This document shows positions 1 to 40,783 of a stretch of DNA of 40,783 nucleotides, one piece after another (position 1 is the first letter of the stretch; each line of letters starts with the position of its first letter). This DNA is from an uncultured Eubacteriales bacterium. Lineage in GTDB: Bacteria > Bacillota > Clostridia > Christensenellales > Aristaeellaceae. The notes below the pieces were generated by a model. The model searched no databases. It saw only the letters and a list, made by a program, of their open reading frames with translations, and was not told the origin of the DNA. The position numbers and the translations under genes are program-made. The DNA is taken from assembly GCA_900315675.1 (NCBI GenBank), contig OMZY01000024.1, positions 1 to 40,783 of the forward strand, written 5' to 3'.

Positions 1-407
1 TATGGAAATCCGGTGAGACATTTTTCCCGGATCACATCGTACAGGCGGTGCAGGAATTTCATGTCGCCGTAGGGGCTGAGCAATACCCGGACAATCTCCT
101 GGTTTTCTTCGATAAAACGGAATACATCCAGCAGGATCGGTTTGGTTTCCTGTCGGGCCGCGTCAGTTTCATGCAGGGCGGCAATGCTGTCCAGGGCCTC
201 AAACATGCTGTCCTCCAGCTTTTCCAGCATGTCGTACACATCCCTGTAATACAGGTAGAAAGTACCCCGGTTCATATCCGCAAGGTCTGTCAGCTCCTTG
301 ACTGTGATCTCCTTGATCTGTTTTTCCTGCATGAGCTGAGTCAAGGCCTGGGTCAGCATCTTTTTGGTGCGCCTCACACGCCGGTCTTCTTTTTTTTGCT
401 CTTCCAT
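1..407 (-). CDS. TetR/AcrR-family transcriptional repressor (partial, C-terminus outside window)
   Basis: Reading leftward from an ATG at 407, 135 codons are open to the window edge, so the C-terminal ligand-binding part is truncated by the window. An AAGGAG ribosome-binding site lies directly upstream (413-418). Residues about 10-60 form a TetR_N domain: a first helix rich in Arg/Lys, then the helix-turn-helix TVKELTDLADMNRGTFYLYY (about 35-54), which is the classical TetR signature. The following helix (DVYDMLEKLEDSMF) starts the effector domain. The gene is divergent from the MMPL gene at 600, and the intergenic stretch contains repeated TTGATTA half-sites over the MMPL promoter. The inferred role is a local repressor of the membrane-protein operon and probably of itself. 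The inducer cannot be predicted. Confidence 0.93.
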   Translation of the reverse strand, partial: MEEQKKEDRRVRRTKKMLTQALTQLMQEKQIKEITVKELTDLADMNRGTFYLYYRDVYDMLEKLEDSMFEALDSIAALHETDAARQETKPILLDVFRFIEENQEIVRVLLSPYGDMKFLHRLYDVIREKCLTGFP

Positions 408-474
408 GGGTCTCCTTCTTTCCTGAACAATATTGGCTTTTTTGTTGATTATCCGGATGGCGGTTGAACCGGTG

Positions 475-514
475 TTGATTAACAAACGATCGATAATCAA
501 TCTGATTATTGATT
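475..514. promoter_or_regulatory. Putative TetR operator: overlapping inverted repeats
   Basis: Three interleaved palindromes are visible: TTGATTA (475-481) with TAATCAA (494-500); ATAATCA (493-499) with TGATTAT (503-509), spacer ATC; and AATCAAT (495-501) with ATTGATT (508-514). A further GTTGATTAT half-site lies near 444-452. The last palindrome overlaps the -35 box of the promoter reading to the right, so binding would block transcription. Assignment to the adjacent TetR protein is inference from position. Confidence 0.6.
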
Positions 515-537
515 TCGATCACGGGGGTCATTATAAT
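509..537 (+). promoter_or_regulatory. Sigma-A promoter of the MMPL operon
   Basis: TTGATT (509-514), 17-base spacer, TATAAT (532-537). The -35 hexamer is inside the putative TetR palindrome. The predicted start near 544 gives a leader of about 55 bases before the ATG at 600. Confidence 0.65.
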
Positions 538-599
538 TCACGGCGTTGAGAAAGTCAACACGGTGTTCAAAACAAGCACCGAACAGGAGGAAGACAAAC

Positions 600-2567
600 A
601 TGAAAGGATTTACCAAGGGACTGGTTCAGCACCGGATACTGACCGTCCAGGGCCAGGAGATTCTGCTGAAGGATTTCGGCAAGGGCGCTTTTTCCCTGCT
701 GGTTACGGAGGGTATGAACCTGAAGGACCAGGCGGATATGGAAAACGCCCTGAAGGAAATACCGCATGTGGACTCCGTCATCGGGTACGCTTCACTGACG
801 AAGGGAACGCTGCCCGTGGAAATCATCCCGGATGATATTCGGGAGAAGTTCCAGCGGGGCGACTGTATGCTTTCCGCCGTCTTCTTTGATGAAGGTTCCT
901 CCTCTGAGGAAACCATGGAAGCTATCAGTCAGGTACGGAAGGTTGCCGGTGAAAAAACTTTTGTGAGCGGCCTTTCTGCGGTCGTGACCGATACCAGGCA
1001 GCTGGTGGAGGACCAGGAAGCGATCTATGTCGCCATTGCCGTGGCACTGTGCGCCGTTGTGCTGATGCTGACAATGGACTCGTTCCTGCTGCCGATGATC
1101 TTCCTGCTCTGCATTGCCGTTTCCGTTCTGTGGAACATGGGCAGCAATTATTTCCTGGGCGAGATCAGCTATATCACCAAGGCGGTGGCTGCCGTGCTGC
1201 AGCTGGCTGTGACGCTGGACTATTCCATTTTCCTGTGGCACAGCTACAAGGAGCAGAAAGCCCTGACGGACGACAAGGATGAAGCCATGGCGAATGCCAT
1301 CCGGCTGACCTTCACTTCCATCCTGGGCTCCTCCCTGACCACGATCGCCGGCTTTGTGAGCATCTGCTTCATGAGTTTCACCCTGGGCAAAGACCTGGGC
1401 ATTGTGATGAGCAAGGGCGTAATCCTGGGCGTGCTTGGCACGGTGACGCTGCTGCCCTGTGTGATCCGGGCGCTGGACGGCGCGATCGAAAAAACGAGCC
1501 ACAAACCGCTGCTGCCTGATGTGAGCGGCATCGGCCGGTTCGTTACGAAACACTATAAAGTGCTGGCTGTGATCCTGCTGGTTATGATCATCCCGGCGTT
1601 CTACGGATACCGGAATGTGAATGTCTACTACGATATGAGCAAGGTCATGCCGCCGGAACTGGAGTCTGTCCAGGCCAATAAAAAGCTGGAAGAAACCTTT
1701 GATATGTCCACCACGCATCTGCTGCTTGTCGACGCGGATGTATCCCAGAAGGATGTCCGGGACATGACGAAAGAAATGCAGCAGGTGGACGGCGTGAAAA
1801 GCGTCATCGGGATTGACAGCCTGCTGGGCGCCGGGATTCCGGAATCGATCCTGCCGGAGGACGTGCTGTCCCTGGTAAAAGGAGACCGGTACCAGCTGAT
1901 GCTGGTGAACAGCGCTTATGTCATCTCCTCGGACGAAGTGAACGCGCAGATCGACAGCCTGAACGCAATCCTGAAGAAATATGACAAGGGCGGCATGCTG
2001 ATCGGCGAAGCACCCTGCACGAAGGACCTGATTGCCTGTACGGACCGGGACTTCACGGTTGTCAGCCTGATCTCGATTATCGCGATCTTTGTGATCATCA
2101 TGCTGGTGCAGCGGTCCTTCTCGCTGCCTGTCCTGCTGGTGGCTGTGATCGAACTGGCTATCGCGGCCAACCTGTGCATCCCATATTACCTGAAACAGGA
2201 GCTGCCTTTTGTGGGGCCGATTCTGATCTCCACCATCCAGCTGGGCGCCACCGTGGACTACGCTATCCTGATGACGACCCGGTACAAGCAGAACCGGCTT
2301 GCAGGCAAGGATAAGAAAGAAGCGGTTCAGGACGCTGTCGCTTCCGCCGCGCAGAGCGTGCTGGTCAGCGGCCTGGGCTTCTTTGCGGCGACCTACGGCG
2401 TGGGCCTGTATTCCAATGTGGCCATCATCTCCTCCATGTGCAGGCTGATTGCCCGCGGCGCGCTGCTGAGCGTGGCAGTGGTATTGCTGCTCCTGCCCGC
2501 GGTGCTGCTGATCATGGATAAAGTCATTGTTCATACGACAGCCGGAATGGAAAAAGCTGCCTGCTGA
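600..2567 (+). CDS. MMPL/RND-superfamily membrane transporter lacking its usual first membrane helix
   Basis: 655 residues from the ATG at 600, chosen because ACAGGAGGAAG lies 7-14 bases upstream; an in-frame TTG at 546 has no such site. Two RND-like halves are visible. Each has membrane helices and the conserved Asp-Tyr of the MMPL proton-relay helix: LAVTLDYSIFL at about 203 and QLGATVDYAIL in the second half. Soluble regions contain the family phrases GKGAFSLLVTEGMN and FVSGLSAVVTDT. Family members normally begin with a basic stretch ending HRIL, followed at once by a membrane helix and a short extracellular segment, before GQEILLKDFG. Here HRIL runs straight into TVQGQEILLKDFG, so about 45-50 residues including TM1 seem to be missing in frame. 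It may be a lipid or small-molecule exporter linked to the cell envelope; the substrate is unknown. It is co-transcribed with the secreted protein downstream and probably controlled by the divergent TetR. Confidence 0.9.
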   Translation: MKGFTKGLVQHRILTVQGQEILLKDFGKGAFSLLVTEGMNLKDQADMENALKEIPHVDSVIGYASLTKGTLPVEIIPDDIREKFQRGDCMLSAVFFDEGSSSEETMEAISQVRKVAGEKTFVSGLSAVVTDTRQLVEDQEAIYVAIAVALCAVVLMLTMDSFLLPMIFLLCIAVSVLWNMGSNYFLGEISYITKAVAAVLQLAVTLDYSIFLWHSYKEQKALTDDKDEAMANAIRLTFTSILGSSLTTIAGFVSICFMSFTLGKDLGIVMSKGVILGVLGTVTLLPCVIRALDGAIEKTSHKPLLPDVSGIGRFVTKHYKVLAVILLVMIIPAFYGYRNVNVYYDMSKVMPPELESVQANKKLEETFDMSTTHLLLVDADVSQKDVRDMTKEMQQVDGVKSVIGIDSLLGAGIPESILPEDVLSLVKGDRYQLMLVNSAYVISSDEVNAQIDSLNAILKKYDKGGMLIGEAPCTKDLIACTDRDFTVVSLISIIAIFVIIMLVQRSFSLPVLLVAVIELAIAANLCIPYYLKQELPFVGPILISTIQLGATVDYAILMTTRYKQNRLAGKDKKEAVQDAVASAAQSVLVSGLGFFAATYGVGLYSNVAIISSMCRLIARGALLSVAVVLLLLPAVLLIMDKVIVHTTAGMEKAAC

Positions 2568-2586
2568 TCAGAAAGGAAGGATTATG

Positions 2587-4422
2587 ATGAGTAAGAAAAT
2601 TATTGCGATGCTGACGGCGCTGGTTATGGTGCTTGGATGCACCGGAGCGCTGGCTGAGAATACGAAACATGAACGGGTCTATGTGGTCGCCGGTGCTGAC
2701 GGTACTGTGACAAGCATTACGGACAGCATCCGCCTGGAAAACACGGATGGGCTGGATGAACTGGCTGACCGCACCATGCTGAACGGCATTCAGAACGTGG
2801 GCGGAAATGAGGCCTTTACCCTGGAAGGCGAAACGCTGACCTGGAAGGCGGACGGAAAGAACGTGATCTATCAGGGTACTTCTGATAAAGCACCGGCTGT
2901 GCTGCCGGTTGTGACCCTGACCCTGGACGGGGAAGAGATCTCCGCGTCAGACCTGAAAGAAAAGACCGGAGAAGCGGTCCTGACCGTAACCTACCGGACG
3001 GAGGGACAGGCACCTGCACTGGCGCTTTCCGTACTGCCGCTTCCGGAAGAGGGCATTTCGGACCTGAAAGCGGAAAACGCGGCTGTGCTTACGGAAGCAG
3101 AGCGGTCCGTACTGGTGGGCTGGGCTGTGCCGAACATGGACGCTACCCTGCAGCTGCCGGCATCCTTCTCCGCAACGTTCCACGCGGATCACGTGGATCT
3201 TGGCTGGATGATGACTTTCTGCTCCTCCGATCCGCTGGAAGCTGCCTGCAGGGAATTGGACGCGCGGATCGACGGTATGGATCCTGAAGCGCTGCTGAAG
3301 GATGTCACAGCGCTACTGACAGCGCTGAAGGACGGTGCTGATTTGCCCGAGACCGAAGGAATGACGAAAGAAATCGTCGGTAAGATTAATGAACTGAATA
3401 AAGGATTGAAGGATCTGGATGCCAGCGCTTTACAACTGGCAGAAGGCGCGCAGCAGGTGGCGGAAGGCTCAGCTGCTCTGGACACAGGCCTTGCTGCGCT
3501 GAAAGGGAATAATGATACACTGAACAACGGAGCGGAACAACTCTTTGCAGCAATCCTGAACACGGCCAATGACCAGATCGCTGCTTCCGGCCTGGCTGAC
3601 GCCGGCATCACGATACCGGTGCTGACCGCAGAGAATTATGCCGAAATCCTGGATGGTGTGATAGCGCAGCTTGATCCCGATACGCTGAAAGCCGCTGCCT
3701 CCGCTAAAATCGCGGAGGAAGTCCGGAAACAGGTCGCAGCCAAAGAAGACCAGATCAGGGCAGGCGTTCTGGAGGCCGTAAAAGGCAAGGTGCTGGAAGC
3801 CGTTCTGAAGGCTGCCGGGTTTGAGATGACTGCCGAACAGTATGCCGCCGCCCTGAAAGGCGGATTGGTGTCAAAGGAACAGGCCGCACAGGTAGACACC
3901 GCTGTGGAAGCTCAGATGAAAAGCGAAGCAATTCTGGCTCAGACCGAAGCGGCCGTACAGGAACAGATTGAAAAACTGGTGACTGAGAACACAGAGGCTT
4001 ATCTGGCGAAGGACGAAACGATTACTGCGAAACTGGCACAGGCGGCAGCGGCCCGGGAGCAGCTCCTGGCTCTGAAAGAGAAGCTTGATCAGGTGAACAC
4101 TTTTGTAACCGGTCTGAAAGATTATACGGACGGTGTGGCCCAGGCTTCTGATGGTGCAGCAACGCTTTCAGCAGGCGCAATGCTGGTATCCGCCGGCGCG
4201 TCAACGCTGCAGGAAACCGGAACAAAAGTGTTGAAAGACAGTATCCTTACCGCTGAAAAAAGTGCGGCAGAGAAGCTGCTTCCGCTCATGGAAAAGGATC
4301 TGACCGGTGCTTTGAATGCCTGGAAGATCACAAAGGATCAACTGACCGATACCGGATATGACCTCAAACCGGAGGGTATGGATGAAGAGACGGTATATAT
4401 TATTCGGACAGATTTGAAATAA
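2587..4422 (+). CDS. Secreted coiled-coil protein with xxLxxG-type repeats (partner of MMPL transporter)
   Basis: About 611 residues. Two consecutive ATGs (2584 and 2587) follow GGAAGG at 2575-2580; the second has the better spacing. The N-terminus MSKKIIAMLTALVMVLGCTGALA is a signal peptide. Cleavage after ALA is likely, though VLGC could act as a weak lipobox. Residues about 25-220 are beta-rich and without cysteine pairs. The rest is Ala/Gln/Glu-rich helical sequence containing heptads such as LAEGAQQVAEGSAALDTGL, the xxLxxG pattern found in YhgE/Pip-type proteins. Unlike YhgE there is no C-terminal membrane domain. The gene follows the MMPL gene at 19 bases, which suggests an extracytoplasmic adaptor or scaffold for that transporter. 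The precise function is unknown. Confidence 0.75.
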   Translation: MSKKIIAMLTALVMVLGCTGALAENTKHERVYVVAGADGTVTSITDSIRLENTDGLDELADRTMLNGIQNVGGNEAFTLEGETLTWKADGKNVIYQGTSDKAPAVLPVVTLTLDGEEISASDLKEKTGEAVLTVTYRTEGQAPALALSVLPLPEEGISDLKAENAAVLTEAERSVLVGWAVPNMDATLQLPASFSATFHADHVDLGWMMTFCSSDPLEAACRELDARIDGMDPEALLKDVTALLTALKDGADLPETEGMTKEIVGKINELNKGLKDLDASALQLAEGAQQVAEGSAALDTGLAALKGNNDTLNNGAEQLFAAILNTANDQIAASGLADAGITIPVLTAENYAEILDGVIAQLDPDTLKAAASAKIAEEVRKQVAAKEDQIRAGVLEAVKGKVLEAVLKAAGFEMTAEQYAAALKGGLVSKEQAAQVDTAVEAQMKSEAILAQTEAAVQEQIEKLVTENTEAYLAKDETITAKLAQAAAAREQLLALKEKLDQVNTFVTGLKDYTDGVAQASDGAATLSAGAMLVSAGASTLQETGTKVLKDSILTAEKSAAEKLLPLMEKDLTGALNAWKITKDQLTDTGYDLKPEGMDEETVYIIRTDLK

Positions 4423-4544
4423 TAGATTGAAATTGGATCTGCGAGTCAACAAATCTATTCCCGGTTAAATCCCGTGTAACAATTTGTATAATTCGGTCAT
4501 ATTCTGTAAAGGGTACAGTAAAGGGTACAAAGCCGTTTTTTGGC

Positions 4545-4579
4545 AGAAAAAACCCCTAGGAATGTTGACTTTCCTAGGG
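4545..4579 (-). terminator. Rho-independent terminator of the tRNA-Ser unit
   Basis: On the minus strand CCCTAGGAA, an 8-base loop and TTCCTAGGG are followed by GTTTTTTC. The position just after the 3' end of tRNA-Ser(GCT) fits termination of the leftward tRNA transcript. The T-run exists only for this strand. Confidence 0.85.
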
Positions 4580-4585
4580 TCTTAT

Positions 4586-4677
4586 TGGCGGAGAAGCCGG
4601 GATTTGAACCCGGGCGACCCTCAACGGATCCTACTCCCTTAGCAGGGGAGCCCCTTCGGCCACTTGGGTACTTCTCC
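4586..4677 (-). tRNA. tRNA-Ser (anticodon GCT)
   Basis: 92 bases including encoded CCA. The acceptor stem GGAGAAG/CTTCTCC, long serine-type variable arm, anticodon loop CTGCTAA and T-arm GGGTTCAAATCCC are all present. It decodes AGC/AGU. It is transcribed leftward after a second, defective serine tRNA-like gene. Confidence 0.95.
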
Positions 4678-4687
4678 ATGTCAAGGC

Positions 4688-4760
4688 TGGCGGAGCGAGA
4701 GGGATTCGAACCCCCGGTACCTTTCGGTACCAGCGCCTTCAACCGCTCGGCCATCGCTCC
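4688..4760 (-). pseudogene. tRNA-Ser-like gene lacking the anticodon stem-loop
   Basis: Acceptor stem GGAGCGA/TCGCTCC, D-arm (GCCGAGCGGTTGAAGGC), T-arm (GGGTTCGAATCCC) and encoded CCA are intact. A 6-bp GGTACC-GAAA-GGTACC hairpin has the look of a serine variable arm. Between the D-arm and this hairpin only GCT remains where a full anticodon arm should be. The total is 73 bases against about 88 for a normal tRNA-Ser, so about 15 bases seem deleted. No 7-base anticodon loop with U33 can be drawn. It shares the promoter and terminator of tRNA-Ser(GCT). It is most likely a tRNA pseudogene; an assembly collapse between short GGT repeats is an alternative. Confidence 0.75.
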
Positions 4761-4779
4761 AGAGCTAACCAGCCCGATT

Positions 4780-4808
4780 ATATTACCATGAGAGACTGAC
4801 CTCGTCAA
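4780..4808 (-). promoter_or_regulatory. Sigma-A promoter for the leftward tRNA-Ser unit
   Basis: On the minus strand TTGACG (4808-4803), 17-base spacer, TAATAT (4785-4780). The start would be about 12-15 bases before the first tRNA-like gene. Confidence 0.75.
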
Positions 4809-4818
4809 GGGCTTTTTG

Positions 4819-4847
4819 TTGCGGGATAATGCTATATCAGATATAAT
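4819..4847 (+). promoter_or_regulatory. Promoter for the PAP2 gene
   Basis: TTGCGG (4819-4824), 17-base spacer, TATAAT (4842-4847), divergent from the tRNA promoter, with the ribosome-binding site AGGAG directly downstream at about 4857. Confidence 0.6.
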
Positions 4848-4872
4848 ATCCGGGACAGGAGATGAGACGATC

Positions 4873-5814
4873 ATGGGTAATGTATTCTATTTCGATTGGG
4901 AAGTTGACCTGATTGAATGGCTGCAGAATGCCGCCGGAAACTTTGGACAGGCTGTGTCCAAGGTCGTGACTTTCATCGGCGGGGAGACTGTGACCCTGCT
5001 GATCCTGCTTGTCATGCTTTTCTGCTACAACAAAGAAGCAGGGAAACGCTGCGGCTTCACGATTGTGGCAGCCAATATGTGGTACCCGATGATCAAAAAT
5101 ATTGCGCTGCGGATGAGACCGTACATGGCGCATCCGGATCGCGTGGAAGCGCTGACGGTTGTGGAGGCTGACGCTGATCCGATGGATATCCTGCAGCAGG
5201 GTTATTCATTTCCCAGCGGCCACAGCGCCACGGCAGTGTCTGTGTACGGCAGCGTTGCGCGGGAAATCCGCAAAAAATGGATGTGGTGGCTTGCGGTGAT
5301 TCTTCCGCTGCTGATCGGCCTGAGCCGGTTTGCGGTCGGTGTGCATTATCCGACGGATGTGCTGGCCGGATGGGCCGTAGGCCTGGCGGCGATCGCCTTC
5401 AGCGCTGTTCTGCATAAGAAAGTGAAACAGGAATGGGTACGGAGCGTCATTCTGCTGGCGGTAACCCTGCCGGGCATCTTCTGGTGCACCAGCCGGGATT
5501 ATTTTACGTCCCTTGGCCTGCTGATCGGTATGGTGACGGTCTATCCGTACGAAAACAAATATGTAAGGTTTAAAGATACCAGGAACGTGTGGGCAATGAT
5601 CCTGCGACTCGCGGGTGCTTTCGCGATCTACGCGGTTCTGAATAACGTGCTGAAGATGCCGTTCAACAAGGAATGGCTGAACAACGGCACGCTGGGGGCG
5701 AACCTGGTCCGTACCGCCCGGTACGCGATTATCCTGTTTACGATTGTGGGTGTGTATCCCCGGGTGTTTCCGCTTTTTGAGAAAATCGGTAAAAAGGGAA
5801 TTCATAATTCATAA
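4873..5814 (+). CDS. PAP2-family membrane phosphatase
   Basis: 313 residues from the ATG at 4873, with CAGGAG about 11 bases upstream. All three acid-phosphatase motifs of the PAP2 superfamily are present: KX6RP (K75 to P83), PSGH (114-117) and SRX5HX3D (S151, R152, H158, D162). This fits hydrolysis of lipid phosphates such as undecaprenyl pyrophosphate or phosphatidate at the outer membrane face. Several hydrophobic helices flank and follow the motifs; the C-terminal third is an extra membrane region. The last residues (GIHNS) are encoded by the start of an AT-rich 7-base repeat, which also supplies the stop codon, so the original C-terminus may have been altered there. The substrate is not predictable. 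Confidence 0.92.
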   Translation: MGNVFYFDWEVDLIEWLQNAAGNFGQAVSKVVTFIGGETVTLLILLVMLFCYNKEAGKRCGFTIVAANMWYPMIKNIALRMRPYMAHPDRVEALTVVEADADPMDILQQGYSFPSGHSATAVSVYGSVAREIRKKWMWWLAVILPLLIGLSRFAVGVHYPTDVLAGWAVGLAAIAFSAVLHKKVKQEWVRSVILLAVTLPGIFWCTSRDYFTSLGLLIGMVTVYPYENKYVRFKDTRNVWAMILRLAGAFAIYAVLNNVLKMPFNKEWLNNGTLGANLVRTARYAIILFTIVGVYPRVFPLFEKIGKKGIHNS

Positions 5815-5826
5815 TTCAGAATTCAC
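5798..5826. repeat. Heptanucleotide array (AATTCAT type)
   Basis: About four 7-base units (ATTCATA, ATTCATA, ATTCAGA, ATTCACA). The first units are translated as the C-terminus of the PAP2 protein and contain its TAA. It is one of more than ten such arrays in intergenic positions of this window. Confidence 0.8.
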
Positions 5827-5878
5827 AGTTATAACTGCCTGAGGGCGAATACTATTGAGTGCAAAGTGAGGGGCAGGG

Positions 5879-6775
5879 ATGGAGTACCGGGTCGGGCCGG
5901 AGGAAGCCGGATGGAGAATCAGGGAAGTTCTGCGGCGGTCCATGGGCGTAAGCTATACGGCGCTGAAGAGCGCCAAATGGAACGGACGGATCCGGCTGAA
6001 CGGTGAGCCGGCCCGGGCAGACGCCCGGGTTGAGGACGGCGACCTGGTGAAGATTGACTGGGAGGAAGACGTTCCGGTCTACCAGCTGAAACCTTATGAG
6101 TTTCCACTGGAAATCCCTTACGAAGATGAACACCTGCTGGTGGTGGCGAAACCCGGCGGGATTGCCAGCCAGAGCAGCCGGAATCATCCGGATGATTCCC
6201 TGGAGAATGCGGTATATTCCTATTACGGATGTCCTGAAAACTTCATATACCGGCCGGTGAACCGGCTGGACAAGGGAACGGGCGGACTGATGGTTATTGC
6301 CCGGACACCCCATGCCCAGCATCGTCTTCAGCAGGAGCTGCATACCCCGGCCTTCCGGCGGCGTTATCTGGCGCTGACAGACGGCATTCCCGCAGAAGAA
6401 GAGGGAATGCTGGATTTTCCTATTGCCAAGGTGCCGGGCGCGACCATCAAGCGAATGATTGCGCCTGACGGCAAACCGTCCAGAACCCGCTACAAGGTGC
6501 TGGAAAAACGGAATGGAGGCACTTTGATCCTGCTGGAGCTGGAGACGGGAAGGACCCACCAGATCCGGGTCCACCTGAGTCATATTGGCTGCCCGGTGCG
6601 GGGAGATTTTTTATACGGAGAGGAACGACCGGAGGAGTTCCCGGGCTGCTTTGCGCTGCACAGCGCCATGGTCGAACTGCGGCATCCGCTGACAGGGGAA
6701 ACGCTCCGGCTGACCAGCCTGCCGCAGTGGGCGGGGGAGCTGGACGATTCTGTTCTTTTCATGGACTTTAATTGA
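5879..6775 (+). CDS. RluA-family RNA pseudouridine synthase
   Basis: 298 residues from the ATG at 5879, after a purine-rich GAGGGGCAGG. An S4-like RNA-binding domain covers about residues 10-60, followed by the RluA catalytic domain. The active-site motif is RPVNRLDKGTGG with the catalytic Asp at about 131; most RluA/RluD proteins have H or R where this one has N before RLD. Downstream, RTHQIRVHLSHIGCPVRGDFLYG is the conserved family block. It isomerises specific uridines of rRNA or tRNA; the target (RluC, RluD or another type) cannot be fixed from sequence alone. It follows the PAP2 gene after 64 bases containing a heptanucleotide array. Confidence 0.93.
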   Translation: MEYRVGPEEAGWRIREVLRRSMGVSYTALKSAKWNGRIRLNGEPARADARVEDGDLVKIDWEEDVPVYQLKPYEFPLEIPYEDEHLLVVAKPGGIASQSSRNHPDDSLENAVYSYYGCPENFIYRPVNRLDKGTGGLMVIARTPHAQHRLQQELHTPAFRRRYLALTDGIPAEEEGMLDFPIAKVPGATIKRMIAPDGKPSRTRYKVLEKRNGGTLILLELETGRTHQIRVHLSHIGCPVRGDFLYGEERPEEFPGCFALHSAMVELRHPLTGETLRLTSLPQWAGELDDSVLFMDFN

Positions 6776-6809
6776 CAATTCATAATTCATAATTCATAAT
6801 TCACAATTA
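6776..6809. repeat. Heptanucleotide array (AATTCAT type)
   Basis: Starts right at the stop codon of the pseudouridine synthase (TTGACAATTCATAATTCAT...). About four units with a 7-base period. A terminator follows at 6833. Confidence 0.8.
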
Positions 6810-6832
6810 CAGGATTCTTACTCTCTTGAATA

Positions 6833-6852
6833 GGGCGGCTGCCCGTTTTTTT
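6833..6852 (+). terminator. Short Rho-independent terminator
   Basis: GGGC-GGCT-GCCC hairpin followed by G and seven T. It would end the PAP2/pseudouridine synthase transcript. Confidence 0.6.
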
Positions 6853-6899
6853 GAGAATGAGACTTCAACATGTGCAAAAGAACAAGGGGATTAACATTT

Positions 6900-8534
6900 A
6901 TGACCATTATTGAACTGCTGGAAAGAAATGCCAGGGAATGGCCGAATGATACGGCACTGGTGGAGATCAACCCCGATCAGCCTGAGACCCGCCGGGTAAC
7001 CTGGCATGATTTTGAACTGGTGGAGCCCAGCGCAAAACAGAAACACTACCGCCGGGAAATCACCTGGGCGGTTTTTGATGAAAAAGCAAACCGGGTGGCA
7101 AACATGCTCCGGAGCCACGGGATCGGCAAGGGCAAAAAGGTTGCCATCCTGATGATGAACTGCATTGACTGGCTTCCGATCTATTTCGGTATCCTGAAGA
7201 CCGGCGCTGTGGTGGTTCCCATGAACTTCCGCTACGCTTCCAATGAGATTGAATACTGCCTGAACCTGTCCGAGAGCAATATGCTGATTTTCGGGCCGGA
7301 ATTCATCGGCCGTATAGAGGAAATCGCGGACAAGATTCCCCATGTGGCGCTGGTGTTTGAAGGCCCCGGGTGCCCGAGCTTCGCGGACGACCTGGTGGAA
7401 CTGATTAACGAGAGCAGTTCCAGCTTCCCGAAGTGCGAGCTGACGGAGGACGACGACGCGGCGATCTATTTCTCTTCCGGTACCACCGGATTCCCGAAGG
7501 CGATCCTGCATAAGCATCGCAGCCTGATTCATTCCGCACGGGTGGAGCAGGCGCATCACGGCCAGACGAAGGACGACTGCTTCCTGTGCATTCCGCCGCT
7601 GTATCACACCGGCGCGAAGATGCACTGGTTCGGCAGCCTGATTTCCGGCGGCAAGGCTGTGATCCTGAAGGGAACGCGGCCCCAGACGATTCTGGAGGCT
7701 GTGGACAGTGAGAAGTGCACGATCGTCTGGCTGCTTGTGCCGTGGGCGCAGGATATCCTGACGGCGCTGGACAGCGGAGAACTGAAACTGGAAAACTACA
7801 AGCTGGATCAGTGGCGGCTGATGCACATCGGCGCGCAGCCGGTGCCCCAGAGCCTGATCCACCGCTGGCTGGAATATTTCCCGAACCATGAATATGACAC
7901 CAACTACGGCCTGAGCGAATCCATCGGCCCCGGCGCGGTACACCTGGGCATCGAGAACGTCCGCAAGGTAGGCGCGATCGGTATTCCCGGATACGGCTGG
8001 GAAACGAAAATCATCCGGCCGGACGGCACAGAAGTGGCGCCGGGCGAAGTCGGCGAGCTGTGCCTGAAGGGACCGGGCGTGATGGTTTGCTACTACAACA
8101 ATCCGCAGGCAACCGCGGAAACCCTGAAGGACGGCTGGCTGCTGACCGGTGATATGGCGCGGCAGGATGAAGAAGGCTTCATCTACCTGGTGGACCGGAA
8201 AAAGGACGTGGTTATCACCGGCGGTGAGAACCTGTATCCTGTTGAAATTGAGAACTTTATGGCGGCCTATCCGCCGATCAAGGACGTGGCTGTGATCGGC
8301 CTGCCGGACGCGCGCCTGGGCGAAATTGCCGCGGCCATCGTGGAACTGGTTCCGGGCAGCACCGCGACAGTGGAGGATATCAACGAGTTCTGTATGGGAA
8401 TGCCGCGGTATAAGCGGCCGAGGAAGATTATCCTGGCGCCTGTGCCCCGGAACGCTACCGGCAAGATTGAAAAGCCGAAGCTCCGCCGGATGTACGGAGG
8501 AGAAGGGCTGGTTGATTCACAGAATCGCAGTTAA
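6900..8534 (+). CDS. AMP-forming acyl-CoA synthetase/ligase
   Basis: 544 residues. The ATG at 6900 is preferred because AGGGGA sits 9 bases upstream; an in-frame ATG at 6870 has no good site. Adenylate-forming core motifs are in order: SSGTTGFPKA (about 192-201), YGLSES, TGDMARQDEEGF, DRKKDVVITGGENLYP and the C-terminal catalytic lysine in NATGKIEKPK. It activates a carboxylic acid as acyl-AMP and transfers it to CoA. The next genes are iorA and iorB, whose product class is arylacetyl-CoA, so an aryl- or branched-acid substrate is a reasonable inference. The length and motifs are of the general acyl-CoA synthetase type rather than the shorter PaaK type. The last codons are part of a hairpin spanning the stop codon. 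Confidence 0.9.
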   Translation: MTIIELLERNAREWPNDTALVEINPDQPETRRVTWHDFELVEPSAKQKHYRREITWAVFDEKANRVANMLRSHGIGKGKKVAILMMNCIDWLPIYFGILKTGAVVVPMNFRYASNEIEYCLNLSESNMLIFGPEFIGRIEEIADKIPHVALVFEGPGCPSFADDLVELINESSSSFPKCELTEDDDAAIYFSSGTTGFPKAILHKHRSLIHSARVEQAHHGQTKDDCFLCIPPLYHTGAKMHWFGSLISGGKAVILKGTRPQTILEAVDSEKCTIVWLLVPWAQDILTALDSGELKLENYKLDQWRLMHIGAQPVPQSLIHRWLEYFPNHEYDTNYGLSESIGPGAVHLGIENVRKVGAIGIPGYGWETKIIRPDGTEVAPGEVGELCLKGPGVMVCYYNNPQATAETLKDGWLLTGDMARQDEEGFIYLVDRKKDVVITGGENLYPVEIENFMAAYPPIKDVAVIGLPDARLGEIAAAIVELVPGSTATVEDINEFCMGMPRYKRPRKIILAPVPRNATGKIEKPKLRRMYGGEGLVDSQNRS

Positions 8535-8580
8535 GCGATTCTGCGAATCAACAATGAAGAATGAAAAATGAAGAATTAAT
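8511..8580 (+). repeat. Stop-codon-spanning hairpin plus heptanucleotide array
   Basis: Arms at 8511-8528 and 8535-8552 pair over 18 bases with one mismatch; the loop AGTTAA holds the stop codon of the ligase gene. Directly after it, 8553-8580 is four 7-base units (AATGAAG, AATGAAA, AATGAAG, AATTAAT). There is no T-run, so it is not a classical terminator. Confidence 0.85.
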
Positions 8581-8598
8581 AGTTGAGGATGGCATGTC

Positions 8599-10356
8599 AT
8601 GAAGAAACTGTTAATTGGTAATGAAGCGGTGGCCTGGGGCCTTTACAACGGCGGAATCGGGCTGGTGAGCAGCTATCCGGGGACCCCGAGCACGGAGATC
8701 ACGGAATTCCTGGCAAAGCATGACGATATCCACAGCGAATGGGCGCCCAATGAAAAGGTGGCCATGGAAGCTGCCTTTGGCGCGAGCCTGGCCGGTATGC
8801 GGAGCGTCTGCGCCATGAAGCACGTTGGACTGAACGTGGCGGCCGACCCTCTGTTTACGCTGAGCTATACGGGTGTGACGGGCGGTATGGTGGTATGCGT
8901 GGCGGATGACCCGGCCATGCATTCCAGCCAGAATGAACAGGACTCCCGGCATTATGCCATAGCGGCGAAGGTGCCGATGCTGGAGCCTGCTGATTCCGCG
9001 GAAGCTTACGCTTTTGCCCGGTCCGCATTTGAACTGAGCGAGAAGTATGACACGCCTGTGCTGCTGCGGATGTGTACGCGCATTGCCCACAGCCAGTGCG
9101 TGGTGGACATCGGCGAGCGGGAGAAAGTGCCGCTGAAGGAATATGTCAAGCAGCCTTCCAAGTACATCATGATGCCCGGCTACGCCAAACAGCGCCATCC
9201 CGTTGTGGAAGAGCGGACGGAGAAGCTGAGGGCCCTGGCGGAGGACTGCGTTTACAACAAGGTTGAGATGGCGGAAAACCGGGAAATCGGTATCATTACC
9301 TCCGGCTGCAGCTACCTGTATGTGAAGGAAGTCTTCGGCGACGACGTCAGCGTGCTGAAGATCGGCATGCCTAATCCGCTGCCAGAGAAGCTGATCCGGG
9401 ATTTTGCCGCCCAGGTCAAGAAGCTGTATGTGATTGAAGAGCTGGATCCGGTGATCGAAACCCACGTGAAGGCGCTGGGTATTGAAGTGACCGGCAAGAG
9501 CCTGTTCTCTGTTATCGGCGAGTTCAGCCAGAAGACCATCCGGGACGCTTTCCTCAAGGAAGGCTATGCCGTGAAGGAAGTGCCGGAAGCGCAGGGTGAA
9601 GCACCTGCTGTGCCTGGACGTCCGCCGATGATGTGTTCCGGCTGCCCGCACCGGGGAATGTACTATACGCTGGTGAAAAACCATATTACCGTACTGGGTG
9701 ATATCGGCTGCTATACACTGGGCGCGGTGGCACCGCTGAACGCGCTGGATTCCACCCTGTGCATGGGCGCCAGCATCTCCGGTATCCACGGATTCAACGC
9801 GGCCCGGGGCAAGGAAACCGAAAAGAAGACCGTGGCCGTGATCGGCGACAGCACCTTCATGCACAGTGGCATGACAGGCCTGGTGAACATTGCCTACAAC
9901 GCCACAAACTCCACGGTAATCATCCTGGATAACTCCATTACCGGCATGACCGGACACCAGCAGAACCCCACCACCGGATACAACATCAAGGGTGATCCGG
10001 CGGCAAAGGTGAACCTGGAAGCACTGTGCAAGGCGCTGGGCATTAACCGGGTCCGGGTGGTGGATCCCTATGATCTGAAGGCTTGCGAGGAAGCGGTACT
10101 GGAGGAACTGGCCGTGGAAGAGCCGTCCGTGATCATTTCCCGCCGTCCCTGCGTGCTGCTGAAGTACGTGAAGCCCAAAACACCCCTTCAGGTGGATACG
10201 GATAAGTGCCGGGGCTGCAAAAAGTGCATGAAGATGGGCTGCCCGTCCATCAGCTTCAAGGAAGGCAAGGCCAGGATTGACAAAACACTCTGTGTAGGCT
10301 GCGGCGTGTGCGAACAGCTGTGTGCCTTCGGCGCGATCGGGGGTATGGACAAATGA
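8599..10356 (+). CDS. iorA: Indolepyruvate ferredoxin oxidoreductase, alpha subunit
   Basis: 585 residues from the ATG at 8599. The N-terminal pyrimidine-binding domain contains GLVSSYPGTPSTEITE. The central TPP-binding domain contains MCSGCPHRGMYY and GDSTFMHSGMTGL with the Mg-TPP phrase ILDNSITGMTGHQQ. The C-terminus carries two [4Fe-4S] motifs, CRGCKKCMKMGC and CVGCGVCEQLC. The length is normal for IorA. With IorB it interconverts aryl-2-oxoacids plus CoA and arylacetyl-CoA plus CO2, with ferredoxin as electron carrier, in the cytoplasm. The start of iorB overlaps the stop by four bases, indicating translational coupling. The upstream ligase probably feeds or drains the acyl-CoA. Confidence 0.96.
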   Translation: MKKLLIGNEAVAWGLYNGGIGLVSSYPGTPSTEITEFLAKHDDIHSEWAPNEKVAMEAAFGASLAGMRSVCAMKHVGLNVAADPLFTLSYTGVTGGMVVCVADDPAMHSSQNEQDSRHYAIAAKVPMLEPADSAEAYAFARSAFELSEKYDTPVLLRMCTRIAHSQCVVDIGEREKVPLKEYVKQPSKYIMMPGYAKQRHPVVEERTEKLRALAEDCVYNKVEMAENREIGIITSGCSYLYVKEVFGDDVSVLKIGMPNPLPEKLIRDFAAQVKKLYVIEELDPVIETHVKALGIEVTGKSLFSVIGEFSQKTIRDAFLKEGYAVKEVPEAQGEAPAVPGRPPMMCSGCPHRGMYYTLVKNHITVLGDIGCYTLGAVAPLNALDSTLCMGASISGIHGFNAARGKETEKKTVAVIGDSTFMHSGMTGLVNIAYNATNSTVIILDNSITGMTGHQQNPTTGYNIKGDPAAKVNLEALCKALGINRVRVVDPYDLKACEEAVLEELAVEEPSVIISRRPCVLLKYVKPKTPLQVDTDKCRGCKKCMKMGCPSISFKEGKARIDKTLCVGCGVCEQLCAFGAIGGMDK

Positions 10357-10925
10357 AAACAACGAGTGTAATGATCGTCGGCGTCGGCGGACAGGGAAGC
10401 CTGCTGGCTTCCAGACTGCTGGGAACCCTGCTGACGGATGAAGGTTATGATGTGAAGGTCAGCGAAGTGCACGGCATGAGCCAGCGCGGCGGCAGCGTCG
10501 TGACCTATGTGCGTTTCGGTGAGAAGGTGTACAGCCCGATCGTGACCGAAGGAGAATGCGACTATATCATCAGCTTTGAAAAGCTGGAGGCTGCCCGGTA
10601 TGCCGGCTGCCTGCGCAAGGGCGGAAAGATCATCGTCAATACCCAGGAGATCGACCCGATGCCGGTTATTACCGGCGCGGCGGAATATCCGACCGGCGTG
10701 CTGGAAGACCTGAAGGCCAGGGGCTTTGACATTGACGATTTTGACGCGCTGACGCCTGCCGTGGAAGCGGGAAGCTCCAAGGCGGTTAACATTGTGCTGA
10801 TGGGGCACTTTGCAAAGTGCACGGAGATTCCGAAGGAAAAGTGGCTGGCGGCCCTGGAAAAGGTGGTTAAGCCGCAGTTCCTGGAAATGAACAAGGCCGC
10901 GTTTGACCGCGGTTACGGCGCATAA
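10353..10925 (+). CDS. iorB: Indolepyruvate ferredoxin oxidoreductase, beta subunit
   Basis: 190 residues, starting at the ATG overlapping the iorA stop (ATGA). The gamma-type oxidoreductase fold is recognised from VGVGGQGSLLASRLLG near the N-terminus and the conserved EVHGMSQRGGSV. This subunit has no iron-sulfur motif, as expected for IorB. It forms the heteromeric enzyme with IorA. A strong terminator follows 16 bases after the stop, closing the ligase-iorA-iorB unit. Confidence 0.95.
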   Translation: MKTTSVMIVGVGGQGSLLASRLLGTLLTDEGYDVKVSEVHGMSQRGGSVVTYVRFGEKVYSPIVTEGECDYIISFEKLEAARYAGCLRKGGKIIVNTQEIDPMPVITGAAEYPTGVLEDLKARGFDIDDFDALTPAVEAGSSKAVNIVLMGHFAKCTEIPKEKWLAALEKVVKPQFLEMNKAAFDRGYGA

Positions 10926-10940
10926 GCAACAGAATACCGA

Positions 10941-10971
10941 AGCGGCGGAGCTGAATGCTCCGCCGCTTTTC
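10941..10971 (+). terminator. Rho-independent terminator after iorB
   Basis: AGCGGCGGAGC, loop TGAAT, GCTCCGCCGCT, then TTTC: an 11-bp GC-rich stem. It lies between convergent genes; the T-run favours the plus strand. Confidence 0.85.
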
Positions 10972-10995
10972 TGTCAAAGTGTATGAAAATGGGCG

Positions 10996-11895
10996 TTACC
11001 GGCAGATGAGACTGACGGCGTTATGAATATTGCGGATTTCAATAACAGGCGCACCTTCAGCTTCTTCGCCATCCAGGGTCCACTTGATATCGGAAGCACC
11101 GGTGAAGGAGAATTTTGACGCCCTGAGGAAAAGCAGGGAAGGATCATCGTAATGCCGCGTCCGCAGGGCTGAGAGGATCCGGTTCAGAACGAGAAGATCC
11201 GGCGGGAAGGGAATGAGCAGCGCCTCAAAAAGGCCGTCGCTCATGTGCACCTCGTTGTCATCCAGCTTCAGGACGCCGCCAAGGGATGTGGAATTGCATA
11301 CGGCACCGAAAATATAGTCGTCCTCGTATTCCTGCCCGTCAGCGGTAACCTTCATATGAATCGGATGAATATCCGCCAGGGAACGAATCCCTTCCAGGAT
11401 ATAGGCGGCATGACCGATAACGTTCTTCACATTCTGGGGCGTGGACCAGGAAACGCTGGTAAAGGCGCCGAAGGAAGCGGTATAGCTGAAATAACGGTCG
11501 GAACCGAAAAGCCCCACATCCAGAGAACGCGGATTTCCGAAAACGATGGAGTCGCAGGCGAGCAGCGGTGCAAGGGGAAGCTCCAGCCCGCTGGCAAAAT
11601 CATTGGTGCTGCCGCAGGGGATGTAGCCCAGGGGCGTCCTATGACCGCCCTGCTGCAAACCGGTGATCACTTCATTGAGGGTGCCGTCGCCGCCGCAGGC
11701 TACGACCAGATCCGCTTCACCCGCGTGTGCCCGGGCAAAATCCACCGCGTCCCCGCGCTTTTCCGTTACATAAACGGAACAGAGGTATCCCGCCTTGTTG
11801 AAGACGGAAATCATCTCGGGCAGGAAACGGCGGCCCTGGCGGGTTCCGGCATTGGGATTGATGATCAGGTGGAGAGACTTCAATTCAGAGTTCAT
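10996..11895 (-). CDS. Diacylglycerol kinase-family lipid kinase (DagK/YegS type)
   Basis: 299 residues. The N-terminal catalytic domain shows LIINPNAGTRQGR, the nucleotide-binding GGDGTLNEVITGL (about 70-82) and IPCGSTNDFASGL, the three blocks of the DAGK_cat family. The C-terminal beta-sandwich follows. It phosphorylates diacylglycerol or a related lipid with ATP, most likely for membrane phospholipid recycling. The start is uncertain: the ATG at 11895 has no visible ribosome-binding site, and the first codons (MNSEL) resemble a degenerate 7-base repeat. An in-frame TTG five codons later is an alternative. It is convergent with iorB and divergent from the ABC exporter. Confidence 0.9.
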   Translation of the reverse strand: MNSELKSLHLIINPNAGTRQGRRFLPEMISVFNKAGYLCSVYVTEKRGDAVDFARAHAGEADLVVACGGDGTLNEVITGLQQGGHRTPLGYIPCGSTNDFASGLELPLAPLLACDSIVFGNPRSLDVGLFGSDRYFSYTASFGAFTSVSWSTPQNVKNVIGHAAYILEGIRSLADIHPIHMKVTADGQEYEDDYIFGAVCNSTSLGGVLKLDDNEVHMSDGLFEALLIPFPPDLLVLNRILSALRTRHYDDPSLLFLRASKFSFTGASDIKWTLDGEEAEGAPVIEIRNIHNAVSLICR

Positions 11896-11963
11896 AATAC
11901 AAATTGCATGATCATAATGTTAAACAGTGACAAAGAAATTATAGCAGATACGAAGAGAAAAAC

Positions 11964-12033
11964 AAATTCATAATTCATAATTCATAATTCATAATGGTGG
12001 AGAAAACTGCTTCCTGGCGGAAGCAGTTTTTTT
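11964..12033 (+). repeat. Heptanucleotide array with GCTTCC/GGAAGC terminator cassette
   Basis: Four to five ATTCATA units (11966-11996), then AATGGTGGAG and a hairpin AAACTGCTTCC-TGGC-GGAAGCAGTTT followed by a T-run (to 12033). The same order, array then ATGRYGGA then a GCTTCC/GGAAGC hairpin then T-run, recurs near 15900 and 23650. It reads rightward, away from the divergent kinase gene and in front of the ABC exporter, so here it terminates no obvious plus-strand gene. Confidence 0.8.
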
Positions 12034-12110
12034 GATTGGGTGGAACGGACGGAGAATGGAAGCGGACAGGAGGTAAGAACTTGACAGATTTCGAAAGGTA
12101 CGGTTCTGGG

Positions 12111-12139
12111 TTGACAATATGATCAGATGGGGATAAATT
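12111..12139 (+). promoter_or_regulatory. Candidate promoter of the ABC exporter operon
   Basis: TTGACA (12111-12116), 17 bases, TAAATT (12134-12139). A second TTGACA is at 12081. A short palindrome ACGTACGT lies just downstream (12143-12150) and could be an operator. Confidence 0.5.
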
Positions 12140-12175
12140 GAAACGTACGTATACATAAGGAGAGGAGAAGTCCTT

Positions 12176-13909
12176 TTGAAACACTGGATGAAATACATCA
12201 GGCCGTACAAGGCCTGGTTCATTCTGGGTCCGCTGTGCATGATTGTGGAGGTTATCGGCGAAGTGCTGATGCCCATGTTGCTGGCGGGCGTGATCAATTC
12301 CGGAAACCTGGGCACACTGACGGTGGGCTCCAGCATTGGTACGGCGGGACTGATGATCCTGATCGCGCTGATCATGATGGCCGGCGGCATCGGCGGATGC
12401 TATTTCAGCTCAAAGGCCAGTATCGCTTTTGCCGGGGATATCCGCAACGACCTGTACCGGAAAATCCAGAGCTTTTCTTTCGGGAATATTGACCGGTTCT
12501 CCACGGGCTCACTGGTCACACGGGTGACCAACGACGTGACCCAGATGCAGAACTTTGTGGCCATGCTCATGCGGATGGCCCTTCGGGCGCCGGGCATGAT
12601 GATCGGCGGCCTGATCATGGCGATCCGTCTGCGGCCGAGCCTGGCAACGGTTTTCCTGATCAGTATTCCGGTGCTGCTGGTGTTTGTGGGCGGCAATATC
12701 CTGACCGCTTTCCCCCGGTTCAAGAATGTGCAGGCCAGGGTAGACGGCCTGAATTCCACCGTGCAGGAGAATATCACCAATGTGCGCGTGGTGAAATCCT
12801 TTGTGCGGGAACAGGATGAGAACAACAAATTCCACAAAGCCAACGGAGACCTGAAGAACGCCCAGCTCCGGGCGATGCGGATTGTGATCCAGATGCAGCC
12901 GGTCACAACGCTGATTATGTACATCACTGTGATCGCGGTGGCCTGGCAGGGACATAAACTGGTGCTGGGCGGCGAGATGGCAGTGGGCGACCTTTCTGCT
13001 TTCGTCAACTACGTGATCCAGATCCTGTCTTCCCTGATCATGGTGACCTTCCTGTTCATGATGTCTTCCCGGGCGATGGCCAGCGCCAAGCGTATCCGGG
13101 AGGTACTGGAAGAGGAACCGGACCTGAACGATGAGACTGCCGCACAGAAGGAACTGACCGTGAAGGAAGGCCGGGTGGAATTCCGGAATGTTTCCTTCCG
13201 CTACTACAAGCACAGCGAGGACAGCGTACTGGACGATATCAGCCTGACGATCGAGCCCGGCAGCGTGGTAGGTATTATCGGTTCCACCGGCTGCGGCAAG
13301 AGTACGCTGGTGAGTATGATTCCGCGGCTGTATGACCCGGATCAGGGAGAAATCCTGGTGGACGGGGTGAACGTGAAAGACTACAGTCTGTACAACCTGC
13401 GCGAAGGCGTGGGCATGGTGCTGCAGAAGAACGTGCTGTTCTCCGGAACGATCGCGGAGAACCTGCGCTGGGGCGATGAAGACGCGACTGACGATGAGAT
13501 GATCGCCGCGGCATCTGCCTCCCAGGCGGACAAGTTTGTATCCACCTTCACTGACGGTTACGACACAGAACTGGACAAGGGCGGGAACAACCTGTCCGGC
13601 GGCCAGAAGCAGCGCCTGTGTATTGCCCGGGCGTTGCTGAAAAAACCGAAGATCCTGATCCTGGATGACTCCACATCCGCCGTGGATACGGCGACGGAGG
13701 CACAGATCCGCCATGCCTTTACGCATGAACTGGCAGGAAGTACAAAGATTATCATCGCCCAGCGGATCGCTTCCGTGATGGACGCGGACCAGATCGTGGT
13801 GATGAACGAAGGCAGGATCACCGGCGTGGGCACCCATGAAGAGCTGCTGGCCTCCAATACGGAGTACAGGGAAATCGCTGAAAGCCAGCTCGGAAAGAAG
13901 GAGGCGTAA
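12176..13909 (+). CDS. Heterodimeric ABC exporter subunit with degenerate ATPase site
   Basis: 577 residues from a TTG start with AGGAGAGGAGA 6-8 bases upstream (an ATG four codons later is possible). The N-terminal six-helix exporter domain is followed by a nucleotide-binding domain: Walker A GSTGCGKST at about 368, signature LSGGQKQR, Walker B LILDDSTSAVD at about 497. The residue after the Walker B Asp is Asp instead of the catalytic Glu, the pattern of the non-hydrolysing site in heterodimeric exporters such as TM287/288 and BmrCD. The partner gene begins 3 bases downstream and has the canonical Glu. The likely role is export of drugs, lipids or peptides across the cytoplasmic membrane. 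Confidence 0.93.
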   Translation: MKHWMKYIRPYKAWFILGPLCMIVEVIGEVLMPMLLAGVINSGNLGTLTVGSSIGTAGLMILIALIMMAGGIGGCYFSSKASIAFAGDIRNDLYRKIQSFSFGNIDRFSTGSLVTRVTNDVTQMQNFVAMLMRMALRAPGMMIGGLIMAIRLRPSLATVFLISIPVLLVFVGGNILTAFPRFKNVQARVDGLNSTVQENITNVRVVKSFVREQDENNKFHKANGDLKNAQLRAMRIVIQMQPVTTLIMYITVIAVAWQGHKLVLGGEMAVGDLSAFVNYVIQILSSLIMVTFLFMMSSRAMASAKRIREVLEEEPDLNDETAAQKELTVKEGRVEFRNVSFRYYKHSEDSVLDDISLTIEPGSVVGIIGSTGCGKSTLVSMIPRLYDPDQGEILVDGVNVKDYSLYNLREGVGMVLQKNVLFSGTIAENLRWGDEDATDDEMIAAASASQADKFVSTFTDGYDTELDKGGNNLSGGQKQRLCIARALLKKPKILILDDSTSAVDTATEAQIRHAFTHELAGSTKIIIAQRIASVMDADQIVVMNEGRITGVGTHEELLASNTEYREIAESQLGKKEA

Positions 13910-13912
13910 GAG

Positions 13913-15868
13913 ATGGCCAGAACATTGGAACGCCTCAGAAGGCAATACGCCGCCCGGCCCGGAGATATGCAGAAAGGCCCCCGTCAGGGCCCGCCCGGAC
14001 GCGGGATGACCGGTAAGCCCAAGAACGCCGGACAAACCATCCGCCGGCTGATGAAATACGTCGGGAAATACTGGTACAAGCTGGTGCTGGTGCTGCTGTG
14101 CATGCTGATCGCCACGGTGACAAGCCTGTGCGGCGGCTATATGATGGCGCCGATTATTGACCACCTGACCCTGGCGGTGAAGCCGGACGCGGTGATCACC
14201 ATGAGCCCGTTTGAAAGAATCGCGGACAACATACTGAACCAGATTACCGCCGGCGAAACGGTGCAGAACTGGATCGCGTCCGGAACCATCCAGGCGGTAT
14301 CCGCCTATGTGGCTGTGGCGCTGATCGTGCTTTCCGTGATTTACCTGGTGGGCGTGGCCTGCACTTATCTGCAGGCGCGGCTGATGATGTCCGTTTCCCT
14401 GAAGGTCATCGAAACCATCCGGAACGACCTGTTTGAGAAAATGCAGACCCTGCCGGTGCGCTATTATGACGGACATCCGACAGGCGAGCTGATGAGCCGG
14501 TATACCAACGATATTGACAACATCGACGTGATGATCAACAACTCGCTGGTAGGACTTGTATCCGGTCTGATCTCACTGATCGGTACCTTTGTCTTTATGA
14601 TCACCACCAGCTGGCTGCTGACGCTGATTACGATCGCGTTTGTGCCGGTGTTCCTGTTCGGCGGTATGATGATCGCCAAGCGGAGCGCAAAGTACTATGC
14701 CTGGCAGCAGGCGGCCCTGGGCGCGGTGAACGGTTATATTGAAGAAACCGTGACCGGGCAGAAGGTGATCAAGGTCTTTAATCACGAGAGCGAATGCGTG
14801 GAGGAGTTCAGCCTGCTGAACAGCGACCTGAAGGAGAAACAGTTCGGGGCGCAGTTCTGGGGCGGCATCATGTGGCCGGTAATGGGCAATGTGGGCCAGG
14901 TGACCTTCGCGGTGACAATCGGTGTGGGCGGTATCCTGATGTGCACGGGCGGATTTACTCCCGGCGCGCTGACGGTATTCGCCGGTTACAGCCGGCAGTT
15001 CTCCATGCCGATTAACAACCTGAGCCAGCAGGCGACGACCATCCTGGCAGCCCTGGCCGGCGCGGAACGGGTGTTCGCCGTGATGGACGCGGAACCTGAG
15101 ACTCCGGACCGTGAAGGCGCGGAAGCGACCGAAATCCGCGGCGACGTGGTGATGGAGCATGTGACCTTCGGCTATGTGCCGGAGAAGACCGTGCTGAAGG
15201 ATATCACCCTGTATGCCCATCCGGGACAGAAGATTGCCTTTGTCGGTTCCACCGGCGCGGGCAAGACGACGGTGACGAACCTGCTGAACCGTTTCTACGA
15301 TATTGAAGAAGGCACCATTACCATAGACGGGAAGAATATTAAGGATTATCCCCGGGAGTGGCTGCGGAAGAACATCGCCATGGTGCTGCAGGATACCCAC
15401 CTGTTCACCGGTACGGTGCGGGAAAACATCCGCTACGGGCGGCTGGACGCCACAGACGAGGAAGTGGAAGCGGCGGCCAAGCTGGCCAGCGCCCACAGCT
15501 TTATCATGCGGCTGGAAAACGGCTATGACACGATGCTGGAGGGTGACGGCGCAAACCTGAGCCAGGGCCAGCGGCAGCTGCTGAACATCGCCCGGGCGGC
15601 GGTGAGCAAAGCGCCGATCCTGGTGCTGGATGAAGCGACCAGCAGCGTGGATACCCGGACTGAACGCCACATCGAGCATGGCATGGACCGGCTGATGAAG
15701 AACCGGACCACGTTTGTGATTGCCCACCGGCTGAGCACGGTGCGCAACGCGAACGCGATCATGGTGCTGGAAAAGGGTGAGATCATCGAACGCGGGACGC
15801 ATGATGACCTGCTGGAGATGAAGGGACGGTACTACGAGCTGTATACGGGGAAGAAAGAGCTCGACTGA
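13913..15868 (+). CDS. Heterodimeric ABC exporter subunit with canonical ATPase site
   Basis: 651 residues from the ATG at 13913. AAGGAGG lies inside the end of the preceding gene. A basic Pro/Gly-rich N-terminal extension of about 45 residues precedes the six-helix exporter domain. Then come Walker A GSTGAGKTT (about 445), signature LSQGQRQ and Walker B VLDEATSSVD with the catalytic Glu (about 572), followed by the switch His in AHRLST. With the preceding subunit it forms one asymmetric exporter. The last codon is part of a hairpin spanning the stop codon. Confidence 0.94.
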   Translation: MARTLERLRRQYAARPGDMQKGPRQGPPGRGMTGKPKNAGQTIRRLMKYVGKYWYKLVLVLLCMLIATVTSLCGGYMMAPIIDHLTLAVKPDAVITMSPFERIADNILNQITAGETVQNWIASGTIQAVSAYVAVALIVLSVIYLVGVACTYLQARLMMSVSLKVIETIRNDLFEKMQTLPVRYYDGHPTGELMSRYTNDIDNIDVMINNSLVGLVSGLISLIGTFVFMITTSWLLTLITIAFVPVFLFGGMMIAKRSAKYYAWQQAALGAVNGYIEETVTGQKVIKVFNHESECVEEFSLLNSDLKEKQFGAQFWGGIMWPVMGNVGQVTFAVTIGVGGILMCTGGFTPGALTVFAGYSRQFSMPINNLSQQATTILAALAGAERVFAVMDAEPETPDREGAEATEIRGDVVMEHVTFGYVPEKTVLKDITLYAHPGQKIAFVGSTGAGKTTVTNLLNRFYDIEEGTITIDGKNIKDYPREWLRKNIAMVLQDTHLFTGTVRENIRYGRLDATDEEVEAAAKLASAHSFIMRLENGYDTMLEGDGANLSQGQRQLLNIARAAVSKAPILVLDEATSSVDTRTERHIEHGMDRLMKNRTTFVIAHRLSTVRNANAIMVLEKGEIIERGTHDDLLEMKGRYYELYTGKKELD

Positions 15869-15968
15869 TCTTCCATGCTGAAGCTATGGAAGATCAATGA
15901 AAAATGAAGAATGAAAAATGAAGAATGGCGGACAACACAGCTTCCGGGGGACCGGAAGCTGTGTTTTT
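15866..15968 (+). repeat. Stop-codon hairpin, heptanucleotide array and GCTTCC/GGAAGC terminator
   Basis: TGATCTTCCAT (15866-15876, containing the TGA stop) pairs with ATGGAAGATCA (15886-15896). An AATGAAG/AATGAAA array follows to about 15927. After ATGGCGGAC comes a 13-bp stem (15935-15947 with 15952-15964; loop GGGA) and a T-run to 15968. It serves as the terminator of the exporter operon. Confidence 0.85.
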
Positions 15969-16011
15969 GATTTGAATGAAGAGAGAATCGTGTGAAATGT
16001 ATACAAGATTT

Positions 16012-16047
16012 CCGGAAGGAGGATATATAAGGGTTCCTTCGGTTTTT
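16012..16047 (+). terminator. Possible second terminator
   Basis: CCGGAAGGA (16012-16020) pairs with TCCTTCGG (16035-16042, one bulge) and is followed by TTTTT. The loop of about 14 bases is AT-rich. It stands alone in the gap before the xpt promoter. Confidence 0.45.
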
Positions 16048-16082
16048 GGATGGATTGTAACACTTTTGGCATATAATCTTCA

Positions 16083-16111
16083 TTGAAATATTCGGGTAAA
16101 TGGCGTATAAT
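16083..16111 (+). promoter_or_regulatory. Sigma-A promoter of xpt
   Basis: TTGAAA (16083-16088), 17-base spacer, TATAAT (16106-16111). The leader is only about 37 bases to the ATG at 16155. A second TATAAT at about 16070 has no matching -35. The leader has no room for a purine riboswitch. Confidence 0.75.
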
Positions 16112-16154
16112 TTCTCCTATCCCAAGAGGGAATGTTCGTGTTTTTGGAGGCATC

Positions 16155-16739
16155 ATGGAAGCGCTGCGCCGGAAGATCCTGGAACTTGGAAAAGGCATCG
16201 GGAAGGATATCGTCAAGGTTGATATGTTCCTGAACCACCGGATCGACACGGCGCTTTTGTTCCAGATGGGCGAAGCCTGGGCGGAAGAATTCCGCGGAGA
16301 AAAGCCGGAACTTGTGCTGACGGTGGAAGCCAGCGGAATCGCCATGGCAGTAGCTGCGGCCCACGCGCTGGGAGACATCCCGGTGGTGTTCGCCAAGAAA
16401 AGCGCTACGGTGGTGCAGAACGATGATATCGTCCAGGCACCGGTGTACTCCTTTACCCATAAAACCGAAAACATGATCCGCATCGAGAAGCGGTACCTGC
16501 CGGCAGGCACAAGGGTACTGATTATTGATGATTTCCTGGCGGACGGACAGGCTGTGAGAGGTCTGATGAACCTCTGCTGGCAGCAAGAAGCGCAGGTTGT
16601 GGGCGTCGGTATCGCGGTGGAAAAAGGTTTCCAGCCCGGCGGAAAACAGCTGAGGGAGTCCGGTGTACATCTTAAGTCTTTGGCAGTTGTGGAGGGCATT
16701 GAGAACGGAAATATCGTTCTGAAGCCGGATGACGACTGA
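16155..16739 (+). CDS. xpt: Xanthine phosphoribosyltransferase
   Basis: 194 residues, the usual Xpt length. GGAGG lies 4-8 bases before the ATG at 16155. The PRPP-binding motif is VLIIDDFLADGQAV (about 121-134). The N-terminal MEALRRKIL and DIVKVDMFLNHRID (about 18-31) are typical of Xpt rather than hypoxanthine PRTase. It converts xanthine plus PRPP to XMP for purine salvage in the cytoplasm. The next gene is a BMP-family binding protein of a nucleoside/purine importer, which supports a purine uptake and salvage unit. Confidence 0.95.
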   Translation: MEALRRKILELGKGIGKDIVKVDMFLNHRIDTALLFQMGEAWAEEFRGEKPELVLTVEASGIAMAVAAAHALGDIPVVFAKKSATVVQNDDIVQAPVYSFTHKTENMIRIEKRYLPAGTRVLIIDDFLADGQAVRGLMNLCWQQEAQVVGVGIAVEKGFQPGGKQLRESGVHLKSLAVVEGIENGNIVLKPDDD

Positions 16740-16794
16740 TCCAATAGAAAAAAATTTACTCCGTAGTCCAATGAGAAAGAGGAGGAAACACAAC

Positions 16795-18003
16795 ATGAAA
16801 AAGGTTCTTGCCCTGGTTCTGGCTCTGGCCCTGTGCCTGACCGCTTTTGCGGCCCTGGCTGACGGTGTTGCCAAGGAAGACATCAAGCTGGGTGTCATCC
16901 TGCTGCACGACGAAGACTCCACCTATGACCTCAACTTCATCAACGGCGTGAAGGATGCCGCTGCTGCTCTGGGTCTGGCTGATGAACAGGTGATCATCAA
17001 GCGCAACATCCCCGAATCCAATGACTGCTATGAAGCCGCTCTGGACCTGGCCGATGAAGGCTGCCAGATCGTTTTCGCCGACAGCTTCGGTCATGAGACC
17101 TTCATGCTGCAGGCTGCCAAGGAACTGCCCAACGTGGACTTCTGCCACGCGACCGGCACCATGGCTCACACTGAGAAGCTGGACAACTTCCACAATGCTT
17201 TCGCCGCGATCTATGAAGGACGCTACCTGGCGGGCGTTGCCGCCGGCCTGAAGCTGAACGAGATCAAGGAAGCCGGCAAACTGAAGGGCGAAGCTCCTGT
17301 GATGGGTTACGTCGGCGCCTTCACCTATGCTGAAGTGGTTTCCGGCTACACCAGCTTCTACCTGGGCGCCAAGAGCGTCTGCCCCGACGTTACCATGAAG
17401 GTGCAGTTCACCGGTTCCTGGTACGATGAGAAGGAAGAAAAGGCTGCTGCCGAAGCTCTGATCGCTGCCGGCGCTGACCTGATCTCCCAGCACGCTGACT
17501 CCATGGGTGCTCCCACCGCCTGCGAGAACGCCGGCATCCCGGACGTTTCTTACAACGGCTCCACCGTGGAAAGCTGCCCCAACACCTTCATCGTTGCCAG
17601 CCGCATTGACTGGGCTCCCTACTTCCAGTACATCATCGGCCAGAAGATCGCCGGTGAAGCCATTGACACCGACTGGACCGGCACCATCGCTACCGGTTCC
17701 GTGAAGCTGACCGACGTGAACGAGCAGGCCGCCGCTGCCGGCACCGCTGAGAAGCTGGCTGAGATCAAGGCCGCTTTCGAAGCCGGCACCCTGAAGGTGT
17801 TCGACACCGCTACCGAAGGCTTCATCACTGTTGAAAACGGCAAGGCTCTGAACGAATACATGGCTGACGTCGACACTGATCCTGCTTACGAGAAGGATAC
17901 TCAGGTTGTTTCCGACGGATACTTCCATGAATCCGAGTTCCGCAGCGCTCCCTACTTCGATGTCAACATCGACGGTATCGAACTGCTGAACACTGCTTTC
18001 TGA
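16795..18003 (+). CDS. BMP-family substrate-binding protein of a nucleoside/purine ABC importer
   Basis: 402 residues from the ATG at 16795 (GGAGG 9 bases upstream). The signal peptide MKKVLALVLALALCLTAFA is followed by ALADG. No clear lipobox is seen, although most relatives are lipoproteins, so anchoring is uncertain. The mature part has the Bmp/Med fold: KLGVILLHDEDSTYDLNF, IVFADSFGHE, GTMAHTEKLDNFHNAFAAIYEGRYLAG, ISQHADSMGAPTACE. It captures purine nucleosides or oxidised purines and delivers them to the permeases below. Codon choice (many GCT, GCC, TTC, AAC) differs from its neighbours in the way a highly expressed gene would. A hairpin after the stop may limit read-through to the transporter genes. 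Confidence 0.93.
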   Translation: MKKVLALVLALALCLTAFAALADGVAKEDIKLGVILLHDEDSTYDLNFINGVKDAAAALGLADEQVIIKRNIPESNDCYEAALDLADEGCQIVFADSFGHETFMLQAAKELPNVDFCHATGTMAHTEKLDNFHNAFAAIYEGRYLAGVAAGLKLNEIKEAGKLKGEAPVMGYVGAFTYAEVVSGYTSFYLGAKSVCPDVTMKVQFTGSWYDEKEEKAAAEALIAAGADLISQHADSMGAPTACENAGIPDVSYNGSTVESCPNTFIVASRIDWAPYFQYIIGQKIAGEAIDTDWTGTIATGSVKLTDVNEQAAAAGTAEKLAEIKAAFEAGTLKVFDTATEGFITVENGKALNEYMADVDTDPAYEKDTQVVSDGYFHESEFRSAPYFDVNIDGIELLNTAF

Positions 18004-18029
18004 TCCGGAAAGCTCACTGAGGTTTACCC

Positions 18030-18069
18030 ACGGACTGCCATTCTTTCAGGGTGGCAGTCCGTATCCTTT
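18030..18069 (+). terminator. Attenuating hairpin between binding protein and transporter genes
   Basis: ACGGACTGCCA (18030-18040) pairs with TGGCAGTCCGT (18052-18062); ATCCTTTT follows. The stem is strong but the T-run is weak, which fits partial read-through. Confidence 0.65.
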
Positions 18070-18120
18070 TATGTTAAGATAAAACGTATACTATAGGACG
18101 CATTTTTCGGAGGACAGATC

Positions 18121-19824
18121 GTGGAGAAGCAGCTTGCGCTTCAGATGCGCGGAATCACCAAACGGTTCGGCCCGGTTGTGGCGAACAATCATGTGGATCT
18201 GGATGTCTATCGGGGTGAGATCCTGGCCATTCTCGGAGAAAACGGCTGCGGCAAGACCACCCTGATGAACATGATTGCCGGTATCTATTTCCCGGATGAA
18301 GGACAGATCCTGATTGACGGGGAAGAGGTTGTGATCCGTTCTCCAAAGGATGCGTTTGAACATAAAATCGGTATGATTCACCAGCATTTCAAACTGGTGG
18401 ATCTGTTTACGGCTGCCGAAAATGTAGTGCTCGGTACGGAAACAAAGGAAAAGTACAACCTGAAGGCGGTCAATGCCGAAGTGGCCCAGATTGCGGAACG
18501 GTACGGCTTCAAGCTGGATCCGGCCAAGAAAATCTATGACATGTCCGTTTCCGAGAAGCAGACAGTGGAAATCATCAAGGTGCTGTACCGCGGCGCGGAT
18601 ATCCTGATCCTGGACGAACCGACGGCCGTGCTGACGCCCCAGGAGATTACCCGCCTGTTTGACGTGCTGCGCCGGATGAAGGAAGACGGCAAGAGTATTA
18701 TCATCATTACCCACAAGCTCAACGAGGTGATGGAGGTCAGCGACCGGGTCGCGATCCTGCGCCGGGGCGAGCATATTGCCACGGTCAACACTGCTGAAAC
18801 GAATGAAGCACAGCTGACGGAAATGATGGTCGGCAAGAAGATCGACCTGAATATCCACCGGTCCGCTCCGGTGAATGCTGTTCCGCGCCTGATTGTGGAA
18901 AACCTGAACCTGTACAACAACGAAGGCGTTCACGTGCTGAAGGACATTTCCTTTACTGCCAACGGGGGAGAAATCCTGGGTATCGCGGGTATTGCCGGCA
19001 GCGGCCAGCGGGAGCTGCTGGAATCCATTTCGGGCTTGCAGCCTGTTGCCAGCGGAAAAATCACTTTCAACAACCCCAAGAAGAACCGGCCGGTCAGCTT
19101 TTTTCACAAGAGCATGAAGCAGGTTCGGGCGCTGGCAGAAAAGGGTGCGTTCCATGACCGGAACATGAATGATGTGACCTTCCACGGCATGAGCAATAAA
19201 GCCGTCCGGAAGTGGGTACAGAACGGGGACGTACTGTTCCGGGAAGACGAGGTTATGAATCTGCGGGACAAGGATCCCCTGGAAATCCGCCGGCTGGGTA
19301 TTCACCTGAGCTTTGTGCCGGAGGACCGGCTGGGCATGGGCCTGGTGGGCAGCATGGACATTACGGATAATATGATGCTGCGCAGTTACCGGAAGGGCAG
19401 GCTGGGCTTCCTGAACAGGAAAAAGCCCAAGGCACAGGCGGAGCAGATTATCAAGGAACTGGAAGTGTCCACCCCGGGCGTGTCCACCCCGGTACGCCGC
19501 CTGTCCGGCGGCAATGTGCAGAAAGTGCTGGTGGGCCGGGAAATCGCCTACACGCCGAAGGTGCTGATGGCAGCCTATCCGGTACGCGGACTGGACATCA
19601 ATTCCAGCTATACCATTTATAACCTGCTGAACCGGCAGAAGGAGAACGGCGTGGCCGTGATTTATGTCGGTGAAGACCTGGACGTGCTGCTGGAGCTGTG
19701 CGACCGGATCATGGTCATCAACGGAGGCGCGATTACAGGCATTGTGGACGCCCGGAACACGACGAAGGAAGAAATCGGTCTGCTGATGACGAAGACGGAT
19801 GAACGGAAGGAGGAGGACGCGTGA
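18121..19824 (+). CDS. Nucleoside ABC importer, duplicated ATP-binding subunit
   Basis: 567 residues from a GTG start, with GGAGGA 7 bases upstream. Two nucleotide-binding domains are present. The first is complete: Walker A GENGCGKTT (about 39), Walker B ILILDEPTAVLTPQE and switch His in ITHKL. Its signature is the variant MSVSEKQ. The second has the typical degenerate Walker A of this family (GIAGIAGSGQRE) and LSGGNVQK, with AAYPVRGLD in place of the usual PTRGLD. This layout is that of NupO/RbsA-type ATPases. It energises the permease pair that follows with a 4-base overlap. Confidence 0.94.
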   Translation: MEKQLALQMRGITKRFGPVVANNHVDLDVYRGEILAILGENGCGKTTLMNMIAGIYFPDEGQILIDGEEVVIRSPKDAFEHKIGMIHQHFKLVDLFTAAENVVLGTETKEKYNLKAVNAEVAQIAERYGFKLDPAKKIYDMSVSEKQTVEIIKVLYRGADILILDEPTAVLTPQEITRLFDVLRRMKEDGKSIIIITHKLNEVMEVSDRVAILRRGEHIATVNTAETNEAQLTEMMVGKKIDLNIHRSAPVNAVPRLIVENLNLYNNEGVHVLKDISFTANGGEILGIAGIAGSGQRELLESISGLQPVASGKITFNNPKKNRPVSFFHKSMKQVRALAEKGAFHDRNMNDVTFHGMSNKAVRKWVQNGDVLFREDEVMNLRDKDPLEIRRLGIHLSFVPEDRLGMGLVGSMDITDNMMLRSYRKGRLGFLNRKKPKAQAEQIIKELEVSTPGVSTPVRRLSGGNVQKVLVGREIAYTPKVLMAAYPVRGLDINSSYTIYNLLNRQKENGVAVIYVGEDLDVLLELCDRIMVINGGAITGIVDARNTTKEEIGLLMTKTDERKEEDA

Positions 19825-20954
19825 GTACTGCAAAGAAAAGCCAGGTCCGCGAACCTCTGATTCACCTGAGCAAGCGGGCTTCCGTGAATCCGGTGAGGGC
19901 CTGGGCCATTCGCATCGCGGCTGTTGTGCTGGGCCTGATTGTGTGCGGCCTGGTGGCGTTCCTGCTGATTGACAAGCTGAACGAGAATCCGGGAAGAATC
20001 GGAGACTTTTATGAAGCCTTTATCAAAGGCTCCTTCTCTACAAGCCGTAAACTCTGGAAATTCCTGAAGAACATTGCGATCCTGCTGTGCATCTCCCTGG
20101 CGCTGACGCCGGCATTCCGGATGCGGTTCTGGAATATCGGCGGTGAAGGACAGACGCTGGTCGGCGTACTGGGTGCCATTGCGGTGGATTTTTACCTGGG
20201 CGGTTTGATCCCGGAATGGCTTCTGCTGATCCTGATGTTTGCCGCGGCACTGCTGGCCGGTATGGTCTGGGGTGTGATCCCCGCGCTGTTCAAGGCCAAG
20301 TGGGGGACAAACGAAACGCTGTTTACCCTGATGATGAACTACGTGGCAACCTTCCTGGTGGCCTACTTCCTGGTGGTCTGGGTACCGAGCGGTTCCTCCT
20401 CCCTGGGCAAGCTGAAATACGGAAAGCTGCCCTCCATCGGCAATGATTACCTGCTGATTATCCTGATCGTGCTGGCACTGGCGGTCGGCCTGTATATTTA
20501 CCTGAACTATACCAAGCACGGCTATGAGATTAACGTGGTGGGCGAGAGCGTGCGCACCGCGCAGTATGTGGGCATCAATGAGAAGAAGGTTATTATCCGG
20601 ACGATGATCCTGTCCGGCGCACTGTGCGGCCTGGCAGGATACCTGATCGCCGCGGGCCTGGACCAGACGGTGACCACAGAATCCGCCGGCGGCCAGGGAT
20701 TCACGGGAATCATGGTGGCCTGGCTGGGCAAATTCAATCCGCTGGCGATGATCCTGACTTCCGCCCTGATTCAGCTGCTGAACCAGGGTGCGGCGCAGAT
20801 CAGCCAGGACTTTGACGTGTCCGGCGCGTTCCCGAACGTGATCGTCGGCATTATCCTGTTCTTCATTATCGGCAGTGAATTCTTTATAAACTACGAGATC
20901 CATTTCCGCGGTCATCACAGCCATGCGGAAGCCGGAAAGGAGACCGTCAAATGA
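19821..20954 (+). CDS. Nucleoside ABC importer permease 1 (NupP type)
   Basis: 377 residues from a GTG overlapping the ATPase stop (GTGA); AAGGAGGAGG precedes it. It is a branched-chain/nucleoside permease (BPD_transp_2) with about ten hydrophobic helices. The conserved FWNIGGEGQTLVG is followed by the cytoplasmic segment VGESVRTAQYVGINEKK (about 236-252), characteristic of BMP-linked permeases. It ends in a His-rich tail. It forms the channel with permease 2. Confidence 0.93.
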   Translation: MSTAKKSQVREPLIHLSKRASVNPVRAWAIRIAAVVLGLIVCGLVAFLLIDKLNENPGRIGDFYEAFIKGSFSTSRKLWKFLKNIAILLCISLALTPAFRMRFWNIGGEGQTLVGVLGAIAVDFYLGGLIPEWLLLILMFAAALLAGMVWGVIPALFKAKWGTNETLFTLMMNYVATFLVAYFLVVWVPSGSSSLGKLKYGKLPSIGNDYLLIILIVLALAVGLYIYLNYTKHGYEINVVGESVRTAQYVGINEKKVIIRTMILSGALCGLAGYLIAAGLDQTVTTESAGGQGFTGIMVAWLGKFNPLAMILTSALIQLLNQGAAQISQDFDVSGAFPNVIVGIILFFIIGSEFFINYEIHFRGHHSHAEAGKETVK

Positions 20955-21904
20955 ACATCTGGCTGAACTTTCTGATTGACTCCCTTGCGTTCGGCGCCAC
21001 CTTCATGTACGGCTCCACGGGCGAAATCCTGACGGAAAAAGCCGGCCATCTGAACCTGGGCATTCCGGGTATTATGTGCATGGGCGGAGCCGGCGGCTGC
21101 CTGGTTCTGAACATGATCGGCAAGAGCGGCCTGCCGCCGTTCCTGATCGTAATCCTGGGCATCCTGGGATCCCTGCTGCTGGCAATGTTCTGCGGACTGA
21201 TCTATTCCTTCCTGACGGTGAGCCTGCGCGCCAACCAGAACGTGACGGGCCTGGCCCTGACCACTTTCGGCGTCGGCCTGATGAAGGTGATCATGAGCAA
21301 GCTGGACGCGACCGTTTACCTGATCGGACCGAAGATGATGTACCGCTGGCCCTTTGCCGGACGGCAGGACAGCCTCCAGTGCCTGGGCGTGCTGTTCTTC
21401 CTGGCGATCATTATTGCACTGTTGGCCAGCTGGGTGCTGTTCCGCACCCGGGTGGGACTGCAACTGCGTGCCGTGGGTGAAAATCCGGCAACGGCGGACG
21501 CGGTGGGCATCAACGTGACCCGCTACAAGTACCTGGCCACCTGCATCGGCAGCGGAATTGCCGGATTGGGCGGATTTTACTACATCATCGACTATATGGT
21601 TTCCCAGGAAGCCTACCTGAGCCTGGAAGCCTTCGGCTGGCTGAGCATCGCGCTGGTCATTTTCGCTCTGTGGCGGCCGCATATGACCATTATCGGATCC
21701 ACCGTATTCGGATTCCTGTTCTCCTGCTCCAGCTTTATCACGAATATTCCCGGGATTCAGGTGACCATGGCGGCCAAGCCGCTGCTGAAGATGCTGCCCT
21801 ATGTGGTGACGATCATCGTCCTGGTGATTTCCAGCATCCGGAATAAGAGAGAGAATCAGCCGCCGGCTTCACTCGGATTAAGCTATTTCCGCGAGGAAAG
21901 ATAA
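20951..21904 (+). CDS. Nucleoside ABC importer permease 2 (NupQ type) with recoded C-terminal tail
   Basis: 317 residues from an ATG overlapping the previous stop (ATGA). The N-terminus contains FGATFMYGSTGEILTEKAGHLNLGIPGIM, typical of the second BMP permease. The cytoplasmic segment VGENPATADAVGINVTRYK is conserved. The last 14 residues, PPASLGLSYFREER, occur again 240 bases downstream (22100-22144) with seven different but synonymous codons. Here the tail uses less common codons (TTA, TCA, GGA, CTC, CGC), while the downstream copy uses CTG, AGC and GGG as the rest of the gene does. A 13-base inverted copy of 21852-21864 lies just after the stop. Both point to an insertion event at the gene's 3' end. 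Confidence 0.93.
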   Translation: MNIWLNFLIDSLAFGATFMYGSTGEILTEKAGHLNLGIPGIMCMGGAGGCLVLNMIGKSGLPPFLIVILGILGSLLLAMFCGLIYSFLTVSLRANQNVTGLALTTFGVGLMKVIMSKLDATVYLIGPKMMYRWPFAGRQDSLQCLGVLFFLAIIIALLASWVLFRTRVGLQLRAVGENPATADAVGINVTRYKYLATCIGSGIAGLGGFYYIIDYMVSQEAYLSLEAFGWLSIALVIFALWRPHMTIIGSTVFGFLFSCSSFITNIPGIQVTMAAKPLLKMLPYVVTIIVLVISSIRNKRENQPPASLGLSYFREER

Positions 21905-22099
21905 AGTGGTATAATGAGGCGGCTGATTCTTCCGCAACCTCAATGGTCGCAGCTCCCTTACCGGGGCTGCCGCCCGTTCTCCACTGAAAACTGTCCACTG
22001 GACAGTTTTCCGGGCGCTTCGAACCCATGGAGCCTGCTCCCTTTCGGTTGACCTCACCTCTTTCGAGATTTCTGCCACTGGCAGTCGAAAGAGGTTCGC
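21905..22099 (+). ncRNA. Structured repeat, Part I, copy A
   Basis: Begins with an inverted 13-base copy (21918-21930) of the permease gene end. Hairpins seen: CGCCCG (21971-21976) with CGGGCG (22011-22016), enclosing GAAAACTGTCC-ACT-GGACAGTTTTC (21986-22010); and an 11-bp stem 22056-22066 with 22085-22095, enclosing GATTT and CTGCC-ACT-GGCAG. CAACC (near 21935) can pair with GGTTG (near 22047). Copy B at 23733 has the same plan with compensatory changes; copy C at 31327 is a shorter minus-strand version. Whether it is transcribed and acts as RNA, or acts as DNA hairpins, is not known. Confidence 0.7.
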
Positions 22100-22144
22100 C
22101 CGCCGGCAAGCCTGGGGCTGAGCTATTTCAGGGAAGAAAGATAA
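22100..22144 (+). pseudogene. Displaced 3' end of the permease gene (14-codon relic)
   Basis: Reads P-P-A-S-L-G-L-S-Y-F-R-E-E-R-stop in one frame, identical in amino acids to the end of the permease at 21860-21904, but 11 of 42 bases differ and every difference is synonymous. It has no start or upstream coding sequence. The relic begins five bases after the last stem of repeat copy A. It is either the original gene end pushed away by an insertion that supplied a recoded tail, or the remnant of a deleted paralogue. Confidence 0.85.
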
Positions 22145-22160
22145 TACCAATTCAGAATTC

Positions 22161-22336
22161 TGCGATCGCTGTTACCAGAATGCCATTGGCATTTTGACAG
22201 CTGCAGCATGGGAGTCATTAGCCGTGAATGGCTCGGTGTTACCAACGCTAAAGCGTTGACACCTGCATGGACGATCTGTTACCAGTGCTAAAGCACTGAC
22301 AGATCAGTCTGAAGCACGGATGACTCCTCAACAATT
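22161..22336 (+). ncRNA. Structured repeat, Part II, copy A
   Basis: An outer stem GGAGTCAT (22211-22218) with ATGACTCC (22320-22327) encloses two modules of one design: GGTGT-TACC-AACGC-TAAA-GCGTT-G-ACACC (22235-22263) and GATCTGT-TACC-AGTGC-TAAA-GCACT-G-ACAGATC (22273-22305). A third module of the same kind precedes the outer stem (22168-22201: GCTGT-TACC-8 bp-G-ACAGC). Short heptanucleotide stretches flank it on both sides. Copy B (23722-24075) keeps the same pairing with compensatory changes. It ends 40 bases before the DegV gene, but copy B is not before a related gene, so a cis-regulatory role is not supported. Confidence 0.72.
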
Positions 22337-22375
22337 AATACTTCATCCTGCTGCAGTAGGATACGGGGGAAATTT

Positions 22376-23233
22376 ATGAAGATCAGAATGACTGCGGACA
22401 GTACCTGCGACCTGACGCCGGACTGGATCCGGAAGTATCATATCGGAGTGGCTCCGCTGAGCGTGATCATTGACGGAGAAGTGTTCCATGACGGTGTGGA
22501 CGTAACGCCCCGGGACATTTTCCGCGCAGCGGAGGCCGGCAAGTCTGTCCGGACAGCCGCGGTAAACACCTACGAGTACAAGGAATTCTTCAGGGAACAG
22601 CTGAAGAACTGCGACCAGCTGGTGCATGTCTGTCTGAGCAGTGAGTTTTCCACGAGCTACAATGACGCGGTGGAAGCCAGCCGGGAAGTAGGCAACGTGT
22701 TTGTGGTGGACAGCCGCAATCTTTCCACCGGCAGCGGATTGCTGGTGCTGGAAGGAATGAGGATGATCAACGAAGGCGCGGAAGACGGAGCAGCGATTGC
22801 CGAGGCGCTTCGCGCAAAGACAGGGCTGGTTTCCTCCAGCTTTGTAGTCAGGACGATTGATTATCTGCGCCGGGGCGGCCGCTGCAGCGGACTGGAGGCC
22901 CTGGGCGCCAAGATGCTACACATCCGGCCTTCCATCATCGTGGCGGACGGCAAGATGCATCCCGGGCAGAAGTACCGGGGACGGTATGAGCACTACCTGA
23001 AACACTATATCCGCGACCTGCTGGAAAATGATAACAACATTGATTTCAGCCGGGTGGTGGTTGTTCATTCTCCCAGTGAAGAAGGCCTCGTACGGTTTGC
23101 CATTGACACGGTCAAAAGTTACGGTCTATTCCGGGAAGTGCTGGAAGCCATGGCGGGATGCACGATCTGCACCCATTGCGGACCTGACACGCTGGGGCTG
23201 ATGTTCATGCGGAAGGAAAAAACCAATGGATAA
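22376..23233 (+). CDS. DegV-family fatty-acid-binding protein
   Basis: 285 residues from the ATG at 22376 after CGGGGGA. It has all the family landmarks: TADSTCDL at the N-terminus, the lipid-binding CLSSEFSTSYNDA (about 85-97), IDYLRRGGRCSG, IRPSIIVADGKM and CTHCGPDTLGLMF at the C-terminus. DegV/FakB proteins bind a fatty acid and present it to a FakA kinase for acyl-phosphate formation; no fakA is seen here, so the partner would be elsewhere. The downstream gene overlaps its end by 8 bases, indicating co-transcription. Confidence 0.93.
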   Translation: MKIRMTADSTCDLTPDWIRKYHIGVAPLSVIIDGEVFHDGVDVTPRDIFRAAEAGKSVRTAAVNTYEYKEFFREQLKNCDQLVHVCLSSEFSTSYNDAVEASREVGNVFVVDSRNLSTGSGLLVLEGMRMINEGAEDGAAIAEALRAKTGLVSSSFVVRTIDYLRRGGRCSGLEALGAKMLHIRPSIIVADGKMHPGQKYRGRYEHYLKHYIRDLLENDNNIDFSRVVVVHSPSEEGLVRFAIDTVKSYGLFREVLEAMAGCTICTHCGPDTLGLMFMRKEKTNG

Positions 23234-23651
23234 AAACCCGAAAAAAATAGCAGGGATTGCGGGACTGGCTGTAATGGTGATCCTTGCGATTGTCCTGGCA
23301 ATCCAGATGATTCCCACCATTGGTGAGGTCCGGCGGGAAATGAGCCTGACTCCGACGCCGCTGCCGCCCGTTCCCGGATCCGTATGGGTCGCAGGATACG
23401 TGGCGGATACGCCGGAACCCGCACTGGGAAAAGGAACCACCCGGATTGAAGAGGTCCGGAAACTGCAGGAAAGACTGAAAGAGCTGGGCTATTACGAGGA
23501 CGAGATTGACGGCCAGTTTGGACAGAATACGCATGACGCGGTGATGGCTTTCCAGCAGAAGAACGGACTGGAAGCGGACGGCTATGCGGGAGAAAAGACG
23601 CAGGCGGTTCTTTACAGTGAAGAAGCGGTACCAAACAGTAATGAAGAATGA
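23226..23651 (+). CDS. Membrane-anchored peptidoglycan-binding (PG_binding_1) protein
   Basis: 141 residues from an ATG inside the DegV gene end (8-base overlap). The first 10 residues are basic (MDKNPKKIAG), followed by a single membrane helix (about 11-30). A Pro/Thr-rich linker (TPTPLPPVPG) comes next, then one PG_binding_1 domain (about 75-130): VRKLQERLKELGYYEDEIDGQFGQNTHDAVMAFQ in consensus form. It probably sits outside the membrane and binds cell-wall peptidoglycan. No catalytic domain is attached. The stop codon lies in a heptanucleotide array. Confidence 0.9.
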   Translation: MDKNPKKIAGIAGLAVMVILAIVLAIQMIPTIGEVRREMSLTPTPLPPVPGSVWVAGYVADTPEPALGKGTTRIEEVRKLQERLKELGYYEDEIDGQFGQNTHDAVMAFQQKNGLEADGYAGEKTQAVLYSEEAVPNSNEE

Positions 23652-23694
23652 AAAATGACGGAAAAACCAGCTTCCGGAACGGAAGCTGGTTTTT
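23640..23694 (+). terminator. Heptanucleotide array with GCTTCC/GGAAGC terminator
   Basis: AATGAAG and AATGAAA units overlap the stop of the peptidoglycan-binding gene. After ATGACGGA comes the stem AAAAACCAGCTTCCG (23662-23676) with CGGAAGCTGGTTTTT (23680-23694). It is the third copy of the array-plus-terminator cassette also seen near 11964 and 15897. Confidence 0.88.
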
Positions 23695-23702
23695 GTGTTT
23701 AG

Positions 23703-24085
23703 TGAAGAGTGATGAGAGAAGTGCGATCGCTGTGTTCCGCAATCTCAATGGTCGTAACTCCACACAGTGGAGCTTACGCCCTTTCGATTGTTTGCCCGGG
23801 GCTGCCGCCCGTTCTCCACTGAAAACGATCCACTGGATCGTTTTCCGGGCGTTACGAACCCCAGATCCGATGAGATTTCCGCCACTGGCGGTCATCGGCT
23901 CTTCGCCCAAAGCTCTGTTCACTAACGCTCCAGACCTTTGGCAGCTGTAGCATGGGAGGCATTCGCATCGAATGGCTCGGCGATACCAGCGCAGAAGCGC
24001 TGACGCCTGCATGGACGATCTGTTGCCAGCACTAAAGTGCTGACAGATCTGTATAAAGCGTTGATGCCTCCTCAACTGAAGAGTG
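23703..24085 (+). ncRNA. Structured repeat copy B: Part I nested in Part II
   Basis: Part I hairpins: CGCCCG/CGGGCG (23806-23811 with 23846-23851) enclosing GAAAACGATCC-ACT-GGATCGTTTTC (23821-23845); and CCGATGA-GATTT-CCGCC-ACT-GGCGG-TCATCGG (23867-23898). An additional CTCCAC-ACA-GTGGAG hairpin is near 23758-23772. Part II: outer stem GGAGGCAT (23955-23962) with ATGCCTCC (24064-24071); modules at 23979-24007 and 24017-24049. The sequence GCGATCGCTGT, which starts module 0 of Part II in copy A, lies here before Part I (23723-23733), so Part I appears inserted inside module 0. TGAAGAGTG flanks the whole unit as a direct repeat (23703-23711 and 24077-24085). This fills the gap between two convergent genes. 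Confidence 0.72.
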
Positions 24086-24090
24086 TTTGA

Positions 24091-25407
24091 TTACTCTCCA
24101 AAGGATAGAGCAATCAAAATCCAGAACATGGGAGCGACGATACAGACGGAGAAGGCAAAGAAGGCCTGCACCGCATAGCAGAGGACTGCCGCGGAACAGG
24201 GCGTGAGAAGCGGCAGCAGGCCATCCCTTTTCCGGAAAACGGACAGGAGCAGAAGCAGAACGAACAGGATCAGGGCCGGCAGACCATGGTCTGTGAGCTG
24301 GGATATATATTCATTGTGAGGTGTGTCGAAATAATCCGGCAGGGCTTTGCCGTCCTGTTCAGTGGGAATTTTCAGATCGTTTTTCAGGAGGAACTCATTG
24401 AAACGGGTGCGGAAGGTTCCTGAACCGCCGCCGGTGAGGAGACTTTCCCCGGAAAGCAGGAGACTGTAATACCAGACGGCAAGCCGGTTGCTGCCGAAGG
24501 AAAGCTGTGTGCGTCCGTGGAGGACTTCATGCAGCTCCCACAGACCGCCGCTGTGCCCCGGCCAGAACCAGACAGCAAGCAGGACGATGATGATCAGCAG
24601 GATGAAAACCAGCAGACGGTATTTCCCGGGGAGGAACCGTAGAAAGGTAACCAGGGCCAGAACGGCAAGGGAAATGACACCGAACTGAACATCCATGGTG
24701 ATAATGAGCCAGAGCGTAATCAGAAATGCAATCGCAACAGGCAGGAGATGGATGCTGCCGCTGCGCGATGAGGAAGAAGAAAACTTCGGAAAGTATTGGA
24801 GAAGCGCGTAGAGGAAAAGGCCGGCAAGAAGCAGAAGGTACCCCGTGCCCATATCGATGTTGCCGATGGTCCCCTGGAACTCCGGATTCTGCGCATAGCT
24901 TCTGCCGCTGGGATACAGGCCCAGCGGGTTTCCGCCGGCACGCTGCAGCAGAACGATGATAAAGAAAACTAAAACACCGGCAGCCGCGGAAAGCAGGACG
25001 GGTTTCAGACGAATATGAGAAAAGAAAAAACAAAAGAAAAGGAAGAAATAGCAAAGCTGTGAAATCAGCCCCTCATAGCGGACGGCCTCGCTGCGGAACC
25101 AGGTATCCGGACCAAAGGAACTGACCAGGCAGGAAAGCACAGTCCAGAGTAAAAGCGCGGCGGCAGGCACAAGCGGAATGAAAGAACGGAAAGATCTCTT
25201 TCCGCCGGGCAGGAAGTGTGAAAGACGTCCGGTGGCCAGATCAAACAGGAAACAGAGCAAAGTAACCCCGGACAGGGCGAGCATGATGATCCATTTATCG
25301 TGTGTAATACGGGCATAGGTTCCGCCCTGAAGCAGAGGGAACAGGCCGAACCAGAGACAGGCGGAGAGGGTCATTCCATATCCGGCTTTCAATTTTGCAG
25401 GCTGCAT
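24091..25407 (-). CDS. O-antigen ligase/polymerase-like membrane protein (Wzy/WaaL type)
   Basis: 438 residues from the ATG at 25407, with AAAGGAGGG upstream on the minus strand. About twelve hydrophobic helices are present. A long outer loop contains GNIDMGTGY earlier and, near the C-terminus, TPHNEYISQLTDHGLPALILF, the conserved His-containing segment of the Wzy_C family. It would polymerise or transfer a surface polysaccharide or glycolipid-linked glycan outside the membrane. It stands alone on this strand, ending against repeat copy B, with no other polysaccharide genes nearby. Confidence 0.87.
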   Translation of the reverse strand: MQPAKLKAGYGMTLSACLWFGLFPLLQGGTYARITHDKWIIMLALSGVTLLCFLFDLATGRLSHFLPGGKRSFRSFIPLVPAAALLLWTVLSCLVSSFGPDTWFRSEAVRYEGLISQLCYFFLFFCFFFSHIRLKPVLLSAAAGVLVFFIIVLLQRAGGNPLGLYPSGRSYAQNPEFQGTIGNIDMGTGYLLLLAGLFLYALLQYFPKFSSSSSRSGSIHLLPVAIAFLITLWLIITMDVQFGVISLAVLALVTFLRFLPGKYRLLVFILLIIIVLLAVWFWPGHSGGLWELHEVLHGRTQLSFGSNRLAVWYYSLLLSGESLLTGGGSGTFRTRFNEFLLKNDLKIPTEQDGKALPDYFDTPHNEYISQLTDHGLPALILFVLLLLLSVFRKRDGLLPLLTPCSAAVLCYAVQAFFAFSVCIVAPMFWILIALSFGE

Positions 25408-25425
25408 ATGGAACCCTCCTTTCCG

Positions 25426-25454
25426 TTGTTTTTCGAGCCATGATATGATAGAAT
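25426..25454 (+). promoter_or_regulatory. Promoter of the sugar-type ABC importer operon
   Basis: TTGTTT (25426-25431), 17-base spacer, TAGAAT (25449-25454). It is divergent from the O-antigen-ligase-like gene and gives a leader of about 70 bases. Confidence 0.55.
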
Positions 25455-25530
25455 CAAGCCAAGTAAGTATACATCATCCGAACCTTTCCGCACAAGAGCG
25501 CGGAGGGATTGTCGAAAGGAAGCGGATGCC

Positions 25531-26619
25531 ATGAAAGTAGTGCTGGAAAACCTGACGAAGTGTTTTCCGTCCCGTAATAAAAAGGGGACGGAAGTGATTG
25601 CTGTCAACAATTTCAACTTTGAGATTCCGGACGGAAAGCTGATCGGCCTGCTGGGACCCAGCGGCTGCGGCAAGAGCACGACGCTGAACCTGATCAGCGG
25701 TCTGGAAACGCCGACGGAAGGGAAGATCTATTTCGGGGACGAGGATGTGACAAATCTTCCGCCGGAAGAGCGGGGCGTGGGGCTGGTGTTCCAGAACTAT
25801 GCCCTCTATCCGCATATGACGGTGGAGGAAAACATTATCTTCCCGCTGCAGAACCTGAAAGGTGCCCAGAAGATGTCCAAAGAAGCCATGCACCAGAAAG
25901 CGGTGGAAACGGCGAAACTGGTGCAGCTGGACGGCTTGATGGAGCGGAAACCGAAAGAACTGTCCGGCGGTCAGCAACAGCGTGTGGCCATCGCCCGGGC
26001 ATTGGTAAAGATTCCGAAGGTGCTGCTGCTGGATGAGCCGCTGAGCAACCTGGACGCCAGACTGAGACTGCAGACCCGGGAGGAACTTCGCCGGATCCAG
26101 CGGGAGACAGGCGTTACCACGATTTTCGTGACGCATGACCAGGAAGAAGCCATGAGCATCAGTGATCTGATCATCGTGATGAAGGACGGCGTGGTACATC
26201 AGATCGGAAAGCCCCAGGACGTATATGACGAACCGGCAAACCTGTTCGTGGCCCAGTTCCTGGGAACACCGCAGATCAATGTGTTCCACGGCGAAGTGAA
26301 GGATGAAAAACTGTATATCGGCGACGAAGCCGTGCTGGATGTTCCGGGACGGAAGAATATGCCTGTCTGGGTCGGTATCCGGCCGGAAGGATTTGTTCCG
26401 GACGAAAAGGAAGGGCCTTTTACCTGCAACATGGAACGGGTGGAAGTGATGGGACGGGACGTAAGCGTTGTGTCCACGCATCCGCAGATGACAGGCAGGA
26501 GTATCCGCTCCATCGTCAGTGCGGAGAACAAATTCGATCCGGACCAGAAAACCGTACGTTTCCGCCTGAAGCCCTACAAGGTGTTCCTGTTTGACAAGGA
26601 GAGCGAGGAACGGGTATGA
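25531..26619 (+). CDS. MsmK/UgpC-type ABC importer ATP-binding protein
   Basis: 362 residues, normal for the CUT1 carbohydrate ATPase family. AAAGGAAG precedes the ATG at 25531. Walker A GPSGCGKST (about 39-47), Q-loop FQNYALYPHMTV, signature LSGGQQQR, Walker B LLLDEPLSNLD and switch VTHDQEEAM are all intact. The C-terminal third (about 240-362) is the MOP/TOBE regulatory domain. It is the first gene of the operon and overlaps the first permease by four bases. The substrate is unknown; the family imports oligosaccharides or glycerol-phosphate compounds. Confidence 0.95.
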   Translation: MKVVLENLTKCFPSRNKKGTEVIAVNNFNFEIPDGKLIGLLGPSGCGKSTTLNLISGLETPTEGKIYFGDEDVTNLPPEERGVGLVFQNYALYPHMTVEENIIFPLQNLKGAQKMSKEAMHQKAVETAKLVQLDGLMERKPKELSGGQQQRVAIARALVKIPKVLLLDEPLSNLDARLRLQTREELRRIQRETGVTTIFVTHDQEEAMSISDLIIVMKDGVVHQIGKPQDVYDEPANLFVAQFLGTPQINVFHGEVKDEKLYIGDEAVLDVPGRKNMPVWVGIRPEGFVPDEKEGPFTCNMERVEVMGRDVSVVSTHPQMTGRSIRSIVSAENKFDPDQKTVRFRLKPYKVFLFDKESEERV

Positions 26620-27509
26620 AAAAGAACAACCTGAAGGCATGGCTGTATCTGCTGCCGGCGATCCTGTTTCTGGGCGTATTCATGGTTTATCCGCTGATTG
26701 ACGTATGCTTTTACTCTCTGGAGGAGAACTACCATTCGATTTCACAGACCTATACCGGCGTCGGACTGGGTAATTTCGGACATGTGCTCAGCGATCCGTT
26801 CTTTATCCAGGCATTGAAAAACACACTGATCCTGGTGGCGATCACGGTGCCTGTCAGTACCGGCATCTCCCTGCTGATTGCCCTGGGACTCAGTTCCATC
26901 AAAGCCCTGAAGAAAGCTTTCCAGACCATTTACTTCCTGCCGTATGTGACCAATACGCTGGCGGTCGGCCTGGTTTTCATGATCCTGTTTGCCAGGACGG
27001 AGTATACGGACGGCCTGATCAACGCACTGATTCACGGACTGGGATATGAAATGGTGGACTTCATTAACGGACCGTACTGGGCCAAGATGCTGGTGACCTG
27101 CCTGTATACGGTCTGGATTGTGATGCCCTTCAAGATCCTGATCCTGACGAGCGCCCTGGCGAGCGTGAACCAGGATTACTATAAGGCAGCGAAGGTGGAC
27201 GGAGCGACCAGCGGGCGCATTTTCCGGAAAATCACCCTGCCGATGATCAGCCCGACGGTGTTTTACCTGGTGATTACCGGACTGATCGGAGCATTCAAAG
27301 CCTACAGCGATGAGGTGGCCCTGTTTGGCGTGAACCTTAACGAGGCGGGCATGAATACGATCGTGGGCTATGTGTATGACATGCTCTACAGCGATAAGGG
27401 AGGTTATCCCGGATACGCGGCGGCTGCGGCGCTGATCCTGTTCGCGATCGTGTTTACCATCACCTACATTAACCTGAGATTCAGCAGAAACAAGGTCCAA
27501 TACATGTAA
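26616..27509 (+). CDS. Sugar-type ABC importer permease 1 (MalF/UgpA type)
   Basis: 297 residues from an ATG overlapping the ATPase stop (ATGA). Six membrane helices; N-terminal WLYLLPAILFLGVFMVYPLI is typical. The EAA loop that contacts the ATPase is present as YYKAAKVDGATSGRIFRKITLP (about 188-209). It pairs with the permease at 27608. A heptanucleotide array separates the two genes. Confidence 0.94.
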   Translation: MKKNNLKAWLYLLPAILFLGVFMVYPLIDVCFYSLEENYHSISQTYTGVGLGNFGHVLSDPFFIQALKNTLILVAITVPVSTGISLLIALGLSSIKALKKAFQTIYFLPYVTNTLAVGLVFMILFARTEYTDGLINALIHGLGYEMVDFINGPYWAKMLVTCLYTVWIVMPFKILILTSALASVNQDYYKAAKVDGATSGRIFRKITLPMISPTVFYLVITGLIGAFKAYSDEVALFGVNLNEAGMNTIVGYVYDMLYSDKGGYPGYAAAAALILFAIVFTITYINLRFSRNKVQYM

Positions 27510-27510
27510 A

Positions 27511-27543
27511 TCAATTCATAATTCATAATTCAGAATTCATAAT
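27511..27543. repeat. Heptanucleotide array (AATTCAT type)
   Basis: About four units beginning at the stop of permease 1 (ATCAATTCATAATTCAT...). It is inserted between two genes of one operon, with no terminator, so the operon should still be read through. Confidence 0.8.
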
Positions 27544-27607
27544 GAAATGGCTGAAGAAGATTATGAACGCGATCCTATATCCGGTATCGCGATGAGGATG
27601 GAAAAAA

Positions 27608-28459
27608 ATGATTGAGAAGAAGAACGCAAGGGTGTCACGGGGACTGATTTATCTGTTCCTTGTGATCTGGGCGATTATCGTTCTGTTTCCCTTTTACTGG
27701 ATGGTGCTGACCAGCGTCAAGAATACAGCGGCTTACAACAACGAAAAAAACCCTGAATTTATCACGCTGGCGCCGACCGGGGAAAACTATGTCAAGGCCT
27801 TTACGGAGGTCAGCCTGGGACGGTATTTTGTCAACACGCTGATTTTCACGGTGGCGACCACCGGACTGATGATGCTGGTGATCGTTCCGGCAGCCTTCGC
27901 TTTTTCCAGACTGGAATTCAAGGGAAAGAACCTTCTGTTTGCCCTGTTTCTCAGCATGATGATGATTCCCACGGAGCTGGTGATCATCACCAATTACGTG
28001 ACGATTGTCAACTGGGGATTCCAGAAGGGGGATCTCACCTATCTCGGACTGATCCTGCCCTCTGTGACCAGTGTGTTCTATATCTACCTGCTGAAGGAAA
28101 ACTTTGAGGCCATTCCGGATGAACTGTACAACGCGGCCAAGGTGGACGGGACCAGCGATCTGAAGTACCTGCTGAAGGTGATGGTGCCCATTGCTCAGCC
28201 AACCATTGTGACCATTGCCATCCTGAAAGTCATTGAATGCTGGAACAGTTATGTGTGGCCGAGACTGATCACCAAGGAATCCAAGTATTTCCTGGTATCC
28301 AACGGAATCCAGGCTATCCGCGAGAGCGGATTCGGCCGGCAGGATATCCCGGCGATGATGGCTGCCGTGGTTGTGATCAGCGTACCGCTGATTGCCCTGT
28401 TCCTGGCCTTCCGCGACAAGATTATGGCGGGAGTGTCTCGCGGCGGAACAAAAGGATAA
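27608..28459 (+). CDS. Sugar-type ABC importer permease 2 (MalG/UgpE type)
   Basis: 283 residues from the ATG at 27608 (weak GAGGATGG upstream). Six helices; FPFYWMVLTSVKN near the N-terminus is the MalG-type signature. The EAA loop reads YNAAKVDGTSDLKYLLKVMVPI (about 178-199). It forms the translocation pore with permease 1. The end of the gene is embedded in a perfect palindrome. Confidence 0.94.
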   Translation: MIEKKNARVSRGLIYLFLVIWAIIVLFPFYWMVLTSVKNTAAYNNEKNPEFITLAPTGENYVKAFTEVSLGRYFVNTLIFTVATTGLMMLVIVPAAFAFSRLEFKGKNLLFALFLSMMMIPTELVIITNYVTIVNWGFQKGDLTYLGLILPSVTSVFYIYLLKENFEAIPDELYNAAKVDGTSDLKYLLKVMVPIAQPTIVTIAILKVIECWNSYVWPRLITKESKYFLVSNGIQAIRESGFGRQDIPAMMAAVVVISVPLIALFLAFRDKIMAGVSRGGTKG

Positions 28460-28510
28460 TGCATATGCATTATCCTTTCGCCGCAATTAACAATTAACAA
28501 TGAACAATTG
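28441..28510 (+). repeat. Stop-codon palindrome plus heptanucleotide array
   Basis: AAAGGATAATGCAT (28451-28464, containing the TAA stop) is followed immediately by its exact complement (28465-28478). CGGCG and CGCCG (28441-28445, 28479-28483) extend the stem. From 28484 an array CAATTAA, CAATTAA, CAATGAA, CAATTGA follows. Confidence 0.85.
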
Positions 28511-28541
28511 ATTTGTTGGGCGAACTGGAGGCAGCGCAGAT

Positions 28542-30155
28542 ATGAATAAACACCTAAAGAGCATTGCGATCGGACTTGTGTTGATCTTTGTTCTGCTGTT
28601 CTTGTCCGGGTGTCATGGACGGCTGGAGAGCCGGGAAGCGGAAGGGGCGGGGAGCACCGCGATTCCGGAGACGTTTGACGACAGCAAGCCGATTGAACTG
28701 GTGTTCTGGGCCAAGAATGATACCAACAAGGTGCAGACAGCGGTTTATACGAAGGCGATTGAAGACTTTGAGCAGATGTATCCGAACGTGAAGATCAACC
28801 TGCGGCTGTATGCGGATTACAGCAGGATCTTTGCGGACGTGATTACCAATATTGCGACCAAAACCACTCCGAATATCTGCATTACCTATCCGGATCATAT
28901 TGCTACCTACAAAACCGGACAGGATGTGGTGCTGCCGCTGGATGACTGGATGAAGGACAGCCGCTTCGGCCTGGGCGGAAGTGAGGTCCGGTTTGATTCC
29001 CCGAAACAGGAAGAGGTTGTGCCGGAATTCCTCAACGAATGCATTCTGGACGGCCGTTATTATGCGGTTCCCTATATGCGGTCCACGGAAGCGCTGTATG
29101 TCAACCAGGACATGGTGGAGCAGCTTGGATATGAACTGCCGGAAATCGTGACCTGGGACTTTGTCTGGGAAGTCAGCGAAAAGGCCATGGAAAAGAATGA
29201 GGACGGGACCTTCCGGATCAACGGCCAGAAGGTGATGATTCCGTTTATCTATAAGAGCACGGACAATATGATGATTACCATGCTCAAACAGCTGGATGCT
29301 CCCTATTCCACCGAGGACGGGGAAGTGCTGATTTTCAATGATACGACAAAAGGCCTGCTGGAGGAGGTTTACAAGCACGCGAAGAGCCGGGCGTTTTCCA
29401 CCTTTGCGATCAGCAGCTATCCCGGAAACTTCCTGAACGCGGGACAGTGCATCTTCGCAATCGACTCGACAGCCGGCGCCACCTGGATGGGCAGCGAGGC
29501 ACCGATGCTGGATATCCATGAGGAACAGGTGGTTCCGTTTAAGATCAAAGTCATGCCGATTCCGCAGTTCAAGCCGGAAGAACCGAAGATGATCAGCCAG
29601 GGGCCTGACATCTGTATCTTCAACAAGGAGGATCCCCAGGAGGTGCTGGCCAGCTGGCTGTTCACCCAGTACCTGCTCAGCAACAAGGTTCAGCTGGGCT
29701 ACGCGGAAACGGAAGGATATGTGCCGGTTACCCTGAAAGCACAGGAAAGCGCGGAGTATCAGGATTATGTCAGCCGGATCGGGGAGGATGACGATCATTA
29801 TTCCGTGAAGATCCAGGCAAGTGAATTGCTGCGGAAATACACTTCGGACACCTTTGTGACACCGGTGTTTAACGGCAGTACAAGCCTGCGTTCTGCTGCG
29901 GGACAGCTGATTGAAAGCACAAGCAAGAGCGCGCGCCGGAAAGAAAAAATGAACGACGCGTATATTGAAAAACTGTACAGCGACGTGACCAGCCTGTTCC
30001 AGCTGGATCAGATTGAGGTGAAGGCCGGGAAACGGGTGACCTTCGGGGAACTGCCGGCGGAGGCCAAGACCCTGCTGATCGTGATTCCCTGTATCTGGAT
30101 TCTGATCGGCCTGTACGCCCTGGTGACAAAGCGGAAGGGCCGGAAGAAGACCTAA
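28542..30155 (+). CDS. Solute-binding lipoprotein of the sugar-type ABC importer, with extra C-terminal membrane helix
   Basis: 537 residues from the ATG at 28542 (GGAGG 10 bases upstream). The lipoprotein signal ends in the lipobox LSGC (about 21-24). A family-1 extracellular solute-binding domain follows (ELVFWAKNDTNK, AVPYMRSTEALYVNQDMV). Unusually, the protein ends with a hydrophobic helix, AKTLLIVIPCIWILIGLYAL, followed by a basic tail VTKRKGRKKT. Standard binding proteins lack this. It would be anchored both by lipid and by a C-terminal helix with the tail inside the cell. It closes the operon ATPase-permease-permease-binding protein. The ligand is unknown. Confidence 0.9.
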   Translation: MNKHLKSIAIGLVLIFVLLFLSGCHGRLESREAEGAGSTAIPETFDDSKPIELVFWAKNDTNKVQTAVYTKAIEDFEQMYPNVKINLRLYADYSRIFADVITNIATKTTPNICITYPDHIATYKTGQDVVLPLDDWMKDSRFGLGGSEVRFDSPKQEEVVPEFLNECILDGRYYAVPYMRSTEALYVNQDMVEQLGYELPEIVTWDFVWEVSEKAMEKNEDGTFRINGQKVMIPFIYKSTDNMMITMLKQLDAPYSTEDGEVLIFNDTTKGLLEEVYKHAKSRAFSTFAISSYPGNFLNAGQCIFAIDSTAGATWMGSEAPMLDIHEEQVVPFKIKVMPIPQFKPEEPKMISQGPDICIFNKEDPQEVLASWLFTQYLLSNKVQLGYAETEGYVPVTLKAQESAEYQDYVSRIGEDDDHYSVKIQASELLRKYTSDTFVTPVFNGSTSLRSAAGQLIESTSKSARRKEKMNDAYIEKLYSDVTSLFQLDQIEVKAGKRVTFGELPAEAKTLLIVIPCIWILIGLYALVTKRKGRKKT

Positions 30156-30171
30156 AAACAGAACGGGATCG

Positions 30172-30200
30172 TTGTGTTTTTGAGCCTTTTGTTGTATGAT
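30172..30200 (+). promoter_or_regulatory. Promoter of the secreted acidic protein gene
   Basis: TTGTGT (30172-30177), 17-base spacer, TATGAT (30195-30200). The leader contains a hairpin CGGGAGA-AAA-TCTCCCG (30216-30232) before the ribosome-binding site AAAGGAG (30241-30247). Confidence 0.6.
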
Positions 30201-30257
30201 GTGAACAAGGAACAGCGGGAGAAAATCTCCCGGGAAAATGAAAGGAGAACAGTCATT

Positions 30258-30989
30258 ATGAAGAAAATGATCAGTCTGATTCTGGTTCTTGCCCTTGCGT
30301 TGTGCATGGTTCCCGTATTTGCGGAAGAAGAGGCTGCCGAAGAGGAAGCTTCCGAACTCGCGCTGATGACATATGCGGAATACGCCGAAGCTGAAATCGA
30401 CGCTCCTGTGTATGTGGAAACCTATGTCCAGGCGACCCAGTCCTGGTGGGAAGACAAAATCACCGTTTATGCCCAGAGCGAAGACGGCGCGTATTTCATC
30501 TATAACATGGCCTGCTCTCAGGAAGACGCTGAGAAGCTGGTGCCCGGCGCCAAGATTGCCGTGAAGGGCTTTAAGAGCGAGTGGAGCGGCGAAGTTGAAA
30601 TCACTGACGCCACCTTCGAATTCGTTGAAGCTGATCCTTTTATTGCTGAAGCTGAAGACGTGACCGCAAAGCTGGGCACAGATGAACTGATCGACGATCA
30701 GAACAAGCTGGTAGCCTTCAAGGGCATGACCGTGGAAGCGTATGACGAAAGCGGCGCTGCCTTCGCGTACAAGAACGCGGAGAACAAGACGGATGACCTG
30801 TACTTCAAGGTCTCCAAAGACGGCCAGACCTATGACTTCTGCGTGGAGTTCTATCTGTGCGGCAACGACACCGAAGTGTACAAGGCTGTTGAAGCCCTGA
30901 ACGTCGGTGACGTGATCGATCTGGAAGGCTTCCTGTACTGGTACAACGGCGCGAATCCCCACATTACCAAGGTGGTTCCCGCTGCCTGA
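30258..30989 (+). CDS. Secreted acidic protein with two OB-fold-like repeats
   Basis: 243 residues from the ATG at 30258 (AAAGGAG 10 bases upstream). The signal peptide MKKMISLILVLALALCMVPVFA is followed by an acidic stretch (EEEAAEEEASE). Two regions share a similar pattern. The first, about 45-130, has VYVETYVQATQSWW and LVPGAKIAVKGFKSEW. The second, about 140-243, has LVAFKGMTVEAYDE and LNVGDVIDLEGFLYWY. In each, a beta strand is followed later by a G-x-I-x-V-x-G strand, as in OB-fold domains of secreted bacterial proteins. This is a structural guess; no catalytic motif is seen and the function is unknown. It is monocistronic with its own promoter and terminator. Confidence 0.8.
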   Translation: MKKMISLILVLALALCMVPVFAEEEAAEEEASELALMTYAEYAEAEIDAPVYVETYVQATQSWWEDKITVYAQSEDGAYFIYNMACSQEDAEKLVPGAKIAVKGFKSEWSGEVEITDATFEFVEADPFIAEAEDVTAKLGTDELIDDQNKLVAFKGMTVEAYDESGAAFAYKNAENKTDDLYFKVSKDGQTYDFCVEFYLCGNDTEVYKAVEALNVGDVIDLEGFLYWYNGANPHITKVVPAA

Positions 30990-31005
30990 TCGGCAAGGTA
31001 TTTCA

Positions 31006-31043
31006 GGCCTTCGGACTTAATTGTCCGAAGGCTTTTATTTTTT
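31006..31043 (+). terminator. Rho-independent terminator
   Basis: GCCTTCGGAC (31007-31016), loop TTAATT, GTCCGAAGGC (31023-31032), then TTTTATTTTTT. It ends the secreted-protein transcript just before the tRNA promoter. Confidence 0.92.
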
Positions 31044-31045
31044 GC

Positions 31046-31074
31046 TTGACATTTTAATCCGGGTCATGTAATAT
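31046..31074 (+). promoter_or_regulatory. Strong sigma-A promoter of the tRNA-Met pair
   Basis: TTGACA (31046-31051), 17-base spacer, TAATAT (31069-31074), 27 bases before the first tRNA. Confidence 0.85.
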
Positions 31075-31101
31075 ATCCCTTGCGCTCGCAAGAGCGGATG
31101 A

Positions 31102-31177
31102 CGCGGGGTGGAGCAGTTGGCAGCTCGTCGGGCTCATAACCCGGAGGTCGGGGGTTCAAATCCCTCCCCCGCAACCA
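31102..31177 (+). tRNA. Initiator tRNA-fMet (anticodon CAT)
   Basis: 76 bases with encoded CCA. The first base pair is C1 x A72 (CGCGGGG.../...CCCCGCA), the mismatch that marks bacterial initiator tRNA, and the anticodon stem carries GGG/CCC around CTCATAA. The T-arm is GGGTTCAAATCCC. Confidence 0.95.
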
Positions 31178-31180
31178 TAT

Positions 31181-31254
31181 GGCTCAATAGCTCAGTTGGC
31201 TAGAGCATTCGGTTCATACCCGGAGTGTCATAGGTTCGAGTCCTATTTGAGCCA
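31181..31254 (+). tRNA. Elongator tRNA-Met (anticodon CAT)
   Basis: 74 bases without encoded CCA. The acceptor stem is GGCTCAA/TTGAGCC, the anticodon loop TTCATAC and the T-arm ATAGGTTCGAGTCCTAT. A tRNA-Ile with a modified CAT anticodon cannot be excluded from sequence. It lies three bases after tRNA-fMet. Its 3' half recurs downstream in inverted (31301-31326) and direct (31445-31471) copies. Confidence 0.93.
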
Positions 31255-31297
31255 CATAAGAAAAACAGATCCCTAGTGGATCTGTTTTTTCTTATGT
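31255..31297 (+). terminator. Rho-independent terminator of the tRNA-Met unit
   Basis: CATAAGAAAAACAGATCC, a 5-base loop and GGATCTGTTTTTTCTTATG: a long stem with a six-T stretch in its 3' arm. Confidence 0.88.
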
Positions 31298-31300
31298 CAG

Positions 31301-31326
31301 GGCTCAAAAGGACTCGCCTATGACAC
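31301..31326 (-). repeat. Inverted copy of the tRNA-Met 3' half
   Basis: All 26 bases match the complement of 31225-31253, with three single-base or two-base gaps relative to the tRNA. It can pair with the direct copy at 31445-31471 and so close the structured repeat between them. Confidence 0.85.
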
Positions 31327-31444
31327 GACGGGTCCCGGGGGACAGCCGCCGAGGACTGCCAGTGGCAGAAATATCGTCGGCGGCTGTCTCAACCGAAACA
31401 AGCGATCCCCCCAGTGGGGAGTCGCGCCGATTGAGGCTGCGGGG
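31327..31444 (-). ncRNA. Structured repeat, Part I, copy C (opposite orientation)
   Basis: GACAGCCGCCGA (31341-31352) pairs with TCGGCGGCTGTC (31377-31388), enclosing CTGCC-AGT-GGCAG (31356-31368). On the minus strand this reads stem, ATATTT, CTGCC-ACT-GGCAG, stem, as in copies A and B. A second CCCC-AGT-GGGG hairpin (31409-31419) lies within 31402-31425. The minus strand also has CCTCAAT...TTTCGGTTGAG, matching the opening of copies A and B. Confidence 0.65.
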
Positions 31445-31471
31445 ATAGGTTCGAGTCCTATTTGAGCCACA
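31445..31471 (+). pseudogene. Direct copy of the tRNA-Met 3' end (27 bases, perfect)
   Basis: Identical to 31230-31256 (T-arm, 3' acceptor strand and the next bases). The rest of the tRNA is absent. It is followed by AAGACAAGGCTGC and a T-run, possibly the tRNA's former downstream sequence. Confidence 0.9.
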
Positions 31472-31506
31472 AGACAAGGCTGCTTTTTTTGAAAAAAGTT
31501 GGAGAA

Positions 31507-31589
31507 CGGGAACATGACAGAAGGGACAGTCACACTGTCACAGCCTAACGGCCATGACAGAATGCAACTGTCCCTCTGTCACATTCCCG
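31507..31589. repeat. Nested palindrome, MITE/REP-like
   Basis: The outer arm CGGGAACATGACAGAAGGGACAGT (split: CGGGAACATGACAG plus AAGGGACAGT, 31507-31530) pairs with 31567-31589. The inner stem CTGTCA (31535-31540) pairs with TGACAG (31555-31560) around GCC-TAAC-GGC. GGGACAGT/ACTGTCCC palindromes of this kind are common miniature elements in Clostridia. No coding sequence is inside. Confidence 0.65.
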
Positions 31590-31708
31590 CCGGGCGTGAT
31601 GGGCGCTGGGGGCTTTTATCCAGGTAGAGCTGCAAGCAGGAGAATTCTATGTTCTTTAGATATGTCAGATCTGCTTTTTACTCAATTTCCAGAATTTGCA
31701 AAAAGTAC

Positions 31709-31737
31709 TTTCAACTCTTTGATCCATCTGATATAAT
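31709..31737 (+). promoter_or_regulatory. Promoter of the secreted protein gene at 31800
   Basis: TTTCAA (31709-31714), 17-base spacer, TATAAT (31732-31737). Confidence 0.6.
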
Positions 31738-31799
31738 ACGCATAACAATGCATGGAATATCATATAAATCCCCCCCGAAAACCGAAGGAGGATCCTTTT

Positions 31800-32408
31800 A
31801 TGCATGGGCTGTATGTTCTGCTTGCCTGTCTTCTGAGCTGTCTGCTGCTTTCTGCAGCTGCGCCGTGCGAAACCGCTGCGGAAACCAATCAGGTAACCAA
31901 TCTGGATATTCAGGCGGAGCCGGGTGGGTTCCTGTTTGACGATACCTGGATGTATACCGGGTACACCTACGGCGGGGTGACCTTTGCGATTCCTAAGGAG
32001 AGCAATTCCTATGAATTGACGGATCAGTTCCGGGAAGCAGGAATTGTTCTCCTGATCGGCAATGATGATTTCTGCCTGCAGCTTCGGAAGTTTGATCCGG
32101 AGGTGCTCAGTTATGAGCAGTTTAAGGAAATCATCCAGGCTGAACCCACAGCGGAGACACGGATTACGGAACGGAACGGGAAGGAAGTTTTCATTTACCG
32201 GAATACAGATCCCAACCCATACGGGGAATTGTACGGCATCGCTGTGACAGGACTGGACGGAAACACCTATAAAGTCAGTATCTTTACGGGAGACAGTGAA
32301 GCATACGGGGAAGACGATCCGGTCTGGAAGATCGCTGAAATCATAGGACAGAGCTTTACGATCCGCGATTTTTCAGAGTGGGGAATACCGACAGCACCGG
32401 ATGAATAA
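31800..32408 (+). CDS. Secreted protein of unknown function
   Basis: 202 residues from the ATG at 31800, with GGAGGA 7 bases upstream. The signal sequence MHGLYVLLACLLSCLLLSAAAP has two cysteines but no clear lipobox. The mature region is mixed alpha/beta with acidic character (DDTWMYTGYTYGGVTFAIPKE, then ISTFTGDSE-like loops) and ends SEWGIPTAPDE. I recognise no domain or catalytic motif. The gene is monocistronic, with its own promoter and terminator. Confidence 0.75.
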   Translation: MHGLYVLLACLLSCLLLSAAAPCETAAETNQVTNLDIQAEPGGFLFDDTWMYTGYTYGGVTFAIPKESNSYELTDQFREAGIVLLIGNDDFCLQLRKFDPEVLSYEQFKEIIQAEPTAETRITERNGKEVFIYRNTDPNPYGELYGIAVTGLDGNTYKVSIFTGDSEAYGEDDPVWKIAEIIGQSFTIRDFSEWGIPTAPDE

Positions 32409-32439
32409 GGCATTGTCTGATGCGTGTGATGAATCGGAA

Positions 32440-32465
32440 ACAGACCTGCGCGCGGGTCTGTTTTT
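32440..32465 (+). terminator. Rho-independent terminator
   Basis: ACAGACC (32440-32446), an 8-base GC-rich loop, GGTCTGT, then TTTT. It ends the secreted-protein transcript. Confidence 0.8.
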
Positions 32466-32466
32466 G

Positions 32467-32495
32467 TTGACCAAATGTGGCCTATCCTCTATAAT
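32467..32495 (+). promoter_or_regulatory. Sigma-A promoter of the deaminase gene
   Basis: TTGACC (32467-32472), 17-base spacer, TATAAT (32490-32495). Confidence 0.75.
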
Positions 32496-32545
32496 AAAAA
32501 GGATAAAACAAGCCATTCATAACAAGTACAAAGGCGGGAGAATAT

Positions 32546-33001
32546 ATGGATAAATGGGATAAGCGGTTCATGCAGATGGCGTTTACCATTGCGGACTGGT
32601 CCAGCTGCTTCCGCGCAGGCCGGAAGATCGGCTGCGTGATCGTGAAGGACAAGCGGATCATGACTACCGGATACAACGGCGCGCCGTCAGGAATTAAAAC
32701 CTGCCGGGACAAGGGCGTATGCCTGCGGGACAAGCTGGGCATTCCCAGCGGAACGCAGATGCAAACCTGCTACGCGGTACACGCGGAGCAGAATGCCATT
32801 GTACAGGCTGCCAAGCTCGGCGTGTCCATTGACGGCGCTACGCTGTACTGCACGCATCAGCCCTGCTCCATGTGCTGCAAGATGATCATCAACAGCGGCA
32901 TCAAACGGGTGATCTATAAGGAAGGTTATCCGGATCCGTTTACGCTGGAACTGTTCGCGGAAGCAGGCGTGACGCTGGAAAGGTTTGAAGAAGAAATATA
33001 A
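32546..33001 (+). CDS. Deoxycytidylate deaminase-family zinc enzyme (ComEB-like)
   Basis: 151 residues from the ATG at 32546 after GGCGGGAG. Zinc-dependent cytidine/dCMP deaminase motifs are complete: HAEQNAI (about 75-81, zinc His and catalytic Glu) and PCSMCCK (about 101-107, two zinc Cys). The N-terminal GCVIVKDKRIMTTGYNGAPSG is the dCMP-deaminase form. It deaminates dCMP to dUMP for thymidylate synthesis in the cytoplasm. Competence protein ComEB belongs to the same family and there is no com operon here, so the metabolic role is preferred. Confidence 0.93.
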   Translation: MDKWDKRFMQMAFTIADWSSCFRAGRKIGCVIVKDKRIMTTGYNGAPSGIKTCRDKGVCLRDKLGIPSGTQMQTCYAVHAEQNAIVQAAKLGVSIDGATLYCTHQPCSMCCKMIINSGIKRVIYKEGYPDPFTLELFAEAGVTLERFEEEI

Positions 33002-33036
33002 TCAATTCATAATTCACAATTCATAATTCATAATTA
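33001..33036. repeat. Heptanucleotide array (AATTCAT type)
   Basis: About four to five units directly after the deaminase stop codon (AATCAATTCATAATTCAC...). No hairpin at this site. Confidence 0.8.
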
Positions 33037-33084
33037 TGATAACAAGGTAAACAAAGTAGTTCTATGACAGGAGATAAGATTTAA

Positions 33085-33864
33085 TTGCGATATCATATTG
33101 ACACAATCCCGGTGTGGGATGCGATGAAACTGGACGGAGAGTGCCTGCTGTGCGCTCTGGAACGGAAGACGGAGCTGGGAGAAGCGGAACGGTACCTGGG
33201 CGCATCGGTCATGGAACCGGACGTGCGGGTGAAGGTGAATGACAGGGGCTTCTGCCGGAAACATCATGCGATGCTGTTCTCCATGAGCAACCGGCTGGGC
33301 CATGCTCTGATGCTGGAAAGCCATATGATTGAAAACCGGCAGAAGCTGGAAAAGATCTCGGCCAGCCTGACGAAGAGTGCCGCACAGCTGAAGGACGCCG
33401 GAATCGGTGACAAACTGAGCGGAAAAACCAAGGTGGCAACCGCGGAAATCCTGAAACAGGCCCAGGCCCTGAATGAAATGGCCGGCAGCTGCCTGATGTG
33501 CGAAACCATTGAAGAAAACATGAGACGGTATCTGCATACCTTCTTCCATCTTTATCAGAATGACGGAGATTTTCGCAGCCGCTTTGAGAAGAGCAAAGGC
33601 CTGTGCCTGCCGCATCTGGGCCAGCTGCTGGAAGTCGCGGCGGAAGAGCTGAGCGCGAAAGACCTCGGCCGTTTCGTTGAGACCGTGACAAAACTGGAGA
33701 AGGAAAACATGGACCGGATCCAGGAGGATATTTCCTGGTTCATTAAAAAGTTTGATTACCGGTATGAGAATGAAAGCTGGAAGAACAGCAAGGACGCCGT
33801 GGAACGCACGGTGAACAAGGTGCGCGGCTGGTGCGTGGGGAAAGAGCCGGCCGCAGATGCATAA
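33085..33864 (+). CDS. DUF6062-family cysteine-motif protein
   Basis: 259 residues from a TTG at 33085 (AGGAG 11 bases upstream; no ATG fits better). The N-terminal phrase IDTIPVWDAMKLDGECLLCALERKTE holds a CxxC motif (about 22-25). RYLGASVMEPDVRVKVND and GFCRKHH follow, and a second CxxC (SCLMCETIEENM) occurs near residue 135. The rest is helical and cysteines/histidines recur (GLCLPHL). The arrangement suggests zinc or iron-sulfur binding by paired C-C-C-H sites. It resembles DUF6062 as I recall it. Function unknown. The end of the gene lies inside a perfect hairpin. Confidence 0.75.
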   Translation: MRYHIDTIPVWDAMKLDGECLLCALERKTELGEAERYLGASVMEPDVRVKVNDRGFCRKHHAMLFSMSNRLGHALMLESHMIENRQKLEKISASLTKSAAQLKDAGIGDKLSGKTKVATAEILKQAQALNEMAGSCLMCETIEENMRRYLHTFFHLYQNDGDFRSRFEKSKGLCLPHLGQLLEVAAEELSAKDLGRFVETVTKLEKENMDRIQEDISWFIKKFDYRYENESWKNSKDAVERTVNKVRGWCVGKEPAADA

Positions 33865-33925
33865 ATGCATCTGCGGCAATGCAGAATTCAGAATGCAGAA
33901 TGCAGAATTATATAGTGTCTGACTG
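33850..33925 (+). repeat. Stop-codon hairpin, heptanucleotide array and conserved tail
   Basis: GCCGCAGATGCAT (33850-33862) and ATGCATCTGCGGC (33865-33877) are perfect arms around AA, with the TAA stop at 33862-33864. Then come AATGCAG, AATTCAG, AATGCAG, AATGCAG and AATTATA units, and the tail TATAGTGTCTGACTG. The same tail follows the array near 36130. Confidence 0.85.
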
Positions 33926-33969
33926 GCTGTAGTGGCATTGACGGAACAGATTGAAAGGGGAGACACCAG

Positions 33970-34344
33970 ATGATGACGATCAGGGAAGTTATGGAGATCG
34001 TGGACGGGAAGGTGCTCATAGGAGAAGAACGGCTGGATACACGGGTGGACACTGCCTGCGGATCCGACCTGATGAGCGATGTGCTCGCCTTTGTGAAGGA
34101 GAAGACCGTTCTGATCACGGGACTGATCAATCCCCATGTGCTCCGGACGGCGGAAATGCTGGACATTACCTGTATTGTTTTTTCCCGGGGAAAGATGCCC
34201 AGCGAGGAAATGCTGGAAATGGCGGATGAAATCGGAATTACGGTGATTTCCAGTCCGCTGACAACCTATACTGCGTGCGGAGAGCTGTATGTTCACGGCC
34301 TGCCCGGTACGAAACGGAAGACGGGCGTAAACGGGGAGGTGTAA
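33970..34344 (+). CDS. DRTGG-domain protein, hydrogenase cluster (paralogue 1)
   Basis: 124 residues. AAGGGGAGA precedes two adjacent ATGs at 33970 and 33973. The single domain has the DRTGG-type pattern: TIREVMEIVDGKVLIG, then DTACGSDLMSDVLAFVKEKTVLITGLINPHVLRTAEMLDITCIVFSRGK and a C-terminal GITVISSPLTTYTACGELY. DRTGG domains are small ligand-binding modules linked to CBS and kinase proteins; no catalytic residue is recognised. It is the first gene of a regulatory block beside the hydrogenase genes and resembles the product of 36557. Four bases separate it from the next gene. Confidence 0.82.
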   Translation: MMTIREVMEIVDGKVLIGEERLDTRVDTACGSDLMSDVLAFVKEKTVLITGLINPHVLRTAEMLDITCIVFSRGKMPSEEMLEMADEIGITVISSPLTTYTACGELYVHGLPGTKRKTGVNGEV

Positions 34345-34347
34345 GCG

Positions 34348-34773
34348 TTGGCATACATCCTGGAGAAGAGCTTTCCTGTAGAAGCGGGTGCTTATACCAC
34401 AGCCGGTGAGGCATCCACCACCATCAAACGGACGCTGAAACAGCTGGGGATCAGCGCGGAAGTGCTGCGGCATGTTTCTGTTGCCTGCTATGAAGTAGAA
34501 CTGAACCTGGTGATTCACTCTCTGGGCGGAACGCTGACACTGCTGGTGGATCCGGAAAAGGTGACGCTGATCTCGAAGGATGTCGGACCGGGCATTCCGG
34601 ATATCGACATGGCCATGACGGAAGGGTTTTCCACGGCCAGCGCGGAAGCGCGGACGCTGGGATTCGGCGCCGGCATGGGTCTGCCGAATATGAAAAGGAA
34701 CGCAACAGAGTTTGATATCCAGAGCGAGATGGGTGTTGGCACGACGATCACAATGAGCTTTGCTCTTGCGTGA
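34348..34773 (+). CDS. Anti-sigma-factor-type ATP-binding protein (RsbW/SpoIIAB-like)
   Basis: 141 residues from a TTG with GGGGAGG upstream. This is a GHKL ATPase fold of the HATPase_c type. The N-box is degenerate (ACYEVELNLVIHS); the G1 box is SKDVGPGIPD; the G2 region is GFGAGMGLPNMKRN; GVGTTITMSF ends the domain. There is no histidine phosphoacceptor or sensor domain, so it acts as a stand-alone serine kinase or ATP-dependent switch. In several Clostridia such genes accompany HydABC-type hydrogenases; the target is unknown. Confidence 0.86.
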   Translation: MAYILEKSFPVEAGAYTTAGEASTTIKRTLKQLGISAEVLRHVSVACYEVELNLVIHSLGGTLTLLVDPEKVTLISKDVGPGIPDIDMAMTEGFSTASAEARTLGFGAGMGLPNMKRNATEFDIQSEMGVGTTITMSFALA

Positions 34774-34783
34774 GGAGTAAGAT

Positions 34784-36076
34784 ATGGAAAAACGGTTTCA
34801 TTCGGTGAGGCTGGAAGGCGACAAGTGCAGAGGATGTACCAACTGCCTGAAGCGGTGTCCGACGGAGGCGATCCGGGTCCGCGGCGGGCGGGCACATATC
34901 ATTGACGAGCGTTGTATTGACTGCGGCGAATGCATCCGGGTTTGCGGCTATCACGCCAAGGTTGCGGTGACGGATCCGCTTTCCGCTATCAGTAAATTCA
35001 AGTATAAAATTGCTTTGCCGGCGCCGAGTCTGTACGGGCAGTTCCAGAACCTCAAGAGCATCAGCCAGGTACTGAATGGCCTCAAGCAGATGGGCTTTGA
35101 CGACGCGTTTGAAGTAGCAAGGGGAGCGGACGTGGTGTCCCGGGCAATCCGCGAACGGCTGAAGAATCCGGACTTGCCCAGGCCTGTGATTTCTTCCGCG
35201 TGTCCCGCGATTGTACGACTGATTCAGGTCCGTTTCCCGGACCTGCTGGATCATATTGTGGATGTGCGTCAGCCGATGGAAGTGGCGGCAATGATTGCCA
35301 AGAGGGAATATGCCCGTTCACACGGCGTCAATGAAGACGAAATCGGCTGCTTCTTTATCACTCCCTGTCCCGCGAAAGTGACAGCAATCCGCCGGCCGAT
35401 CGGCCATGCGAAGAGTTCCGTGGACGGAGCAATTTCCGTGCTGGAAATCTACGGCCTGCTGAGCAGCCAGATCAGGAACGCGCCGGTGGATATCAGCCTG
35501 GAAACCGCTTCAGACCTGGGTGTGGGCTGGGCCAGAAGCGGTGGCGAGTGCAACGCGGTGAGCCCGGAAAATTCCATGTCTGTGGACGGCATTGAAAACT
35601 GCATCCATGTGCTGGAGGAAATAGAGGACAACCGGCTGAAGAACCTGGAGTTCTTTGAAGGCGCCGCCTGCACCGGCGGCTGCGTCGGAGGCCCGCTGAA
35701 CTTTGAAAACAACTATGTGGCCCGTTCCAATGTCCGCCGACTGGCAAGCCGGGATCAGAACCCGGAACTGAACGTGGACAACGGCATGATGACCAAGTAT
35801 TCCCTGTATGACGATATGCGGATCCTGCCCAACTCCGCGATGAAGCTGGACGACGACCTGATGGAAGCCATGCGCAAGATGGAACGCATTGACAAGATCT
35901 ACAAGGAACTGCCGGGCTTCGACTGCGGAAGCTGCGGTAGTCCGACCTGCCGGACGTTCGCGGAGGACGTGGTGCAGGGGTTTGCCACGAAGATGGACTG
36001 CATTCATATGATGAAGGAACAATTGCGCGTGATGGCGCAGCAAATGGTTGATTTGGCAAAAACTACTCGAGAGTAG
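34784..36076 (+). CDS. Sensory-type [FeFe]-hydrogenase homologue (HydS-like)
   Basis: 430 residues from the ATG at 34784. The N-terminus has two [4Fe-4S] motifs (CRGCTNCLKRC, CIDCGECIRVC). The hydrogenase core keeps the four H-cluster cysteines but in altered motifs: SSACP (about 138) instead of TSCCP, TPCPAK (about 192) instead of MPCxxKxxE, and CTGGCVGG (about 301). The proton-transfer cysteine is therefore Ala and the L2 Glu is lost, as in sensory hydrogenases. A C-terminal four-cysteine cluster domain (CGSCGSPTC, about 380-390) follows. It probably senses H2 or redox state and signals to the neighbouring ATPase/PHP proteins rather than catalysing bulk turnover. The last nine codons are repeated as an inverted copy beyond the stop. 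Confidence 0.88.
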   Translation: MEKRFHSVRLEGDKCRGCTNCLKRCPTEAIRVRGGRAHIIDERCIDCGECIRVCGYHAKVAVTDPLSAISKFKYKIALPAPSLYGQFQNLKSISQVLNGLKQMGFDDAFEVARGADVVSRAIRERLKNPDLPRPVISSACPAIVRLIQVRFPDLLDHIVDVRQPMEVAAMIAKREYARSHGVNEDEIGCFFITPCPAKVTAIRRPIGHAKSSVDGAISVLEIYGLLSSQIRNAPVDISLETASDLGVGWARSGGECNAVSPENSMSVDGIENCIHVLEEIEDNRLKNLEFFEGAACTGGCVGGPLNFENNYVARSNVRRLASRDQNPELNVDNGMMTKYSLYDDMRILPNSAMKLDDDLMEAMRKMERIDKIYKELPGFDCGSCGSPTCRTFAEDVVQGFATKMDCIHMMKEQLRVMAQQMVDLAKTTRE

Positions 36077-36148
36077 TTTTTGCCAAATCACCATTTGCAA
36101 TGCAGAATTCAGAATTCAGAATGCAGAATGATAGAGTGTCTGACTGTT
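36040..36148 (+). repeat. Long stop-codon hairpin, heptanucleotide array and conserved tail
   Basis: Coding bases 36040-36068 pair with 36071-36098 over 28 bp with one bulged T and a 2-base loop; the TAG stop is in the right arm. Units AATGCAG, AATTCAG, AATTCAG, AATGCAG and AATGATA follow, then the tail ATAGAGTGTCTGACTG. There is no T-run after the stem. This is the longest of the five stop-codon hairpins and clearly an inverted duplication of coding sequence. Confidence 0.88.
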
Positions 36149-36162
36149 AGTGGGAGTATGGA

Positions 36163-36513
36163 ATGAAGACAGACAATCCGATTGTTGACAAGAGCAAGGC
36201 ATTTGCAATTCGCATTATCCGTATGTGCCAGCATATTGAGACAGAGAAAAGGGAAATCATGCTGTCAAGACAGGTGCTCAGAAGCGGAACAAGCATCGGA
36301 GCAAATGTCAGAGAGGCGACACGCGCTCACAGTAAAGCGGATTTTATCGCGAAGATGCAGATTGCTCTGAAGGAAGCGGGCGAAACAGAATACTGGATCG
36401 AACTGCTTCAGGAAACGGGATATATTACGGAAAAAGTGGGAGAAAGCATGCTGGCTGACTGCAGGAAATTGCTGAAGATGATCTCGGCAATTATCAGAAC
36501 AGCTAAAGAGTAA
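36163..36513 (+). CDS. Four-helix-bundle protein (S23/IVP family)
   Basis: 116 residues from the ATG at 36163. It matches the TIGR02436 family: an N-terminal DKSKAFAIRIIRMC helix, then LSRQVLRSGTSIGANVREATRAHSKADFIAKM (about 38-69), the hallmark segment, and two more helices (KEAGETEYWIELL). Relatives are encoded in intervening sequences of 23S rRNA genes and as free-standing genes near mobile elements. Function unknown. Here it interrupts the hydrogenase regulatory operon, directly after a hairpin/heptanucleotide element, suggesting recent acquisition. Confidence 0.92.
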   Translation: MKTDNPIVDKSKAFAIRIIRMCQHIETEKREIMLSRQVLRSGTSIGANVREATRAHSKADFIAKMQIALKEAGETEYWIELLQETGYITEKVGESMLADCRKLLKMISAIIRTAKE

Positions 36514-36556
36514 TCATCATCATGAATTATAAATGTGAATTTGGAGGAATATGGCC

Positions 36557-36910
36557 ATGACGGTGAAGGAACTGTGTGAACTGATTGAAGCGAAGGATAT
36601 GACGCCGGAAGCGGATAAGGGGGCGGAGGTTTCCTGCGGATATACCTGCGATCTTTTGAGCTGGGTGATGGCTCACGGAGCTGCGGGGATGGCGTGGGTG
36701 ACCGTGCAGACGCATATGAACGTGATTGCCGTGGCCAGCCTGATGGAGATGGCGGCGGTGATCATTCCGGAAGATATTGAAATGGAAGCGGGTTCCCTGG
36801 AGAAGGCACGGGACGAGGGAATCAATGTGCTGCAGACCAAACTGACAGCCTATGAAATCTGCGCGCGGCTGGCGGCTGCCGGACTGCCGGGAAAGAGCCG
36901 GGACGCCTGA
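36557..36910 (+). CDS. DRTGG-domain protein, hydrogenase cluster (paralogue 2)
   Basis: 117 residues. GGAGG at 36543-36547 is 9 bases from the ATG at 36557; an ATG at 36551 is too close. It has the same fold as the product of 33970: MTVKELCELIEAKDM, EVSCGYTCDLLSWVMAHGAAGMAWVTVQTHMNVIAVASL and a terminal GINVLQTKLTAYEICARL. It lies between the four-helix-bundle gene and the PHP gene. Two related ligand-binding modules flanking the sensory hydrogenase suggest a complex or shared signalling route. Confidence 0.82.
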   Translation: MTVKELCELIEAKDMTPEADKGAEVSCGYTCDLLSWVMAHGAAGMAWVTVQTHMNVIAVASLMEMAAVIIPEDIEMEAGSLEKARDEGINVLQTKLTAYEICARLAAAGLPGKSRDA

Positions 36911-36960
36911 GACGGAACAGAACTGTTTGCGATGAATGACGGAAGAAAGGTGGGAGAGAT

Positions 36961-37665
36961 TTGTTTGTTGATCTTCATATTCACTCCTGCCTCAGCCCCT
37001 GCGCGGATGATGACATGACGCCCGCGAATATCTGCGGGATGGCGCATATCAAGGGACTGGACGCCATTGCGGTGACAGATCATAATACGGGCCGGAATCT
37101 GCCTTATGTGAAGGAGGCAGCGGATTACTACGGATTGATTTTCCTGCCGGGAATGGAGATTACCACAAAGGAAGAAGTGCATCTGCTGGGGTATTTCCGT
37201 GACGTGGATACGGCGGTGGAGGTGGGGGAGATCTTTTCGAACCATCTGCCGCCGATGAAAAACAAGCCGGATTATTTCGGCAACCAGCTGGTGATGAACA
37301 CGGATGATGAAGTGGTTGCGGTGGAGGACCGGCTGCTGATCGGCGCGACGGATCTGGACCTGGCCGAGTGCACGAAAATCATCCGGGAACACGGCGGCGC
37401 AGCGGTGCCCGCCCATATCAACCGGGGACACGGCCTGCTGGTCAACCTGGGCCTGTTTCCCGAAGAACCGATCTTTCCGGTGGTGGAGGTACGGCCGGAG
37501 CTGCCGGTGAACGAGAAACTGATCCCCGGGAAGAAACGGCTGTGGTCTTCGGACGCGCATCACCTGGGGGACATTCTTGAAGCAGTCAGCGAACTTGATA
37601 CTGACCGATTTTCACTGGGCGGGTTGTTTGATTTCGTCAGCGGACACAATCAAACGAATGCATAA
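36961..37665 (+). CDS. PHP-domain phosphoesterase
   Basis: 234 residues from a TTG at 36961 after AAAGGTGGGAG. Metal-binding motifs of the PHP superfamily are in order: DLHIHSCLSPCADDDM (about 4-19), AVTDHNTGRN, PGMEITTKEEVHLLGYF, VPAHINRG and the C-terminal SSDAHHLGDI. These give the trinuclear metal site for phosphoester hydrolysis. The family includes histidinol phosphatase and nucleotide phosphoesterases; here the setting is a hydrogenase cluster, so a signalling substrate is possible but unproven. It is followed by a long non-coding gap before nuoE. Confidence 0.9.
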   Translation: MFVDLHIHSCLSPCADDDMTPANICGMAHIKGLDAIAVTDHNTGRNLPYVKEAADYYGLIFLPGMEITTKEEVHLLGYFRDVDTAVEVGEIFSNHLPPMKNKPDYFGNQLVMNTDDEVVAVEDRLLIGATDLDLAECTKIIREHGGAAVPAHINRGHGLLVNLGLFPEEPIFPVVEVRPELPVNEKLIPGKKRLWSSDAHHLGDILEAVSELDTDRFSLGGLFDFVSGHNQTNA

Positions 37666-38023
37666 TGTATAATGCAGAATATATAATGATTGAATGATGC
37701 TCAGCGGTAAGAAAAAGTCATTTTGAGTCAAAAGAAAAACAGACGATGAGATTTGTCTGATATTAGGGCATTTTTTTGAGGGCATACCGGAGGAATTCCG
37801 GCGTGCCCTCTTTATATGGCGGGAAGTTTGGGAAGCGACGATGGCTGAAACCGTTGAAAAACAAGGGAATTGTTAGCTTAAACTAACCAAAAAGTTTTAT
37901 TATTCAACGGTGAAAACCCTTTTCTTTCAAGGGCGAATATGATAAAATCAATCAGATAGCTGTAATGGGCAGAGTCTGCCTTTACATAAGTCTCAAAAAC
38001 ATCCCAAGGAGGTCAAGGACTGT
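37666..38023 (+). promoter_or_regulatory. Non-coding leader region of the nuoE operon
   Basis: No gene is visible. 37660-37695 is a degenerate heptanucleotide array (AATGCATAATGTATAATG). At 37778-37811 a hairpin GAGGGCA/TGCCCTC with inner CCGGA-GGAA-TTCCGG precedes TTTATAT and may end the PHP transcript. CCGTTGAA (37851-37858) pairs with TTCAACGG (37903-37910) around GTTAG-CTTAAA-CTAAC (37872-37887). CCCTT/AAGGG follows near 37917-37933, then GATAAAATC, a possible -10. GGCAGAGTCTGCC (37968-37980) is a palindrome, and AAGGAGG is at 38006-38012. The stacked inverted repeats suggest regulation, but no known riboswitch or clear Rex site is recognised. Confidence 0.5.
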
Positions 38024-38494
38024 ATGCCTGACAACAAGGAAAAGTACGCAAAGCTGCAGGAAGTGATCGAGAAGCACAAGGGTGAGCGCGGTGCCGTGAT
38101 GCCCTGCCTGCAGGAAGCCATGAACATTTTCGGCTATGTGCCGCAGGATGTTCAGGAAATGATCGCGGACGGACTGGGAACGACCCTGTCTGAAGTCTAC
38201 GGTGTTTCCACTTTCTATTCCCAGTTCTCCCTGAAGCCCAAGGGAAAACACGTGATCGGTGTGTGCCTGGGCACTGCCTGCTATGTCAAGGGAAGCCAGA
38301 AGATCATCGAGAAGCTGTCTGAAGAGCTGAAGATCCAGCCCGGAGACACCACAGATGACGGCCTGTTCACACTGAACGCCACCCGTTGCCTGGGTGCCTG
38401 CGGTCTTGCTCCTGTTATGATGATCGGCGAAGAGGTATACGGCCGGCTGACGCCGGATCAGGTCCCCGGTATTCTCGAAACCTATCGTGCGTGA
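38024..38494 (+). CDS. nuoE: NuoE-like thioredoxin-fold [2Fe-2S] subunit of a hydrogenase/NADH dehydrogenase complex
   Basis: 156 residues from the ATG at 38024 (AAGGAGG 11 bases upstream). An N-terminal helical part (VIEKHKGERGAVMPCLQEAMNIFGYVP) is followed by a thioredoxin-like domain with the [2Fe-2S] cysteines C81, C86, C122 and C126 (CLGTACYVKGS, RCLGACGLAP). The length is normal for NuoE/HydC. It passes electrons between NADH-linked NuoF and the catalytic hydrogenase subunit in the cytoplasm. It overlaps the next gene by 8 bases. Confidence 0.95.
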   Translation: MPDNKEKYAKLQEVIEKHKGERGAVMPCLQEAMNIFGYVPQDVQEMIADGLGTTLSEVYGVSTFYSQFSLKPKGKHVIGVCLGTACYVKGSQKIIEKLSEELKIQPGDTTDDGLFTLNATRCLGACGLAPVMMIGEEVYGRLTPDQVPGILETYRA

Positions 38495-39044
38495 CCTGAG
38501 TCTTCACCTGCTGGATCTGGCGCAGAACAGCATCACAGCCGGCGCAAGCCTGGTGACCATCCGCCTGACTCTCGGGGAGGACGGAATGCTGACCATGGAG
38601 CTTGCGGATAACGGAAAAGGAATGAGCCCGGAGCTGTTAGCCCGGGTAACGAGTCCTTTTGCCACAACCCGGACGACCCGCAAGGTTGGCCTGGGAATTC
38701 CCATGATGAAGGAAAACGCCGAAAGAGCCGGAGGCACTTTCCATCTGGAAAGCGAGGAAGGGAAGGGAACAACCCTGACTTGTTCCATGGATACCGGCAA
38801 TATCGACTGCCTTCCGCTGGGGGATTTATCCGGTACTTTGCTGAGCCTGATGCTGACCAATCCGCTGTTCCCGGATTTCCTATTCGAGGGTAAAAGCCCG
38901 AAGGGAGAGGGATCTTTTGACACGCGGGAGGTCAGAAATGCGCTGGGCAGCGACATCCCCTTTAACGAGCCTTCCGTGGCCGCATGGCTGAAGGAAGCGC
39001 TGGACGAGGAAATCAACTCAATCTTTGGAGGTGTATTGATATGA
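38487..39044 (+). CDS. Histidine-kinase-like ATPase, hydrogenase operon
   Basis: 185 residues from a GTG overlapping the nuoE stop. GHKL motifs are complete: N-box LSLHLLDLAQNSITAGAS (about 4-21), G1 DNGKGM, F-box SPFATTRTTRK, G2 GLGIPMM and GKGTTLTC. The C-terminal 80 residues lack recognisable motifs. There is no sensor or phosphoacceptor domain. Such ATPases recur between nuoE and the [2Fe-2S] protein gene in bifurcating hydrogenase operons of Clostridia and Thermotogae; their role is unknown, possibly assembly or regulation. The following gene overlaps by four bases. Confidence 0.9.
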   Translation: MRDLSLHLLDLAQNSITAGASLVTIRLTLGEDGMLTMELADNGKGMSPELLARVTSPFATTRTTRKVGLGIPMMKENAERAGGTFHLESEEGKGTTLTCSMDTGNIDCLPLGDLSGTLLSLMLTNPLFPDFLFEGKSPKGEGSFDTREVRNALGSDIPFNEPSVAAWLKEALDEEINSIFGGVLI

Positions 39045-39409
39045 AATCTTTGGCAGATCTGGAAGCCATCCGCGCCAGAACCCTGGAAAGCATCAACATG
39101 CGCAAGGATAACGACGCCTGCCGCGTTGTGATCGGTATGGCCACCTGCGGTATCGCCGCCGGCGCCCGCCCCGTGATGCTTGCCTTTATGGAAGAAATCC
39201 AGAAGCGGAATCTGCAGCATGTGACCGTGAGCCAGACCGGCTGCATCGGTATGTGCCGCTACGAGCCCATGCTGGACGTGATCCTGCCCGGCAAGGAAAA
39301 GGTTACCTACATCCACGTGAAACCTGAAATGGTGCCGCGGATCGTAGCTGAGCACATTGTTAACGGTCAGCCTGTGGAAGAATATACCATCGGCGCCGCA
39401 AAAGACTAA
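39041..39409 (+). CDS. Thioredoxin-like [2Fe-2S] ferredoxin-domain protein
   Basis: 122 residues from an ATG overlapping the ATPase stop (ATGA), with GGAGG 9 bases upstream. Conserved cysteines are at C36 (MATCGIAAGA), C68 and C72 (TGCIGMCRYEP), with C27 as a possible fourth ligand. It is the stand-alone version of the domain at the N-terminus of NuoF. It is found between nuoE and nuoF in hydrogenase operons and probably carries electrons within the complex. Confidence 0.91.
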   Translation: MKSLADLEAIRARTLESINMRKDNDACRVVIGMATCGIAAGARPVMLAFMEEIQKRNLQHVTVSQTGCIGMCRYEPMLDVILPGKEKVTYIHVKPEMVPRIVAEHIVNGQPVEEYTIGAAKD

Positions 39410-39436
39410 TTAACGACAAAGAGGAGGAAAACCCAG

Positions 39437-40783
39437 ATGGAGCTTTATCGTTCTCATGTGCTGGTCTGCGGCGGCACCGGCTGTTCTTCTTCCGGTTCCG
39501 CGAAGCTGATTGAACGCTTCGAGGAGCAGCTGAAGGAAAAAGGCCTTGACAAGGAAGTCAAGGTAGTCCGCACGGGCTGCTTCGGACTTTGCGAAGCCGG
39601 TCCCGTTGTTATCGTTTATCCCGAAGGAACCTTCTACAGCCGCGTCAAGGTTGAAGACGTGGATGAGATCGTTTCCGAGCACCTGCTGAAAGGCCGTAAG
39701 GTTCAGCACCTGGTTTACGTGGATCACAAGACCCACGAGAGCAGCGTTCAGAAGAGCCTGAATGAGATTGGCTTCTACAAGCAGCAGCAGCGCGTCGCAC
39801 TGCGGAACTGCGGTGTGATCGATCCCGAAAACATCGACGAATATATCGCCTTTGACGGTTATAAGGCCCTGGCTAAGGCCCTGACCGAAATGACTCCCGA
39901 ACAGGTCTGCCAGGAAGTGCTGGATTCCGGCCTGCGCGGCCGCGGCGGTGCCGGTTTCCCCACCGGTAAGAAGTGGCAGTTTGCCCGTGCCAGCCAGGCG
40001 GAGCACAAGTACTTCGTCTGCAACGCTGACGAGGGCGACCCCGGCGCGTTCATGGACCGCTCCCTGCTGGAGGGCGATCCCCACGCGATCCTGGAAGCCA
40101 TGGCCATCGGCGGCTACGCCATCGGCGCTGACGAAGGCTGGATTTACGTCCGTGCTGAGTACCCCATCGCCGTAAAGCGTCTGGAGAAGGCCATCGAGCA
40201 GGCTCATGAATACGGCCTGCTGGGTGAGAACATCTTCGGCACCGGCTTCAACTTTGACATTCACATCCGCCTGGGCGCCGGCGCGTTCGTGTGCGGCGAG
40301 GAAACTGCTCTGATGGCCTCCATCGAAGGCAAGCGCGGTGAGCCCCGGCCGAAGCCCCCGTTCCCGGCTGTGAAGGGTCTGTTTGAGAGCCCCACCAACA
40401 TCAACAACGTGGAAACCCTGGGCAACATCGCCCAGATCATCCTGAAGGGCGCGGACTGGTTCAAGTCCATCGGTATCCCCAGCTCCACCGGTACAAAGGT
40501 TTTCGCCCTGGGCGGCAAGATCAACAACACCGGTCTGGTGGAAGTTCCCATGGGTATCCCGCTGCGCACCATCATTGAGGACATCGGCGGCGGCTGCCCG
40601 AACGGCAAGAAGTTCAAGGCAGTGCAGACCGGCGGTCCTTCCGGCGGCTGCATCCCCGCAAGCCTGCTGGATATTTCCGTGGACTATGACTCCCTGACGA
40701 AGATCGGCGCCATGATGGGTTCCGGCGGTATGATCGTCATGGACGAAGACAACTGTATGGTGGACATCGCCCGCTTCTTCCTC
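39437..40783 (+). CDS. nuoF: NuoF-like NADH-binding subunit of a bifurcating hydrogenase (partial, 3' end outside window)
   Basis: 449 codons are open from the ATG at 39437 (GAGGAGG 9 bases upstream) to the window end. An N-terminal thioredoxin-like [2Fe-2S] domain (C11, C16, C48, C52; CGGTGC, TGCFGLC) is fused to the NuoF core. The NADH/FMN motif GLRGRGGAGFPTG (about 166-178), the FMN-site NADEGDPGAFMDR and the SLBB-type region with GIPLRTIIEDIGGG follow. The domain order is that of HydB/HymB rather than plain NuoF of complex I. The C-terminal [4Fe-4S] motifs lie beyond the window. It oxidises or reduces NAD(H) in an electron-bifurcating hydrogenase; hydA is expected next. Confidence 0.95.
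   Translation, partial: MELYRSHVLVCGGTGCSSSGSAKLIERFEEQLKEKGLDKEVKVVRTGCFGLCEAGPVVIVYPEGTFYSRVKVEDVDEIVSEHLLKGRKVQHLVYVDHKTHESSVQKSLNEIGFYKQQQRVALRNCGVIDPENIDEYIAFDGYKALAKALTEMTPEQVCQEVLDSGLRGRGGAGFPTGKKWQFARASQAEHKYFVCNADEGDPGAFMDRSLLEGDPHAILEAMAIGGYAIGADEGWIYVRAEYPIAVKRLEKAIEQAHEYGLLGENIFGTGFNFDIHIRLGAGAFVCGEETALMASIEGKRGEPRPKPPFPAVKGLFESPTNINNVETLGNIAQIILKGADWFKSIGIPSSTGTKVFALGGKINNTGLVEVPMGIPLRTIIEDIGGGCPNGKKFKAVQTGGPSGGCIPASLLDISVDYDSLTKIGAMMGSGGMIVMDEDNCMVDIARFFL

Follow-up and report, generated by a model that had tools for sequence, protein, structure and literature searches.

A short hairpin repeat lies between duplicated, diverged gene ends at several unrelated genes of a clostridial genus

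The window analysed here is a stretch of 40,783 nucleotides (contig OMZY01000024.1, assembly GCA_900315675.1) from an uncultured Eubacteriales bacterium of the family Aristaeellaceae, whose genome is denoted G000; its relatives in this study are Clostridia genomes from rumen and gut samples. On the forward strand, as are all the features of this locus, lies an ABC-type permease gene (20951-21904), an open reading frame with a Pfam BPD_transp_2 match and a C-terminus shared with relatives across the genus; the substrate is presumably a nucleoside, a label taken over from an earlier note on this DNA. The last 14 codons and the stop of the gene (in-gene tail, R', 21860-21904) recur downstream as a relic tail (R, 22102-22144), the reading frame of which opens at 22100, within the last two bases of an intervening repeat that we call E. 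The earlier note had described this recurrence as purely synonymous, and comparison of the sequences and translations bears this out: both tails encode PPASLGLSYFREER followed by a stop codon, and they differ at 11 of 45 bases in seven codons, with no amino-acid change. The 13-base inverted copy that it had placed right after the gene is also there and is exact: L, the part of the gene immediately 5' of the insertion point (21852-21864), is matched in inverted orientation by L^rc at 21918-21930, which abuts E directly and is also present in G002 (with one mismatch) and in G050. E together with a nested module occupies 21931-22101; E proper comprises 21931-21960 and 22027-22101, and the module, a 66-nt hairpin (21961-22026), sits in the loop of its first hairpin and is absent from the permease E of G002 and G050.

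The permeases of the relatives read normally end in the same conserved C-terminus as the duplicated tail. In the whole G000 genome the pattern SYFREER-stop matches only twice, at the two permease tails, and E has no general tail beside it; a fixed tail borne by the element was rejected on these grounds. When 4452 open reading frame ends (both strands, overlapping loci included) were scanned for a copy of the last 12 residues and stop within 450 nt, four distinct peptide pairs remained after identical pairs had been merged; the permease pair is one of them and also covers G002 and G050. The other three are a weak 7/12 match, a pair inside intergenic repeats and a related tail of G077 that is simply repeated in tandem, the homologous permease end (L176, 2421-2590) being duplicated over 95 nt without E. 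As the earlier note had stated, the in-gene tail carries the less common codons and the relic those typical of the gene (geometric-mean RSCU 0.72 versus 1.35), the former value lying below every 14-codon window of the permease body (minimum 1.01). Codon-poor ends proved to be frequent: among 151 genes from the window and further loci, 19 have a tail below all of their own windows and 46 have their last 14 codons at or under their own gene's 5% level, and among 23 genomes codon-poor permease tails are also seen in the E-less species G001, G005, G016, G019, G022 and G043. Rare codons were therefore dropped as proof of a foreign tail.

Element E is about 105 nt long, forms two hairpins, is non-coding as far as seen and is present in 39 of the 45 genomes of the genus (E-value 1e-10). 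The copies gathered number at least 177 distinct ones, of which 138 are full length; the full copies used measure 103-107 nt, with consensus ends TCCGC and TTCGCCC. The fold shows covariation in an alignment of 26 copies chosen from 67 thinned ones: standard pairs fill 99.0% of the pair cells, both partners vary in 24 of 33 pairs, and the observed covariation score was not attained in any of 500 shuffles. E matches no relevant Rfam family, and a search of positions 21700-22500 up to an E-value of 5 returned a single match, mir-145, far below the gathering score and outside E. What the earlier note had called a roughly 200-base structured repeat is indeed structured, but it is not a single unit. 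Relative to the relic, E may lie either way round. The 66-nt module occurs again in the window at 23796-23861 and in L013 and L016; it nests in other repeats and is also found alone, in L013 beside a tRNA-like sequence (by eye). Among further copies of E, one near oriented position 1221 of L261 (G050) is in frame within a low-complexity coding stretch with the antisense frame open, and head-to-tail arrays of approximately 100-nt units occur in L381 (G052) as well as in G023 and G062. At L218 (G043) a related core lies near a ribosome-binding site, and the leader and a Shine-Dalgarno-like sequence are duplicated.

The permease junction is not confined to one species. A YFREER pattern was found in 199 of 308 family genomes and twice in eight of them, with the two matches on different contigs in G165, G220, G268 and G286; the scan and later reading together identified three genomes, G000, G002 and G050, in which two close tails flank E. 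All three share the order gene tail, stop, spacer, inverted 13-mer, E and relic tail, the E end TTCGCCC is joined to the relic sequence GCCGGC in each, and all six tails encode the same peptide. The two tails of G002 likewise differ at 11 bases, all synonymously, and the relics of G000 and G002 differ from each other at six positions, again all synonymous and including an AGC/TCT exchange; the simulated chance of this without selection is 2.5e-4. The spacers between stop and inverted copy are unrelated among the three cases, though E is identical in G000 and G002. From tail to relic the distance is 240 in G000 versus 173 in G002 and G050; only in G000 does the relic share the reading frame of the gene, and a role for it as an alternative-frame end was dropped on that ground. 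Between G000 and G002, 100 of 100 aligned bases of E (one unaligned) and 225 of 228 aligned bases of the intergenic DNA after the relic, a palindromic repeat mosaic at 22145-22375, are identical, against 87% in the flanking genes (600-nt stretches) and 37 of 43 bases in the relic. The divergence of the relic is thus that of a gene, whereas the non-coding DNA on its two sides has hardly changed, and these near-frozen repeats possibly reflect recent exchange or homogenisation.

As to which of the two permease tails is the native one, the earlier note had expected relatives without the repeat to read the relic-type tail, and had taken the in-gene type in such relatives as grounds for refutation. 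The closest E-less relatives, G022 and G043, do carry the in-gene type, with 5 differences to the G000 in-gene tail and 12 to the relic; the corresponding numbers are 9 and 11 for G001, and 14 and 9 for G005. Sixteen E-less tails outside the close clade show a mean of 6.8 differences to the G000 relic versus 10.6 to the in-gene tail. For G002 the outgroup means are 9.4 to the relic versus 13.1, and for G050 they are 7.4 versus 6.6, the relic not being the nearer. The closest and the more distant E-less tails disagree, and at the permease either tail may be the native one. One reading is that the close clade would have inherited the replaced tail, some of its members later losing E and the relic.

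A signal peptidase gene (Pfam Peptidase_S26) of G002 ends in RTVKNGLDVE and a stop, followed by a hairpin, E and a relic that ends in RAVQNGLDVKAD and a stop. In 42 genomes with a match, the best match was read in nine E-less relatives. In eight of the nine, as in the relic, the V/F position is followed by three further residues (for example DVKAE, DFKAE, DVSAE, EVSSK), while the ninth, in G057, is short (DVK and stop); the in-gene DVE-stop or its threonine occurs in none. The expected relic-type end at E-less sites is thus found here, eight of nine genes having the end length of the relic and none the in-gene end of G002.

The window itself contains a second unit of the same architecture, at a tRNA-Met gene. 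The tRNA gene (31181-31256, that is, 31181-31255 plus one base) is followed on the forward strand by a terminator-like hairpin (31258-31293) and an imperfect inverted copy of the tRNA 3' end (31301-31333); then come a 96-nt variant of E on the reverse strand (31348-31443) and the relic tRNA-Met 3' end, again on the forward strand (31444-31471). Ten genomes were searched at this locus and eight could be read (G001 lacked the anchor and in G005 the contig ended): the site is empty in G057, holds E in G000, G022, G043 and G052, and holds a related but different core (by eye) in G002, G016 and G050. The empty site of G057 reads straight into an end and terminator of the relic type seen in G043, as would be expected if empty sites read into the relic-type end; since the last relic and terminator of G043 resemble empty G057, the terminator beside the working tRNA-Met is the added one there. 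The tRNA-Met of G002 is a misfit with this simple order, because the terminator beside its working tRNA looks native-like and the downstream context differs. Both G022 and G043 contain three relic T-loop fragments, each adjoining an E end, and two units stand in series at the tRNA-Met of G052 and at the 5S rRNA of G014. The tRNA-Met junction recurs within about 3 nt with different cores, and the inverted copy covers the sequence just upstream of it, over 17 of 17 bases in G016 and G050 and over 12 to 15 bases in the other four sequences compared.

The same plan of working end, E and relic is seen at tRNA-Pro of G001 (L205), at a tRNA of G048 (L372), which Rfam detected and ARAGORN did not, and at four 5S rRNA loci (L213, L329, L357 and L327, in genomes G012, G014, G045 and G050). 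At three of the four 5S loci, as at tRNA-Met and tRNA-Pro, the working and relic terminators differ (by eye) while the RNA part is kept, so that simple duplication in place does not account for the working end there. At L372, in contrast, the duplicated 59 nt are identical, terminator included (59/59), and at L329 the ends agree at 53 of 55 bases; these look like local duplications and count against import of the working end. An inverted copy lies between working end and E at tRNA-Met, tRNA-Pro, tRNA-Ala (L202), L372, 5S and the permease. As at tRNA-Met, it spans the sequence just upstream of the junction in L325, in 5S and in the permease; the signal peptidase and L203 showed no such copy. 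Gene starts are duplicated too, with 7 of 27 bases differing at L203 (G050) and 13 of 39 at L325 (G062), in mirrored order and with the unit on the other strand. The proposal that other copies of the repeat would be flanked by duplicated gene ends has thus held at several unrelated genes, the signal peptidase, gene starts, tRNAs and 5S, where the ends are duplicated and diverged. E marks sites with a working end on one side and, on the other, a relic end abutting E.

Such sites are a minority of the copies of E. Duplicated functional ends were recognised at 14 loci among the 177 collected copies, a count that leaves out the related-looking but ambiguous L202, L251, L269 and L326; the remaining copies were screened by scans and partial reading and showed no such ends in the scans. 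The replacement end is consequently not a fixed part of the repeat. When the left and right flanks of each copy were aligned, 17 of 174 usable copies scored 40 or more, versus 1.6% of mispaired flanks (about 3 expected); by our reading, functional genes are concerned in eight of these, ambiguously so at L251 and L269, and intergenic repeat or E sequence in nine. Short or diverged true cases score below 40 (the permease of G000 and G002, L205, L325, L327 and L357). Inverted copies near E are enriched on its 3' side, where 8 of 174 score 40 or more against a null of 0.23% and five of the eight are at tRNA genes, and more weakly on its 5' side (3 of 174, null 0.35%).

The best explanation, which we hold with about as much belief as doubt, is that a diverged gene end was imported along with E in a homing-like manner. 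A short unit would enter a gene close to its end, at a defined position. Its working side would consist of a coding tail and stop, a start and ribosome site, or an RNA 3' end with its terminator; after this there is often a hairpin, or else the gene sequence of the junction in inverted copy. This end would have arrived with E from a diverged allele of another strain or species, a homing-like or recombination event copying the donor's gene end and E into the recipient gene; the relic abutting E would be the recipient's former functional end, now displaced, which would explain why relics of three species differ only synonymously. Import would likewise account for the new terminators, the relic-like E-less sites and the serial units. 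The claim that the element brought its own replacement tail fares well at the signal peptidase and tRNA-Met, where the relic is native-like, and poorly with respect to the closest permease relatives and to a fixed tail. Further points against import are the unrelated spacers of the three permease cases, the occurrence of E in either orientation to the relic, and the small share of E copies (14 loci among 177) with recognised duplicated ends. The inverted copy may help to place the insertion by pairing with the target, and since it spans the sequence just upstream of the junction, a targeting role is conceivable. A bolder version, that E-units are protein-free, guide-carrying mobile elements whose inverted copy pairs with the target and directs insertion, the recoded end saving the gene and spoiling the target, strikes us as improbable. 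At the loci read, the two ends are at most a few hundred nucleotides apart, and the DNA between them shows E, terminator and inverted copy but no recombinase gene or homing endonuclease ORF; we have linked no recombinase, nuclease or reverse transcriptase to E.

Local duplication through template switching of replication at hairpins, of the tandem-inversion-duplication type, is a possible but rather doubtful alternative: the nascent strand would fold back at the hairpin of a terminator, copy the end in inverted orientation and return, with E at, or entering, the second junction and divergence following later. It explains the inverted copies between working end and E, at tRNA-Met, tRNA-Pro, L202, L372, 5S and the permease, and the identical or nearly identical ends at L372 and L329, and it agrees with the position of modules of these repeats in hairpin loops. 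A functionless relic should, however, gain amino-acid changes, whereas within G000 and within G002 the two permease tails differ at 11 bases, and the relics of these genomes differ from each other at six, every one synonymous; nor does such switching account for working and relic terminators that differ where the tRNA part is identical, or for a tRNA-Met junction repeated within about 3 nt with different cores. Import and template switching may both occur. The reverse order at the permease, in which the in-gene tail is native and the inverted copy, E and relic were inserted after the stop with a foreign tail fragment, draws on the in-gene-like tails of E-less G022 and G043 (5 bases away, against 12 for the relic). 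We consider it unlikely, given that the relic, with its terminator, is the native-like side at the signal peptidase and tRNA-Met, and that the intergenic sequence downstream of the G000 relic is the one found downstream of the stop in G022 (142 of 145 aligned bases).

Synonymous-only differences across three species, and the gene-like divergence of the relic between G000 and G002 (37/43) amid a surrounding E at 100/100 and intergenic DNA at 225/228, might also be expected of a living alternative end whose expression continues, for example once the DNA or RNA in between has been excised. This is very improbable: the relic is in frame in G000 (240) but not in G002 or G050 (173), excision would have to run from junction to junction, and the unit lies on the other strand at gene starts, where the order is mirrored. 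The remnant of a deleted tandem paralogue, which the earlier note had offered as its alternative, would fit the duplicated tail and synonymous divergence of the permease alone and deserves hardly any credence. No second such gene lies in the 400 nt 3' of the tail at any of the 24 permease loci read, the G000 genome has no other close copy of the permease, the same junction is present in three species, and the tRNA, 5S and gene-start cases share the design.

Several known systems resemble these units in part. Integrative elements and prophages insert at the 3' ends of tRNA genes or icd, restore the gene end, leave the old end outside and accrete serially; their length runs to kilobases, they code for an integrase and they stay with a single target. 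E-units share the insertion near a 3' end, the restored end, the old end outside and the serial units, but they have several targets and no integrase in the intervening DNA. A restored end with the old end outside is seen at the signal peptidase (8/9) and tRNA-Met (G057), and the permease is mixed. Tandem inversion duplications have direct, inverted and direct segments in that order, with copies expected to be identical at the start and no separate repeat. That order is present at tRNA-Met, tRNA-Pro, L372 and 5S, and at the permease with only 13 nt inverted; copies from one local source are indicated at L372 and L329, and not where terminators differ or divergence is purely synonymous. Origin-dependent inverted-repeat amplification, in the part of its description at hand, has the same segment order. 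MITEs are defined by terminal inverted repeats and a short target-site duplication; the consensus termini of E, TCCGCAA and GGTTCGCCC, do not form an inverted repeat, and the duplications scored beside E were the long gene ends, with a small number of empty sites read. REP repeats, as defined in the accessible part of their description, are 20-40 bp long with GTAG or CGTC at one end (PMC3733652), and E, at 103-107 nt with the ends TCCGC and TTCGCCC, has no such tag. Like E, the REP, BIME and MITE sequences of that source are short dispersed hairpin repeats, sometimes nested or inside ORFs, but duplicated or replaced gene ends are not described in those sections (PMC3733652). In the open-licence literature we recognised no identical case of gene-end duplication by bacterial hairpin repeats.

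The outcome has its closest known parallel in the C-terminus replacement by mobile ORFs (mORFs) of fungal mitochondria, for which horizontal transfer of replacement ends has been inferred (atp6, atp9, cox2 and nad3; Allomyces atp6), as far as the available text of the source goes (PMC3630166). As with E-units, a diverged C-terminal end there replaces the native one, which persists as a relic beyond the element (PMC3630166). The mORFs, in that text, are found in protein genes and include a homing endonuclease ORF, whereas E is about 105 nt long, dispersed and bacterial, and is also found at tRNA genes, 5S genes and gene starts. Fungal mitochondrial introns, according to the excerpt available, also exchange gene-end fragments with the element, but are introns (PMC7315562).

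What is found beside E, an apparently replaced end and a relic, resembles the trace of large integrating elements, here in one bacterial genus and marked by a hairpin repeat. End replacement with a relic is in bacteria a hallmark of integrases. It is also a hallmark of homing endonucleases in fungal mitochondria. The same outcome around a 105-nt hairpin repeat, at coding tails, gene starts, tRNA and 5S genes, suggests that either some trans-acting machine has escaped recognition or an error of replication imitates homing. If each unit swaps in a new gene end or terminator, it would offer core genes a way of acquiring foreign ends.
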